From Streptosporangiaceae bacterium (GTDB lineage: Bacteria; Actinomycetota; Actinomycetes; Streptosporangiales; Streptosporangiaceae): DNA of 64,000 bases. The DNA is taken from contig JAOPYK010000102.1 in NCBI GenBank assembly GCA_025964695.1, positions 32,130 to 96,129 of the forward strand, written 5' to 3'. Under the pieces are notes generated by a model, which was not told the DNA's origin, ran no database searches, and was given only the letters and a program-made list of their open reading frames with translations. Position numbers and translations under genes: made by a program. The first letter of the stretch is position 1. The number at the start of each line of letters is the position of its first letter. Below are positions 1 to 64,000 of the stretch, in pieces.

Positions 1-415
1 CGGCGTCCGCATCATCGACGACATCACCGACGGGAAGACCGAGCACCCCCATCTCGGCCGGCTGGCCGACTACGTCCGTGACAAGCGGATCCCGCTGGAG
101 ATGTGCCCCAGCTCCAACATCCAGACCGGCGCCGCCAAGTCCATCGCCGAGCATCCGATCGGCCTGCTGCGCCGTCTCAACTTCAGGGTCACCGTCAACA
201 CCGATAACCGGCTGATGAGCAAGACCAGCCTGTCGGAGGAGTTCGCCAAGCTGGTCGAGGTGTTCGACTACGACTGGGACGACCTGCGGTGGTTCACCGT
301 CAACGCGATGAAGTCGGCCTTCATCGGCTTCGACGAACGGCTGGAGTTCATCAACGGTGTGATCAAGCCGGGATTCGAGCAGCTCAAATGGCGCTCGGGG
401 CGCCCGCTGGTATGA
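1..415 (+). CDS. add: Adenosine deaminase, C-terminal part (5' truncated by window edge)
   Basis: Frame 2 open from window start; [11 protein letters not shown]..., [11 protein letters not shown]..., typical ADA C-terminal motifs. Confidence 0.9.
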
Positions 416-1146
416 CCGGCAAGCGGGTCTTCCGCTCGACGGCCGCACGGGTCAGCGGCTGGGCATGGCTGGTCTTCGCCGCGGTCAACATGGTCGACCT
501 CGCCATGCGCGGCCGCGACTCGGCCGCGCTGATCGCCGCGGCGGTCCTGCTGCTGGGCTGTGGCATCGCCTACGTCATCGGCCTGCGGCCATGCGTGGTC
601 GCGGACGAGACCGGAGTGCGGGTGCACAACCCCCTGCGGGACATCGTGGTCCCCTGGTCGGCCCTGGAGAAGATCGCTGCCCCCGGCTCCCTCCGGATCA
701 CCTACACCGGCTCGGACGGCGAACGGCATGAGGCGCGCTCGTGGGTGCTCCAGACCTCGCCGCGCGAGCGCGCCAAGGCCGAAAGGCGGGCCGCTCGAAG
801 CCCTGAGGACGACATCGCGCGGTACGTCATGAACCGCACCCCCGCCGATTTCGCCGCGGAACAGCTCACCGAACTCGCAGAGGCCCACCGCCGGACCAGC
901 AAGGCCTCCACCGGTGCAGCCCAGGCCGGAGCAGCCCCAACCGGTGCCGCCGACACGGGTGGCAGTGGTGGCCAAAGTGGCGCGGGTGCCGCCGACACGG
1001 GTCGCACGGGTGGCACGGGTGCTGCGGGTTCGGGTTCGGGCGACGAGTCGGCCGGGCGGGTGAACTGGTGGCCGCCGGCCGTCGTGGCCCTGGTCGGACC
1101 GACCCTCCTGCTGATCGGCGTAGTCCTGGCCGTGACCCTCCGCTGA
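412..1146 (+). CDS. PH-domain-like membrane protein with Gly/Ala/Thr-rich linker and C-terminal TM helix
   Basis: ATGA overlap with add stop; N-terminal two TM segments, PH-like region ([25 protein letters not shown]), C-terminal TM. Confidence 0.75.
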
Positions 1147-1381
1147 ACTGGATCGCCCGGCCAGTCCTGGTCCCCACGGTGGACATTTTCTGGTCCCTTA
1201 ATAAAAGGCATCGTTGATAAATGGAGATCCATTCGATGTGATAGCTCACCTGCAGAACAGCGCTTCACTAAAATGCCGGAAATGACAGATTGGCGGCGAC
1301 CTGGACGAGCGGCGACTGCCGGCATGACGAGACTGCCCGCCGAATTCTTGGAGTCCGCCATGCCTGCGCGTCCCGACATCA

Positions 1382-3493
1382 TCACGGAAAGGAGAACAGA
1401 ACTGAGAGGGCGGCGCGGAGGGCGGTGAGTTCGGCGGCCGACTGAGCTCTGACCGCGGCGACCTCGTCACCGGACGCTCCGACCGGGGCGACGACCTCGA
1501 GGTAGCACTTGAGCTTCGGTTCGGTCCCGGACGGGCGTACGACCACCCGTGCGCTACTGCCCGGCTGTTCGGAATCCCCTGTCGCGGGGTCCAGGCGCGC
1601 GGGGTCTAGTCGCGCGGGGTCTAGGCGAAAGCGCAGCCCATCGGTCGGTGGCAGTCCGCCCACGCCCGCGGCCAGGTCGTCGACCGCCGTGACGGCGCGG
1701 CCCGCCAGTTCCGACGGCGGGGCCTTCCGGAGCCGGGCCATCGCGTCGGTGATCAAGGCGACATCGTCCACCCGGAAGGAGAGCTGGCCGGTCGCGTGCA
1801 CGCCGTACCGCCGGGCCTGGTCGTCGAGCAGATCCAGCAGCGTACGGCCGTCGCGCTTGGCCTCGGCGGCCAGTCCGGCGACCGCCAGGGCCGCACCGAT
1901 GCCGTCCTTGTCGAGGACGATGGGGCCGTCGTCGCCGCCCACGCAATAGCCCAGCGCCTCCTCATAGCCGAAGACGAACCGGTCGCCGGGCCCCGCGGCC
2001 TTGACGATCCACTTGAAACCGGTGAGCGACTCGGCGAAACGGACTCCGTGCGCCGCCGCGATCCGGCCCAGCAGGGACGAGGAGACGATCGTGGTCACCA
2101 CGGTCCGGTCGCTGCCGCTGGTATGCCGCAGGATGTGCTCGGCCAGCAACCCGCCGACCTCATCCCCGGTCAGCATGCGCCATTCGCGTGGAATGTCCTG
2201 CCCAGGATCGGCGGTAGAGCCCGCCGCGGGGCCGGATGTCGGAGCGGCCGGTGTCGCTCGTGGGGGCAGCGGAACCGCGACGGCGCAGCGGTCGGCGTCG
2301 GGGTCGTTCGCGATCGCCAGATCGGCGCCCTGGGACTCGGCCAGGCGCAGCACCAGATCCATCGCCCCTGGCTCTTCCGGGTTCGGGAACGCCACGGTCG
2401 GGAAGTCCGGATCGGGGGTGATCTGCTCGTCGACCAGCAGCGGAGCCGGGAATCCGGCATGCCGGAACGCCTGGATCAGGGTCGTCGCCCCCACGCCGTG
2501 CAGCGCGGTGTACGCCACCGTGAGGTCGCGTGCGGTGCCCAGCGGAGTTTTGGCGAGCGACTGGAGGTACGCCTCGACGATCTCCTCACCGAGGACGGTC
2601 CAGCCGTCGCCCACCGGGAGCTCATCGACCCGGCCCACCGCGTCGATGGCATCGGAGATCTCCGCGTCCAGCGGCGGCACGATCTGCGCGCCGTCGCCCC
2701 AGTAGACCTTGTAGCCGTTGTCCCGCGGCGGGTTGTGGCTGGCCGTCACCATGACCCCGGCGTCCGCGCCCAGGAACCGTAGGGCGAAGGCCAGCACCGG
2801 AGTCGGCAGCGTACGCGGCATGAGCCACGCGGTCAGCCCCGCTCCGGTCATGACGCCGGCCGTGTCCCGGGCGAACTGCTCCGACCCGTGCCGCGCGTCA
2901 TAGCCGATCACCACCGACGGTACAGGCCGCTCGCCGGGCGAGGGCCGTCCGGCGTCGGCACGCGAGGGCCGTCCGGCTTCGGCACGCGGAGGCCTTCCGG
3001 CTTTGGCATGCGAGGGCCGTCCGGCTTTGGCATACGGGGGCTGTCCCGCGTCGGCGTGCGAGGAGGATGTCGTGGGCGCGAGGAGACGAGCGGCCAGACC
3101 GGCGGCGGCGCGCATGACGGTGACCCGGTTCATCCGGTTGGGACCCGCGCCCAGCTCCCCGCGGAGTCCCGCCGTGCCGAACTCCAGCTTGGCACCGAAC
3201 CGGTCGGCCAGCGCGGCCTGCGCGGCCTGCGCGGCCTGCGCGGCCTGCGCCGCAATGGCGGACACAGGCCGGCCTTCGCTCCGCCCGGTCGCCGCTTCGG
3301 CGCCTGTACCCGTCCTGGCCTCCGCCTCGGCCTCGGCCTCGCCGGTCGCCGCTTCGGCCCCGGCCTCAGCCTGGGGCTCGCCAGCGTGGCTCGGGGCGGT
3401 GGCGTCCAGCAGTGCTTGCAGCTCGGCCCGGGTGACCGGGTCCGGGTCCTGCGCCAGCCAATCCAGAGCCCGCTCGCGATACGTGCCCATCAC
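1382..3493 (-). CDS. Phospho-sugar mutase (phosphoglucomutase/phosphomannomutase family)
   Basis: TASHNPPRDNGYKVYW active-site loop, NDPDADRCAV metal loop, RPSGTEPKLKCYLE C-terminal motif. Confidence 0.92.
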   Translation of the reverse strand: MMGTYRERALDWLAQDPDPVTRAELQALLDATAPSHAGEPQAEAGAEAATGEAEAEAEARTGTGAEAATGRSEGRPVSAIAAQAAQAAQAAQAALADRFGAKLEFGTAGLRGELGAGPNRMNRVTVMRAAAGLAARLLAPTTSSSHADAGQPPYAKAGRPSHAKAGRPPRAEAGRPSRADAGRPSPGERPVPSVVIGYDARHGSEQFARDTAGVMTGAGLTAWLMPRTLPTPVLAFALRFLGADAGVMVTASHNPPRDNGYKVYWGDGAQIVPPLDAEISDAIDAVGRVDELPVGDGWTVLGEEIVEAYLQSLAKTPLGTARDLTVAYTALHGVGATTLIQAFRHAGFPAPLLVDEQITPDPDFPTVAFPNPEEPGAMDLVLRLAESQGADLAIANDPDADRCAVAVPLPPRATPAAPTSGPAAGSTADPGQDIPREWRMLTGDEVGGLLAEHILRHTSGSDRTVVTTIVSSSLLGRIAAAHGVRFAESLTGFKWIVKAAGPGDRFVFGYEEALGYCVGGDDGPIVLDKDGIGAALAVAGLAAEAKRDGRTLLDLLDDQARRYGVHATGQLSFRVDDVALITDAMARLRKAPPSELAGRAVTAVDDLAAGVGGLPPTDGLRFRLDPARLDPARLDPATGDSEQPGSSARVVVRPSGTEPKLKCYLEVVAPVGASGDEVAAVRAQSAAELTALRAALSVLFSFP
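2940..3059. repeat. In-frame 24-bp repeat (5 units) inside phospho-sugar mutase gene
   Basis: Units gagggccgtccggc[g/t]tcggcacgc etc. at 2940, 2964, 2988, 3012, 3036; encode AGRPSRAD-type octapeptides. Confidence 0.88.
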
Positions 3494-3533
3494 TGATCGT
3501 CACCCCACCTTTTCCCGTTGATCAGCGCCTGGC

Positions 3534-4346
3534 TCAGAGCTTGGTGACGACCGTGGCGAGGAGCTTGCCCATGCGGGCGGCGGCGGCCTTGCCGGCGGCG
3601 AGCACTTCCTCGTGGTCGAGGTGCTGGTCGGAGAGGCCGGCCGCGACGTTGGTGACCAGGGAGATGCCCAGCACCTCGGCGCCGAAGCCGCCCCCCAGCC
3701 CCTGACGGGCCGCGATGGCCTCCAGCACGGTCGACATGCCCACCACGTCGGCGCCCATGGTCCGCAGCATGCGGATCTCGGCGGGGGTCTCGTACGTCGG
3801 CCCGCGGAACGCCGCGTACACGCCCTCGGCGAGCGACGGGTCGGCTTCGCGGGCGAGGGCGCGCAGCCGCTTGGAGTAGACCTCGGACAGATCGAGGAAC
3901 GTGGCGCCGGTCAGCGGGTTGGCCCCGGTCAGGTTGAGATGGTCGCTGATCAGCACCGGATCGCCGACCCGCTGGGTCTCCGGCCGCAACCCACCGGCGG
4001 CGTTGGTCAGGATCACGGTATGCACCCCGGCGGCCAGCGCCGTCCGGATGCCGTGCACCACCGGGTCCACGCCGCGGCCCTCGTACAGATGCGTCCGGCC
4101 GAGGAACACCAGGGCGCGCCGGCCGCCGACGTTCACCGCGCGGATCGTGCCCGCGTGCCCCTGCACGGCGGGCGCCGCGAAGCCCGGCAACTCGGTGACG
4201 GGTAGTTCCACCTCGGCCTCGCCGAGGGCATCGGCGGCCGGCACCCAGCCGGAGCCCATCACCAGGGCGACGTCGAACGCGTCGAAGGTACGGGACCGCA
4301 ACTCGTCCGCGGCGGCCCGGGCCAGATCAGAAGCCTCTTTGCTCAC
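3534..4346 (-). CDS. Purine nucleoside phosphorylase
   Basis: VMGSGWVP, GRTHLYEGRG, LTNAAGGL, FRGPTYETPAEIRMLRTMGADVVGMSTVLE motifs of the trimeric PNP family. Confidence 0.93.
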   Translation of the reverse strand: MSKEASDLARAAADELRSRTFDAFDVALVMGSGWVPAADALGEAEVELPVTELPGFAAPAVQGHAGTIRAVNVGGRRALVFLGRTHLYEGRGVDPVVHGIRTALAAGVHTVILTNAAGGLRPETQRVGDPVLISDHLNLTGANPLTGATFLDLSEVYSKRLRALAREADPSLAEGVYAAFRGPTYETPAEIRMLRTMGADVVGMSTVLEAIAARQGLGGGFGAEVLGISLVTNVAAGLSDQHLDHEEVLAAGKAAAARMGKLLATVVTKL

Positions 4347-4363
4347 GTACCTACGGTAGAGGG

Positions 4364-4816
4364 CTATTCGCCCAGACTCTTACACGGACGGGTCCGTAGA
4401 TCCTTCACATAATCGTCCGGGGCGCCGGCCTTCTCGGCCGCGTCGGCCACAATTCCCAGATAGCGCGCCGACGGCAGGCCGCCCTCGTAGTCGTCCAGGA
4501 CGTACAGCCAGCACAGGGCATCGCCGTCCAGGGTCTCGACCCGTACCCGGATCTTGTGGTGCAGGATGAGCTCGTTGCCGCCCCACAGGTCGAGCTGTTG
4601 CTCGTCCATCTCAGGCACGTCATAGATCGCCACGAAGACGTGCTCATCGGCGTCCTCGACCACCGTGGCGAGCGGGCCGTCCCAGCCGACGTCCTGGCCG
4701 CCGAAGGTGAGCCGCCATCCCTGCAGCCAGCCGGTTCCGTGCAGGGGCGAATGCGGGGCCCGCTGAGCCATCTGCTCAGGGTCCATGTTGGAGTCGTATG
4801 CCGCGTACAAGGCCAC
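4364..4816 (-). CDS. Gamma-glutamylcyclotransferase-like protein
   Basis: VALYAAYDSNMDPEQM...GTGWLQGWRLTFGG; GTG start chosen inside longer ORF 4364..6259 whose upstream part is antisense to lpdA. Confidence 0.75.
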   Translation of the reverse strand: MALYAAYDSNMDPEQMAQRAPHSPLHGTGWLQGWRLTFGGQDVGWDGPLATVVEDADEHVFVAIYDVPEMDEQQLDLWGGNELILHHKIRVRVETLDGDALCWLYVLDDYEGGLPSARYLGIVADAAEKAGAPDDYVKDLRTRPCKSLGE

Positions 4817-4951
4817 GATCTGCAAGGGTACGGTGTCCGGTCCGCGGAATGGAGCAGTGGCACCCGGTTTCCCCTTCGTGGTTCTCCCCGGCCCGGCGGC
4901 AACCGCCACGACTACGCCCAACCACCCCCCAAGGTAAGAAACAATGGACAC

Positions 4952-6337
4952 GTGACCAGGATCGTGATCATCGGAGGAGGCCCAGGCGGCTATGAGGCCG
5001 CTCTCGTCGCGGCGCAACTCGGCGCCGAGGTGACCGTGGTGGAGCGGGACGGTCCGGGGGGCGCCTGCGTGCTCACCGACTGCGTGCCGTCCAAGACGCT
5101 CATCGCCACCTCCACCCGGATGGCCGTCATGTCCGAGTCGAGCCGGCTGGGTCTGCGCTTCTCGGGCGGATCGGACGGCGAGGTCGGGGGTCTCCTGGCC
5201 GACATGGCCGTGGTCAACAAGCGGGTACGCGATCTGGCCCGGGCGCAGTCCTTCGACGTCGCCGAACGGCTGGGTTACGAGGACGTGCGGATCGTGCGCG
5301 GCGACGCCCGGCTGGCCGACTCGCACACCGTCGAGGTCTGCGGGGAGCGGATCTCCACCGACATCGTGCTGATCGCGACCGGTGCGACGCCCCGGGTGCT
5401 GCCGGGCGCCGAGCCGGACGGTGAGCGCATCCTCACCTGGCGGCAGCTGTGGGACCTCCCGGCGCTGCCCGAGGAGCTCATCGTGGTCGGCTCCGGGGTC
5501 ACGGGCGCCGAGCTGGCCGCGGCCTACCAGGCGCTCGGCTCGAAGGTCACCCTGGTCTCCTCCCGGGATCGGGTGCTGCCCAACGAGGACGCCAACGCCG
5601 CCGCGGTGCTCGAAGAGGTCTTCCGGCGCCGGGGCATGAACGTCCTGTCCCGTTCGCGCGCAGGTGCGGTGGAGCGTTCCGGAGACGGGGTCATCGTGAC
5701 TCTGGAGGACGGCCGCAAGGTCGAGGGCTCGCACTGCCTGATGACGGTCGGCATGGTGCCCAACACCCGCGGGATCGGGCTGGAGGCGGCGGGCGTGAAG
5801 CTCTCCAGGGGCGGCTTCGTGGAGGTCGACAAGGTGTCGCGCACCTCGGCCTCGCACATCTACGCCGCCGGAGACTGCACCGGTGTCCTCATGCTGGCCT
5901 CGGTGGCGGCCATGCAGGGCAGGATCGCCATGTGGCACGCGCTGGGCGAGGCGGTCCAGCCGCTCAAGCTGGGCTGGGTGGCCGCGAACATCTTCACCGA
6001 TCCCGAGGTCGCCACCGTCGGCGTCTCGCAGCAGATGATCGATACCTGCGAGGTCGACGCCCGCACCGTCATGCTGCCGCTGTCCACCAATCCGCGCGCC
6101 AAGATGCAGGGTTTCGAGGACGGCTTCGTCAAGCTCTTCTGCCGTCCCTCCACCGGGATCATCCTGGGCGGAGTGATCGTCGCGCCGCGGGCCAGCGAGC
6201 TCATCCTTGGGCTGTCGATCGCGGTGCAGCAGCACCTCACCGTCGATCAGCTGGCGCACACCTTCGCGGTCTATCCCTCGCTGTCCGGCAGCCTTACCGA
6301 GGCCTCCCGCCGCCTCATGCGCGAGTCCGCGTACTGA
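4952..6337 (+). CDS. lpdA: NAD(P)H-quinone dehydrogenase / flavoprotein disulfide reductase (LpdA-like)
   Basis: GTG start; VIIGGGPGGYEAALVAAQLGAEVTVVE FAD-binding motif, GGACVLTDCVPSKTLIA, second Rossmann VVGSGVTGAELA. Confidence 0.88.
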   Translation: MTRIVIIGGGPGGYEAALVAAQLGAEVTVVERDGPGGACVLTDCVPSKTLIATSTRMAVMSESSRLGLRFSGGSDGEVGGLLADMAVVNKRVRDLARAQSFDVAERLGYEDVRIVRGDARLADSHTVEVCGERISTDIVLIATGATPRVLPGAEPDGERILTWRQLWDLPALPEELIVVGSGVTGAELAAAYQALGSKVTLVSSRDRVLPNEDANAAAVLEEVFRRRGMNVLSRSRAGAVERSGDGVIVTLEDGRKVEGSHCLMTVGMVPNTRGIGLEAAGVKLSRGGFVEVDKVSRTSASHIYAAGDCTGVLMLASVAAMQGRIAMWHALGEAVQPLKLGWVAANIFTDPEVATVGVSQQMIDTCEVDARTVMLPLSTNPRAKMQGFEDGFVKLFCRPSTGIILGGVIVAPRASELILGLSIAVQQHLTVDQLAHTFAVYPSLSGSLTEASRRLMRESAY

Positions 6338-6343
6338 GCGGGC

Positions 6344-6682
6344 CTACTCGCCGGGACGTTTCCGCCGGGCGGTGTCGTCCGGCAGGCCGTGCTGGTGCAG
6401 CCGGGACACCCGGAGATCCCCGGCGCTGATCGCCACCACGAAGGTGCTGGCGCCCAGGGCCAGGACGATGGTGAGGAAACGGATCCACCACTCGCCGGGC
6501 AGCAGTGCCAGCACCACGCACACGGGTGTCATGACAGCGAGGTGGCGGACCAGTATCCGGCCACGCCACCCCACGTCGGTCAGATCGTGCCTGACCCAGT
6601 CATGATTTTCGGCCGGCAACCGGAAGCCGAGAGCGTAGCGGACGCGCCGCCACGGCCCCGGGTCGCCCGCCAGCCGGGTCAC
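6344..6682 (-). CDS. Small membrane protein (DUF5313-like)
   Basis: 112 aa, two TM segments, RYALGFRLPAENHDWVRHDLT N-terminus. Confidence 0.7.
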   Translation of the reverse strand: MTRLAGDPGPWRRVRYALGFRLPAENHDWVRHDLTDVGWRGRILVRHLAVMTPVCVVLALLPGEWWIRFLTIVLALGASTFVVAISAGDLRVSRLHQHGLPDDTARRKRPGE

Positions 6683-6718
6683 GGCGGAGTCCGGTCGAGG
6701 ACTCCGCCGCCGGTCCGG

Positions 6719-8080
6719 TCAGAAGTCGCCGCCGCCGCCGAAGTCCCCGCCGCCGCCGAAGTCGCCGCCGCCGAAGTCCCAACCGCCGCCTGCGTCACCG
6801 GAGTCACCGCCGAAGTCGATCCCGCCGCCACCGGAGTCGTTACCACCCCAGCCGCCGCCGAAACCGCCACCGCCCCAGCCGCCACCGAACATCGAGCCGA
6901 TCGCGGTGCCGATGAGCAGTCCGCTGAGCATGTCCCCGCCGCCGTACCCGGAGTAGTAGCCCCCCGCGTACGGGCCGTATGCGGGACCCGCGTCCCAGTA
7001 CGGCCTGCGGTGGCCGCCGACCTCGACCAGCCTGCTGTCGGGGCTCTCGCCGCGCATGATCCGGGCGGCGTCGGCCGCACAGGCCGGCACCGAGCGCGGC
7101 ATGCCGCCCATCGGCGCCCAGCTGACGTCCTGGACCGAAGGGCCGTGCTGGGGGTTGAAGAAGCAGGGCGCGCGCCGCTCGGGAACGGGCTCACCGGCGA
7201 GCCGGGCCCGGACCGCCATCATGGAGTAGCGGCCCTCCTCCAGCGCCTTGGTGACCAGGGTCATGTCCTCGGGCCGCTGGGCCCGCTCGGTCGCGGTCTT
7301 CGCGGAGTCGTACGAGTCGAGCGCCCGGGTGTAGTCCTCCCGTGCCTCGGCCGGCAGTTTCGGGTCGGTGATGGCCAGGTCGAGGCCGCTGATGTCCTCG
7401 CCCAGCCGGGTCACGTCCTCTTCGACGCTCGCCTTCAGCTCCGCCATCTGCTGGGCCTGGCGGTCGCGCTTCTTCTTGCGCGCGACCAGGAAGAGCCCGG
7501 CCCCACCGGCCACGATGAGCACCAGGACACCGAGCACCACCAGTCCGTTGGTCGCGCTGGCGGACGCCTTGTCCTTGGCCTTCTTGTCGGCCAGCTGGAC
7601 GAACGTGATCACTCGCGTCTTGATGTCGCTGCCGCTCGCCTGGCTGATGATCTGGTTGAGCTCAGTGCCGGAGAGCACACCGCTCTTGGCGATGCCCGTC
7701 ATCTTGTCGTCAGCGGTGACGGCGAGGTAGACCTCACCCTTGCCGACCCGCTGCTGCACGGACCTGAGCATCTGCACGAGCTGCCGCTGGGTGACGCCGT
7801 TCTGGGTGCTCTTGGTCACCACGACCCGGATGTCGACGTCCTTGGCGTTGTTCAGCGCCGCCCGGACGGCCTCCTGGTCGGAGGGCGACAGGGCGTTCGG
7901 CACGTCCGTGGAGACGTAAAGCTTGCTGCTGCGCAGCCCGTTGGCGATCTGGGACACGTCGTCGGCCTGGGCCGGCGCCATGAAACCGAACAGCATCACG
8001 CCGATGATCGCCAGCACGGCGGGCAGAGCGAGGCGGCGTACGGTTCGTACGCCCCTCGGGGTGGTCAACTCGGAGCTCAT
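6719..8080 (-). CDS. TPM-domain-like secreted/membrane protein with Gly-rich C-terminus
   Basis: N-terminal signal/TM, internal TM (GLVVLGVLVLIVAGGAGLFLVARKKKR), GGWGGGGFGGGWGG tail. Confidence 0.72.
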   Translation of the reverse strand: MSSELTTPRGVRTVRRLALPAVLAIIGVMLFGFMAPAQADDVSQIANGLRSSKLYVSTDVPNALSPSDQEAVRAALNNAKDVDIRVVVTKSTQNGVTQRQLVQMLRSVQQRVGKGEVYLAVTADDKMTGIAKSGVLSGTELNQIISQASGSDIKTRVITFVQLADKKAKDKASASATNGLVVLGVLVLIVAGGAGLFLVARKKKRDRQAQQMAELKASVEEDVTRLGEDISGLDLAITDPKLPAEAREDYTRALDSYDSAKTATERAQRPEDMTLVTKALEEGRYSMMAVRARLAGEPVPERRAPCFFNPQHGPSVQDVSWAPMGGMPRSVPACAADAARIMRGESPDSRLVEVGGHRRPYWDAGPAYGPYAGGYYSGYGGGDMLSGLLIGTAIGSMFGGGWGGGGFGGGWGGNDSGGGGIDFGGDSGDAGGGWDFGGGDFGGGGDFGGGGDF

Positions 8081-8221
8081 AGGTTAAGTCTCCTCCTTCG
8101 ATCACAGGGACGAACCACGGAGTGCTTTGGTTCCTTCTGTCACCTGCTGTGACGGAGGGTCATCGGAGACTTTGCGGGACCGCGTCGTCCCGGGACCGGC
8201 TCCTGGGCCACCAGGACCCGA

Positions 8222-9976
8222 TCAGTCCTTGATCTCGCAGATGGCCGCGCCGCTGGTGACGGTCTGGCCGACCTCGGCGGACAGGCCGGTGACGGTGCCC
8301 GCCTTGTGGGCGGTGAGCGGCTGCTCCATCTTCATGGCCTCCAGGACCACGATCGTGTCGCCGGGCGCGACAGTGGCACCGTCCTCCGCCACGACCTTGA
8401 CGATGGTGCCTTGCATCGGGCTGACCAGCGAGTCTCCGCTGGCCGCCGCTCCGGCCTTCTTGCCTCCGGCCCGGCGGGGCGCCTGTGTCCCGGAACCGCG
8501 GCCCTGGGCGGCGGAGCCCGAGGCGCCCAGCCCGGCGGGCAGCACGACCTCGATGCGCTTGCCGCCGACCTCGACGGTCACCGTCTCGCGTTCGGCCTGC
8601 TCGGCCTGCTCGGCCGGCCCGGCGTAGGGCGGGATCCGATTGTCGAACTCGGTCTCGATCCACCGCGTGTGGACGGTGAAGGGATCGGAGATGAAGGCGG
8701 GATCGTTCAGGACGGCCTGGTGGAAGGGCAGCACGGTCGGCATGCCCTCGATCACGAACTCGGCCAGGGCCCGCCGGGAGCGCTCGATGGCCTGCTGCCG
8801 GGTGGCGCCGGTGACGATCAGTTTGGCGATCAGGGAGTCGAACGCCTGCGGGACGGTCTGGCCCCGGTCATAGCCGGCGTCCAGCCGTACGCCCGGGCCG
8901 GACGGCGGCTGCCAGCCGGTCACGGTGCCGGGCGCGGGCAGGAAGCCCCGGCCGGCGTCCTCGGCGTTGATCCGGAACTCGATGGAGTGACCGCGAAGCT
9001 GCGGGTCGTCGTAGCCGAGGGGCTCGCCGTCGGCGATCCGGAACATCTCGCGGACCAGGTCGATGCCCGAGACCTCCTCCGTCACGGGGTGCTCCACCTG
9101 CAGCCGGGTGTTGACCTCCAAGAAGGAGATGGTGCCGTCCTGCCCGACCAGGAACTCGCAGGTACCGGCACCGACATAGCCGGCCTCGCGCAGGATCGCC
9201 TTTGAGGAGGTGTAGAGCAGCTCGAGCTGGGCCTCCGACAGGAAGGGCGCGGGGGCCTCTTCGACCAGCTTCTGGTGCCGCCTCTGCAGCGAGCAGTCAC
9301 GGGTGGAGATCACCGCGACGGCGCCGTGTTTGTCGGCCAGGCACTGGGTCTCGACGTGCCGCGGCTTGTCCAGATAACGCTCGACGAAGCACTCGCCCCG
9401 GCCGAAAGCGCCGACCGCCTCGCGCACGGCCGAGTCGTACAGTTCGGGGATCTCCTCCAGGGTGCGGGCGACCTTGAGGCCGCGCCCGCCGCCGCCGAAG
9501 GCCGCCTTGATCGCGATCGGCAGGCCGTTCTCCCGGGCGAACTCGACGACCTCGTCGGCTCCCTGCACCGGGTCGGCGGTACCGGCCACCAGCGGGGCGC
9601 CGACCTTCTGGGCGATGTGCCGGGCCTGCACCTTGTCGCCCAGCGCGGTGATCGCGGCCGGCGGCGGACCGATCCAGGTCAGCCCGGAGGCCTCGACCCG
9701 TTCGGCGAAGGTGGCGTTCTCGGCCAGGAAGCCGTAGCCGGGGTGCACCGCGTCGGCCCCGCTGTCAGCGGCGATCTTGAGTAGTTTCTCGATGTCCAGG
9801 TAGCTCTCGGCGGCCGTCTGGCCGCCGAGAGCGTAGGCCTCGTCCGCCACGCGCACGTGCAGCGCGTCGAGGTCGGGTTCGGCGTACACAGCGACGCTCG
9901 CCAGTCCGGCATCCCCGCAGGCACGGGCGATTCGAACCGCGATCTCACCGCGATTGGCGATCAGGACCTTACGCAA
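8222..9976 (-). CDS. Acyl-CoA carboxylase alpha subunit (biotin carboxylase + BCCP)
   Basis: [34 protein letters not shown]-terminal [13 protein letters not shown] biotinylation motif. Confidence 0.95.
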
Positions 9977-10109
9977 CGTACGTCTCCTTGACTCGACCTG
10001 GACGGCAGTCTAGGCAACCGGGATCCGCGAGTTTCGTAAGCCCCTCCTTATTTAGGGTTCGTCCCAAGAAGGTGGGGGTTGATCTGGATCCTCCTGATCG
10101 TTAACAACC

Positions 10110-10486
10110 GGTCCGGCAGATCATCGACCCGGGGTCGAGCATGACCTGGATCGGCTGGGGTTCGAAGAGCCACAAGTACCCGGCGCAGCAGCGCTTCAAC
10201 GACCTGCGCACCCAGGTCAACAGCTTCCGCTGCGCCGAGCCGGTGTCGTCAACCCCCGCGAACTCCGGACGGCCGCGGACTGGGAGGTCCACACCGAGTC
10301 GGGCGGCGGCGTGACGACCGTGGTCGTACGTCAGGTCGCTCCGGCAGGGCGGCGTGGACCCGTCGAGCTGGGACGCCAGGTGGTGGGCACCGTTCCGACG
10401 ACGCCCCGGACCGGGACGGCGCCTACCATCTGCTGATGGCCGAGGCCCGGACGCGGGTGGCCGCGTTGCGCTCCCAGTCCGGGTGA
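10110..10486 (+). pseudogene. Degraded coding remnant of unidentified protein
   Basis: Coding-like peptides split over three + frames: IIDPGSSMTWIGWGSKSHKYPAQQRFNDLRTQVNSFRCAEP / VVNPRELRTAADWEVHTESGGGVTTVVVRQV / DGAYHLLMAEARTRVAALRSQSG*. Confidence 0.35.
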
Positions 10487-10497
10487 AGGCCCGCTCG

Positions 10498-10746
10498 TCA
10501 GGCGGTCCGGGCGTAGCGCTTGCGGAACCTCTCGACGCGGCCGGTGGTGTCGAGCTCGCGCTGCCGGCCGGTGTAGAAGGGGTGACTCGCCGAGGTGACG
10601 TCCACGTCGATCACCGGGTAGGTCCGGCCGTCCGCCCACTCGGCCGTCCGCGCGCTGGTGGCGGTGGACCGGGTGAGGAAGACATCGCCGGTGCCCCGGT
10701 CGCGGAACATGACGGGACCGTAGGCGGGGTGAATGGAGTTCTTCAT
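10498..10746 (-). CDS. rpmE2: 50S ribosomal protein L31 type B (zinc-independent)
   Basis: [28 protein letters not shown]...[25 protein letters not shown]. Confidence 0.95.
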
Positions 10747-10907
10747 CGTTCCTCCCGGAAGAGCACATGCTGGCGGGCGATCGGGTCGTACTTGCGGAGG
10801 GCGAGCCGGTCAGGGTCGTTCCGCCGGCTCTTCGTGGTGACGTAGGTGAAGCCCGAGCCGGTGCTGGACTTGAGGCGGATCACCGGTCGCTTCTCGTTCC
10901 TGGCCAT
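10743..10907 (-). CDS. rpmG: 50S ribosomal protein L33 (54 aa, no zinc-ribbon cysteines; below ORF-track cutoff)
   Basis: Read from reverse complement: [58 protein letters not shown] overlap with rpmE2. Confidence 0.95.
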
Positions 10908-10918
10908 GCCCCTATAAG

Positions 10919-10936
10919 GAAACCGGAACCGTTTTC
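10919..10936 (-). promoter_or_regulatory. Candidate Zur-like operator upstream of rpmG-rpmE2
   Basis: Imperfect inverted repeat GAAAACGGTTCCGGTTTC (7 of 9 pairs complementary), 12 bp upstream of rpmG ATG. Confidence 0.4.
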
Positions 10937-11340
10937 ATTCCCGCCTCCGGGACCGGGCTCGATCTGGGCACCCGGTACGCGCCTCGGCCGTCCCCCGCGG
11001 CCCCGGCGAGCACCTGGCTCGTCCCACTCGGGTGTGGCCGCATGCGGCCATTCGGCACGTCGCGAATAGCCTCGAATGCACGTCAGATCGGCAATGTTCC
11101 CCTGGATTCACTAATCGTTGAGTCGTAGTCTGGACGCCCACGCCGAACGATGTTCCGTCCGTGCCTCACCCAGTGGTGATCGGATTGGATCGGGGAGTGG
11201 GAAAGCGTCCACCAGTTCTCTTCATCGAGTTACCCGGCTCTGTGGATATTGCAATCATCGACAGAGTCGCACGGATGGCCGGAGTTAGTTGAGCGGCCCC
11301 GACAAGGGCAGGCTCTTTCTGCAACGAAGGGATCGGATCC

Positions 11341-11613
11341 ATGAGTGGAGACAGGCGCGGCGCGAACATCGCGGTGCTGGAGCAGCTCGCCCGGGACTTC
11401 AACAAGCACTCGAAGAATCTGGATGCTCTGATCAAGGATCTCAACTCCAAGACCGAGAGCAGCCGGGACAACTGGTGGGGACCGAACGCGGAACGGTTCC
11501 GCAGCGCCTGGCAGGAAGCGCGTGGTGCCTTCGAGAAGATGGCGGTGGCACTCGAGGACGGCTCGCAGGACATCAAGCGGTCGCAGCAGAACATCGAGGC
11601 GGCGACCCGCTGA
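11341..11613 (+). CDS. WXG100 family (ESAT-6-like) protein
   Basis: 90 aa, all-helical, central NWWGPNAERFRSAWQ (WxG); upstream of EssC-like ATPase. Confidence 0.88.
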   Translation: MSGDRRGANIAVLEQLARDFNKHSKNLDALIKDLNSKTESSRDNWWGPNAERFRSAWQEARGAFEKMAVALEDGSQDIKRSQQNIEAATR

Positions 11614-11630
11614 CCCCCGCAGTGGACCTC

Positions 11631-11668
11631 CGTGGGCCCCGGCAGGACACCTTCGGCCGGGGCCCACG
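11631..11668 (+). terminator. Strong hairpin terminator downstream of WXG100 gene
   Basis: 13-bp perfect stem cgtgggccccggc / gccggggcccacg with 12-nt loop, 18 bp after the stop codon. Confidence 0.75.
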
Positions 11669-11709
11669 TCGTCGCCGTGCCCGATGCCCGGTCACGGCGT
11701 CCGCTCCGG

Positions 11710-12045
11710 CTACTCCGCCGGGCTGGGACTGGGACGCGGGCTGGGACTGGAACTCGTGCTGGGACGCGGGCTCGGGCTGGGACGCGGGCTGGGACGCGGG
11801 CTGGGGCTGGGACGCGGGCTGGGATCAGGACTGGGGCTGCGGCTCGGTCGTGGTTCCTCGGTGGACCGGGATGTGCGGGTGCCGTCATGGCGGCCGTGGT
11901 GCAGTTCCAGCCCGAAGGCCGAGCCGAGGCCATCGGCGGACGGGTCCGCCCAGGCGCCGTCGTCCAGCCGTGGCTGGTCGAGCGGTGATCGGTGCCGGCC
12001 CGGCCGCTGGATCCGCCTCTGCGGCGGTCTCAATCGTTCGTCCAC
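11710..12045 (-). CDS. Hypothetical protein with Ser/Pro/Arg repeat C-terminus (uncertain)
   Basis: GTG-start ORF behind the EssC-like gene on same strand; tail PSPDPSPRPSPSPRPSPRPSPSPRPS; overlaps low-complexity DNA so may be spurious. Confidence 0.3.
   Translation of the reverse strand: MDERLRPPQRRIQRPGRHRSPLDQPRLDDGAWADPSADGLGSAFGLELHHGRHDGTRTSRSTEEPRPSRSPSPDPSPRPSPSPRPSPRPSPSPRPSTSSSPSPRPSPSPAE
11720..11845. repeat. Low-complexity GGGACTGGGACGCGGGCT-like tandem repeat
   Basis: Iterated gggctgggac/gggacgcgggct units visible in lines 11701-11841. Confidence 0.8.
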
Positions 12046-12087
12046 GGCACGACCCTGCCACGCGCCACCAGATCGTTTCAGCGAAAC

Positions 12088-12103
12088 GTAGTCAATTGAC
12101 TAC
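12088..12103. promoter_or_regulatory. Perfect 16-bp palindrome GTAGTCAATTGACTAC (operator candidate)
   Basis: Identical to its reverse complement; adjacent second inverted repeat CGTTTC-agc-GAAACG at 12074..12088. Confidence 0.55.
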
Positions 12104-12126
12104 ACAGAGTCCTGTCAAGGTCGGGG

Positions 12127-15100
12127 TCAGTCGTGTCCCGGAGGCGGCAAGGCCACCTGGATCTGGGTGTGGACGCCGGTGGCGACGAACAGGCCACGGC
12201 CCACCGGGCCGCCCATCGAGGCGTTGCGCGGCAGCCGGAGCCCGAAGATGTCGCCGTCGTCCGCCGACTCCACCGACAGCAGAAGCCCGGATCGGGAACG
12301 CCGGGTGTCGGACAGGAACCCCCGATAGCCCCGGCTCAAGTCCTGGGTGGTGCCGCCCACGATGACCCCGTGCTCACCGTCCCGGGCGCTGCGCAGCACC
12401 CTCGCCAGTGCGTCGTCCAGGTCGGTCTCGTCCAGGAGTTCGGCGTCGTCGACCACCACGACGTAGCGGTCCTCCTGCTCCAGCAGCGCGTTCAGATCGG
12501 CCTCTTCGGCGGAAGCGTCCAGCACCCCGAGCACCCCGCGTTGCCCGGCCAGCTGCCGTAGCGGGGAGCGGCGCGGTGTGATCAGCGCCACCGGTACCAG
12601 CCCTCCGCCGACGGCGGGGTCCAGCAGCGAGCCGACCATCGTGCGCAGCGTGGTGGACCGGCCGGACCGCGGCGGCCCGGCGACCATGAATCCCGGCCCG
12701 TCGGCCAGCAGGTCGATGCCCACCGGTGCCAGCGCGTCGCCGCCGACCCCGATCAATGACCAGAGCCGGGAGGGAGCAAGTGCCTCGGGATCCAGGGCCA
12801 GCGCCTCGCGGTAGGTCACCCGTACCGGCAGCTCGTCCACGTGCAGCGGGCGCAGCGGACGCGGCAACCGGCCGTAACGCGACGCGCACGCCCGGGCCAG
12901 CGCCTGCAGCGCGGCGACCTGGCCAGTGCCGGAAGCGTCGTCGCCGAGCAGCCCCACCTGCGACTCGCGCAGCGGCCCGGTCGCCACGATCTGCTCCAGC
13001 ATCCGGCCCGGCGGCATCTCCGAAGGCACCGAACGCTCGTTGAACCCGGCGTAGCCGTAGTCGGCCGGGTCGGCCATCCGCAGCACCAGCCGGCGGTCGA
13101 AGACCGTCGAGACCTGACCGCCCAGCCCGGACCGGTCACCGGCGAACACCCCGCGCAGCCCGACCGCCGCGCCTTCGCGCAGCAACTGCAGCACGGCGGT
13201 GACCAGGCGCCCGTAGTCATAGTGCTCGAAGGCACCGACGAAACCCTCCCACCGGTCGAGCAGCAACAGCATCCAGGGCAGCCGCTCCGCCGTCGGCACC
13301 GCGGCCCGCTGTTCGGCCAATGCGGCGAACCCGGCCCCGGCCAGCAGTTGCTGCCGCCGCGACACCTCGGCGGACAGCGCGGTGATGAGCCGTTCGACCC
13401 GGTCGAGCTGGTCCCGCCCGACCACCGCCCCGCAGTGTGGCAGGGCCACCAGGGGCAGCAGCGCGCCGGCTCCGCAGTCGATCGCGTACAGATGGACGTC
13501 GTAGGGCGAGCATGAGCCGGCCACCGCACCCGCCAGCGACCGCAGCGCCGTCGACCGGCCTGACCGCGCCGACCCGGCGATGTAGACGTGGCCGCCGGCG
13601 GCGAGGTCCAGTGCGAGCGCGCCTCGCGACTGCGACTCCGGCACGTCGGTCACTCCGAACTCGATCGGCGGCAGATCCACCACCGACCCGCCGGCCGCGA
13701 CCCGCGGCGACAGGGCCAGCCTTTCCGGCAGCGGCTCCAGCCACGGCGACGGCTGGACCGGGATCCGCGCCCGCACCGCCGCGGCCCGTACCGCTTCGAC
13801 CAGTACGGACAGGTCGGTGACCATCGACTCGTCCTCGTCCGGCTTGGTCTTCCCGGCCTGCGCCGGGCGGCCCAGGTCATGCCAGCCCAGCGCCCGCACC
13901 GAGGCCGTCGACGGCTCGGACGTGCCGCCGGGACGCCGCCCGCCGATGCGCGCCGACTGTACGGCGTGCAGCGATGACGCCCCGGCTCTCACATAACAGC
14001 GGCCCGGCGTGGCCTTGGAGATCTTCACGGCGTCGACGGCGTCCAGCACGTCGGTGGACTCTTCGGCGTCGGTGACCCGCAGCGCGATCCGCAGATTGGT
14101 GTTGGCCCGGATGTCGGCGGTGACCACGCCCGCCGGACGCTGCGTCGCCAGGAACAGATGGACGCCCAGGGATCGGCCCCGGCGGCCGATGTCGACCAGC
14201 CCGGTCATGAACTCGGGCAGATCAGCGACCATCGCGGCGAACTCGTCGATCACCAGCACCAGCCGGGGCATCGGCTCCAGCGGCGGAGGCTGCGGGGCGA
14301 ACCTGCCATGTCCCCCCGGAGACGGTTCAGCGGGCCGGGCCGCCGGGGACACCAGGCGCCCCGCCTGATGACGGAGGTCGTGGTAGTCCTCGATGTCCTT
14401 GGCCCCGGCCCGTAGCAGGATCCTTTCCCGCCGCCGCAGCTCGGCGGCGAGCGATTCCAGTGCCCGTTCGGTGAGGTGGCCGTCCAGGTCGGTGACCATG
14501 CCGACCGTGTGCGGCAGTTGCGCGCAGTCCTTGAACGCCGCGCCGCCCTTGTAGTCGATGAGCACGAACGTCATCTCGTCCGGCCGGTTGGCCACCGCCA
14601 GCGAGGCGATCATGGTCTGCAGCAGCTCGGACTTGCCCGCGCCGGTGGTGCCGGCGATCAGCCCGTGCGGCCCGTCCGTACGCAGATCGACGAAAAAGGG
14701 CCCGTCGGTGGTCAGGCCGATCGCCACCCGGGTCCCCGCCTGCGAGGTCTTCCCGGTGTCCGCGGACCTGGACCACGCGCCCAGCACGTGGTCGGCGGTC
14801 GGCTTGGGCATGCCCAGCAGCTCCAGCAGCCGGGCCGATCCGGGCAGCCCGCTCTCGGAGTCCTCCCGCGACACGTCCCGTACGGGGGCGAGCGCGCGGG
14901 CCAGCCGGTCGCACCAGGCGGGGGAGACCTGGTCGGCCAGGACCCTTCCGATGGCGTCGAGGCCGTGCCCCCGCAGGCGTACCGAATCCGGCCGGTCCCA
15001 GTCCCAGGCCGCCACGGCCGTGCACTCTTCCGGCAGCATGCGTTCGTCGTCGTCGAGGCAGAGCGCGTACACCCCGTACTCCGGGCCGTGCGCCAGCACC

Positions 15101-16758
15101 TGCGGCATTCCGGGCACCCGTCGCAGCAGCCGGGCGCCGTCCAGCACGACCAGGATGTTGTACGGGGGCGTGGCGGCCGAGCCGGAGCCCGCGAACGGGT
15201 TGGTGGTCGACTGCGCCTCGCGGCGGCGCTCGGTGATGCGGATCGCCAGCTCGGTCACCCGGTGCGCCACCGATTCGGGGTCGGTGCCGACCATGACGGC
15301 GCAGTCCTCGCCCTCGTGCGGTGCGCAGTGCGGCAGCCAGCGCACCCAGTTCCACTGCTCGGCGGCGTCATCGTCGGCCGAGCCGGAATCAGCACAGAGT
15401 ACGACGACGGCCAGGTCACGCGGGCTGTGCAGGGCCGCGGCCTGCGCCACCATCCAGCGGGCCAGCGCGCGTGAGCCCTTCCGTGGCCCGGTGAGGCCGA
15501 CGACGCCCAGCTCCGCCACCGGCAGCGACACCGGGACCGTCTGCGCGATGGGCGGCCGATCCTCACCCTCCGCCGCCCCGACCAGCTCGATGCGGGCGGG
15601 CTGGTCGGCCAGCCCGATCCGGAGCTGGAGGGCGTCCGGGTCGGTGATGCGCCGCTCCCAGAGCCGCTTGCGCGGGCCGGTCGCGGTGAGCAGCACCTCG
15701 GCCGGGTCGGGGTGGAACGCGCGCCGCTCCCGCTCGTCCTCCTGGCGGAGCGTCTCCAGCGTGCCGTCGAAGTCCGCGACCTTCTGGTGATAGTCCTTGA
15801 GCGCCTTCTTGTAGGACTTGCGCCCGTGCAGGCGGTCGCCGACCCACTCACCGACCTGCATGACCGGCCAGCTCAACGCGAACAGTGCCCACCACCACTG
15901 CTTGAGCGCGAACGCCATCACCAGCCCGAACGCCGAGAACAGCAACGCCCCGAACAGCCGGAGCCGCTGTTTGTCGTTGCGCTCGGGCTTCGTCGGCACG
16001 TCGAGGCGCTTGGGCCGCTGGAACGGGGTGATGCGCGGCGGCCGGTTGTAGGCCAGGCCGCCCTCGTCGAGGGGCTCCAGATGGGTGTCGGCGGCAGAGC
16101 TCGGCGCCAGCGTCAGGACCGTGGAGCCGAGGATGAGCATGCCCCCCTCCGTCCACTCGGTCTTGGCCTCGATCGGCAGCCCGTCCATGGTGGCCTGGGT
16201 GTTGTTGGAGGCCTCGACGGTGACGCGGTCCCGTTCCACGATGACCCGCAGCGAGCGGCCCGGGATGGCCGGGTCGCCGAGCCGCAGATCCGCGTCCTTG
16301 GAGGTGCCGAGGGTCGTCGTGCCGATGCCCAGCCGATGTACGGCTCCGGCGGCCGGGCCGCCGGCCACCCTGATCTCGACGAGCCCGGTCGGCTCGGTCA
16401 GCACCGTCGCCGGTGCGCTGCCCTGCTCGATGGTGACCATGGCGCCGTCTCTGAGCGCCTTGACGGCCCTGGCCGCCGGGTCCAGCATCCGGCCGTTCAT
16501 CCACAGCCCGCGCGGTGCCGCGGGGGCGGACTTGGCCAGCCAGTGCGCCCGCGGATGCGGTACGACCTCGGCGAGCGCTCCCCGGGCCTGCCCCGCTCGG
16601 CTGGGGTCCGGGTCCTGGCCACGTGTTTCCGCTGTCGAGTCCGCGTTCAGCGTGCCGAAAAGCGATCTCGCGACGCTCTCCACCGTCATATCGGAATCGC
16701 CATTGATCACTAGGTCCTGGGGGCCGTGACCGGTCAGCGCCGTGAGCGAGATCCGCAT
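12127..16758 (-). CDS. Type VII secretion-like FtsK/SpoIIIE ATPase with N-terminal FHA domain (EssC/EccC-like)
   Basis: MRISLTALTG start; FHA-like VHRLGIGTTTLGTSKDADLRLGD...; two TMs near LFGALLFSAFGLVMAFALKQWWW; Walker A GTTGAGKSEL plus GSARSGRSTA and GPPRSGRSTT. Confidence 0.9.
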   Translation of the reverse strand: MRISLTALTGHGPQDLVINGDSDMTVESVARSLFGTLNADSTAETRGQDPDPSRAGQARGALAEVVPHPRAHWLAKSAPAAPRGLWMNGRMLDPAARAVKALRDGAMVTIEQGSAPATVLTEPTGLVEIRVAGGPAAGAVHRLGIGTTTLGTSKDADLRLGDPAIPGRSLRVIVERDRVTVEASNNTQATMDGLPIEAKTEWTEGGMLILGSTVLTLAPSSAADTHLEPLDEGGLAYNRPPRITPFQRPKRLDVPTKPERNDKQRLRLFGALLFSAFGLVMAFALKQWWWALFALSWPVMQVGEWVGDRLHGRKSYKKALKDYHQKVADFDGTLETLRQEDERERRAFHPDPAEVLLTATGPRKRLWERRITDPDALQLRIGLADQPARIELVGAAEGEDRPPIAQTVPVSLPVAELGVVGLTGPRKGSRALARWMVAQAAALHSPRDLAVVVLCADSGSADDDAAEQWNWVRWLPHCAPHEGEDCAVMVGTDPESVAHRVTELAIRITERRREAQSTTNPFAGSGSAATPPYNILVVLDGARLLRRVPGMPQVLAHGPEYGVYALCLDDDERMLPEECTAVAAWDWDRPDSVRLRGHGLDAIGRVLADQVSPAWCDRLARALAPVRDVSREDSESGLPGSARLLELLGMPKPTADHVLGAWSRSADTGKTSQAGTRVAIGLTTDGPFFVDLRTDGPHGLIAGTTGAGKSELLQTMIASLAVANRPDEMTFVLIDYKGGAAFKDCAQLPHTVGMVTDLDGHLTERALESLAAELRRRERILLRAGAKDIEDYHDLRHQAGRLVSPAARPAEPSPGGHGRFAPQPPPLEPMPRLVLVIDEFAAMVADLPEFMTGLVDIGRRGRSLGVHLFLATQRPAGVVTADIRANTNLRIALRVTDAEESTDVLDAVDAVKISKATPGRCYVRAGASSLHAVQSARIGGRRPGGTSEPSTASVRALGWHDLGRPAQAGKTKPDEDESMVTDLSVLVEAVRAAAVRARIPVQPSPWLEPLPERLALSPRVAAGGSVVDLPPIEFGVTDVPESQSRGALALDLAAGGHVYIAGSARSGRSTALRSLAGAVAGSCSPYDVHLYAIDCGAGALLPLVALPHCGAVVGRDQLDRVERLITALSAEVSRRQQLLAGAGFAALAEQRAAVPTAERLPWMLLLLDRWEGFVGAFEHYDYGRLVTAVLQLLREGAAVGLRGVFAGDRSGLGGQVSTVFDRRLVLRMADPADYGYAGFNERSVPSEMPPGRMLEQIVATGPLRESQVGLLGDDASGTGQVAALQALARACASRYGRLPRPLRPLHVDELPVRVTYREALALDPEALAPSRLWSLIGVGGDALAPVGIDLLADGPGFMVAGPPRSGRSTTLRTMVGSLLDPAVGGGLVPVALITPRRSPLRQLAGQRGVLGVLDASAEEADLNALLEQEDRYVVVVDDAELLDETDLDDALARVLRSARDGEHGVIVGGTTQDLSRGYRGFLSDTRRSRSGLLLSVESADDGDIFGLRLPRNASMGGPVGRGLFVATGVHTQIQVALPPPGHD

Positions 16759-17162
16759 TCGTGTCCTCCGCCGTTCTGCCTGGGCCCACCCTAATTTGCG
16801 GACTCCCGCACGCGCGGGTCGCTTTGGAGTGTTCCATTGCCTGGACCGCCCGCACACCGGCTGCTCAGGGCGGTTCCCCCGCCGCTCGCCGGCGTGCTGT
16901 TCGCGGAACGTGCGGGCTAGGCAAGATCGGCTGAGTTACCCAGACTGAATGGTCAGTAAACCCTTCCGCACTGTCCGGATAGGGACATTATGGGCCACCA
17001 TTGTGACTAACCGTAAGGCTTAGAGTGATCCACAACGGCTGGCAGATTTGTCCGCCGGGTTACGGGAAGGCGTCACCTGTTCCAATCCGTTGACGTGGCC
17101 TTGTCAAGCCCGCGACCATGGGTCGCTCCGGCACTGTGCAAACCCCCGGAGTGGCCAGAGCT

Positions 17163-17996
17163 ATGAGGACCAGTCAGACGCCGTCCCTGACGAAGAACAA
17201 CTCCGCAGGGACGCAACGCACCGGGCTCGGTGGAGCCACAGGTCAGCAGCGCCTTCCGGTGCCGCCACGCGAGCGCAGGCCCGCCCTCGCGGCGCTGGCC
17301 GTCCTCCTGATCGTCTGTGGTGCGCTCGCGAGCGCGTACCTCGTGATGGCCAGCGGGCAGCGGGTCTCGGCGATCCAGATCAACCAGCCGGTGGCGGCCG
17401 GACAGCAGATTCCCGTCGGAGCGCTGCAAGAGGTGCAGATCGGTAACACCGGGATCAGTTACATCAGCTGGACCGAGCGCTTCAAGGTCGCCCGGGCGTT
17501 CGCCGCCGTGCCGCTGGTCAAGGGCGCGCTGCTCACCAACGGCATGCTCAGCTCCACCGACGCGGCCGCGCAGGGACGGGTCATCGTGGGCCTGGCCCTG
17601 AAGACCGGGCAGTTGCCGGCGAGCGGACTCCGGATAGGCGACCATGTCAGCCTCTACTCGGTGGGCGGGAACAGCACCTCGGTGAAGCCCGGCACGGTGC
17701 TGTCCGGCGACGCGATCGTCTCCTACAGCGGTGGAAGCAGCGGCCAGAACAACCAGGTGTCCTCCGATCAGACCTCGGTGTCGGTGGCGGTCCCGCCGGA
17801 TCAGGCGCCCCTGCTGACCCAGGCGGCCTCGGCGGGTGCGGTCGCGGTCGCGTTGCTGCCCTCCGGGGTGAAGGTCGACAAGGCGCAGGTGGTGCCCCCC
17901 GCCGTCCAGCCGGTCGTTCCTGACAAGAGCACGCCGGCGACCGGCAGGCAGACCGTCGGGACCGCCCCGGCCGGTGGGACGAAGACGGGCGGCTGA
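17163..17996 (+). CDS. CpaB/SAF-domain-like pilus assembly protein
   Basis: N-terminal TM then VSAIQINQPVAAGQQIPVGALQEVQIG SAF signature; first gene of Tad locus. Confidence 0.78.
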   Translation: MRTSQTPSLTKNNSAGTQRTGLGGATGQQRLPVPPRERRPALAALAVLLIVCGALASAYLVMASGQRVSAIQINQPVAAGQQIPVGALQEVQIGNTGISYISWTERFKVARAFAAVPLVKGALLTNGMLSSTDAAAQGRVIVGLALKTGQLPASGLRIGDHVSLYSVGGNSTSVKPGTVLSGDAIVSYSGGSSGQNNQVSSDQTSVSVAVPPDQAPLLTQAASAGAVAVALLPSGVKVDKAQVVPPAVQPVVPDKSTPATGRQTVGTAPAGGTKTGG

Positions 17997-17998
17997 CC

Positions 17999-19006
17999 GT
18001 GGCACTCATCGCTCTCGCCGCCGACAAGGGGGCTCCCGGCGTCACCACGGCGGCCGTCGCCCTGGGCGCGGTCTGGCCCCGGCCGGTGCTGGTGGCCGAG
18101 TGCGACCAGGGCGGCGGAGACCTCGTCTACCGCCTGCCCGCCGAGAACGGCGGAATGCTCAACCCGGCACGTGGCCTGCTCAGCCTGGCGGCGACCGCGC
18201 GGCGTGGTCTGCGCCCGGACCAGATCGGCGAGCACACCCAGCGGCTCGTCGGTGGTATGGACGTGCTGGCCGGGCTCACCAACGCCGAACAGGCCCAGGG
18301 GCTGACCTGGCTGTGGGGACCTCTCGGGCGGTGTTTCGCCAGCCTGCATCCCATCGACGTCCTCGCCGACTGCGGCCGGCTCGGTGCCGGCGGCCCGCTC
18401 AACGACCTGCTGCGCGAGGCGGACATGATCGTGCTGTTCACCCGGCCTTCGCTGGAGCAGGTCGCCCATCTCCGGGAACGCGTGACGGCCCTGGCCTCGG
18501 TCGAGTCCAGGACCCGGCCGCCGATCGGCATCGTGGTGATCGCCGACCCGCGCGACTACCGAAGCTCGATCGCCGAGGTCGACCGGATCGTCACCCAGGC
18601 CGAACTGCCCGCGACGGTTCTGGGGGGTTTCGCCTATGACGCCAAGGGAGCCGAAATGCTCCGCGGGCAGTGGGGCGGCCGGCTGGATCGCTCGCTGCTC
18701 ATCCGCTCGGCCCGCGAACTCGCCGGAGTCCTGCTGGGACGGCTGACGGTTCCGGGATCACCGGCCGCAGGCCTGCCCCCGTCGGTGACGTCGGCGCCGC
18801 TGGTGCCGCCGGCCGGTCCGCGTTCCCGCCAGTCCGGGCCGCCGTCACCCCCCGCCGGCGGGCAGCCGAGTCGTTCCGGCCCGCTGGCACCTCCGGCACA
18901 GCCCAGGCACGCGGGGTCTCCGACTCCTCCCGTCACCCCGCGACCGACTCATCCCGAGGGCATGGCCCCGGTGACACCCGCTCCGCGAGTCGAGGGGGGG
19001 CGGTAG
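17999..19006 (+). CDS. CpaE/MinD-like protein with degenerate P-loop
   Basis: LAADKGAPGVTTAAVALGAVWP...VAECDQGGGD; immediately upstream of cpaF-like gene. Confidence 0.75.
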   Translation: MALIALAADKGAPGVTTAAVALGAVWPRPVLVAECDQGGGDLVYRLPAENGGMLNPARGLLSLAATARRGLRPDQIGEHTQRLVGGMDVLAGLTNAEQAQGLTWLWGPLGRCFASLHPIDVLADCGRLGAGGPLNDLLREADMIVLFTRPSLEQVAHLRERVTALASVESRTRPPIGIVVIADPRDYRSSIAEVDRIVTQAELPATVLGGFAYDAKGAEMLRGQWGGRLDRSLLIRSARELAGVLLGRLTVPGSPAAGLPPSVTSAPLVPPAGPRSRQSGPPSPPAGGQPSRSGPLAPPAQPRHAGSPTPPVTPRPTHPEGMAPVTPAPRVEGGR

Positions 19007-20308
19007 ATGGACCACGGTCTGGTCAAGCGGCTCCGTCAGGAGGTCGGCGACCGGCTGGCCCAGCAGCGTCGTCTCGACGCCGCCAGCGGGCTCGCTCCGA
19101 TGTCCAGCGAGGACGAGCGGCAGTTCGCGCGTGCCATCATCTCCCAGGTTCTCGAGGAGTTCGCCCGTGGTGAGATCACCTCGGGCCGCCGTCCGCCTAC
19201 CGCGGAGGAAGAGGAGGCGCTGGCCGCCGGAGTCCATGCCGCGCTGTTCGGTGTCGGCCGGCTACAGCCGCTGCTCGAGGATCTCGAGATCGAGAACATT
19301 GACATCAACGGCTGCGACCAGGTCTTCATCGGTTACGCCGACGGTCGCGAGGTCATGGGTGAACCGGTCGCCGAGTCCGACGAAGAGCTCGTCGAGCTGA
19401 TCCAGATTCTCGCCGCCTACAGCGGGCTGTCCTCCCGCCCCTTCGACACCGCCAACCCGCAGCTCGACCTGCGGCTGCCGGACGGATCCCGGCTGTCGGC
19501 CGTCATGGACGTCACCCTCCGGCCCGCGCTGTCGATCCGCCGGGCTCGGATGGGCAAGGTCTTCCTCTCCGACCTGGTGGGCAACGGCACGTTGAGCGCC
19601 GAGCTGGGCCAGTTCCTCAGGGCCGCCGTGCTGGCCCGGAAGAACATCATGCTGGCCGGGGCCACCAACGCGGGCAAGACCACCATGCTGCGCGCGATCG
19701 CCAACGAGATCCCGTCGCAGGAACGCCTCATCACGGTGGAGCGGGCACTGGAGCTCGGTCTCGACCAGTTCCCGGAGCTGCATCCCAACTGCGTGGCGTT
19801 CGAGCAGCGACTGCCCAACTCCGAAGGCCAGGGAGCGATCTCCATGGCCGAGCTGGTCCGCCGGTCGCTCCGCATGAACCCCTCGCGGGTCATCGTCGGT
19901 GAGGTCCTCGGCGACGAGATCGTCACCATGCTCAACGCGATGACCCAGGGCAACGACGGCTCCCTCTCGACCATCCACGCGAACTCCTCGATGGAGGTCT
20001 TCAACCGCGTCGCGACCTATGCCATCCAGTCCGAGGAACGGCTGCCCATCGAGGCCACCCACATGCTCATCGCCGGTGCCATCGACTTCGTCGTCTTCAT
20101 CGAGAAGCGCAACGACTACGTCCAGGGCGGCCGGCTCCGGCGGTTCGTGTCCAGCGTCCGTGAGGTCACCGGCTGTGATGGCCGGGTGCTGTCCAGCGAG
20201 GTCTTCGCCTCGGGCCGGGACGGGTTCGCGGTGTCCGCCGCCCCCATCTCCTGCATGGACGACCTGGCCGAACACGGCTATGACCCGCGGGGGGCGATGT
20301 GGCAGTGA
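19007..20308 (+). CDS. Tad pilus secretion ATPase (TadA/CpaF)
   Basis: LAGATNAGKTTMLRAIANEIPSQERLITVE Walker A, IVGEVLGDEIVTMLNAM, STIHANSS. Confidence 0.93.
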   Translation: MDHGLVKRLRQEVGDRLAQQRRLDAASGLAPMSSEDERQFARAIISQVLEEFARGEITSGRRPPTAEEEEALAAGVHAALFGVGRLQPLLEDLEIENIDINGCDQVFIGYADGREVMGEPVAESDEELVELIQILAAYSGLSSRPFDTANPQLDLRLPDGSRLSAVMDVTLRPALSIRRARMGKVFLSDLVGNGTLSAELGQFLRAAVLARKNIMLAGATNAGKTTMLRAIANEIPSQERLITVERALELGLDQFPELHPNCVAFEQRLPNSEGQGAISMAELVRRSLRMNPSRVIVGEVLGDEIVTMLNAMTQGNDGSLSTIHANSSMEVFNRVATYAIQSEERLPIEATHMLIAGAIDFVVFIEKRNDYVQGGRLRRFVSSVREVTGCDGRVLSSEVFASGRDGFAVSAAPISCMDDLAEHGYDPRGAMWQ

Positions 20309-20324
20309 ACAGGAGGGCCCGCTG

Positions 20325-21284
20325 ATGTTCGGGCTCGACGTCATGGAAGCGGTCGTCTCGGGGGCGGTGTTCGGCGGTGGTGTGCTGCTGCTGGTCATGT
20401 CACTGCGAGGCTTCCCGGTACGCCCCGGTAAGCCGGCGAGTAAACGCGACCTCCAGCAGACGTTCCACGCCTTCGGCAGGCGTATCGCGATCGCGGTCGG
20501 CGTGGGGGCGGTGGTACTGATCGCCACGCAGTGGGTGGTCGCGGCGGTGGGCGCCGCGCTGCTGGTGCTCGGCTGGAACGGCATCGCGGGCGGTGCGGGC
20601 GAGGAGCGCCAGGCGATGGTGCGCCTCGAGGCCCTGGCGGCCTGGACCGAATCGCTGCGCGACACGATCGCCGGGGCGGTCGGGCTGGAGCAGGCCATCC
20701 CGTCGTCACTGCGGGCTGCGGCTCCGGCTCTGCAGGCGCCGCTACGCATTCTCGTCGACCGCATGCACACGCGGATGCCGATGGCGGACGCGTTGCGCAG
20801 GTTCGCCGACGACATCGACGATGCCTCCGCCGACCTGGTGATCGGGGCGTTGATCCTCAATGCCCGGCTGCGCGGACCGGGCCTGCGCGACATGCTCGGT
20901 GCCCTGGCGACCTCTGCCCGAGCCGAGCTCGACATGCGGCGCCGGGTGGAGGCCGACCGGCGTACCACTCGCCGCAGCGTGCAGATCGTCGTCGGGTTCT
21001 CGGTCGGGACCTCCCTGCTGCTGGCGATCTTCAACCAGGAGTACGTCCGGCCCTACAACACTCTCGTCGGCCAGTTGGTGCTCATCGTCGTCATCGCTTT
21101 CTACGCCGCGGCCTTCCTGTGGCTACGGCGGCTGTCCAAGTACGACCTGCCGCAGCGGTTCCTCGGAGACCGGGGAGCGCAGCCGGGCGTTCCCGGCGAG
21201 GTCCCGGCGACGGTGGCCGGCTGGCAGGACAGTGTTCCGCTGCGCGGACGGGCCGCGATGGACGCCGGAGGTGGTCTGTCGTGA
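20325..21284 (+). CDS. Tad pilus inner membrane protein TadB-like (T2SSF)
   Basis: TM segments plus LRDTIAGAVGLEQAIPSSL...LGALATSARAELDMRRRVEADRR; position after tadA. Confidence 0.85.
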   Translation: MFGLDVMEAVVSGAVFGGGVLLLVMSLRGFPVRPGKPASKRDLQQTFHAFGRRIAIAVGVGAVVLIATQWVVAAVGAALLVLGWNGIAGGAGEERQAMVRLEALAAWTESLRDTIAGAVGLEQAIPSSLRAAAPALQAPLRILVDRMHTRMPMADALRRFADDIDDASADLVIGALILNARLRGPGLRDMLGALATSARAELDMRRRVEADRRTTRRSVQIVVGFSVGTSLLLAIFNQEYVRPYNTLVGQLVLIVVIAFYAAAFLWLRRLSKYDLPQRFLGDRGAQPGVPGEVPATVAGWQDSVPLRGRAAMDAGGGLS

Positions 21285-22192
21285 CCGCGGCACTCCTGGC
21301 CGGAGTCGCCTTCGGGGCAGGGCTCTTCGTGCTGTTCCGGGCGTTGTTCCCGGCACGGCCCGGGCTGGCGGCCAGCCTGGCGGCCTTCGACGCGGCGAAC
21401 CGCCGGCGTGACCAGGACGCGCGCGTCAGCCTGACCTCGACGACTCAGAAGAACAACGTGGGGCTCCGTGCCGATCTCGGCGCCGCACTGGCCCGCTTCT
21501 ACGAGGCGAGAGGGTGGCAGCAGCGGAACGTCAGGGCGGACCTGGCGATCCTGGACAAGTCCTTCGAGGCCTTCCTCGTGACGAAGTTCCTTCTTCCGGC
21601 CGTGGCGCTGCTGTTCACCCCGTTCCTCGCGGTCCTCGGCACGCTGCTCGGCCTGCCCCTCGCCATACCGCTGTGGTTGGGAATTCTGTTCGCGGCGTTG
21701 TTCTTCGTCCTTCCCGACATGCAGCTTCGGCAGGAGGCCGGTCAACGCAGAAAGGACTTCCGGCACGTGGTCGGCGCCTTCCTGGATCTGGTGGCCATGA
21801 ACCTCGCCGGTGGCCGGGGAGTGCCGGAAGCGCTGATGATGGCCTCCCAGATCGGCGATGGCTGGGCGTTGCGTCGCATCCGCGAAGCGTTGGCCAACGC
21901 CCGTATCACCGGGCACACGCCCTGGCAGGCGCTCGGCGTGCTGGGCGACGACGTCGACATCGCGGAACTACGTGATCTATCCGCCGCGCTCGCTCTGGTC
22001 GCCGACGACGGGGCCAAGGTCCGCCAGTCGTTGTCGGCCAGGGCCGCCTCCATGCGCAGCCGGCAGCTCTCCGACCTCGAGGGCAAGGCAGGTGAACGAT
22101 CCCAGTCCATGTTGGTGGCCCAGCTGCTGTTCTGCGCGGCCTTCATGATCTTTCTCGCCTATCCGGCCGTGGTCCGGGTACTCGGCTCCTGA
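21281..22192 (+). CDS. Tad pilus inner membrane protein TadC-like (T2SSF)
   Basis: GTGA overlap with tadB; DFRHVVGAFLDLVAMNLAGGRGVPEALMMASQIGDGWALRRIREAL. Confidence 0.87.
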   Translation: MTAALLAGVAFGAGLFVLFRALFPARPGLAASLAAFDAANRRRDQDARVSLTSTTQKNNVGLRADLGAALARFYEARGWQQRNVRADLAILDKSFEAFLVTKFLLPAVALLFTPFLAVLGTLLGLPLAIPLWLGILFAALFFVLPDMQLRQEAGQRRKDFRHVVGAFLDLVAMNLAGGRGVPEALMMASQIGDGWALRRIREALANARITGHTPWQALGVLGDDVDIAELRDLSAALALVADDGAKVRQSLSARAASMRSRQLSDLEGKAGERSQSMLVAQLLFCAAFMIFLAYPAVVRVLGS

Positions 22193-22230
22193 TGCCAAAC
22201 CCAGATGGATCTATCCCAAAGGAGTGCGGA

Positions 22231-22461
22231 ATGAACCCTCTCGACAACCCGGCCGTCGTCTACGCGCGGGCCTGGCTCGACGTTCGTTTCCGGCGATTGC
22301 GGAGCGAAGATCGGAGCCTGGGCGCCTCCGCCATCGAGTGGGCGATCATCACCGGCATCCTGGCGACAATCGCCGTCATCATCGGGGGCGTCATCTATAC
22401 CAAGGTCAATAGCGCGACCGCCAACATCAATGTCGGCAATGGCGGCGTCGGGGGTCGCTAG
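22231..22461 (+). CDS. Flp-type pilin
   Basis: aaaggag RBS; LGASAIEWAIITGILATIAVIIGGVIYTKVNSA (class III prepilin-like G/XXXXEW). Confidence 0.75.
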   Translation: MNPLDNPAVVYARAWLDVRFRRLRSEDRSLGASAIEWAIITGILATIAVIIGGVIYTKVNSATANINVGNGGVGGR

Positions 22462-22465
22462 TCCG

Positions 22466-22900
22466 ATGCGAGGTGAGTCCAGCGGAGCCCAGTCGGAGGA
22501 CTCGGGAGCGAGCTCGATCGAGTGGGCACTGCTCACCCCGATCCTCATCACCGTCATCCTGTTCGTGGTGCAGTACGCCATGATCTACCACGCTCACCAT
22601 GTCGCGCTGGCCGCCGCGCAGAGCGGTGCCCGCGTCGCTCGCACCGACAGGTCGAGCACATGGCAGGCCAAGGCGGAGAGTCAGGCCACGGACAGCCTGG
22701 CACAGGTGGGTCCCGGGTTGCTCACCGGCGCCCAAGCGGCGGCCAGCGGTGACCAGAATGACCGCTACGTCGAGGTGACCGGCCAGGCGGTGGCGATCGT
22801 GCCGCTGCTGAGCTTCAAGGTGCGCGAGCGGGCCGGTGGCCCGAGGGAGTGTTTCCGGCCTGACTCAGGAAACGGAACGACCTGTCAGGACGGGCCATGA
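22466..22900 (+). CDS. TadE-like pseudopilin
   Basis: SGASSIEWALLTPILITVILFVVQYAMIYHAHHVALAAAQSGARVAR. Confidence 0.85.
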   Translation: MRGESSGAQSEDSGASSIEWALLTPILITVILFVVQYAMIYHAHHVALAAAQSGARVARTDRSSTWQAKAESQATDSLAQVGPGLLTGAQAAASGDQNDRYVEVTGQAVAIVPLLSFKVRERAGGPRECFRPDSGNGTTCQDGP

Positions 22901-23382
22901 TTTCGCGGCGCCGGAGCGAGTACCACCGGGCGCGCCGGCGTAGGCACCGGCGTGGGTACGGGGCTGATGACGGCACCATGACGTTGGAGATGGCCCTGCT
23001 CACACTGATCTTCGTCGGGTTCATGATGATGCTCGCCGGGCTCGGCCGGATCGTGGACGTACAGAGCCAGATCGATGGCGCGGCGCGGGACGCGGCCAGG
23101 GCGGCATCCGTCGCCCGTAACAAGGACGAAGTGGCGGGCATGGCCGAGCAGGCGGCCGTCGCGAGCCTGGGGGGCACCAGTTGGTGTACGAACGGTCCGC
23201 AGGTCCAGGCGGACACCCATGCCTGGGGGCCGGGAGGCCAGGTCACCGTCACAGTGGGCTGCAACGTCGGTCTGGGTGACGTGGCCTGGATCGGCTTTCC
23301 CGGCACCAAGACCATGGCGGGCAAATCCACCGCGCCCATCGACAAGTACACCTCCAGGGGCCTGCCCGGAGGTGCGAGGTGA
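22897..23382 (+). CDS. TadE-like protein (second)
   Basis: DDGTMTLEMALLTLIFVGFMMMLAGLGRIVDVQSQIDGAARDAARAAS; ATGA overlap. Confidence 0.8.
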   Translation: MISRRRSEYHRARRRRHRRGYGADDGTMTLEMALLTLIFVGFMMMLAGLGRIVDVQSQIDGAARDAARAASVARNKDEVAGMAEQAAVASLGGTSWCTNGPQVQADTHAWGPGGQVTVTVGCNVGLGDVAWIGFPGTKTMAGKSTAPIDKYTSRGLPGGAR

Positions 23383-23837
23383 TCCGCCCGGCCGGCACAC
23401 CTGGAAGGCCGCGGTGCCCGGCGTCGCCGCATCGTGATCGTGGCACCATCTCGATGTTCGCGGCCATCTTCACGCTGACGGTCATCCTGCTGGCGGGACT
23501 GCTGGTCGATGGCGGGCTGGCCATTCACGCACGGGAGCGGGCCTATGACATCGCGGAGCAGGCGGCCCGGGCGGGCGCCAACGACATCAACGAGGACGCC
23601 CTGCGCGCGACGGGGAAGGTGCAGATCAACGACGGTACGGCATGCGGGAAGGCCGACGATCTGATGGCCGCCTACCCCGGCGAGATCATGAGCAGTAACT
23701 GCGACGCGACCACGGACCGCGTCCGGGTGACCGTGCGCATCAGGGTGTCGCTGCAGTTGCTCAGCATTGTGCCCGGGTTCAGCGCGTTTACTATGACGGG
23801 TACGGCGTCCGCTCATCCCGACGAGGGCAACCCCTGA
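23379..23837 (+). CDS. TadG-like pilus assembly protein
   Basis: RDRGTISMFAAIFTLTVILLAGLLVDGGLAIHARERAYDIAEQAARAGA. Confidence 0.8.
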   Translation: MIRPAGTPGRPRCPASPHRDRGTISMFAAIFTLTVILLAGLLVDGGLAIHARERAYDIAEQAARAGANDINEDALRATGKVQINDGTACGKADDLMAAYPGEIMSSNCDATTDRVRVTVRIRVSLQLLSIVPGFSAFTMTGTASAHPDEGNP

Positions 23838-23845
23838 GGGGCGTT

Positions 23846-26797
23846 ATGGCAGCGAAGCAGGCGGTGAAGGTGCGGGGCGGGCGCAGCGCGCGCGATGTCC
23901 TGACGGGGCTCTGTGCGGTGGGTGCACTGGCGGCGCTGGTGGCCGGGATTCCGCTGGCTCTGCTGATCTTCTTCGGCTCACCGATTCCGACGCGGGCGCC
24001 GTCGATGAGCGACTTCACCGAGAAGATCGGGCCCAGCTCGCTCATTCACATCCTGGTGGTGCTGGCCTGGCTGGCCTGGCTGCAGCTGCTCTTCTGCGTG
24101 ATCGTCGAGTCGTACGCGGGGATCCGTGGCATCGGCGTACCGGCGAGGGTGCCGCTCGCCGGAGGCACGCAGTCACTGATCCACCGGCTCGTGGTCAGCG
24201 CGCTGCTGCTGTTCACCGCGACCACCGCGATCATGCCCGCGTTCACGGCGCGGGACCTGCATCCGATGCACACGGTGGCGGCCGCGACGGACTACACCGG
24301 GCCGTCCCCGACGACGGTGGACCAGGCCACGCAGCGGCTGGCCGAGGACGCCGCGGCCCATCCGGAGCAGAAGGCCACCACCACGAAGATCTACCGGGTG
24401 CAGCCTCCGGAGGGCCGTCATCACGAGAGCCTCTGGGAGATCGCTGACAAGTGTCTCGGTGAGGGACGCCGCTATCACGAGATCTACGAGCTCAACAAAG
24501 GCCATCAGCAGCCCGACGGGTCCATACTGCACAAGGCGAGCCTGATCCGGCCCGGTTGGGTCCTGGAGATGCCCGCCGACGCGGTCGGGGCCCAGGTGGT
24601 CCAGGTCAGTGAGCTCGGCGACTACTTCGCGCACGGCCACCCGGTGCACGGCCACGAAGCCGCACCCCAGCAGCCGGGCCGGCCCCAGGCCGGTGGCGAG
24701 CAGACGCCCGGGGCGAAGAGCGGGACAGCGGGCCAGGGCGGCCATGAGCAGCCCGGCCTGCCCGGCGGGCAGGCGACCCGGCCGCCCACGGCGGAGCGGC
24801 CGCAACCGCAGCCGCAGGGTGAACAGGTCCCCGCCACTCCGCCGGCCCAGGGGAGGAACGGCCACGCCCCCGGCGGGCAGCTGTCGGGCGGCCCGCACGC
24901 GCACCAGCACCAGGACCACGGCGTCCTCGACATCGGCTGGGTGAAGGAGCTGGCGGCGGCGTCGCTGCTGGCCGCCGGGCTGCTGGTCGCGCTGGGACGG
25001 CGGCGGCGCGTGCAGATGTGGCACCGCGCGCTCGGCCACCGGATCGCCGGGCCGGACGGTGACGCAGCGATGGCGGAGCAGGCGCTGCGCATCGGCGCCG
25101 ACTCCGAGGCGGTCCGCCTGCTCGATCTGGGGCTGCGCCAGATGTCCAAGTCGATGGCGGCCGACGGGCGCACCCTTCCGACCGTCTATGGCGTCCATCT
25201 CAGCGAGGAGAGTCTCGACCTGTGGATCGCCCCCGCCGACCGTAACGCGCCCGCACCCTGGGAGGCGCACGACGAGGGACAGGTCTGGCGGCTGCACCAC
25301 GAGGCCCTGGAAGGACCTGACACGGCCGACCTCAGCGATGTGCTGGCGCCCTACCCCGGGCTGATCTCCCTCGGCACCAACGACAACGGGCGGATCCTGG
25401 TCGACCTGGAGGCGGCGCACGGACTGATCGCGTTGCAGGGGCCGGACGAGATGCGCCGTGCGGTGCTCGCCGCGGTCGCGGTCGAGCTGGCCACCAACCG
25501 CTGGTCCGACCACATGCGGATCACACTGGTCGGCTTCGGCGCGGAGCTGCAGCAGATCGCGCCCGACCGCATCCGGAGTGTCGCGACGCTGTCCGAGGCG
25601 CTGCCGGAGTTGGAGGCCCGCTCGGCCGAGGTGCAGCAGGCGCTCTCCGCGTCCGGGGTCGACTCGGTGCTGACCGGCCGCTGCCGTGGGGTGTTCGGTG
25701 AGGCCTGGATGCCGCACTACCTGATCATGGCGGATCAGCCGACCGGAGACGAGGCGCACCGGCTGGTCGGGCTGGCCCGGACCGGCCGGCGGATGGCGGC
25801 CGGCTACATCGTCCCCGGCGACGTGCCAGGGGCGGCCTGGACCTGGGAGGTCACCGCCGAAGGCCGGTTGCAGGCCGGGGTTCTGGGCTTCGACGTCGAG
25901 GCGCAGCTCGTGCCCGAACGGCACTATGCCGCGCTCGCCGCGCTGTTCCGTACGGCCGGAACCCTCGACGGTGTTCCGCTGGCGGAACCGCAGCCGGGTG
26001 CGGAGCCTTTCGGGGCACAGGCCGGGGAGCAGCAGCCCGCGGCCGACATCCGGGTGCTCGGCCCGATCGAGATCCACGCGCTCGGCCCGATGGAGGAGAG
26101 CCGCCGGGCTCTGTGCACCGAGCTCCTGGTCTATCTGGCGACCCATCCCGGCGGGGTGCATCCGACGGTACTGAGCGGCGCGGTCTGGCCACGCGGGGTC
26201 ACGGCGGGAGTGCGGGACGCCACCATCGCCCGCGTCTCCGACTGGCTCGGCCGCGACTCCCGGGGCCGGCCGAACCTCTACTACGACGACCGTGGCCGGA
26301 TCAAGCTCGGCTCCGAGGTGCGCATCGACTGGGAGGTCTTCCGCTGGCTGATCTGGCGGTCGGCCGCCGAACCCGGTTCCGAGATGGCGTACATGTCCTA
26401 TGCTCTCGACCTCGTCCGCGGCCCGCTGCTCGCCGACCGTGAGCGCGGCCGTTACGGATGGCTGGCCAGCGAGGTTCTGGAATACGAGGCGAGCGCCCGG
26501 GTGATCGACGTCGCGCAGCGGCTGTTGCTGCTGCGGCTCGACGAGTTCGACGCCCGGGGCGCCATCGCGGCGGCACGGGCCGGGCTGCTGATGGCGCCCG
26601 AGGACGAGGGGCTCTGGCGCAACCTGCTGCGGGCCACCCACGCGGACGGCGACCACACCCGGCTGCGTGCGGTGGTGGAGGAATTGCGGCACCGGGTCCA
26701 GTACGACCCGATGCTGGACCAGCTTCAGCCCGAGACCGAGGCCCTCATCGAGGAGCTCATGCCGATGTACGGCGAGGTCGCCACACGAGGCGCCTAG
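23846..26797 (+). CDS. Multi-TM LysM-domain protein with C-terminal SARP/BTAD-like regulator domain
   Basis: Three N-terminal TMs; LysM-like ESLWEIADKCLGEGRRYHEIYELNKG...LIRPGWVLEMP; fourth TM; C-term IRVLGPIEIHALGP...BTAD helices RVIDVAQRLLLLRLDEFDARGAIAAARAGLLMAPEDEGLWRNLLRA. Confidence 0.85.
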   Translation: MAAKQAVKVRGGRSARDVLTGLCAVGALAALVAGIPLALLIFFGSPIPTRAPSMSDFTEKIGPSSLIHILVVLAWLAWLQLLFCVIVESYAGIRGIGVPARVPLAGGTQSLIHRLVVSALLLFTATTAIMPAFTARDLHPMHTVAAATDYTGPSPTTVDQATQRLAEDAAAHPEQKATTTKIYRVQPPEGRHHESLWEIADKCLGEGRRYHEIYELNKGHQQPDGSILHKASLIRPGWVLEMPADAVGAQVVQVSELGDYFAHGHPVHGHEAAPQQPGRPQAGGEQTPGAKSGTAGQGGHEQPGLPGGQATRPPTAERPQPQPQGEQVPATPPAQGRNGHAPGGQLSGGPHAHQHQDHGVLDIGWVKELAAASLLAAGLLVALGRRRRVQMWHRALGHRIAGPDGDAAMAEQALRIGADSEAVRLLDLGLRQMSKSMAADGRTLPTVYGVHLSEESLDLWIAPADRNAPAPWEAHDEGQVWRLHHEALEGPDTADLSDVLAPYPGLISLGTNDNGRILVDLEAAHGLIALQGPDEMRRAVLAAVAVELATNRWSDHMRITLVGFGAELQQIAPDRIRSVATLSEALPELEARSAEVQQALSASGVDSVLTGRCRGVFGEAWMPHYLIMADQPTGDEAHRLVGLARTGRRMAAGYIVPGDVPGAAWTWEVTAEGRLQAGVLGFDVEAQLVPERHYAALAALFRTAGTLDGVPLAEPQPGAEPFGAQAGEQQPAADIRVLGPIEIHALGPMEESRRALCTELLVYLATHPGGVHPTVLSGAVWPRGVTAGVRDATIARVSDWLGRDSRGRPNLYYDDRGRIKLGSEVRIDWEVFRWLIWRSAAEPGSEMAYMSYALDLVRGPLLADRERGRYGWLASEVLEYEASARVIDVAQRLLLLRLDEFDARGAIAAARAGLLMAPEDEGLWRNLLRATHADGDHTRLRAVVEELRHRVQYDPMLDQLQPETEALIEELMPMYGEVATRGA

Positions 26798-28035
26798 CGC
26801 AGGCCGTGGCCCAGCGAGTAGCGGCCCGGCTGGGGGTAGAAGCAGAGCCCGTGCGGGCCCTTGCCCACCTTGATCTTCCGGACGACGGCGCCGGTCCGGG
26901 TCGAGATCGCGTACACGGCGCCGTCATGGCGACCGGACAGCCACAGCACCGCGCCGTCGGCCGACACCGCGCCCAGGTCAGGTGAGCCCACTTCGGGCAG
27001 CCGCCACTTCCGCACGACCCGGCGGTCGGCGAAGGAGATCAGCGAGATCGTGCCCTCGCCCGGGTTGGTCACATAGAGGAGTTCGCCGTCGCGGCTGGGA
27101 TAGAGCCCGTGCGCGCCCCTGCCGGTCGGGATGAAGCCGATCTCGCGGAACCCGGCGGCGTCGATGACCCGCACTCCACCGCTCGTCATGTCCGAGACAT
27201 AGAACACCGTGCCGTCCGGAGAGAGCTTCACGTCCTGCGGCGCGGGCCGGGAAACGGCGAGCCCCGCCCTCTGCGGGGCTACGAGGTCGATCACCCGGGT
27301 CACCGTGCGCCGACGGAGATCGACCTTGATCAGCCGTCCGGAAAACTCACAGCCGACCAGGGCGTACGAGCCGTCCGCGGTGAAGTCGGCGTGGTTCAGG
27401 CCCCGGCACGGCACCGGGATCGAGGCCTGCAATCTCATGGAGTGCGGAGCCCGGAGGTCGATGCGGTGCATCCTCTCGGCCAGCACCAGCGCGTGCCGCC
27501 CGTCCGGGGTGAAGTACAGGTCGTGCGGTGCGGCCACCGGCACGGCCCTGCCACGGCGTCCGGTCCGCGGGTCCACCGGGACCAGCGCGCCGCCCCGGTC
27601 GTCGTTGACCCAGAGGGTTCTCAGGTCCCAGGACGGAAGCACGTACTGCGGCAGCCGGCCCGCCTTGAAGTGACCGACGACCGTGTAGGACTCGGGATCG
27701 ATGACGTCCACGGTGCCGCTCTGGCTGTTCGGCACGTAGACGCGCTGCGGGAATCGCCTGACCACCTGGCTCAGCATGTCGCCCCGGGTCGCGGCGTACA
27801 CGTCACGCGTACGTGCCGTGTCGAGCCCTGTCGTGGGCACGCGTCCGGAGGTCGTCGCGGACAGGGACAGGCCGGGACGGACGTACGGGAACGGAGCGCC
27901 GAACCCGAGGACCGGGTCGGCGGGGCTCGGCGGCTGCGCCTTGAACGCCATCGCCTGGCAGCCGCAGAGCAGGGCGGCACCGACCAGCGCACCCGCCAGT
28001 GCGCCGGCCGATCGCCTACCCGAGGTCGCTCGCAT
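26794..28035 (-). CDS. Lipoprotein with YVTN-type beta-propeller repeats
   Basis: Lipobox-like ALLCGC; YVPNSQSGTVDVID, FYVSDMTSGGVRVID, LYVTNPGEGTISLI repeats. Confidence 0.85.
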   Translation of the reverse strand: MRATSGRRSAGALAGALVGAALLCGCQAMAFKAQPPSPADPVLGFGAPFPYVRPGLSLSATTSGRVPTTGLDTARTRDVYAATRGDMLSQVVRRFPQRVYVPNSQSGTVDVIDPESYTVVGHFKAGRLPQYVLPSWDLRTLWVNDDRGGALVPVDPRTGRRGRAVPVAAPHDLYFTPDGRHALVLAERMHRIDLRAPHSMRLQASIPVPCRGLNHADFTADGSYALVGCEFSGRLIKVDLRRRTVTRVIDLVAPQRAGLAVSRPAPQDVKLSPDGTVFYVSDMTSGGVRVIDAAGFREIGFIPTGRGAHGLYPSRDGELLYVTNPGEGTISLISFADRRVVRKWRLPEVGSPDLGAVSADGAVLWLSGRHDGAVYAISTRTGAVVRKIKVGKGPHGLCFYPQPGRYSLGHGLR

Positions 28036-28138
28036 AACGCGGTGACTGTACCGCCATGACCACACGCTGTGCCGGATCCGTCACGAAAAGCATGCGATCG
28101 TTTGACTGACGGGTCGAACGCGGGAGTGCAGCCAGGGC

Positions 28139-28402
28139 TCAGCGATGTGCGGCTTCGTGGCGGAGCAGCCATTCCTTGCGATCGGTGCCGTAGTAGTAGG
28201 CACCGGACTTCTTCGGCCCGGCGGCCGACAGCACCCGGTGACAGGGGATCACCGGGGCGATCAGGTTCTGCGCGCAGGCCTGGCCTGCGGCCCGGGCGGC
28301 TTGTTCCAGACCGGCTTGGAGGGCGAGCTCTCCGTAGGTGACGGTGTGCCCGGCGGGATTTCGGACGTCACCGTGCGGGTCGGCCCACGGGCCGGGACGA
28401 GC
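28139..28402 (-). pseudogene. C-terminal fragment of methylated-DNA--protein-cysteine methyltransferase (MGMT/Ogt)
   Basis: Reverse-strand read: GHTVTYGELALQAGLEQAARAAGQACAQNLIAPVIPCHRVLSAAGPKKSGAYYYGTDRKEWLLRHEAAHR*; PCHRV present, N-terminus and start codon missing. Confidence 0.75.
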
Positions 28403-29398
28403 TCAGTCCGAGCGGCCGACGCCGATCCCGAACTCGCGGTAGACGCGTTCCCAGAAGCCGTCGCGCAGCCAGGTGCGGGCCTCCTGGTAGGGGCGCAGTG
28501 AGCGGCCCAGCTCCTTCTCCGCCTCGATGAGCAACTCTTTGTCGATGACCGGCGGCAGGATCGGGCCGGGGAGCAGGTCGCGGATGTTGTCGCGGCCCCG
28601 CTCGAAGATCCACTTCTGGGCGACGTGTTCCCCGATCTCCAGCATCTGGTGCCGGTCCGGCCCGAGCTTGCCCTCGCTCGGCGGGGGCGAGGCGGGCCGG
28701 ATCGTCGCGGGGGAGGGCTTGGGCGTCGCCGGGACGGACGCGGGTGCACGGCCGGCGAAGACCTGGGACGGGGAGGGCACGGGGGCGGTGCGGACGGCCA
28801 CTCTCGGCTGCTCGGCCGCGGGAACCGACAGCACGCCGGCCTTGCTGAAGTACGGGCGCAGGAAGTCGGCGGACAGCACCTCGACGGTATCGGACTCCCA
28901 GACGAGCCATTCGGCCTGGTTGGAGCCGTGCGTGGGCTCCACGCCCCACAGATGGACCCGTACGCCGTAACGCTGGGCCGCTTCGACCGCGGGCAGCATG
29001 TCCTCGTCCCCGGCGAGCAGCACCGCGTCGGTGATCGCGCGGTGCCGGGCCAGTGCCTCGAGGTCGGCCCTCAGCTGCGCGTCCACGCCCTTCTGCTGGC
29101 CCTGCGCGTTGAGGTTCCCCAGGCGCAGTTTGACCAGAGGCAGGTTGGCGATCACTCGCTGGTCGACCGTCGGCTGCCGCCGCGGCGCAGCGTCGAACCA
29201 GTAGATCCGCAGCAGTTCGCCGCGGATCCGCTCGGCCGCATGAGAGCTCAGCGATCGGATGAGCTTCTCCGCCGCGACGCGGTACTCCCGGCGTGAACCG
29301 ACATCGAGCAGCAGCGCCCCCGAGGCGGCATAGAGATACCCCGCGTCCACGAAAACGGCATAGCGGGCGGGCTGAGGAACGAGCTCCGAGTTAGCCAT
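28403..29398 (-). CDS. NYN (PIN-like) domain protein
   Basis: YAVFVDAGYLYAASGALL, KGVDAQLRADLEALA, DAVLLAGDEDMLPAVEAAQRYGVRVHLWGV. Confidence 0.88.
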   Translation of the reverse strand: MANSELVPQPARYAVFVDAGYLYAASGALLLDVGSRREYRVAAEKLIRSLSSHAAERIRGELLRIYWFDAAPRRQPTVDQRVIANLPLVKLRLGNLNAQGQQKGVDAQLRADLEALARHRAITDAVLLAGDEDMLPAVEAAQRYGVRVHLWGVEPTHGSNQAEWLVWESDTVEVLSADFLRPYFSKAGVLSVPAAEQPRVAVRTAPVPSPSQVFAGRAPASVPATPKPSPATIRPASPPPSEGKLGPDRHQMLEIGEHVAQKWIFERGRDNIRDLLPGPILPPVIDKELLIEAEKELGRSLRPYQEARTWLRDGFWERVYREFGIGVGRSD

Positions 29399-29526
29399 GG
29401 GCTTTCTACCTTATTCGGGCTGAGGCCGTTCCTGGGCGTGAACCACAGCTATCAGCCCCGTGCACGTCCTCATAAGGACGCCCCACTTCAGAGCGTATCT
29501 CGCAAACCAGGCGAAAGCCTTTGAGG

Positions 29527-29745
29527 CTATCCCGGGAGGCCGCTGGCGCGCCAGGCGCCGGGACCCGCGGTGACGGGTCGCCGGACCAGCCGGGCACGCC
29601 GGGCCCACTCGGAAGGCCTGCGTGCCGGACGGCCGGCGGCGCCGGCCGCGGCCGCCCGCGCCGTCAGCACGGCCACCAACGCCGCGATCTCCTCCGGCGT
29701 CGCGTCACCGCGCACCACCTGAAGGAACGGTCGCCCCTCGGTCAT
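29527..29745 (-). CDS. Acyl-CoA carboxylase epsilon subunit-like
   Basis: MTEGRPFLQVVRGDATPEEIAALVAVLTARAAAAG...; immediately downstream of beta subunit. Confidence 0.85.
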   Translation of the reverse strand: MTEGRPFLQVVRGDATPEEIAALVAVLTARAAAAGAAGRPARRPSEWARRARLVRRPVTAGPGAWRASGLPG

Positions 29746-29783
29746 GACGCCCTCCTTTCCGAAATGCACGAGCGCGGGATGGG

Positions 29784-31376
29784 CTAGAGCGGGATGTTGC
29801 CGTGCTTCTTGGGCGGAAGGGTCTTGCGCTTGTCGCGGAGGGCTCGCAGGGCTTTGATGATCTGCCCCCGGGTCTCGGACGGCTTGATGACCGCGTCCAC
29901 GTAACCGCGCTCGGCGGCGATGAACGGATTGGCCAGGGTGTCCTCGTACTCGGTGATGAGCGAGGCCCGGCGGGAGTCCGGGTCGGTGGCCTCGGCCAGC
30001 TCCCGCCGGTACAGGATGTTCACCGCGCCCTGCGCCCCCATGACGGCGATCTGCGCGGTCGGCCAGGCCAGGTTGATGTCGGCGCCCAGGTGCTTGGAGC
30101 CCATGACGTCGTAGGCGCCGCCGTACGCCTTCCGGGTGATCACAGTGACCAGCGGGACCGTCGCCTCCGCGTAGGCGTACAGCAGTTTGGCGCCCCGGCG
30201 GATGATGCCGCCGTACTCCTGGTCGGTGCCGGGCAGGAACCCGGGTACGTCCACGAAGGTCAGCACCGGGATGTTGAAGGCGTCGCAGGTGCGGACGAAG
30301 CGGGCCGCCTTCTCGGAGGCGTCGATGTCCAGGGTGCCGGCGAACTGCATCGGCTGGTTGGCGACGACGCCGACAGAGTGTCCCTCCACCCGGCCGAAAC
30401 CGACCACGATGTTGGGCGCGAACAACGGGTGCACCTCGAGGAACTCACCGTCGTCGAGCACGTGCTCGATGACGGTGTGCATGTCGTAGGGCTGGTTCGG
30501 GGAGTCCGGGATCAGGGTGTCGAGCGCCTCGTCCAGTGCCTCCAGGTCCACCGGTGTCTCGAAGACCGGGGCCTCGTCGAGGTTGTTGGACGGGAGATAG
30601 GACAGCAGCGCCTTGACGTACTCGATCGCGTCGGGCTCGTCGGTCGCCTGGTAGTGGGCCACCCCGGACTTGGAGTTGTGGGTGTGCGCGCCGCCCAGCT
30701 CCTCCATCGTGACCTCTTCGCCGGTGACCGTCTTGATGACGTCCGGCCCGGTGATGAACATGTGCGAGGTCTGGTCGACCATGACGATGAAGTCGGTGAT
30801 GGCGGGGGAGTACACCGCGCCGCCCGCGCACGGTCCCATGATCAGCGAAATCTGCGGGATGACCCCCGAGGCGTGCACGTTGCGCTTGAAGATCTCGGCG
30901 TAGAGGCCGAGGGCGACCACGCCCTCCTGGATCCGCGCCCCACCGGAGTCGTTGATGCCGACGACCGGGCACCCGGTCTTGACCGCGTGGTCCATGACCT
31001 TGCAGATCTTCTCGCCGAAGACCTCGCCGAGGGAACCGCCCGAGACGGTGAAGTCCTGGCTGAAGACCGCCACCGGACGACCGTCGACCGTGCCGTAGCC
31101 GGTGACGACCCCGTCGCCGTACGGCCGGTTCTTCTCCATGCCGAAGTTGGTGGAACGGTGCCGGGCCAGCCCGTCGAACTCGACGAACGAGCCCTCGTCG
31201 AGGAAGGCGTCGATCCGCTCGCGCGCGGTCAGCTTGCCTTTGGCGTGCTGTTTCTCGACCGCCTTGGCGGACCCCGCGTGCACGGCCTCGTACCGGCGTC
31301 GCTCCAGGTCCGCGATCTTGCCCGCGGTCGTGTGGATGTCTACGTCACCCGTGGGTTCAACAGCTTCCATCGCCAT
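29784..31376 (-). CDS. Acyl-CoA carboxylase beta subunit (carboxyltransferase)
   Basis: [72 protein letters not shown]. Confidence 0.95.
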
Positions 31377-31483
31377 GCGGGCAAGAGTAACCGGACCCTG
31401 ACCCGCAACTTCCGAGCACCCCGGCTAGATCGCGTGAGTCCGGGTAGTACCCCGGCGGAACCGGCGTTCGCAGGGAGGAACGC

Positions 31484-31897
31484 ATGATTCGTATCGCCTG
31501 GTCTCGGCTGCTGCGGCACCCCGCGGTGACCCTGCTCCTCACGTTCCTCGCCGCGGCGCTGGGCGTGCTCGCCGAGGGTTCGCCGGCGTACCTTCTGGCC
31601 TGCGGACTGTACGTGCTGAGCGTGACGGCGATCGATGCCGTCAGACGGGCCGATCTCGGCACCCTGGCCTGCCTGGGCTGGCCGGGCCGCGCGCTCGGCG
31701 GGGTGGTGCTGGCGGAGGCGTTCCTGATCGCCGCGCTCGCGGGGATCCTGGCCGCGGTGGCCACCGTGGCCCTCCCCGGCCGCCACGCGCACGCCGCGCC
31801 GGTGACCGTGCTGCTCGTCCTGGCGGCGGGCGCGGTCCTGGCGGTACGGGCGGTACGGGTCCAGCCGGCCGCCGCGCCGGGTGGTGAGCACACATGA
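31484..31897 (+). CDS. Small multi-TM membrane protein, unknown
   Basis: 137 aa hydrophobic; ATGA-type overlap with downstream ABC ATPase. Confidence 0.6.
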   Translation: MIRIAWSRLLRHPAVTLLLTFLAAALGVLAEGSPAYLLACGLYVLSVTAIDAVRRADLGTLACLGWPGRALGGVVLAEAFLIAALAGILAAVATVALPGRHAHAAPVTVLLVLAAGAVLAVRAVRVQPAAAPGGEHT

Positions 31898-32739
31898 TGG
31901 AGCCGCAGCCCGTCGACCTGACCGGGTCCGAGACCGGCGCGTCGGTCTCCGTCGCCGGGCTGACCAGAACCTTCTGGCATGGCGGGGGCATCGACGACCT
32001 CGATCTGGATCTCGTACCGGGCAGTGTGACCGCGCTCGTCGGCCCCTCCGGCTCGGGCAAGTCGACCCTGGTGCGCCTGCTCGGCGGGCAGGAGCGGCCG
32101 GACGGCGGGATCATCCTCGTGGACGGTGAGACGATCAGCTCGCTGCCGGCCCGTGCGTTGCCCGCCTACCGGCGCCGGATCGGCGTGGTCTTCGAGCAGG
32201 GCCGGTTGCTGCCCGGCCTCAGCGTGCTCGACAACGTCGTCGCCCCCGCGCTGATCGCCCCCGCTCCTGCGCCGCTCGCCTACGGGACCGCTGTGCCTCC
32301 CGGCCCCGGGGTGCTGGCCAGGCTGCGGGGGCCCGTCCGCGGCGCCCTGGTCTCGCTGCTGGTGCCCGTCGTGCACACCCAGGCCTCGCTCGACCGGCGG
32401 CGGGCCGCCCGGGAACGGGGTCGTGAGCTGCTCGCCTGGGTCGGGCTGGCCGGGCGGGAGGGCGACCGGGCCGGCCGGCTCTCCCCTGCGGACCGGCAGC
32501 GGGTGGCGGTCGCCCGTGCGCTGATCGGCCGGCCGGCGCTGCTGCTCGCCGACGAACCCGCCGGTGCGTTGGACTCGGCGGCGGCCGCGGAGCTCATGGG
32601 ACTGCTGCTGCGGGCGCGTGACGAGGACGGCCTGACGATCCTCGTCGCCACCCACGACCCCGAGCTGGCGATCCACTGCGACCGGGTGGTACGACTGCGC
32701 GACGGACGGGTCGCCGACGACTCCGACGCCCTGCCCTGA
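31894..32739 (+). CDS. ABC transporter ATP-binding protein
   Basis: GPSGSGKSTLVRLLGG Walker A; LSPADRQRVAVARALIGRPALLLADEPAGALDS. Confidence 0.9.
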   Translation: MMEPQPVDLTGSETGASVSVAGLTRTFWHGGGIDDLDLDLVPGSVTALVGPSGSGKSTLVRLLGGQERPDGGIILVDGETISSLPARALPAYRRRIGVVFEQGRLLPGLSVLDNVVAPALIAPAPAPLAYGTAVPPGPGVLARLRGPVRGALVSLLVPVVHTQASLDRRRAARERGRELLAWVGLAGREGDRAGRLSPADRQRVAVARALIGRPALLLADEPAGALDSAAAAELMGLLLRARDEDGLTILVATHDPELAIHCDRVVRLRDGRVADDSDALP

Positions 32740-32783
32740 CGGCTGTACGACGGGGACAGGGCAGCGGTTCCAGGCAGCCACAG

Positions 32784-32795
32784 AGGTCTAGACCT
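32784..32795. promoter_or_regulatory. DasR-like (dre-like) palindrome AGGTCTAGACCT upstream of ppc
   Basis: Perfect 12-bp palindrome with GGTCTAGACC core, 76 bp upstream of the ppc start. Confidence 0.5.
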
Positions 32796-32871
32796 TTGGT
32801 CTTAGCGTGGCCGCCTCACCGCCGTGTCCCCGCCTGCTTGGAAGACCTCACCGGTCGCTAGGCTGATCCCC

Positions 32872-35607
32872 GTGGTGACCAACGCGAACACCCCTGTCAG
32901 CGCCGCCCACGGCGAGCGCAACTCCGCCCGTCAGGAGATGCCCGAGCCGCTGCGCCGGGACGTACGCCTGCTCGGTGCCATGCTCGGCGAGGTCCTGGTC
33001 GAGTACCGAGGCCAGGACCTGCTGGACGACGTAGAGAGGCTGCGGCACGCCGTCATCGCGGCCCGGCGCGGGCAGACGACCTTCGACGAGGTCTCGGCGC
33101 TGGTCGAGGGCTGGTCGCTGGAACGCGCCGAGCTGGTGGCCCGGGCGTTCACCGTGTACTTCCACCTGACCAACCTGGCCGAGGAGCACCACCGCATCCG
33201 TACCCTCCGCGAGCGGGACGTGGCGGACCAGGCTCCGGTGAGCAGCTCGGTGGCCGCCGCCGTGGCGGAGATCCGCGCCACCGGGGACGATCGGCTCGCC
33301 GAGGCGCTGGACGGGCTGGAGCTGCACCCGGTCTTCACCGCGCACCCCACCGAGGCGCGCCGCCGGGCCGTGGTCACCGCGATCATGCGCATCAGCGGCC
33401 TGCTGACGGAGCTGGACGACGGGCGGCTCGGCGCGAGCGAACGCGACGACATCCGGCGCCGGATGTACGAGGAGATCGACCTGCTGTGGCGGACGGCCCA
33501 CCGCAGGCAGACGCAGATGGACCCGCTCGACGAGGTCCGGACGGCCATGGCGGCCTTCGACGAGACCATCTTCAGGGTGGTCCCCGCGATCTACAGGGTG
33601 CTGGATACCGCGCTGTCGGACCAGGCCGAACCGGGTGAGCCGGGACAGCGGCCGCCGAAGGCCCGGGCGTATCTGCGGTTCGGCAGCTGGATCGGCGGTG
33701 ACCGGGACGGCAACCCGTTCGTCACCGCGCAGATCACCCGCGAGGCGATCATGATCCAGGCCGACCATGTGCTGCGGGCACTGGAGAACGCCTGCACCCG
33801 GATCGGCCGGCGGCTCACCGTGGCCCAGGTCACCACACCGCCGTCGGCGGCACTGAACGGTGTCCTGGCGGCGGCCCGGGCGGCCCGGCCCGATCGGATC
33901 GCCGAGATCGTCAAGCGCTCCCCGGAGGAGCCGCACCGCCAGGTCCTGCTCTACGCCGCGGAGCGCATCCGGGCCACCCGGGAGCGGGACGCCGATCTGG
34001 CCTACGGCTCGCCCGACGATCTCCTTGCCGAGCTGCGTGTCGTGCAGGACTCACTCGTGGCGGCAGGAGCGACCCGGCAGGCCTACGGCGAGCTGCAGAA
34101 CCTGATCTGGCAGGTCGAGACGTTCGGCTTCCATCTCGCCCAGCTGGAGATCCGCCAGCACTCCGGCGTCCATGAGAAGGCCCTCGCCGAGGTCCGCGCC
34201 GGTGGCGCGCTGTCGGAGCAGACCGAGGAGGTCCTCGACACGCTGCGGGTGGTGTCCTGGATCCAGGAGCGGTTCGGCGTGGACGCCTGCCGCCGCTACA
34301 TCGTGTCGTTCACCCGCACGGCCGAGGACATCGCCAACGTCTACGAGCTGGCCGGTGCGGTCGGCGGCAGGGTGCCGGTGCTGGACGTCGTGCCGCTGTT
34401 CGAGACCGGGGAGGACCTGGAGCGGGCGCCCGCCGTGCTCGAGGAGATGGTGGCGCAGCCCGCGGTGCGGCAGCGGCTGCAGGACACCGGACGGCGGCTG
34501 GAGGTCATGCTCGGCTACTCCGACTCCGCCAAGCAGCTCGGCCCGACCAGCGCGACCCTCCGCCTGTACGACACCCAGGCGGCCCTCGCGGAGAAGGCCG
34601 AGAAACACGATCTCAAGCTGACGATGTTCCACGGCCGTGGCGGCTCCCTGGGCCGCGGCGGCGGACCGGCCAACCGGGCGATCCTGGCCCAGGCCCCGGG
34701 CTCGGTGGCGGGCCGGTTCAAGGTCACCGAGCAGGGCGAGGTCATCTTCGCCCGCTACGGCCATCTGGAAATCGCCCGCAGGCATGTGGAACAGGTGACC
34801 AACGCGGTGCTGCTCGCCTCCACCCCGGCCGTCGAGGACCGGGCCAGGAAGGCCGCCGGACGGTTCCGCCCGATCGCGGACACGATGAGCCAGGCGGCGC
34901 ACGCCGCCTTCCGCTCGCTGGTCGAGGCCGACGGATTCGCGGAGTGGTTCGCCCAGGTCAGCCCGCTCGCCGAGATCGCCGAGCTGCGCATCGGCTCCCG
35001 CCCGTCCCGGCGCAGCGGGGCCGCGTCGCTCGACGACCTGCGGGCCATCCCGTGGGTGTTCGCCTGGACGCAGACCCGGGTCAACCTGCCCGGCTGGTAC
35101 GGCCTGGGCAGCGGACTCGCGGCCGCCGCCGGGCTCCCCGCCGGCGGTGGCCAGGCCAGGACCGGCGACGAGACCGGGGCTGCGGCCGGAATCGGCGGCG
35201 CGGATCTGACCGAGCTACAGGAGGCCTACCGGTCCTGGCCGCTGTTCGCCGCGCTCCTCGACAACGCCGAGATGAGCCTGGCCAAGACCGACCGGGCGAT
35301 CGCCGAGCGTTACCTCGCGCTGGGCGGCCGGCCCGAGCTCACCGAGGCCGTGCTGGCCGAGTACGACCGGACCCGTTCCCTGGTGCTGGCGGTCACCGGG
35401 CACGAACGGTTGCTGGCGAACCGCCGGGTGCTGTCGCGCGCGGTCGAACTGCGCAACCCCTATGTGGACGCCCTGTCGCATCTGCAACTGCGCGCGCTCA
35501 CCGCGCTGCGGGCCGGGGTGTCGGACGAGGACGAGCGCGAACAGCTGCAGAACCTGCTTCTGCTGTCGGTCAACGGCGTGGCCGCCGGCCTCCAGAACAC
35601 GGGCTGA
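32872..35607 (+). CDS. ppc: Phosphoenolpyruvate carboxylase
   Basis: VFTAHPTEARRRAV, FHGRGGSLGRGGGPANRAILAQ, GYSDSAKQLGPTSA, C-terminal SVNGVAAGLQNTG. Confidence 0.97.
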   Translation: MVTNANTPVSAAHGERNSARQEMPEPLRRDVRLLGAMLGEVLVEYRGQDLLDDVERLRHAVIAARRGQTTFDEVSALVEGWSLERAELVARAFTVYFHLTNLAEEHHRIRTLRERDVADQAPVSSSVAAAVAEIRATGDDRLAEALDGLELHPVFTAHPTEARRRAVVTAIMRISGLLTELDDGRLGASERDDIRRRMYEEIDLLWRTAHRRQTQMDPLDEVRTAMAAFDETIFRVVPAIYRVLDTALSDQAEPGEPGQRPPKARAYLRFGSWIGGDRDGNPFVTAQITREAIMIQADHVLRALENACTRIGRRLTVAQVTTPPSAALNGVLAAARAARPDRIAEIVKRSPEEPHRQVLLYAAERIRATRERDADLAYGSPDDLLAELRVVQDSLVAAGATRQAYGELQNLIWQVETFGFHLAQLEIRQHSGVHEKALAEVRAGGALSEQTEEVLDTLRVVSWIQERFGVDACRRYIVSFTRTAEDIANVYELAGAVGGRVPVLDVVPLFETGEDLERAPAVLEEMVAQPAVRQRLQDTGRRLEVMLGYSDSAKQLGPTSATLRLYDTQAALAEKAEKHDLKLTMFHGRGGSLGRGGGPANRAILAQAPGSVAGRFKVTEQGEVIFARYGHLEIARRHVEQVTNAVLLASTPAVEDRARKAAGRFRPIADTMSQAAHAAFRSLVEADGFAEWFAQVSPLAEIAELRIGSRPSRRSGAASLDDLRAIPWVFAWTQTRVNLPGWYGLGSGLAAAAGLPAGGGQARTGDETGAAAGIGGADLTELQEAYRSWPLFAALLDNAEMSLAKTDRAIAERYLALGGRPELTEAVLAEYDRTRSLVLAVTGHERLLANRRVLSRAVELRNPYVDALSHLQLRALTALRAGVSDEDEREQLQNLLLLSVNGVAAGLQNTG

Positions 35608-35631
35608 GCGGGAAGGCGAGCGGCAATCGGC

Positions 35632-36120
35632 ATGGGTCAGGGCGAGCCGGGGACGAGCGCGGACATCAGGCCCGCGACGGCGGCCGACACCTCCGCCGTG
35701 CGGGAGGTCGTGCAGGCGGCGTACCTCCCCTGGGGGGAGATCATCGGGATGCGGCCGCTGCCCATGGAGGCCGACTACCCGGCGCTGATCAATGCGGAGC
35801 GGGTCTGGGTGACCGGGGACGCGCCCGGTGGTCCGATCAGCGCCTTGATCGTGCTGATCCCCGAGGACGGGGTGCTGCTGGTGGACAACGTGGCGGTTCA
35901 CCCGTCCGCGCAGGGCCGCGGGCTCGGCCGCGGGCTGCTGGCCTTCGCCGAGGACCGGGCCCGGTCGCTCGGGCTGCGGGCACTCCGGCTCTACACCAAC
36001 GAGAAGATGACCTCGAACATCGCGCTGTACGAGTCGCTCGGCTACCACCGGACCGACCGCGAGACCATCGAGGGCCGCCATGCCGTCCACCTTCGCAAGG
36101 TTCTGTCACTTTCGGACTGA
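35632..36120 (+). CDS. GNAT family N-acetyltransferase
   Basis: VDNVAVHPSAQGRGLGRGLLAFAEDRARSLGLRALRLYTNEKMTSNIALYESLGY. Confidence 0.9.
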   Translation: MGQGEPGTSADIRPATAADTSAVREVVQAAYLPWGEIIGMRPLPMEADYPALINAERVWVTGDAPGGPISALIVLIPEDGVLLVDNVAVHPSAQGRGLGRGLLAFAEDRARSLGLRALRLYTNEKMTSNIALYESLGYHRTDRETIEGRHAVHLRKVLSLSD

Positions 36121-36130
36121 GCACTCTGTC

Positions 36131-36154
36131 GTTGTGATCACAGTTGTGATCACA
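36131..36154. promoter_or_regulatory. Tandem palindromic sites GTTGTGATCACA x2 upstream of birA
   Basis: Exact 12-bp direct repeat, each containing perfect palindrome TGTGATCACA. Confidence 0.5.
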
Positions 36155-36192
36155 TCTGCCTCCGGTGGCTGTCGGGAGGATGGCGGACGCCG

Positions 36193-37182
36193 GTGACGGC
36201 CGAGGGGGGTGGAGTGCGGTTGGATGGACTGGTGAGCACTTCGCCGTACAGCGATCTGGAGCGACCGCCGCTGAACGAGAAGGCCCTGGCCAAGCTGCTC
36301 GTACGGCCCCGATCGCTGTGGCGGGAGATCCGGGTCGTACCCGAGACCGGCTCGACCAACGCCGACCTGGTGGCCCGGGCGGTTGAGGGCGCCCCCGAGG
36401 GGACCGTGCTGGTCGCCGAAGAGCAGACGGCCGGACGGGGGCGGCTGGGCCGCTCCTGGTCGGCGCCACCACGTTCCGGGCTGATGTTCTCGATGCTGCT
36501 GCGGCCGGCCGAGGCCGGCGTCCCGGTGGCCCGGCAGGCCTGGCTGCCGCTGTTGACCGGGGTGGCGGTCGCCGCCGCCGTCCGCAAGATCACCGCGCGC
36601 GCCCGGAACGAACGGTTCTCGGCACTGGCGGATCTGGGCGGCCCCGGCGAGGAGAGCGGGCACGCGGCGAACGGCAACGTGCTGGACGCGCGGCTCAAAT
36701 GGCCCAACGACGTGCTCGTCGGAGAGCGCAAACTGGCCGGCATTCTCGCGGAGCGAGCCGACAGCGGGATCGTGGTCGGCGTCGGACTGAACGTGAGCCT
36801 GCACGAAGACGAACTGCCGGTGCCCACCGCGACCTCGCTGACGATCGAGCAGGCGGCGTTCACCGACCGGGAACCGCTGCTGCGCGCGATTCTCCGCGAG
36901 TTCGAGCTGTGGTACTCCGCCTGGTGCACCGTGGCCGGGGACGCGGAGGCCGACGTGCCGGGTGGCTATCCCATGGTGAGCGGTGTCCCGGTGAGAGAGT
37001 CGATGGAGGGCGGCCTGCGGAAGGCGTACAAGAACCTCAGTGCCACCCTGGGCCGGGAGGTGCGCGCCGAACTGCCCGGCGACAGAACGATCACCGGTAC
37101 CGCTCTCGACATCGACGGGTCGGGCCGCCTGGTAGTCGGTGACCATGCCCTGACTGCAGGCGATGTCGTACATGTCAGGTGA
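36193..37182 (+). CDS. birA: Biotin--[acetyl-CoA-carboxylase] ligase
   Basis: ETGSTNADLVARA, AEEQTAGRGRLGRSWSAPPRSGLMFSMLLRP, LKWPNDVLVGERKLAGIL. Confidence 0.95.
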   Translation: MTAEGGGVRLDGLVSTSPYSDLERPPLNEKALAKLLVRPRSLWREIRVVPETGSTNADLVARAVEGAPEGTVLVAEEQTAGRGRLGRSWSAPPRSGLMFSMLLRPAEAGVPVARQAWLPLLTGVAVAAAVRKITARARNERFSALADLGGPGEESGHAANGNVLDARLKWPNDVLVGERKLAGILAERADSGIVVGVGLNVSLHEDELPVPTATSLTIEQAAFTDREPLLRAILREFELWYSAWCTVAGDAEADVPGGYPMVSGVPVRESMEGGLRKAYKNLSATLGREVRAELPGDRTITGTALDIDGSGRLVVGDHALTAGDVVHVR

Positions 37183-37235
37183 AGTTCGCCGCGATCAGTG
37201 CCCTTGCGACGAGACCATCTGCCACCATACGTCGC

Positions 37236-37757
37236 ATGGGTCTTCCCGAGCGCGCACTCACCGATGACGAGCAGATCGTCCTCGACTTTCACCCGCATTG
37301 GACGACACTGCTCAAGTCGTTCCTCCTGCTGCTCCTCGTGGCGGTCATAGCGGGTGCTGTGATCTTCTTCCTGCCGGACTTCGGCCTGCGGACGCAGGTG
37401 AGCCTCGGTATCGCGGGCGTCGCCGTGCTGGTGGCGCTGATCTTCTGCCTGGTGCCGTTCCTGCGCTGGTTCACCACGCGCTACGTGCTCACCACGCACC
37501 GGTTCACGCTGCGAGAGGGCATCTTGTCCAGATCTGGGCGAGATATCCCTCTTACCCGGGTCAACGATGTGTCGTTCTCCCATAACCTGATCCAGAGGAT
37601 GTTGGGCACCGGAACGCTGGTCGTGGAGTCCGGCGGTGAGCGTGGTCAGCTGGTCCTCAGGAACATTCCGCAGGTGGAGCGGGTGCAGAGCGAGCTGTAC
37701 CGGATCATCGAGGATCTGTCCGACGGTCACTACGACGGGCCGCGCCAGGAACGATGA
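37236..37757 (+). CDS. PH (bPH2)-domain membrane protein
   Basis: Two TMs then YVLTTHRFTLREGILSRSGRDIPLTRVNDVSFSHNLIQRMLGTGTLVVES. Confidence 0.85.
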   Translation: MGLPERALTDDEQIVLDFHPHWTTLLKSFLLLLLVAVIAGAVIFFLPDFGLRTQVSLGIAGVAVLVALIFCLVPFLRWFTTRYVLTTHRFTLREGILSRSGRDIPLTRVNDVSFSHNLIQRMLGTGTLVVESGGERGQLVLRNIPQVERVQSELYRIIEDLSDGHYDGPRQER

Positions 37758-37821
37758 TCTCGCCTGGCTCGCCCTGGCGACAGGGCGCGGCCAGGGGAAT
37801 GATCGCGAAGGGAGCGCGGGG

Positions 37822-38817
37822 ATGTCGGCTCGGACGCCGGATCCGAAAGAGATCGAAGAGCTCCTGCTGGGCGGCGAACTGCGCTACACGCGACTGGACG
37901 CGGTACGGCTGGCCGGTGTCACCTCGGACTTCTCCGAGCGGCTCTGGCGGGCCTTCGGCTATCCCCATCTGCCCGACGACGCGGTGGCCTTCACCGAGGG
38001 TGACATCGCCGCCCTCTGCCGGGTCCGGCGGCTCATCGAGGACGACGTCCTCGATGAGGACGGTGTGATGCGGATGGTCCGGGCGGTCGGCCAGACGATG
38101 TCGAGGCTGGCCGAGTGGCAGGTCGATCTGCTCACCGCCAGGCTGGTGAGCGAGGCGGCCGAGACGCCCAGCTCGGAGGCCGTCGAGCTCATCCTCGAGG
38201 TCGCCGAGAAGCACATAGCGGACTTCGAGCCTCTGATCGTGCACGCCTGGCGCCGGCAGCTCGCGGCGGCCGGCACCCGGGCGGTGGCCGCCGGTCACGA
38301 CGACGAGACGGCGCCCGCCCGGACCTACGCCGCCGTGGGCTTCGCCGACATGGTCGCCTTCACCCAGATGAGCCGCGAACTCGATGAGCTGGACCTGGCG
38401 CGAGTGGTCGAACGCTTCGAGGAGACCGCCTCGGACGTGGTGGCGGCCAACGGCGGCCGGCTGGTGAAGACGCTCGGTGACGAGGTGCTGTTCAGTGCGG
38501 ACACCCCTCAGCTCGGTGCCGAGCTGGCCCTGTGCATCTCCGAGGCCATCAAGAACCAGGCCGGGGTGCCCGACGTACGAGTCGGTGTCGCGTACGGGCC
38601 GGTGGTGCCGCTCATGGGGGATCTCTTCGGCACCACGGTCAACCTGGCGGCCCGGCTGACTTCGATTGCCCGGCCCGGCTCGATCGTGGTCGACGTCGGT
38701 CTCGCCACCGAGCTCGAGCAGTCCGAGCGGTACGACATCACCCGTATCGTGCGACGTCCCGCCCGCGGCCTGGGCATCATCCAGCCGTACGTGCTGCGCC
38801 GCAGAGCCCGGGCCTGA
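37822..38817 (+). CDS. Adenylate/guanylate cyclase (class III) domain protein
   Basis: YAAVGFADMVAFTQMSRELDE...KTLGDEVLFSADTP...RVGVAYGPVVPLMGDLFGTTVNLAARLTSIA. Confidence 0.9.
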   Translation: MSARTPDPKEIEELLLGGELRYTRLDAVRLAGVTSDFSERLWRAFGYPHLPDDAVAFTEGDIAALCRVRRLIEDDVLDEDGVMRMVRAVGQTMSRLAEWQVDLLTARLVSEAAETPSSEAVELILEVAEKHIADFEPLIVHAWRRQLAAAGTRAVAAGHDDETAPARTYAAVGFADMVAFTQMSRELDELDLARVVERFEETASDVVAANGGRLVKTLGDEVLFSADTPQLGAELALCISEAIKNQAGVPDVRVGVAYGPVVPLMGDLFGTTVNLAARLTSIARPGSIVVDVGLATELEQSERYDITRIVRRPARGLGIIQPYVLRRRARA

Positions 38818-39141
38818 GCGCCCGGCACCGGCCGCCCCCCGCACCCGGCGAACTGACCACATTCCGCCTTTTCGCACGGGAATCTGTGGGCCGGTGGCAC
38901 CTCAGCGGTCCCGGCTGGGGCGGAGTGGCCGCCGCGGGTGCCGCCGGGGGAGGCCGGCTTCGACGTGGCCGGTGACGCGTTCGACGCCGCCGGAGACGGC
39001 TTCGGCGACGCCATCGGCGGGATCTTCGACTGACGGCCGCCGATCACCGTCCTCACCGCGCTGGTGCCACTGCCGATGGCATCAGCACGGCTAGGCCGGG
39101 GCTCCTGGGTTCAAGGTGCTCGCGGGTTCTAAGGTGATCGC

Positions 39142-39933
39142 GTGGATGGTGTGACGCTGCGGCGCGATGGTCATGTCGCCGAGATCGTGCTGGACCGGCC
39201 CGAGGCGCTCAATGCCCTTTCGACCGCGATGGCCGTACGGCTCGCCGCAGTGTGTGCGGAGGTGGCCGCCGACCGGGGCGTACGGGTCGTCGTGCTCGGC
39301 GCGGCCGGGGAGAAGGCGTTCTGCGTGGGTGCCGACCTCAAGGAACGCAACGCCATGTCGGACGACCAGCTCCTCCGCCAGCGAGAGATCTTCCGCGCCG
39401 CGTTCGGGGGTGTGCTGGGCCTGCCACAGCCGGTGGTGGCGGCCGTTCACGGGTTCGCACTGGGCGGTGGCTGCGAGTTCGCGCTGTCCTGCGACCTGAT
39501 CGTCGCGGAGGACTCCGCGGTGTTCGGGCTGCCCGAGGTGACCGTCGGGCTGGTGCCCGGGGGCGGCGGCACCCAGTTGGCGGTGCGCAGGCTCGGTCCG
39601 GGCCGTGCGGCGGACCTGGTGCTGACCGGGCGCCGGCTGCTCATCGACGAGGCGGTCGCCATTGGGCTGGTCGACCGCCGGGTTCCGGCCGGGTCGCGGC
39701 CGGGCGCGGCGGCAGGGGCCGAGGCGCTCGGAATCGCGGCCCAGATCGCCGGGAACTCGCCGATCGCGGTGCGGGCGGCCAAGCGGGCGATGCGGCACGG
39801 CGCGAGCGTCGATCTCGCGGCCGGACTGGACATCGAGGACGCGGCTTGGCGGACGGTCGCCTTCTCCGCCGATCGGCGGGAGGGCGTGGCCGCCTTCGCG
39901 GAGAAACGATCACCCGTCTGGCCCAAGCACTGA
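39142..39933 (+). CDS. Enoyl-CoA hydratase/isomerase family protein
   Basis: LDRPEALNALSTAM, AFCVGADLKERNAM, VAAVHGFALGGGCEFALSCDLIVA. Confidence 0.93.
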   Translation: MDGVTLRRDGHVAEIVLDRPEALNALSTAMAVRLAAVCAEVAADRGVRVVVLGAAGEKAFCVGADLKERNAMSDDQLLRQREIFRAAFGGVLGLPQPVVAAVHGFALGGGCEFALSCDLIVAEDSAVFGLPEVTVGLVPGGGGTQLAVRRLGPGRAADLVLTGRRLLIDEAVAIGLVDRRVPAGSRPGAAAGAEALGIAAQIAGNSPIAVRAAKRAMRHGASVDLAAGLDIEDAAWRTVAFSADRREGVAAFAEKRSPVWPKH

Positions 39934-39989
39934 CCGCACGCTCATACCGTGGTAATGATCTGACCTGCGACTTCAAACCAAACCAGGAT

Positions 39990-40011
39990 GTTCGACTGAT
40001 GTTCACTTTGA
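39990..40011 (+). promoter_or_regulatory. PHO-box-like 11-bp direct repeats upstream of ppk1
   Basis: GTTCGACTGAT|GTTCACTTTGA, two adjacent 11-nt GTTC-starting units ending 18 bp before the ppk1 ATG. Confidence 0.5.
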
Positions 40012-40029
40012 GTGGGGATCATTAGGTCT

Positions 40030-42156
40030 ATGAGTATCAATGCTGGATATATCCCCCTCGGAGATGATGCCCTGCCTGAAGACCGATTTCTTGATCGCGA
40101 GGAGAGCTGGCTGCGATTCAACCAGCGGGTCCTCGAACTCGCTGAAGACCGGGACCTGCCGCTGCTGGAGCGGGTGCGGTTCCTAGCGATCTTCGCGAGC
40201 AATCTCGACGAGTTCTTCATGGTGCGGGTCGCCGGCCTGACCCGGCGGATGGCCACCGGGCTCGCGGTGCAGTCGGCCAGCGGCCGGCAGCCCCGCCAGG
40301 TCCTTGAGCGGGTCGCCACCGTCGCGCACCAGCTCCAGCTCAGGCACGCCGCCTGCTATCGCGACGAGATCCGGACCGACCTGGCCAAAGAGGGCATCGA
40401 GATCCTCCGCTGGGACGATCTCGCGGACACCGAGCAGGAAAGCCTGCGGCGGATGTTCCGGGAGCGGATCTACCCCGTGCTGACCCCGCTCGTGGTCGAC
40501 TCCGCGCACCCTTTCCCGTACATATCGGGGCTCTCCCTCAACCTCGCGGTGGTCGTCCGCGATCCGGAGAGCGAGGCGACGATGTTCGCCAGGGTCAAGG
40601 TCCCGCCGGTGCTGCCCCGGTTCCTGGAGGCCTCGGCCAACCGCTTCGCCCCGCTCGAAGACGTCATCGCCGCCCATCTCGACCAGCTGTTCGTCGGTAT
40701 GGAGGTCGTGGATCACCATGCCTTCCGGGTCACCCGCAACCAGGACCTGGAGGTCGACGAGGACATCAGCGAGGGCCTGCTGCAGGCACTGGAACGAGAG
40801 TTGCTGCGGCGCCGGTTCGGGCCGATGGTGCGGCTGGAGGTCGAGGAGAACATCTCCGAAGAGGTGCTTGATCTGCTCACCACCGAACTCGAGCTCGAAG
40901 AACGCGAGATCTACCGGGTTCCCGGCCCACTGGACCTGGCGGGCCTGCACGCGATCGCGGATCTCGACCGGGGAGAACTGAAGTATCCGCCGTTCGTCCC
41001 GTCCAAGATGACGCTGCCGCTGGACACGGACCTGTTCGGGGTGCTGCGGGAGCGCGATGCGCTCGTCCACCACCCCTACGACTCCTTCACGACCAGCGTC
41101 CAGCGGCTGCTCGAGGCCGCGGCCGCCGACCCCAGGGTTCTGGCGATCAAGCAGACGCTCTACCGGACCAGCGGCGACTCTCCCATCGTGGACGCGCTGA
41201 TCGACGCCGCCGAGGCGGGCAAACAGGTCGTGGTGGTCGTGGAGCTGAAGGCGCGCTTCGACGAACGGGCCAACATCGAGTGGGCGCGCAAGCTGGAACA
41301 CGCGGGCTGCCACGTGGTGTACGGCTTCGTCGGGCTGAAGACGCACTGCAAGCTGGCGCTGGTCGTCCGGGAGGAAGCGGACGGGAGCCTGCGCCGCTAC
41401 TGCCACATCGGCACCGGCAATTACCATCCCAAGACCGCCCGGGTCTACGAGGACTTTGGCCTGCTCACCGCCGATCCCGAGGTCGGCGAGGATGTGAGCG
41501 CCCTGTTCAATCATCTGACCGGCTATTCGCGGCAGAACTCCTACAAGCGGCTGGTGGTGGCCCCGCAGTCGCTGCGCAGCAGCCTGGTCGGGCGGATCGA
41601 ACGTGAGGTCGAGTTCCATCAGGTCGGCAGGCCGGCCCGGATCAGGATCAAGTGCAACGGGCTGGTCGACGAGGCCTTGATCGACGCGCTCTACCGCGCT
41701 TCGCAAGCGGGGGTCCCGGTGGACGTCTGGGTGCGGGGCATCTGCGCGCTCCGGCCCGGCGTCCCGGGGCTGTCGGAGACCATCCGGGTGCGCAGCGTGC
41801 TCGGCCGGTTCCTTGAGCACTCGCGGGTGTTCGCCTTCGAGTGCGGCGGGGACCCGGAGGTCTGGCTCGGGAGCGCGGACCTCATGCACCGCAACCTCGA
41901 CCGCCGGGTCGAGGCGCTGGTGCGGGTGGCGGACCGGGGCCAGCGGGACGATCTGCTGGAACTGCTGGACCGGGCCATGGACGACTCCACCTACTCGTGG
42001 CGGCTGGACGGCGACGGCGTGTGGACGCGCGGGCCCGAAGACCCGGCCGGCCGGGTGGACATCCAGGTTCATCTGATGAGATCCCGGCGCTGGAAGACGG
42101 TGCTCGGCGGCGACGGGCTGGGGGCGGACAGCGGCCTTGAGACCACCACAGGATGA
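40030..42156 (+). CDS. ppk1: Polyphosphate kinase 1
   Basis: [84 protein letters not shown]. Confidence 0.96.
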
Positions 42157-43096
42157 ACCGGACCTGATCCGGGCAGCCGGCGCGGTGCTCTGGCGGCGGG
42201 CCGGTCTGGACGGTGCCGGCGACGAGGACATCGGGCCGATCGAGGAGCCCGGCCGGGAGGACGGTGCGGGGGTCGAGGTGGCGCTCGTGCACCGCCCCAA
42301 GTACGACGACTGGACGTTTCCCAAGGGCAAGCTCGAGAAGGGTGAGCACGTCCTGCGGGCCGTCGTGCGCGAGGTGGAGGAGGAGACCGGGCTCACGCCC
42401 CGGCTGGGCCGCCGGCTGCGGCCGGTGTTCTATCTCAAGGACGGGCGTCCCAAGCGGGTGGACTACTGGGTCGCCACCGTGGCCCCGGATGGGCCGAGAC
42501 GCCGGTTCGTGCCCAACGACGAGGTGGACCGGGTCGAATGGTCGACGATCGAGGTCGCGAAGAGCCGGCTGAGCTATCAACGGGACCTCGACGTCCTTAA
42601 CGAAATGATGGCCGGCCCGCTGCGGACCACCCCGTACATCCTGCTGCGGCACGGCTCGGCCGGTGAGAAGCGGGACTGGCTCGGCGACGACGTGCTGCGC
42701 CCGCTGGACCCGCGCGGCAGGGCGGAGGCGGGGCGGCTCAGCGGGGTGCTGTCCGGCTTCGGCCCGCTACGGGTGCTCAGCTCCTGCACCGCCCGCTGCA
42801 CCGAGACGGTGCTGCCGTACGCCCTGCACGCGCGCGTCAGCGTCATGACCGACCGGGCCTTCACGGTGGGGGTCGCGACCCCGGGGGGAGCCGCGGACCG
42901 GATGGACGACCTCATCGCGGACGGCGTGCCCACGCTGATCTCCACCCACGGTGAACTGCTGACCGGTCTGGTCCCCGAGGTGTGCGCCCGGCTGGACGGC
43001 AAGCCCCCGGACGAGCCGGCGCTGCCCAAGGGCGGCTTCTGGATCCTGCACGTCGCGCACGGCAGCCTCGCCGCCATGGAACGGCACAGCGTCTGA
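42137..43096 (+). CDS. NUDIX hydrolase fused to histidine-phosphatase domain (MutT1-like)
   Basis: [28 protein letters not shown] Nudix box; second domain [14 protein letters not shown]...[12 protein letters not shown]. Confidence 0.9.
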
Positions 43097-43131
43097 GCCG
43101 ACCAGACCAGGATCAGGGCCAGGGACCAGGG

Positions 43132-43197
43132 CCAGGGATCAGGTCAGGGATCAGGTCAGGGATCAAGGCAGGGATCAAGGCAGGGATCAGGTCAGGG
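43132..43197. repeat. 12-bp tandem repeat (TCAGGGATCAGG-like), about 5.5 copies
   Basis: ccagggatcagg tcagggatcagg tcagggatcaag gcagggatcaag gcagggatcagg tcaggg; degenerate copies upstream. Confidence 0.85.
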
Positions 43198-44707
43198 TGA
43201 GCAGCGGCCTGAGGTGCTTGGGGCGGGTCGCCTGCCGCCAGACTTCGGGTATGTCGTGCAGCGCGGCCTGGGCGGCACAGTGCTCGATGCCAGAGAGCAT
43301 GCCCAGGATGAAGAGCTCCTCCGGGGCGGCGGCCGCGGCGGCCTGGCCGAGACGCTCCTGCGCGATCACGCCGTCCTGGTAGCCGCCGAGGACCTCCTGG
43401 ATCATCTTGGCCTGCTTGGCGACCCTGGCCGCGGGCCGGCCGAGTACGGCGGCGGCCGCCTCGGCCGCGTAGCGGGCGCGCTTGGCGTCCTTGCGCGCCT
43501 CGTGCCGTGCGAGGTCGATCTCGGCCGGATCGTCGAGGCCTGCGATCAGCTCGTACGCCCGCGCCAGCCGGTGCCAGGCCCGGATCACCAGCCGGGGCAC
43601 CTCGTGCGCCGCGTCCAGCCCGGCTCGCCCGGTGTAGGGAGGCTCGGCCATCAGGTGGTCGAGCGCGTCCAGCAGGTCGAAGTAGCGCCGGCCGGTCAGG
43701 TCGGCGTTGAGCCGGCGATAGGCCTCCCGCTCCTGCGCCGCCATCGCGTCCAGCCAGCCACGGTGCCGGCTCACCTCGGCGGGGAGATCCAGGAGCCGTT
43801 CGGAGAAGCGTTTGCGCAGCACCTCCAGGTCGCGGACCTCACCGAGGCTGTCGGCGAGCCATTTCAGCTCCGGCTGCAGTGAATCGGTCTGGGCCCGGTC
43901 GAGCACCGGGCCGTAGCTCTTCAGCACGCTGCGCATCCGGCGTACCGCGACGCGCATCCGGTGGACCGCGTCGTACTCCGCCAGCCGTGCCTTCGGATCG
44001 TAGGCCGCCAGGGCGTCGATCTGCGCGGCGAGATAGGCGATCGCCACCTCACCGGCGGTCTCGGGCCCCGCTGACGGCCGGGTCGCGGGCGCGGCGGGTA
44101 CGGCGCCGTGCGTCTCCAGCAGGCGCCCCAGCTTGGAATGCGAGCCGGCCCGGCGGCCGCCGGACAGCCGGAGCCGTTTGCCGACGGCCTTCAGCAGCTC
44201 GGGGGAGCCGGCCGGCCCGAGCTCGACCTCGATCTCACGCCAGGTGGTGATGGCGGGGTCATCGGTGGCGAGGACCTCCCCGGACACGGCGTCGTCGGCG
44301 ACCTCGGCGAGCATCCGCCCCTCGGCGTCGAGCAGCCGGACGACGGTACGGTGCGTCTCCAGCGTGGCGACCGGGCTCAGGGGGCGCCCGCGAAGGCAGC
44401 CGGCAACCAGCTCGGTGAGCTGCACGGGGGGCTCGGTGGCCTCGTCGAGCGGAGCCCGTAGCTCCTTCTTGGCGTCCTGGCCGGCCGGGATCTTCACGTG
44501 CCAGCCGGCGTCCTCACCGCCCTCGCGGCGGCGGAAGGTGATGCTCCGCCCGGCCAGCCGGAAATCGTCGGTATCGAAGTACCTCGCCACCAAATGGTGG
44601 CTTTCCGGTGCGCTCACCGAGGCACAGCCGGGAAGATCGGTCAGGTCCGGCAGGATGAAATGCGAGTCGGCGTCGTACTTGCGTTCGATCTCGAGGTACT
44701 GGGTCAC
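43187..44707 (-). CDS. CYTH and CHAD domain protein
   Basis: VTQYLEIERKYDADS (CYTH ExExK); ITTWREIEVEL; CHAD region YDAVHRMRVAVRRMRSVLKSYGPVL; GTG start at 44707. Confidence 0.92.
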   Translation of the reverse strand: MTQYLEIERKYDADSHFILPDLTDLPGCASVSAPESHHLVARYFDTDDFRLAGRSITFRRREGGEDAGWHVKIPAGQDAKKELRAPLDEATEPPVQLTELVAGCLRGRPLSPVATLETHRTVVRLLDAEGRMLAEVADDAVSGEVLATDDPAITTWREIEVELGPAGSPELLKAVGKRLRLSGGRRAGSHSKLGRLLETHGAVPAAPATRPSAGPETAGEVAIAYLAAQIDALAAYDPKARLAEYDAVHRMRVAVRRMRSVLKSYGPVLDRAQTDSLQPELKWLADSLGEVRDLEVLRKRFSERLLDLPAEVSRHRGWLDAMAAQEREAYRRLNADLTGRRYFDLLDALDHLMAEPPYTGRAGLDAAHEVPRLVIRAWHRLARAYELIAGLDDPAEIDLARHEARKDAKRARYAAEAAAAVLGRPAARVAKQAKMIQEVLGGYQDGVIAQERLGQAAAAAAPEELFILGMLSGIEHCAAQAALHDIPEVWRQATRPKHLRPLLTLT

Positions 44708-44816
44708 GCAGTCTCCTCCGGGAGGCATCGAGGGAGGTTGATTCAGCATGACACCAGATGGTGATATGTGCGACGGCGCGATCAGCCCCCGTCGCGGGCG
44801 ATCGCCGCCGGAAGGT

Positions 44817-45299
44817 TCAGCCGTCGCCGGGTGCTTCGGTGAAGCGCTGGAGGTAGAGCGCCTCCCCGAGGGTCCGCAGCAGGCCGAGCTCGGTCTCGAG
44901 ATAGTCGACGTGCTCCTCCTCGTCGGCCAGGATCCGCTCGAAGATGCGGGCGGAGGTGACGTCACCGCGCGAGCGCATCAGCTCGATGCCGGGCCGCAGC
45001 CGGGCGACGGCCTCCATCTCGATGTCCAGGTCGGAGCGCAACTGCTCCGGCACGGTCTGACCGATGCGGAGCGTGCCGAGCCGCTGGTAGTTGGGCAGCC
45101 CCTCCAGGAACAGGATGCGGTCGGTGAGGATCTCGGCGTGCCGCATCTCGTCCATGGACTCGTCGCGGGTGTGCCGGGCGAGGGTGGTGTAGCCCCAGTG
45201 CTGCTGCATCTTCGCGTGCAGGAAATACTGGTTGATCGCGGTGAGTTCCGCGGTCAGCTGCTCATTGAGCAGCAGGATGATGTCCTTGTCGCCTTCCAT
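44817..45299 (-). CDS. bfr: Bacterioferritin
   Basis: MEGDKDIILLLNEQLTAELTAINQYFLHAKMQQHWGYTTLARHTRDESMDEMRHAEILTDRILFLEGLPNYQ. Confidence 0.96.
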   Translation of the reverse strand: MEGDKDIILLLNEQLTAELTAINQYFLHAKMQQHWGYTTLARHTRDESMDEMRHAEILTDRILFLEGLPNYQRLGTLRIGQTVPEQLRSDLDIEMEAVARLRPGIELMRSRGDVTSARIFERILADEEEHVDYLETELGLLRTLGEALYLQRFTEAPGDG

Positions 45300-45320
45300 G
45301 CCCTCATCGTGACACGATCG

Positions 45321-45671
45321 TCACGCCGCGTGTTCGACCGGTACCGTGTCGTCGGTGCCGGTCGTGACCATCGGGTCCGCCTGGCCGCCGCCGGGTACGG
45401 CCTGCAGCGGTTCCGGTGCGGTCTCCAAGGGCCGCGCGGGGCCGCCGGTGATGGAGTCGATCGGCTCGACCGCCGGACCGGGGGTGGCGGGGCGCAGCCA
45501 TGGGGGCGAAATAAGGTTCTCGCTGACCAGCGCGCGGAGCCGCTTGGTGCAGGAACCGCAGCCGGGTTGCATGCCGCAGGCCGACCGGACCTCCTTGGTG
45601 GAGCAGGCACCGGCCACCACACAGCCGCGCACGTCGTCCTCGGTGACGGCGTTGCAGACGCAGACGTACAT
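45321..45671 (-). CDS. bfd: Bacterioferritin-associated ferredoxin-like [2Fe-2S] protein
   Basis: MYVCVCNAVTEDDVRGCVVAGACSTKEVRSACGMQPGCGSCTKRLRALV. Confidence 0.88.
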   Translation of the reverse strand: MYVCVCNAVTEDDVRGCVVAGACSTKEVRSACGMQPGCGSCTKRLRALVSENLISPPWLRPATPGPAVEPIDSITGGPARPLETAPEPLQAVPGGGQADPMVTTGTDDTVPVEHAA

Positions 45672-45716
45672 ACAAAGAAGCCCTTTGATCAGGTGAAACA
45701 GGCGGCAATCAACCAA

Positions 45717-45735
45717 TAAGGTAAGGCTCCCCTAA
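45717..45735. promoter_or_regulatory. Iron box (IdeR/DmdR-type) upstream of bfd-bfr
   Basis: TAAGGTAAGGCTCCCCTAA matches TTAGGTTAGGCTAACCTAA at 15 of 19 positions by eye. Confidence 0.65.
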
Positions 45736-45832
45736 GTTACCCCAAGTGTGATGAATATGGCTAGTCGCTCATCGTCGGCATGTTCCGGTCCCGCCTGGGA
45801 AAGGCCCCTGCTGACCTAGGGAAGGGCACGAT

Positions 45833-47983
45833 GTGACGAACCTCTGGCCGGGCGAGGCATACCCGCTCGGCGCCAGATTCGATGGAGCTGGCACCAACTT
45901 CGCCGTCTTCTCCGAAGCAGCGGAGCGGGTCGAGCTGTGCCTGTTCGACGGGGCCGGGCCGGCCGCGGAGGAGACCCGTTACGACCTGCCCGAGGTCGAC
46001 GGATTCGTCTGGCACGGCTATCTGCCAGGGATCATGCCGGGCCAGCGCTACGGATTCCGCGTGCACGGGCCCTATGACCCCTCCCAGGGCCAGCGGTGCA
46101 ACCCCGCCAAGCTGCTGCTCGATCCCTACGCCCACGCGATCGAGGGCGAGATGGACTGGGATCCATCCTGCTTCGGCTACGACTTCGACGATCCGTCCTC
46201 CCGCAACGATCTCGATTCGGCGCCGCACACGATGCGGTCCGTCGTGGTCAACCCGTACTTCGACTGGGGCGACGACCGGCCGCCGCGCACGCCGTACCAC
46301 GAGACCGTGATCTACGAAGCGCATGTGAAGGGCGTCAGCAAGCTGCATCCGGACATCCCCGAGCGGCAGCGCGGCACGTACGCGGCACTCGCCCATCCGG
46401 TGATGATCGACTATCTGAAGGGGCTGGGCGTCTCGGCCGTCGAGCTGATGCCCGTCCACCAGTCCGTGCACGACGACCATCTGGTGAAGAAGGGGCTGCG
46501 GAACTACTGGGGCTACAACACCATCGGGTTCTTCGCGCCGCACAACGCCTATTCCGCCAGTGGGCAGCGCGGGGAGCAGGTGCTGGAGTTCAAGTCGATG
46601 GTGAAGGCCCTGCACGAGGCGGGCATCGAGGTGATCCTCGACGTCGTCTACAACCACACCGCCGAGGGCAACCATCTGGGGCCCACCCTGTCGTTCCGCG
46701 GCCTGGACAACTCCGGCTACTACCGGCTGGTCGACGACGACCCGCGCTTCTACATGGACACCACCGGCACCGGCAACAGCCTGCTCATGCGCCACCCGCA
46801 CGTACTCCAGCTGATCATGGACTCGCTGCGGTACTGGGTGACGGAGATGCACGTCGACGGGTTCCGCTTCGACCTCGCCGCCACCCTCGCCCGTGAGCTG
46901 CACGAGGTGGACCGGCTGGCGGCCTTCTTCGACCTGGTCCAGCAGGACCCGATCGTCTCCCAGGTGAAGCTGATCGCCGAACCATGGGACGTCGGGGAGG
47001 GCGGCTACCAGGTCGGCAACTTCCCGCCGTTGTGGACCGAGTGGAACGGCAAGTTCCGCGACACCGTCCGGGACTTCTGGCGCGGCGAGCCGGCCACCAT
47101 GCCCGATTTCGCGTCCCGGCTGACCGGTTCCAGCGATCTGTACGCCGACGACGGGCGCAGACCGCTGGCCTCGATCAACTTCGTGACCTGTCACGACGGG
47201 TTCTCGCTGCACGACCTCGTCTCGTACAACTCCAAGCACAACGACGCCAACCGTGAGGCCAACCGGGACGGCACCGACGACAACCGGTCCTGGAATTGCG
47301 GCTACGAGGGCGAGACCGGCGACCTCGAGGTGATCGCGCTGCGCGAGAAGCAGAAGCGCAACATGCTCACCACGGTCCTGCTGTCGCAGGGGGTCCCGAT
47401 GCTCTCGCACGGCGACGAGATTGGACGCACGCAGCGCGGCAACAACAACGTCTACTGCCAGGACAACGAGCTCGCCTGGATCGACTGGGCCGGGGCCCGT
47501 CACAACTGGACACTGATGGAGTTCGTACAGCGGCTGATCCGGCTGCGCGCCGAGCACCCGGTGCTGCGGCAGCGCAGGTTCTTCCACGGCAAGCCGATCC
47601 GTGACACGCCTCCGGGCGGGCAGGCCGACGACTCGAACATGCCGGACATCGCGTGGCTCACCCCGGGCGGCGAGGAGATGTCGGACCGGGACTGGAACGC
47701 GGGGTTCGCCAAGTCGCTGGCGGTCTTCCTCAACGGTGAGGCGATCGCCGAACCGGATCGCCGCGGCGAGCCGGTCCGCGACGACTCCTTCCTTCTGCTG
47801 TTCAACGCGCACGACGGCGATCTCCCCTTCACGATGCCCCCGGCACGCTACGGCGCCATGTGGCGTAAGGAACTCGACACCGCCGTGCCCATTCCCTTGC
47901 TCGAGAGCGAACGGCCGGCGGCGAAGGCAGGAGAGACCATCCAGGTGGAGGCGCGGTCCACTCAGGTGCTGCGACGTGTCTGA
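45833..47983 (+). CDS. glgX: Glycogen debranching enzyme (GlgX/TreX)
   Basis: NLWPGEAYPLGARFDGAGTNFAVFSEAAERVELCLFD, VILDVVYNHTAEGNHLGPTLSFRGLDN, GFRFDLAATLARELHE. Confidence 0.95.
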   Translation: MTNLWPGEAYPLGARFDGAGTNFAVFSEAAERVELCLFDGAGPAAEETRYDLPEVDGFVWHGYLPGIMPGQRYGFRVHGPYDPSQGQRCNPAKLLLDPYAHAIEGEMDWDPSCFGYDFDDPSSRNDLDSAPHTMRSVVVNPYFDWGDDRPPRTPYHETVIYEAHVKGVSKLHPDIPERQRGTYAALAHPVMIDYLKGLGVSAVELMPVHQSVHDDHLVKKGLRNYWGYNTIGFFAPHNAYSASGQRGEQVLEFKSMVKALHEAGIEVILDVVYNHTAEGNHLGPTLSFRGLDNSGYYRLVDDDPRFYMDTTGTGNSLLMRHPHVLQLIMDSLRYWVTEMHVDGFRFDLAATLARELHEVDRLAAFFDLVQQDPIVSQVKLIAEPWDVGEGGYQVGNFPPLWTEWNGKFRDTVRDFWRGEPATMPDFASRLTGSSDLYADDGRRPLASINFVTCHDGFSLHDLVSYNSKHNDANREANRDGTDDNRSWNCGYEGETGDLEVIALREKQKRNMLTTVLLSQGVPMLSHGDEIGRTQRGNNNVYCQDNELAWIDWAGARHNWTLMEFVQRLIRLRAEHPVLRQRRFFHGKPIRDTPPGGQADDSNMPDIAWLTPGGEEMSDRDWNAGFAKSLAVFLNGEAIAEPDRRGEPVRDDSFLLLFNAHDGDLPFTMPPARYGAMWRKELDTAVPIPLLESERPAAKAGETIQVEARSTQVLRRV

Positions 47984-50486
47984 GCCCGTCCACCGGTCAC
48001 CGTCGGGTGCCTATCGCGTGCAGCTGCGTAAGGAGTTCGGGTTCGCCGAGGCCTCGGCGATCGCCGACCACCTGGCCGCGCTGGGCGTCTCGCACGTCTA
48101 TCTGTCGCCGATCCTGCAGGCCGTGCCCGGCTCCGCGCACGGCTATGACGTCGTGGACCACTCCCGGATCTCCGAGGAACTGGGCGGCGAGGCGGGATTC
48201 CGCGCGATGGCCGCCCGCTTCCGGTCCTGCGGCCTGGAGGTCATCGTCGATGTGGTGCCCAACCACATGGCCGTCCCCGAGCCGGAGACCCTGAACCGCC
48301 CGTTCTGGTCGGTGCTCCGGGACGGCCCGGGCTCGCCGTATTTCCCTTGGTTCGACGTCGAGGGCGAGCGGATCGTGCTGCCGGTGCTCGGCGGATCGTA
48401 CGACGACAGCCGCGGTGACCTCCGGCCGGAGGACGGGCAACTGCACTACTTCGGGCACCGGTTTCCGCTGCCGGGCGATCACTACCGGCTGGCGTATTGG
48501 CGGGAGGGGCCCAACTACCGCCGGTTCTTCGACATCTCCACGCTCATCGGGCTGCGGGTGGAGGAGCCGGAGGTCTTCGACCAGACCCATGACGTACTGC
48601 TGCGGCTCGTCCGTGCGGGGCTGATCGACGGACTGCGGATCGACCATCCCGACGGGCTCACCGATCCGCGCGGCTATCTGCGGATGCTCGGCCGGACCGT
48701 GCCCGGCACCTGGATCGTGGTGGAGAAGATCCTCACCGGTACGGAATGGCTGCCGGACGACTGGCCCTGCGCCGGAACCACCGGGTACGACGTGCTGGGC
48801 CAGACCGGAGGGCTCTTCGTGGACCCCGCCGGGGAGGGCCCGCTCACCGAGGCCTACCTCGCCTTCACCAGCACCGGCGCTTTCACCGGCGCCCGCACGG
48901 GCGGCGCACCGGCGAGCGGCTCCGGAGCCACCGCACCCTCCCCGGAGGGCGGCTTCGGCCGCGTGGAGGAGGACGCCAAACGGCAGGCCCTGGCGGAGGG
49001 CCTGCGTCCCGAGGTGGAGCGCCTGCACCGGGTGCTCGCGCGGTGCCTGCCGTCCTACGACTCCGGGATCCTGCGGCAGGTGCTCGTCGAGATGCTGGTC
49101 GCCATGCCGGTCTACCGGGCCTACGTCGTACCCGGTGAGGAGCCGTCGCGGACCTCCGTGGAGATCATCGGCCAGGCGATGGAACGCGCCATGACCCGGC
49201 TGCCGGCCGAACGGCGCCCGGTGCTCGAAGCGGTCGCCCGGCTCGCGCTAGGCGAATTCGGCGACGGCCATGCCGCGCCGCCTTCTGGGACGGTCGCGGC
49301 GGCTGGGGCCGCGGAGTTCGCCGTGCGGTTCCAGCAGACCTCCGCACCGCTGATGGCCAAGGGCGTCGAGGACACCGCCTTCTACCGCTGGTCGCGGCTG
49401 GTGGCGCGCACCGAGGTCGGCGGGGACCCGTCCCGATTCTCGGTGCCGCCCGAAGAGTTCCACGCCTACGCCGCCCGGCTGGCCCGCGACTGGCCGGCCA
49501 CCATGACGACGCTGTCGACGCACGACACCAAACGCCAGGAGGACGTGCGGGCCCGGCTGATGGTGCTCGCCGAGCTGCCGGAACGGTGGCGGGCGTCCGT
49601 GACCCGGTGGCGGGAGCGGGCGGCCGCCGGGTTCCGCCCCGGCCGCACGCCCGGGCACACAGCGGCACCGGGCTCTCCGCTGGAGCCGGACCTGGAATAC
49701 CTCATGTGGCAGACGCTGGTGGGCGCCTGGCCGATCGACGCCGGCCGGCTGACGGAGTACCTCACCAAGGCCATGCGCGAGGCCAAGACCCGGACCTCGT
49801 GGACCGACGGGGACCCCGGCTACGAGCGGGACGTCCTGGACTACGCGCGCCGGGTCCTCGCCGACCCCGAGCTGGTGACCGAGCTGTCGGAGTTCGTGTC
49901 CTCGCTGGAGCCGTACGCCCGGGTCAACACGCTGGGCCAGAAGCTGGTGCAGCTGACCATGCCCGGCGTTCCCGACGTCTACCAGGGCTGCGAGCTCGTC
50001 GGCCTGTCCCTGGTCGACCCGGACAACCGGCGCCCGGTGGACTACGAGCGCCGCCGCGAGCGGCTGGCACGGCTGGACACCGGCAAGCCTCCCCAGGATC
50101 TGGACGACGAGAAGCTCCTGGTCACCTCCCGCGCGCTGCGGTTGCGCCGGAGCCGGCCCGGCTGGTTCGGTCCCGCCACCGAACCGGGCCGGGAGCCCGG
50201 TGACGGGCCGGACCGGGGGAGTGCCCCCTACGAGCCGATCTTCGCCGATGGGCCGGCGGCCGCGCATGTCGTCGCCTTCCGCCGTGGCTCGGCGCTCACC
50301 ATCGCCACCCGGCTGCCGCACGGCCTGCGGCGGCGCGGCGGCTGGGACGAGACCACCCTGACGGTGCCCGGTGCCTCCTATCAGGACGCGCTGACCGACA
50401 CCGTCCACCACGGACCGTCCCTGCGCCTGGCTGACGTGCTGGACGGACTGCCCGTGGCGCTGCTCGTCGAGCAGACCGGCCCATGA
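47976..50486 (+). CDS. treY: Maltooligosyl trehalose synthase
   Basis: SGAYRVQLRKEFGFAEASAIADHLAALGVSHVYLSPILQAVPGSAHGYDVVDHSRISEELGG; VPDVYQGCEL. Confidence 0.95.
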   Translation: MSEPVHRSPSGAYRVQLRKEFGFAEASAIADHLAALGVSHVYLSPILQAVPGSAHGYDVVDHSRISEELGGEAGFRAMAARFRSCGLEVIVDVVPNHMAVPEPETLNRPFWSVLRDGPGSPYFPWFDVEGERIVLPVLGGSYDDSRGDLRPEDGQLHYFGHRFPLPGDHYRLAYWREGPNYRRFFDISTLIGLRVEEPEVFDQTHDVLLRLVRAGLIDGLRIDHPDGLTDPRGYLRMLGRTVPGTWIVVEKILTGTEWLPDDWPCAGTTGYDVLGQTGGLFVDPAGEGPLTEAYLAFTSTGAFTGARTGGAPASGSGATAPSPEGGFGRVEEDAKRQALAEGLRPEVERLHRVLARCLPSYDSGILRQVLVEMLVAMPVYRAYVVPGEEPSRTSVEIIGQAMERAMTRLPAERRPVLEAVARLALGEFGDGHAAPPSGTVAAAGAAEFAVRFQQTSAPLMAKGVEDTAFYRWSRLVARTEVGGDPSRFSVPPEEFHAYAARLARDWPATMTTLSTHDTKRQEDVRARLMVLAELPERWRASVTRWRERAAAGFRPGRTPGHTAAPGSPLEPDLEYLMWQTLVGAWPIDAGRLTEYLTKAMREAKTRTSWTDGDPGYERDVLDYARRVLADPELVTELSEFVSSLEPYARVNTLGQKLVQLTMPGVPDVYQGCELVGLSLVDPDNRRPVDYERRRERLARLDTGKPPQDLDDEKLLVTSRALRLRRSRPGWFGPATEPGREPGDGPDRGSAPYEPIFADGPAAAHVVAFRRGSALTIATRLPHGLRRRGGWDETTLTVPGASYQDALTDTVHHGPSLRLADVLDGLPVALLVEQTGP

Positions 50487-50531
50487 CCTGTCCAGCCGAC
50501 CGACCGGTGACGCCAGGGGGAGGGCGATCAG

Positions 50532-52331
50532 GTGACGACGTTCGAGGTGTGGGCTCCCGAGGCGGAGCGGATCGAGGTCGAGCTCATGCTCGGGACCGGT
50601 GCCGACACCCGGCAGGAGATGGTGCCCGCCGGGCGGCCGGGCTGGTGGCGGGCCGAGATCCCCGCGGCGGGGCCCGGTACCGACTACGGGTTCTACCTGG
50701 ACGGTGACGGGCCGCTGCCGGATCCACGGTCACGCCGCCAGCCGAACGGAGTCCACGGGCGCAGCCGGGTCCACGACCAGGACCGGTTCGCGTGGACGGA
50801 CCGGCTGTGGCGCGGACGGCCGCTGGCGGGAAGCGTCCTGTACGAACTGCACGTGGGCACTTTCACTCCCGAGGGCACCTTCGACGCGGCGATCGAGCGA
50901 CTCGACCACCTGGTGCGGCTGGGGGTCGACATCGTGGAACTCATGCCGGTGGCCGCGTTCCCGGGCCGGCACGGCTGGGGCTATGACGGGGTGCATCTGT
51001 GGGCGGTGCACGAGCCGTACGGCGGGCCGGACGGCCTGAAGAGGTTCGTCGACGCCTGCCATGGCCGGGGGCTGGCGGTAGCCCTCGACGTCGTCTACAA
51101 CCATCTCGGCCCGAGCGGCAACTATCTGAGCCGGTACGGGCCGTACTTCACCGAGGCGCACCAGACTCCATGGGGGGCGGCGGTCAACTTCGACCAGCCG
51201 GGTTCCGACGAGGTCCGGGCCTACGTCGTGGGCAACGCGCTGATGTGGCTGCGCGACTACCACCTGGACGGGCTGCGGCTGGACGCCGTACACGCCATCA
51301 ACGATCAGCGGGCGGTGCACCTGCTGGAGGAGCTGGCGGCCGAGGTGGCCGCGCTGAAGGCCCGGACGGGCCGGGAACTGTTCCTCGTCGCCGAGTCCGA
51401 TCTGAACGACCCGCGGCTGGTCACCTCCCGGGAGGCGGGCGGGTACGGCCTGGACGCGCAGTGGAGCGACGACTTCCACCACGCGCTGCACAGCGCGCTC
51501 ACCGGCGAACGGCACGGCTACTACGGCGACTTCGGCTCGATGGCGGCGCTGGCCAAGACCCTGACCAGGGTGTTCTTCCATGACGGCACGTGGTCGTCCT
51601 TCCGCGGGCGGCGCCACGGCCGGCCCGTCGATCTGCTCCGCACGACCGGTCACAGGTTTCTCGGTTTCCTGCAGAACCACGACCAGATCGGCAATCGCGC
51701 GACCGGCGACCGGCTGTCGGCCGGCCTGACCCCCGATCGCCTCAAGACGGGCGCGGCTCTGCTGCTGACCTCGCCCTATTCGCCGATGCTCTTCATGGGC
51801 GAGGAGTGGGGCGCCACGACCCCATGGTGTTACTTCACCGACCACCTCGAACCCGAGCTGGCCCGCGCGGTGACCGAGGGCCGGCGCCGGGAGTTCGCCC
51901 GGCACGAGTGGGAGGCGATCTCGGAGGGGATGGAGGGCGGCGCCGGCCACGCCACCGAGGTTCCCGATCCACAGGCTGTGGATACCTTCCGGCGGTCCGT
52001 GCTGGACTGGACCGAGCCGGACAAGCCCCACCATCGGGAACTGCTTGAGTGGTACCAGGCCTTGATCGCGCTTCGCCGGGCCAGGCCGGAGCTGACCGAT
52101 CCCCGGCTCACCGAGATCGAGGTGGAGGTCGACGAGGACACCGGTCGGCTGCTGCTGATCCGGGGCTCGCTGCTGGTCGCCGCCAACCTGGGCGCCGAGA
52201 CCCTGCACCTGCCGGTGCGGGCGGACCGCCTGCTGCTGGCCTCCGCGCCGGCCGTGCGGCTGAGGGCGGGAGAAAACGGGGCGGAGCTGGAACTGCCGGG
52301 ATCGTCCGTCGCGGTGCTGGACCGCGGCTAA
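50532..52331 (+). CDS. treZ: Malto-oligosyltrehalose trehalohydrolase
   Basis: VLYELHVGTFTPEGTFDAAIERLDHLVRLGVDIVELMPVAAFPGRHGWGYDGVHLWAVHEPYGGPDGLKRFVDACH; QNHDQIGNRA. Confidence 0.95.
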   Translation: MTTFEVWAPEAERIEVELMLGTGADTRQEMVPAGRPGWWRAEIPAAGPGTDYGFYLDGDGPLPDPRSRRQPNGVHGRSRVHDQDRFAWTDRLWRGRPLAGSVLYELHVGTFTPEGTFDAAIERLDHLVRLGVDIVELMPVAAFPGRHGWGYDGVHLWAVHEPYGGPDGLKRFVDACHGRGLAVALDVVYNHLGPSGNYLSRYGPYFTEAHQTPWGAAVNFDQPGSDEVRAYVVGNALMWLRDYHLDGLRLDAVHAINDQRAVHLLEELAAEVAALKARTGRELFLVAESDLNDPRLVTSREAGGYGLDAQWSDDFHHALHSALTGERHGYYGDFGSMAALAKTLTRVFFHDGTWSSFRGRRHGRPVDLLRTTGHRFLGFLQNHDQIGNRATGDRLSAGLTPDRLKTGAALLLTSPYSPMLFMGEEWGATTPWCYFTDHLEPELARAVTEGRRREFARHEWEAISEGMEGGAGHATEVPDPQAVDTFRRSVLDWTEPDKPHHRELLEWYQALIALRRARPELTDPRLTEIEVEVDEDTGRLLLIRGSLLVAANLGAETLHLPVRADRLLLASAPAVRLRAGENGAELELPGSSVAVLDRG

Positions 52332-53779
52332 CCCCGGTGGAACAGCAGGATGCCGTCGCGATCACCGACCAGGCGGAATCCCTGCCCAGGAAGGGCCCGC
52401 AGCGCGGCCCGTTGCTGTGCCTCGGGTGCCGGCACGACCGACAACCGGGTGGTGTCGACGATGACCCAGTCGGTGGCGCGGCGGAACGGGTCCGGAAAGA
52501 GCACCACGGCGCAGCGGTCGGTCAGCTGCGGGGCAAGGTAGTCGCCGGCCGCCACGGTGGCGCCGTCCGGGATCTTGCGCATCAGGTTCCGGGCGGCGGT
52601 CACCCCCGGCGACAACCGGTAGAAGTCGGGGTTGGTGAAGCGCCAGAAGGCGAACTGCGGCAGGAGCACGACGGCGAACACCACGGCCACTGCCACCGAC
52701 AGCCGGGCATAGCCGCGGACGGCCGCATGGTCACTGCGGCCCAGGGCGCCCAGCGCATCGAGGAACGCGACGAAGACGATCGGCATCAGGATCGCGTTGT
52801 AATGGACGAAACCGACGCTCCAGTGCAGCGGATTGTTCGAGGCCAGCCGGTACAGCACGACGGGCGCCGCGATGATCAATAGTGGCGAGCGGAGTACGGC
52901 GAAGGCGGTCATGCCGAGCAGGCAGAGCAGCAGGATCCACTTGCCCGGATGCTCCGCGAAGCTGCCGGGCAGGGACAGCAGCTGCCCCAGCAGGCCCTGA
53001 TCACCGCGCTGGCCCACCGAACCCCAGTAGCGGTACTCGCCGGACGGGCTGAAGTGCGGGATCACCACCAGGAGGATGAGCGCCAGCGCCGCCGCCCCCA
53101 CGATGACCAGGGCGCCGCCGAGCCGCCACTGCCGGCGCAGCAGCAGATAGCCGCCGACCGCCGCGACGGTCAGGCCCATGTCCTCCTTGACCAGCAGCAG
53201 CGGGAGGGTCCACAGCGCCGCGGCCCGCCAGCGTTCCTCGGCCAGCGCCGCCATGGCGTACGCGATCAGCGGCACCGCCAGCGCGACCTCGTGGAAGTCG
53301 AATCCGAGCGCGCCCTGGATCCCCCACGACAGCCCGTAGGCGACGGCGATCGCCAGACCGGCCCGGACCCCGAGCCTTCCGATCGCCAGCCGGGCGATCG
53401 GCACGACGGAGACGGCCATCAGGGCCGCCTGGGCGACCAGGAGCATGCGCGCGTCGGCCCACAGCCAGTAGAGCGGCACGAGGACGATCAGGGCCGGATG
53501 GAAGTGATCGCCGAGGAGGTTGAACCCGGGGCCCTTGAGCGGCACCACTGGTGCGTGGAAGCCCGCGTAGGCCCGGATCGCCTGGTCGAAGATGCCCAGA
53601 TCGAAGCCGGCGGTGCCGAGCTGAGCGTGCCGCAGCAGCGAGTAGAGGCTGTAGAGCCCGAAGAACGGCAGGGCGGTCAGATAGACCAGGCGGCGAGGCC
53701 AGGCGGCACGCGGACCGGTCTCTCGTGCGGGCAAGGACGAGCTCTTCCGTTCTTCCTGGCGATCGGGTGGAGCCCGCAA
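52328..53779 (-). CDS. DUF2079-like polytopic membrane protein
   Basis: Many TMs; GTAGFDLGIFDQAIRAYAGFHAPVVPLKGPGFNLLGDHFHPALIVLVPLYWLW. Confidence 0.88.
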   Translation of the reverse strand: MRAPPDRQEERKSSSLPARETGPRAAWPRRLVYLTALPFFGLYSLYSLLRHAQLGTAGFDLGIFDQAIRAYAGFHAPVVPLKGPGFNLLGDHFHPALIVLVPLYWLWADARMLLVAQAALMAVSVVPIARLAIGRLGVRAGLAIAVAYGLSWGIQGALGFDFHEVALAVPLIAYAMAALAEERWRAAALWTLPLLLVKEDMGLTVAAVGGYLLLRRQWRLGGALVIVGAAALALILLVVIPHFSPSGEYRYWGSVGQRGDQGLLGQLLSLPGSFAEHPGKWILLLCLLGMTAFAVLRSPLLIIAAPVVLYRLASNNPLHWSVGFVHYNAILMPIVFVAFLDALGALGRSDHAAVRGYARLSVAVAVVFAVVLLPQFAFWRFTNPDFYRLSPGVTAARNLMRKIPDGATVAAGDYLAPQLTDRCAVVLFPDPFRRATDWVIVDTTRLSVVPAPEAQQRAALRALPGQGFRLVGDRDGILLFHRG

Positions 53780-53938
53780 GTATCTCAGACCGGCGGCCTG
53801 GTGACCACCCGATCACATAGGGTTACTCCCCCTTTAAAGTGTTATGCCGTGTTCGAGGATGTACTACGAGTGGCAAACCACAGGTCAAGGCCCTTGCAGT
53901 AGCCGGGAAACGTTCATCATTGGTCCTAACATCAATGC

Positions 53939-54610
53939 ATGACCTCAGTACTGCTCGCCGAGGACGACACGTCCATCTCCGAGCCCCTCGCTCGCGCACT
54001 GCGACGGGAGGGGTACAACGTCGAAGTCAGCCCCGATGGGCCCCAGGCTCTGGAGCGGGCGCTCGGGGGCGGTGTGGACCTCATTGTTCTCGACCTCGGG
54101 CTGCCCGAGCTCGACGGCCTCGAGGTGGCACGCCGGGTCCGTTCCGAAGGGCACGGAGTCCCCATCCTCATCCTCACCGCCCGCGCCGACGAGGTCGACA
54201 CCGTCGTCGGCCTCGACGCGGGCGCCGACGACTATGTCACCAAGCCCTTCCGGCTTGCCGAACTACTCGCCCGGGTGCGGGCGCTGTTGCGCAGGGGCAG
54301 CACCGAGACCCCGATCGTGCAGGGCGTCCGTATCGACGCCGAATCACGCCGCGCCTGGATGGGGGAACAGGAACTGCAACTGACCACCAAGGAGTTCGAT
54401 CTGCTTCGGGTGCTCGTCCGGGATGCCGGAAAGGTCGTCACCCGGGAACAGATCATGCGGGAGGTGTGGGACACCAACTGGTGGGGCTCCACAAAGACCC
54501 TTGATATGCACATATCGTGGTTGCGGCGCAAGCTGGGGGACGACGCCGGCAGCCCTCGTTACATCACCACCGTCCGGGGTGTCGGATTCCGCTTCGAGCG
54601 CGGCGACTAG
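53939..54610 (+). CDS. OmpR-family response regulator
   Basis: VLLAEDDTSISEPLARALRREGY...LDLGLPELDGLEV...KPFRLAELLARVRALLRR; winged-helix C-term. Confidence 0.95.
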   Translation: MTSVLLAEDDTSISEPLARALRREGYNVEVSPDGPQALERALGGGVDLIVLDLGLPELDGLEVARRVRSEGHGVPILILTARADEVDTVVGLDAGADDYVTKPFRLAELLARVRALLRRGSTETPIVQGVRIDAESRRAWMGEQELQLTTKEFDLLRVLVRDAGKVVTREQIMREVWDTNWWGSTKTLDMHISWLRRKLGDDAGSPRYITTVRGVGFRFERGD

Positions 54611-54754
54611 CCATCGCCGTGTTCGGCTCCCGACCCCTGCGCGACGCCGTGTGCGCGCGGGCGTTCACTCTCCATCCCGGGGGTGAATCGCCCGCGCGGT
54701 GACCCTACATCCGCGCGATGGCGCGGCCTCCCCACACAACGTAAGGAGCCCCCG

Positions 54755-56032
54755 ATGAGGCGTCGGCTGCTTCTGTCGACGCTCGCCGTCGCGTTCGTCG
54801 CGATCCTGCTGCTCGGCATCCCCCTGGCCTACGCGACCAACCGGCTCATCCACGAGGAGGCCCAGCAGTCGCTGGAACGGGAGGCCTCCACGGTCCTGGC
54901 CGGAGTGCAGTTCCGGCTGGAGTCCAAGCAGCCGATCACCAGGGACCTGATCGCACAGGAATTCCCCGGCCGGTACATCGTGGTCCGCCTGCCGGACGAG
55001 ACGATGATCACCGCTGGCACGGCCCCCGCGAAGGGCACCCCCGTCATCTCCGACCGCAGGTCGTCGGCGGGCATCCAGGTCGAGGTCTCCGAGGAGGCCT
55101 CCCAGGTGGAGGATGACGCGCTGCGGTCGCTGCTGCTGATCGCAAGCCTCGTCCTGCTCGGCGTCGCGGTGACGGTCGGGCTCGCGATGGTGCAGGCCCG
55201 CCGGCTGACCGTGCCGCTGATCGACCTGGCGGAGACGGCCGACCGGCTGGGCACCGGCAACGCCCGCCCGCGCCGGCGGCGTTACGGCATCCCCGAGGTG
55301 GACCGGGTGGCGGAGGTGCTGGACCGCAGCGCGGTCCGGATCGCCGACCTGCTCGCGGCCAGCCGGGAGTTCGCCTCCGACGCCAGCCACCAGCTCCGTA
55401 CGCCGCTCACGGCGCTGACCATGCGGCTGGACGAGATGGTCGAGGCGGCCGATTACCCCGATGTCGTCCGGGAGGAGGGCCACGCGGCGCTCGCCCAGAT
55501 CGAGCGGCTGGTCGCGGTGGTGGAGCAGTTGCTGGCCCGTGCCCGGCATGACCGCACAGGAGCGGCCGTCCCGACGCGCGTCGACGACATCGTCGCTCAG
55601 CAGATGGAGGAATGGCAGCCCATCTTCGGCCGGGACGGCCGCGAGGTGCGCCTCACCGGCGAGCGGGAACTCGTAGCGATCATCACTCCGGCCGGGTTGT
55701 CGCAGATCATCGCCACGCTGCTGGATAACTCCCTGGTGCACGGCGCCGGCACCGTCACCCTGCACATCAAGATCACCAACGCCTCGGTCGTGATCGAGGT
55801 CGGAGACGAGGGACCGGGCGTGCCGGCCGATATCGAACGCCGCGTGTTCGAGCGCAGCGTCACCGGCGGCGAGGGCACCGGTCTCGGGCTCTATCTGGCT
55901 CGGTCGCTGGCCGCGGTCGACGGCGGCAGGCTGGAACTCGTACGGGCCCGGCCAGCATGCTTTGCCGTCTTTTTGCGCAAGGCCACTGAGGTCCGCCTGG
56001 CCAACGAACGGGTGGTCAGCGGACCCGTGTGA
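54755..56032 (+). CDS. Sensor histidine kinase
   Basis: Two TMs, SDASHQLRTPLTALTMRLDEM H-box, DEGPGVPADIERRVFERSVTGGEGTGLGLYLARSLAA. Confidence 0.95.
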   Translation: MRRRLLLSTLAVAFVAILLLGIPLAYATNRLIHEEAQQSLEREASTVLAGVQFRLESKQPITRDLIAQEFPGRYIVVRLPDETMITAGTAPAKGTPVISDRRSSAGIQVEVSEEASQVEDDALRSLLLIASLVLLGVAVTVGLAMVQARRLTVPLIDLAETADRLGTGNARPRRRRYGIPEVDRVAEVLDRSAVRIADLLAASREFASDASHQLRTPLTALTMRLDEMVEAADYPDVVREEGHAALAQIERLVAVVEQLLARARHDRTGAAVPTRVDDIVAQQMEEWQPIFGRDGREVRLTGERELVAIITPAGLSQIIATLLDNSLVHGAGTVTLHIKITNASVVIEVGDEGPGVPADIERRVFERSVTGGEGTGLGLYLARSLAAVDGGRLELVRARPACFAVFLRKATEVRLANERVVSGPV

Positions 56033-56036
56033 GGGT

Positions 56037-56648
56037 CTAGCGGCGCTGGGTGACCCGGCGCGGCCGAGCGTGTTCCTCCGCCAGCGGCCGGGAACCGCCC
56101 GGCTGGGGGTGCGCCCGGCGGAGACCGGACGCCCGAGCGGACCGGCCGTCGCCGACGGGCGCCGGCTGGACCTCGCTCCCGGCCGGCAGGCCCGTGTGCG
56201 AGTCCACCGGGGGCGCCGTCACCGGCAGGAACACCCACTTCTTGTACGACCAGAACCGGAACAGCGTGGCCACCCCGGTGCCGATGATCAAGGAGGCGTT
56301 GGAGGGGATGACCCCTCTGAGGCCCAGCACGTACGTGGTGAAACCGACGAAGATCGAGGTGATCACCAGACCCACGCCATTGAGCAGGAAGAACAGCAGG
56401 TACTCCCGGCCCAGGCCGGTGCGGTCCCGGTGCCGGAACGTCCAGTAGCGGTTCGCGAAGTAGGCGAACGTGGTGGCCACCACCGTGGCGATCACGTTGG
56501 CGGAGACGGGATCCAGCCCGGCGGTGACGTGCAGGAGATTAAAGATCCCGAAAGTGATGAAAAAGGCGATCGCACCGACACTTCCGAACTTCGCGAGCTC
56601 GTGCCGCAGATGCGCGAACCTCCGGTTGACAGCAGCGATGAGGCTCAC
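56037..56648 (-). CDS. GtrA family membrane protein
   Basis: LAKFGSVGAIAFFITFGIFNLLH...FAYFANRYWTFRHRDR...ATLFRFWSYKKWVF. Confidence 0.9.
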   Translation of the reverse strand: MSLIAAVNRRFAHLRHELAKFGSVGAIAFFITFGIFNLLHVTAGLDPVSANVIATVVATTFAYFANRYWTFRHRDRTGLGREYLLFFLLNGVGLVITSIFVGFTTYVLGLRGVIPSNASLIIGTGVATLFRFWSYKKWVFLPVTAPPVDSHTGLPAGSEVQPAPVGDGRSARASGLRRAHPQPGGSRPLAEEHARPRRVTQRR

Positions 56649-57028
56649 GAAGAAAGACCTTCCCTTTGGGCGCCGGCCTGGTAAACCATGGGCACAAGAG
56701 CCCCTGAGGGCCCGGCGATTTCGTGTGGAACACCGGCCGTCCGCCGGCCGCGGCGGCGCTCGCCGTGATCATTGTGGCATCGGTTCGTCAACGTTTTACC
56801 GCCATCGCGGAATTCCAGATCATGCTCGAAGCGGCGATGGTGCGCGAACGCCTCTCTGACACAAAGGTCATGTTCAGTTTGACGCACGAGGGCCGCCGCT
56901 CGTTCACAGCCCCCCGGAATTCGCCGGATGGCCCTGCAGGACTCCCTCACCGCTCCCTCACCGCTCCCTCACCGTGGGTGTGGCCTGGGCGTGCATGGGC
57001 GCACCCGGCTCCGGCTACCCTTTCGATC

Positions 57029-58189
57029 GTGAGAGATCCAGGTCAGATGCCGATCGTTGGAATGGTGGGCGGTGGTCAGCTCGCCCGGATGACCCAGCAG
57101 GCGGCGATCGGGCTCGGTGTGACGCTGCGCGTGCTCAGCCAGTCCGCCGGTGACTCCGCGGCCCGGGTCTGCGCGGACGTACGGGTCGGCGACCCGGACA
57201 GGCTCGATGATCTGCTGGCCTTCGCCAAGGGCTGTGACGTGGTCACCTTCGACCACGAGCAGGTGCCCGGCCCGGTCATCGAGGCGCTCGAGGCCGCCGG
57301 GGTGGTCTGCAGGCCGGGATCGGCCGCGCTGTTGCACGCTCAGGACAAGCGGGTGATGCGCGAACGGCTCTCCGCTCTGGGCGTGCCCTGCCCGAGGTTC
57401 GCCGTCATCTCCTCCCCGGCCGACGTCGTGGCCTTCGCGGCGGAGACCGGCTGGCCGGTCGTGCTCAAGGCCACCCGGGGCGGCTACGACGGCAAGGGCG
57501 TATGGGTCTGCGGCTCGCCGGACGAGGCCGCGGCCGTGGTGGAGCGCGCCGCCGCGGAAGGCGTCGGGCTGCTGGCCGAGGAGCACGTGGAGTTCCGCCG
57601 GGAACTGGCCGCGCTGGTGGCCAGGTCCCCGCACGGCCAGGGCGCCGCGTATCCGATTGTGGAGACCGTCCAGCGGGACGGGATCTGCCATGAGGTGATC
57701 TCCCCGGCACCCGGTCTCGACGAGGAGGTCGCCGCGGCGGCCCAGCGCCTCGCCCTGGACATCGCCGACCGGCTGGGAGTCGTGGGCCTGCTCGCCGTCG
57801 AGTTGTTCGAACGCGCCGACGGGCTCCTGGTCAACGAACTGGCGATGCGCCCGCACAACTCCGGCCACTGGACCATCGAGGGCGCCCGCACCTCCCAGTT
57901 CGAGCAGCACCTGCGTGCCACGCTCGACCTGCCCCTGGGCACTCCCACGCCCACCGTCCCGTATGCGGTGATGGCCAACGTGCTCGGGGGCGACGACCCC
58001 GACATCTACCCTCGCTACATCCACGTCATGGCCCATGATCCGGCGGTCAAGGTGCACTTCTACGGCAAGGACATCCGGCCTGGTCGCAAGATCGGCCATG
58101 TCACCGCTCTCGGCGATGATCTCGATGAGGTGCGTGAGCGCGCCCGCCACGCCGCGGACTACCTACGCTGGGGCCCTTCCCGATCGTGA
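57029..58189 (+). CDS. purK: 5-(carboxyamino)imidazole ribonucleotide synthase
   Basis: PIVGMVGGGQLARMTQQAAIGLGV, VLKATRGGYDGKGVW, VNELAMRPHNSGHWTIEG. Confidence 0.95.
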   Translation: MRDPGQMPIVGMVGGGQLARMTQQAAIGLGVTLRVLSQSAGDSAARVCADVRVGDPDRLDDLLAFAKGCDVVTFDHEQVPGPVIEALEAAGVVCRPGSAALLHAQDKRVMRERLSALGVPCPRFAVISSPADVVAFAAETGWPVVLKATRGGYDGKGVWVCGSPDEAAAVVERAAAEGVGLLAEEHVEFRRELAALVARSPHGQGAAYPIVETVQRDGICHEVISPAPGLDEEVAAAAQRLALDIADRLGVVGLLAVELFERADGLLVNELAMRPHNSGHWTIEGARTSQFEQHLRATLDLPLGTPTPTVPYAVMANVLGGDDPDIYPRYIHVMAHDPAVKVHFYGKDIRPGRKIGHVTALGDDLDEVRERARHAADYLRWGPSRS

Positions 58190-58232
58190 TCACGCATGAT
58201 CACGGAGGGATCGGCGGGGAGAGGAGACGAGC

Positions 58233-58733
58233 ATGACGACGCCACTGGTCGGTGTGGTGATGGGGAGCGACTCGGACTGGCCGGTCATGCAGGCCGCGGC
58301 GGAGGCGCTCGAGGAGTTCGGCGTGCCGTTCGAGGCCGATGTCGTTTCCGCGCACCGGATGCCGCACGACATGATGGCGTACGGCTCGGAGGCCGCTTCC
58401 CGGGGGCTGCGCGTGATCATCGCGGGCGCGGGCGGTGCGGCGCATCTGCCGGGCATGCTCGCCGCGGTGACCCCGCTGCCGGTGATCGGGGTGCCGGTGC
58501 CGCTGAAGTATCTCGACGGCATGGACTCGCTGCTGTCCATCGTGCAGATGCCCGCCGGGGTCCCGGTGGCGACGGTGGCGGTGGGCGCGGCCCGTAACGC
58601 GGGCCTGCTGGCGGTACGGATCCTCGGGACGGCCGACCAGGTGCTCCAGGCCAAGATGACGGCCTTCCAGCGGGACCTCTACGACCAGGCCAAGGCCAAG
58701 GGCGCCCGGCTGCGCGACCTCACCTCGTCCTGA
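58233..58733 (+). CDS. purE: 5-(carboxyamino)imidazole ribonucleotide mutase
   Basis: [65 protein letters not shown]. Confidence 0.97.
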
Positions 58734-58746
58734 ACCAGGCGTCCTG

Positions 58747-58774
58747 ACCAGCGGTTCTTAACCAGCGGTTCTTA
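58747..58774. repeat. Tandem duplication of 14 bp (accagcggttctta x2)
   Basis: Exact copies at 58747..58760 and 58761..58774. Confidence 0.85.
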
Positions 58775-58807
58775 ACCACTCCTGAACCACCGTCCTGGGC
58801 CGGCGCG

Positions 58808-59221
58808 TCAGCGGCGGAGCGCCCACTCGACGGCGGGGCAGCGGTTCATGACGACGTCCAGCCCGGCATCGAAGGCCCGCTGGGCGGCGGCCTCGTCGAT
58901 GACGTCCAGGGGCAGCCAGACGGCCTTGGCGCCCGCCGCGATGGCTTCGTCGACCACCTCACCGGCATGCTCGGCGCGCCGGTAGACCCCGACGACGTCG
59001 AGCGGGTGCGGCACCTCCGCCAGTGACGTGTAGCCCTGCTCGCCCAGCACGGTCCCGGCGGCCGGATGGACCGGCACGATCCTTTTGCCACGCGACTGCA
59101 GCAGCTGGGCCTGGTCGTACACCGTCCGGTTCGGGTTGTCGCTGAGGCCGACGAAAGCCCAGGTCTTCGACTCTCGTAGCAGCCGCCTGATGACACTCTG
59201 GTCCGCGAAACCAACATCCAC
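58808..59221 (-). CDS. CoA-binding domain protein (YccU-like)
   Basis: WAFVGLSDNPNRTVYDQAQLLQSRGKRIVPVHPAAGTVLGEQGYTSLAEVPHPLDVVGVYRR; GTG start chosen in longer antisense-extended ORF. Confidence 0.88.
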   Translation of the reverse strand: MDVGFADQSVIRRLLRESKTWAFVGLSDNPNRTVYDQAQLLQSRGKRIVPVHPAAGTVLGEQGYTSLAEVPHPLDVVGVYRRAEHAGEVVDEAIAAGAKAVWLPLDVIDEAAAQRAFDAGLDVVMNRCPAVEWALRR

Positions 59222-59283
59222 GCCCCGTACAACGCCGTCACCCGCCGGAGATTCCCGGCGCCTGGGGCCGAGAGGGGTCTTGG

Positions 59284-60663
59284 TCAGCCGGGCGGAAGGA
59301 CGACGACGAACCTCGCGCCGCCGGCGGAGGGGGCCAGGGTGAGGTCCCCGCCGGCCGATCGGACGAGGCGCCGGGCCAGGGCGAGCCCGAGGCCGGCGCC
59401 GTCGTGACCGTCCTGCGGGTCGGCGCGGCGGCCGGCCTCGAACACCGCCGCGCCGATCTCCGCGGGCACGCCGGGGCCGTCGTCGGTGACGGTGATCTCC
59501 ACGCCGCCGGCGCGGGGCGCGCACTCGACCGTGATCTGCCGCTCGGCGTAGCGGCGGGCGTTGTCGAGCAGGCAGGTCAGGACACGTTCCACCAGGACCG
59601 CTGAGACACCTGCCGTCACGGCGTCGCCGGTGACGATCATCGACGGGCCCTGTGGATGATCCTCGGAGCTGCGCCGGGCCAGGTCCGTGGCCACCGCGGA
59701 CACCACGCACCGCCCCGGCACCTGGTCGTACGGGTTGCGTGCCTCGGACAGCAGGGCCTCGCAGATCCGCTGCATGGTGGCGGCTCCGGCCGCGATGGCC
59801 TCGTGCGAGGCGCGCTGTGTGGCTGCGTCCCGGGGTCTGGTGGTGAGCCAGTCGATCTCCGCTGTGATCCGGGCGAGCGGGGTGCGCAGTTCGTGCGAGA
59901 GCTCGGCCGTGAGCTGCTGCTCGTGGCGGAGCACGGCAGCCAGCCGGTCCAGCAGCTGGTCGAGGTTGCCGGCCAGCCTGCTGAGCTCGGCCGGGCGGCG
60001 TTCGGCGCCGAAACGGTGCGTGGTCCCGTGCTCGCTCCACTGGGCGGCCTGCGCGCTCATCTTGGCCACCGGCCGCAGAGCGCCGCCGACGACCACGCGC
60101 GTCACCAGGTATACGCCGCCGAGGAGCAGCAGGGCCAGGAGCGTCGAACCGGCCAGCGCCGAGCGAGCGGTGCTGCTGTAGGGGGCCAGCCCCACCTGGG
60201 TGACGACGGTGGCCACCTGGCGGTCTCCGGCCGACACCGGCAGCGAGTACAGCCGCGAGGCATGCCGGTCGGTGTCCACGAAGGCCTCGCGATGCCCGGC
60301 CAGGCGGTCCGCGCTCGCCTGCAGCGAGGCCGAGGCGCGGGGACGTTCGACGGCGGCACGGGCCTGGTAGATCCAGGTTCCGACATCCAGCGCCCGGTCG
60401 TCGGTCGGTTCGCGCACCACGATCCGGCCGTCCGGGCGGGCTTCCACGGTGGCGGCCACCGCCGCCGCGCGGGCGCGCAGCAGGTCGTTGGCCTGCTCCC
60501 GGAGCCGAGCGGCGAGCGCCAGGTTGAAGACGACGGTGAGCAGCACGACCCAGATCGCGGTCGTGGACAGCGCGAGCAGGGCCAGGCGGCTGCCCAGGGT
60601 GGCCGGTCCGCGCAGGCCGGCCCGCGATCGCCGTAGCACCGCCCGCGGCCACCGTGCCGTCAC
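59284..60663 (-). CDS. Sensor histidine kinase
   Basis: Two TMs, HAMP-like region, LTAELSHELRTPLARITAEIDW H-box, DDGPGVPAEIGAAVFEAG...GAGLGLALARRLV. Confidence 0.92.
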   Translation of the reverse strand: MTARWPRAVLRRSRAGLRGPATLGSRLALLALSTTAIWVVLLTVVFNLALAARLREQANDLLRARAAAVAATVEARPDGRIVVREPTDDRALDVGTWIYQARAAVERPRASASLQASADRLAGHREAFVDTDRHASRLYSLPVSAGDRQVATVVTQVGLAPYSSTARSALAGSTLLALLLLGGVYLVTRVVVGGALRPVAKMSAQAAQWSEHGTTHRFGAERRPAELSRLAGNLDQLLDRLAAVLRHEQQLTAELSHELRTPLARITAEIDWLTTRPRDAATQRASHEAIAAGAATMQRICEALLSEARNPYDQVPGRCVVSAVATDLARRSSEDHPQGPSMIVTGDAVTAGVSAVLVERVLTCLLDNARRYAERQITVECAPRAGGVEITVTDDGPGVPAEIGAAVFEAGRRADPQDGHDGAGLGLALARRLVRSAGGDLTLAPSAGGARFVVVLPPG

Positions 60664-61328
60664 GTGAAGCGATAGCCGACGCGGCGTACGGTACTGATGC
60701 CGCGTTCGGTGCCGGCCTTGCGCAGCTTGCGCCGTAGCCGCGCGAGGTACTGGTCCAGGGTGTTGTCGCTGACGTAGGCGCCCGCGGGCCACGCCGCGTG
60801 CAGCAGCGCGCGCCGCCGCACCACCGCGCCCGGGGCGGCCATCAGGCAGGCCAGCAGCCGGAACTCGGTGGGGGTGAGCGGCACCGGCTCACCGCCCGCC
60901 ACCTTCAGGACGTGCGCCACCGGGTCCAGCCGCAGCGAGTCCACCTCCACCGCGGGCTCGCGCCCGGCCCGGCGCAGCGCCGCGCGTACGCGAGCCGTGA
61001 GCTCGGCCAGGTGGAAGGGCTTGGCGAGGTAGTCGTCGCCGCCCGCGGCGAAACCCGACAGCCGGGAGGCCAGACCGTCATGGGCGGTCAGGAAGACGAC
61101 GGGCACGTCCACACCGGTCGCGCGCATGGCATGGCAGACGTCGCGGCCGTCGGAGTCGGGCAGGCCGATGTCCAGCACCACCGCGTCCACCCGGTCCTGG
61201 ACGGTGCGCAGCGCACTGGCCCCGTCCACGGCGGTGAGCACCTCGAAGTTCTCCTCCCGCAGACCCCGGGCGAGGACGTCGCGGAGGCCGTGATCGTCCT
61301 CCACGACGAGGACGCGGTGATTGGTCAC
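60660..61328 (-). CDS. OmpR-family response regulator
   Basis: VLVVEDDHGLRDVLARGL...LDIGLPDSDGRDV...KPFHLAELTARVRAALRRAG; overlaps kinase start. Confidence 0.94.
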   Translation of the reverse strand: MTNHRVLVVEDDHGLRDVLARGLREENFEVLTAVDGASALRTVQDRVDAVVLDIGLPDSDGRDVCHAMRATGVDVPVVFLTAHDGLASRLSGFAAGGDDYLAKPFHLAELTARVRAALRRAGREPAVEVDSLRLDPVAHVLKVAGGEPVPLTPTEFRLLACLMAAPGAVVRRRALLHAAWPAGAYVSDNTLDQYLARLRRKLRKAGTERGISTVRRVGYRFT

Positions 61329-61419
61329 CCGGTAAGTATTACCTGCTGCTCTCGATGGCCTGACCAGGCCCGTCACGTAGTCAGGTTGAGTTCAGGTCGG
61401 CCGTGGGAGTCTCCCGGTC

Positions 61420-62268
61420 ATGAGGACAACTCCGGAAACGTTCGGGGTCGCGTCACGGCGCCGCCCGAGACTGAACAAGGTTCCAGAGGTGACGCTCTAC
61501 TTCTGGATCATCAAGATCTTGTGCACGACGGTCGGCGAGACCGCGGCGGACTTTCTGAACGTGAACTTGAAGCTCGGTCTGACCAATACGACCTATGTGA
61601 TGAGCGGGCTGCTGATCGCCACGCTGATCTTCCAGTTCAGGGCCAGGAAGTACGTGCCGGGGCTCTACTGGCTGGCGGTCGTTCTGATCAGTGTCGTCGG
61701 CACGCTGGTGACCGACAACCTGACAGACGGCCTCGGCATCGCTCTCGGGGTGACCACCGCGGTGTTCGCCGTGGTGCTGGCCGCGACCTTCGCGGCGTGG
61801 TACCTGAGCGAGAAGACCCTGTCCATTCACACCATCTTCACGCTCCGGCGGGAGGCCTTCTACTGGCTGGCCATCCTGTTCACCTTCGCCTTGGGCACGG
61901 CGGCGGGTGACCTGGTAGCCGAGCGGCTCAACCTCGGCTACTGGCTGTCGGCGGTCCTGTTCGCCGCGATGATCGCGGTCGTGGTCGTCGCCCGCTTCCC
62001 GTTCAGGCTGAACGCGGTGCTGGCCTTCTGGATCGCCTACATTCTGACCCGGCCGCTCGGTGCCTCGCTCGGCGACTACCTGTCGCAGGCGCCCGCCGAT
62101 GGCGGCCTCGGGCTGGGCACGGTCGGAACCAGCGTCCTCTTCCTGGTCACGATCCTGATCCTCGTCGTCTACCTGACGATCACACGCAGGGACGCGACCG
62201 CGTCAGTGGGCGCCTCCAAGGCCGGGGGGCCCGAGCACGAACTGGCCGGCTCCTTCCGTAACTCCTGA
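61420..62268 (+). CDS. COG4705-like multi-TM membrane protein
   Basis: VPEVTLYFWIIKILCTTVGETAADFLNVNLKLGLT repeated fold with second copy REAFYWLAILFTFALGTAAGDLVAERLNLGYW. Confidence 0.85.
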   Translation: MRTTPETFGVASRRRPRLNKVPEVTLYFWIIKILCTTVGETAADFLNVNLKLGLTNTTYVMSGLLIATLIFQFRARKYVPGLYWLAVVLISVVGTLVTDNLTDGLGIALGVTTAVFAVVLAATFAAWYLSEKTLSIHTIFTLRREAFYWLAILFTFALGTAAGDLVAERLNLGYWLSAVLFAAMIAVVVVARFPFRLNAVLAFWIAYILTRPLGASLGDYLSQAPADGGLGLGTVGTSVLFLVTILILVVYLTITRRDATASVGASKAGGPEHELAGSFRNS

Positions 62269-62272
62269 GGGC

Positions 62273-62330
62273 CACGACGCCTGAGCACGACGCCTGAACA
62301 CGACGCCTGAGCACGACGCCTGAGCACGAC
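62273..62330. repeat. 13-bp tandem repeat CACGACGCCTGAG, about 4.5 copies
   Basis: Units at 62273, 62286, 62299, 62312 and partial 62325. Confidence 0.9.
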
Positions 62331-62365
62331 GATGGGCCGGTCCCCACTGGGGACCGGCCCATCGT
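62329..62365. terminator. Bidirectional hairpin terminator between convergent genes
   Basis: 17-bp perfect stem acgatgggccggtcccc / ggggaccggcccatcgt with 3-nt loop. Confidence 0.85.
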
Positions 62366-62415
62366 CATCGTGTCGGTGCCTGACCCCCAGGCCGCCTACG
62401 GGGGTGCCCAAGGGG

Positions 62416-63735
62416 TCAGGGGCGGCCGAGGGCGCGGTAGTTCCAGCCGGCGCTGCGCCACATCTCGGGGTCCAGCGCGTTGCGGCCGTCCACGATGTTC
62501 TTCTCGGCGACCACGGCCCCGAGCGTGTTGGGGTCCATGTCGCGGAACTCGGCCCACTCGGTCAGCAGCAGCATGACGTGTGCGCCGTGTGCCGCCTCGA
62601 GGGTGGACGTCCCGAAGTTGAGAGTGGGCTGAGCCCGGCGGGCGTTGTTCAGCGCCTGCGGGTCGTACACCGTGACGTGGCCGCCCTGAGAACGGATGGA
62701 GGCGGCGACGTCGAGTGCCGGCGAGTCCCGTACGTCGTCGGAGTTGGGCTTGAACGCCGCGCCCAGAACCCCGACCGTACGTCCGATGAAGGAACCGCCC
62801 ATGAGCTCACGGGCGAGATCCACCATCCGAAGCCGGCGGCGGATGTTGATCGCGTCGACCTCGCGCAGGAACGACAGAGCCTGGTCCACTCCGAGCTCAC
62901 CGGCCCGGGCCATGAAGGCGCGGATGTCCTTGGGCAGGCAGCCGCCACCGAAACCCAGTCCGGGGCCGAGGAACTTGCCGCCGATCCGGTCGTCGTGGGA
63001 CAGGGCCTCGGAGAGCTTCGTCACATCGGCATGCGCTGCTTCGCACACCTCGGCCATGGCGTTGATGAAAGAGATCTTGGTGGCCAGGAAAGCGTTGGCG
63101 GCGACCTTGACCAACTCGGAGGTGGGGTAGTCGGCGACGATGAACGGAGTGCCATCCGCGATCATGGGCGCGTAGACCTCGCGGAGGGTCTTCTCCGCCC
63201 GCTCTGACAGGACTCCGGCGACGATCCGATCGGGGTGCAGCGTGTCCTGGACCGCGAAGCCCTCGCGCAGGAATTCCGGGTTCCAGGCCAGTTCGGCGTC
63301 CTGGCCGGCGGGGGCCAGCCTGGCCAGCCGCTCGGCCAGCCGGGCCGCGGTGCCCACCGGCACCGTGGACTTGCCGACCACCAGACAGGGCCGCTCCAGC
63401 CGATGTGCCAGCGCGGTCAGCGATTCGTCGACATAGGTCAGATCTGCCGCGTACTCGGCGGCCTGCTGCGGAGTGCCGACACAGATGAAGTGCACGTCCC
63501 CGAACTCGGCGACCTCGTCGTAGGAGGTGGTGAAGCGCAGCCGCCCGTTCTCGAGGTTGCGCTGGAGCACCGTCTCCAGCCCCGGCTCGAAGAACGGCAG
63601 ATCCCCTGCGGACAGGCGATCGATCTTGTCTTTGTCGACGTCGAGGCCGAGCACCTCGAAACCCAGATCCGCCATGCACGCCGCATGGGTGGCACCGAGA
63701 TAACCGGTGCCGATCACCGTCAACCGCAGGCTCAT
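62416..63735 (-). CDS. UDP-glucose/GDP-mannose dehydrogenase family protein
   Basis: LTVIGTGYLGATHAACMADLGFEVLGLDVDKDKI, GFGGGCLPKDIRAFMARA, LGAAFKPNSDDVRDSPAL. Confidence 0.94.
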   Translation of the reverse strand: MSLRLTVIGTGYLGATHAACMADLGFEVLGLDVDKDKIDRLSAGDLPFFEPGLETVLQRNLENGRLRFTTSYDEVAEFGDVHFICVGTPQQAAEYAADLTYVDESLTALAHRLERPCLVVGKSTVPVGTAARLAERLARLAPAGQDAELAWNPEFLREGFAVQDTLHPDRIVAGVLSERAEKTLREVYAPMIADGTPFIVADYPTSELVKVAANAFLATKISFINAMAEVCEAAHADVTKLSEALSHDDRIGGKFLGPGLGFGGGCLPKDIRAFMARAGELGVDQALSFLREVDAINIRRRLRMVDLARELMGGSFIGRTVGVLGAAFKPNSDDVRDSPALDVAASIRSQGGHVTVYDPQALNNARRAQPTLNFGTSTLEAAHGAHVMLLLTEWAEFRDMDPNTLGAVVAEKNIVDGRNALDPEMWRSAGWNYRALGRP

Positions 63736-63804
63736 GGCCGCTCCTTTCGGGCTGGTGCCCCCTTGCACCGGTGGCGCAGTTTACTGGCGGGTAGCATCTC
63801 GGGC

Positions 63805-64000
63805 ATGAACGCAGACTTTCCCGCATATGCACCCTCGGAGGAGCATGAGCTTCTCCGGCGGGTGGTCCGTGACCTCGCCGACGCGACCATCGCTCCTCGT
63901 GCGGCGGAGGTGGATGAGTCGGCTGAGTTCCCGCGGCATTCCCTGGATGCGCTGGTGGGCGCTGATCTGCATGCGGTGCACATTCCCGAAGCTTATGGGG
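63805..64000 (+). CDS. Acyl-CoA dehydrogenase, N-terminal part (truncated by window edge)
   Basis: MNADFPAYAPSEEHELLRRVVRDLADATIAPRAAEVDESAEFPRHSLDALVGADLHAVHIPEAYG. Confidence 0.82.
   Translation, partial: MNADFPAYAPSEEHELLRRVVRDLADATIAPRAAEVDESAEFPRHSLDALVGADLHAVHIPEAYG

Follow-up and report, generated by a model that had tools for sequence, protein, structure and literature searches.

A Tad-linked LysM/BTAD membrane protein of Actinomycetota: a candidate wall anchor of the monoderm Tad machine

Monoderms have neither an outer membrane nor a secretin. What holds the Tad (Tfpc) assembly complex together in these organisms is a named open question, and the minimal Tad systems of B. breve and M. 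luteus have been described without a LysM/BTAD protein of the kind reported here (PMC6916266), which means that such a protein is not universal. According to the literature, RcpC/CpaB and the outer-envelope parts are missing from monoderm Tad loci, the absence of rcpC/cpaB being stated for Gram-positive tad loci (PMC8467076). In diderms, the peptidoglycan-binding protein CpaD of Caulobacter has been proposed as the anchor of the Tad secretin (PMC13170226). FimV/HubP proteins consist of a periplasmic LysM domain, a transmembrane segment (TM) and a cytoplasmic TPR-type domain (PMC12918733), and in P. aeruginosa the type IVa pilus machine depends on the LysM domain of FimV for its localisation (PMC5285504).

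The combination of LysM and BTAD domains in a Tad locus has already been listed for PAGK_2369, which is encoded in the Tad locus of the P. acnes plasmid pIMPLE and was labelled 'TadB'; no central domain was noted and no function was tested in that report (PMC3666418). Judged by its description, PAGK_2369 resembles the protein analysed here in its position in the Tad locus and in having both domains, and Cutibacterium relatives were among our matches. Many relatives are named in RefSeq after LysM or BTAD, such as 'LysM peptidoglycan-binding domain-containing protein' on actinobacterial plasmids. In the literature searched, neither a functional study of any family member nor a mention of the central domain was found.

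The last gene of the Tad operon and its relatives

The window, that is, the whole stretch of 64,000 nucleotides analysed here, contains a Tad operon whose last gene encodes a 983-aa protein (Table 1). The reading frame comprises 983 codons without an internal stop, and a chance or frameshifted ORF is ruled out by relatives that span the full length at roughly 60-85% identity. Its start lies 9 bp past the TadG stop codon, and this short gap together with the GAGGGG across that stop makes translation within the Tad operon very likely. Both features, as well as the linkage to cpaF described below, bear out the proposal of an earlier note, made from the DNA sequence alone, that the gene closes the Tad operon and is co-transcribed with the pilus genes. 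In contrast to the statement in PMC8467076, the loci read here do carry an RcpC/SAF-type gene, including at the head of the Tad operon in the window. Divergent from this operon is a gene for an EssC/EccC-like protein of 1576 aa (window 12127-16857, reverse strand) with FHA-like and FtsK/SpoIIIE-type domains.

Table 1. Coordinates of the Tad operon genes and of the features of the 983-aa protein in the window
Feature	Position	Strand	Basis
RcpC/CpaB-like, first Tad operon gene	17118..17996	+	PF16976 E 2.8e-4, below cut-off
TadZ/CpaE-like	17999..19006	+	position, ParA-like sequence; no Pfam match
CpaF/TadA motor ATPase	19007..20308	+	PF00437 E 7e-30
TadB platform protein	20322..21284	+	PF00482 E 6e-5, just below cut-off
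TadC platform protein	21281..22192	+	PF00482 E 1e-7
Flp-like pilin	22192..22461	+	hydrophobic stretch after ASAIEW, position; no Pfam match
TadE minor pilin	22430..22900	+	Pfam
Second TadE-like minor pilin	22897..23382	+	Pfam
TadG-like protein	23379..23837	+	Pfam
GAGGGG, Shine-Dalgarno-like, overlapping TadG stop; likely translational coupling	23836..23841	+	sequence read
983-aa Tad-associated LysM / pseudo-FtsK / wHTH-BTAD membrane protein	23846..26797	+	ORF translation; relatives
TM1, residues 25-43, N-terminus predicted inside	23918..23974	+	hydropathy, flanking charges
TM2, residues 69-87	24050..24106	+	hydropathy
TM3, residues about 111-133	24176..24244	+	hydropathy
LysM domain, residues 178-245, predicted extracytoplasmic	24377..24580	+	NCBIfam, Pfam in relatives, alignment
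His/Gln/Pro-rich variable linker, residues 246-362	24581..24931	+	low conservation
TM4, residues 363-384	24932..24997	+	hydropathy
RRRR basic cluster, residues 385-388, predicted just inside membrane	24998..25009	+	sequence; relatives
Predicted FtsK/EccC-type pseudo-ATPase domain, residues 395-715, without Walker A	25028..25990	+	AlphaFold, Foldseek, hhalign with controls, motif check
SARP/OmpR-type winged-helix domain (wHTH), residues 733-830	26042..26335	+	profiles, AlphaFold
Recognition-helix equivalent, residues 787-801, charge-reversed	26204..26248	+	AlphaFold, alignment
BTAD, TPR-like helical domain, residues 831-975	26336..26770	+	profiles, AlphaFold

Relatives of the LysM/BTAD protein were found across Actinomycetota. 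A related-locus search returned 68 loci, almost all from Thermomonosporaceae, and tblastn matched 209 plasmid records, some of which cover only part of the protein, whereas no relative was found in the viral contigs searched. Upstream sequence of 7.4 kb or more was available for 66 loci, and in 62 of them cpaF precedes the gene on the same strand; in the other four (L020, L054, L057 and L060), a cpaF that is 89-90% identical lies about 11-17 kb away by coordinates. When the central domain alone was used as the query, 24 genomes in a phylum-wide sample of 297 gave matches. Twelve of these distant loci were read out; their selection was by contig position and preceded any look at the neighbouring genes. 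All of them have homologues of CpaF, TadB, TadC, TadE and TadG directly upstream on the same strand, with a single frame matching both TadB and TadC in L138; RcpC and TadZ are additionally present in 11, neither being detected in L134. The same Tad linkage was observed in 18 plasmid loci, so that the genetic association with Tad genes is consistent over the 66 loci, the 12 distant loci and the 18 plasmid loci.

Several individual loci deviate from this pattern. In L020 and L060, the gene is separated from the Tad operon, with cpaF roughly 15-17 kb off behind unrelated genes. In two Actinomadura assemblies (L035 and L069), it is apparently split over two frames, reflecting either a frameshift or a sequencing error. 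A Tad locus on a Chloroflexota plasmid (L079, 8939-14290) that ends with a 1783-aa LysM protein was not counted as a relative, since homology beyond LysM, in the C-terminal part, was not significant.

Domain composition and predicted topology

With the window protein as the sole query, Pfam gave no match and a phmmer search against the PDB returned nothing useful, and distant relatives were needed for domain detection. The architecture given in the earlier note (three N-terminal TMs, a LysM domain, a linker, a fourth TM with RRRR and a SARP-like wHTH-BTAD region in a protein of 983 aa) was recovered by ORF translation, hydropathy and profile analysis, with every listed part present; that description had missed about 320 residues (395-715) of FtsK/EccC type.

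Basic residues of the window protein are located at the N-terminus, in the TM2-TM3 loop and directly after TM4, and at least five K/R occur in the 13 residues following TM4 in all 78 aligned relatives. Four TMs and this placement of basic residues predict that the N-terminus is inside, LysM outside and the C-terminus inside. The predicted topology, which agrees with the orientation proposed in the earlier note, supports a LysM domain that would face the wall and a C-terminal part that would be cytoplasmic. The LysM match of the window copy itself is weak (NCBIfam E 9e-4). Most distant relatives score above the Pfam threshold for the domain, the LysM motif falls at residues 178-245 of the window protein in the alignment, and a LysM profile match was obtained in 10 of the 12 distant loci read out. 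Of the other two, L134 has a divergent LysM-like stretch that was recognised by eye and gave no profile match, and the relative in L136 (3935-6430, reverse strand) has no LysM at all, yet its TMs and cytoplasmic part are retained and so is the Tad operon, suggesting that wall binding may be dispensable. The linker is the least conserved part of the protein, with a mean identity of about 0.2 at residues 281-360 in 59 relatives.

The central residues 395-715 are well conserved. No convincing Pfam family was found for them, and their best PDB profile match, the EccC5 ATPase, was below significance. An AlphaFold model of residues 384-983, whose input did not include the plasmid relatives, reached a pLDDT of 75.7 and a pTM of 0.72, and Foldseek searches with this model matched FtsK motor domains, the coupling protein TcpA and EccC ATPases, including EccCb1-D2 (TM 0.56 by target length, rmsd 4.1). 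In hhalign comparisons, the family profile scored 40.7 against the second FtsK/SpoIIIE domain of the adjoining EssC-like protein and 53.0 against the second FtsK domain of its Nonomuraea counterpart, the top score of 28 shuffled, reversed or unrelated controls being 25.4. The Walker A P-loop (GxxxxGK[ST]) is absent from all 78 family members checked for the motif. Model and profile comparisons therefore identify residues 395-715 as a degenerate ATPase-like domain with a predicted FtsK/SpoIIIE RecA-like fold. Compared to the EccC/EssC ATPases of type VII secretion and FtsK, with which this fold is shared, the domain lacks Walker A, sits inside a LysM/BTAD membrane protein and is linked to Tad genes.

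The winged-helix region and DNA contact

A profile of residues 729-983 reaches EmbR and AfsR, a profile of the wHTH alone reaches CadC (E 4e-5), AfsR and ToxR, and profiles, AlphaFold and Foldseek agree on the SARP architecture of an OmpR-type wHTH plus BTAD, although the BTAD match is weak in the window copy (E 0.0022; matched in 17 of 24 relatives). These similarities favour a membrane-tethered one-component regulator, in which engagement of LysM or of the pilus outside would cause the SARP-like domain to activate tad or other promoters in the manner of ToxR and CadC, whose cytoplasmic wHTH is likewise joined via a TM to an outside domain. The retention of the fold and the recognition helix in the AlphaFold model and the preservation of S-R-L-R in Streptomyces-type relatives also speak for such a regulator. 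Unlike in CadC and ToxR, however, the wHTH of the window protein is C-terminal, is followed by BTAD and is charge-reversed, and unlike SARPs such as AfsR and EmbR, to which it is related in fold and sequence, the protein is membrane-bound and its clade has lost the residues for DNA and sigma contact.

The structure of AfsR defines R87, T88, S91, R92, R94 and K95 as DNA contacts (PMC10936776). In the window protein, the phosphate-contacting R87, R94 and K95 are replaced by D791, S798 and D799. Within the window clade (60 members, including the window protein), the position of R87 is always D, that of R94 is S, A or G and that of K95 is D or E; S91 is replaced by A in all members and T88 by A in 59, leaving R92 as the only contact kept. 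All 60 also have V and G in place of the sigma-contacting E68 and D71, whereas S-R-L-R-R is kept in two ordinary SARPs from the same genome. These fixed or near-fixed replacements run counter to the transcription activation that the earlier note had suggested for the window protein, and its proposed check of the recognition helix gave a divided answer, the helix being present in the model and its AfsR-type contacts, except R92, being gone. In addition, the net charge of the wHTH is about 0 in the window protein and -3 to +3 in the relatives examined, and the 260-bp region before the Tad operon contains no direct repeats of the SARP-operator type. A distant relative (L140, 12819-15956) also lacks the contact residues of the recognition helix, which were lost by a different route. 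For the window protein, we consider the regulator unlikely.

The wHTH has moderate confidence in the model of residues 384-983 (10-residue blocks mostly about 45-79), and a separate AlphaFold model of wHTH-BTAD alone, built from nine sequences, was set aside (pLDDT 60.7); the interpretation is based on the former model and on alignments. At the same time, the wHTH is among the best conserved parts of the protein, with a mean identity of 0.85 at residues 761-840, implying that it is under selection for something, and a reasonable reading of the alignments is that its surface in the window clade has been preserved for some function that is not SARP-type DNA contact. Among 18 relatives from outside this clade, 17 retain R94 and 12 retain R92. 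Since the contact residues are partly preserved in other lineages, the data are compatible with DNA binding or regulation there, and the verdict on the regulator applies to the window clade. Annotations such as BTAD or 'putative transcriptional regulator' may mislead, as the domain looks repurposed here.

Footprinting of the tad promoter region revealed a conserved TTGACG-containing stretch without SARP-like repeats. This stretch, at window 17089-17101, immediately precedes the annotated start of rcpC, and alignment of the intergenic regions shows it to be conserved; it may represent either a promoter element or a sign of a misplaced rcpC start codon.

A proposed hub and the remaining alternatives

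Rather than a gene switch, the protein is probably a peptidoglycan-anchored hub that anchors or organises the monoderm Tad machine in the thick wall, a reading to which we assign a probability of roughly 0.6. It would be a component specific to Tad machines of a wall-adapted type in monoderm Actinomycetota. The three N-terminal TMs and TM4 would put LysM, an expected peptidoglycan binder, outside, and the variable linker would bridge it to TM4. The cytoplasmic FtsK/EccC-type domain, presumably dead, and the TPR-like wHTH-BTAD could together form a docking platform, whose partners would probably be the CpaF-TadB/C motor and TadZ, and the wHTH in this lineage may now serve as a conserved protein interface instead of contacting DNA. 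By such an arrangement the protein would position the pilus assembly complex and hold it against the wall. We infer that it fits the gap in monoderms because of this putative wall contact outside and docking platform inside, and a Tad-linked family present throughout the phylum offers a concrete candidate for anchoring of the monoderm Tad complex. The alternative of the earlier note, that BTAD may serve as a TPR-like scaffold for the pilus, fits better than its regulator reading.

The role of such a hub in monoderms would be equivalent to that of FimV or of the peptidoglycan-binding CpaD in diderms. In its predicted topology, the protein has the extracytoplasmic LysM, TM and cytoplasmic TPR-type domain of FimV/HubP in common. 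It differs from these gammaproteobacterial proteins in having four TMs and pseudo-FtsK and wHTH domains and in its monoderm hosts, and the NCBIfam scan of the window protein gave the weak LysM match and no FimV family signature. It may thus be regarded as a convergent analogue of FimV, not a family member. A broader proposal, to which we give somewhat less than even odds, is that these loci define an unrecognised class of Tad system in monoderm Actinomycetota, in which RcpC/CpaB occurs together with a hub specialised in wall anchoring. The parts of this hub would be LysM, an EccC-type ATPase domain that is dead and a SARP domain without DNA binding in this lineage, and it would hold the assembly complex together across the thick wall.

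The match between the central domain and the second FtsK domain of the adjoining EssC-like protein, and the fact that 31 related loci have an EssC-like gene divergent from the Tad operon, would also be consistent with a pseudo-ATPase partner, in which the dead EccC-like domain and the ATPase encoded divergently would form a joint assembly, tying the pilus to type VII-like or DNA-uptake export/import. In M. luteus, an FtsK/SpoIIIE gene lies beside tad-1, and mutation there lowers transformation (PMC8467076). However, most plasmid-borne relatives keep the protein with no EssC-like gene annotated in the stretches read, and we regard such a partnership as rather improbable. It is very improbable that the protein is a passenger, fused and carried along with the operon but playing no part in piliation, because, despite the separation of the gene from the Tad genes in L020 and L060, these genes are still nearby, and strong sequence conservation and phylum-wide linkage argue against it.

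Two further observations concern the surroundings of family members. A BTAD-only fragment of the family is located at a contig end beside a transposase-like ORF (L002; G000:C299, bases 2-364) and is possibly an interrupted second copy. In the window, a YNCE-like beta-propeller gene (26794-28065, reverse strand) is convergent with the LysM/BTAD gene and overlaps its end by 4 bp.
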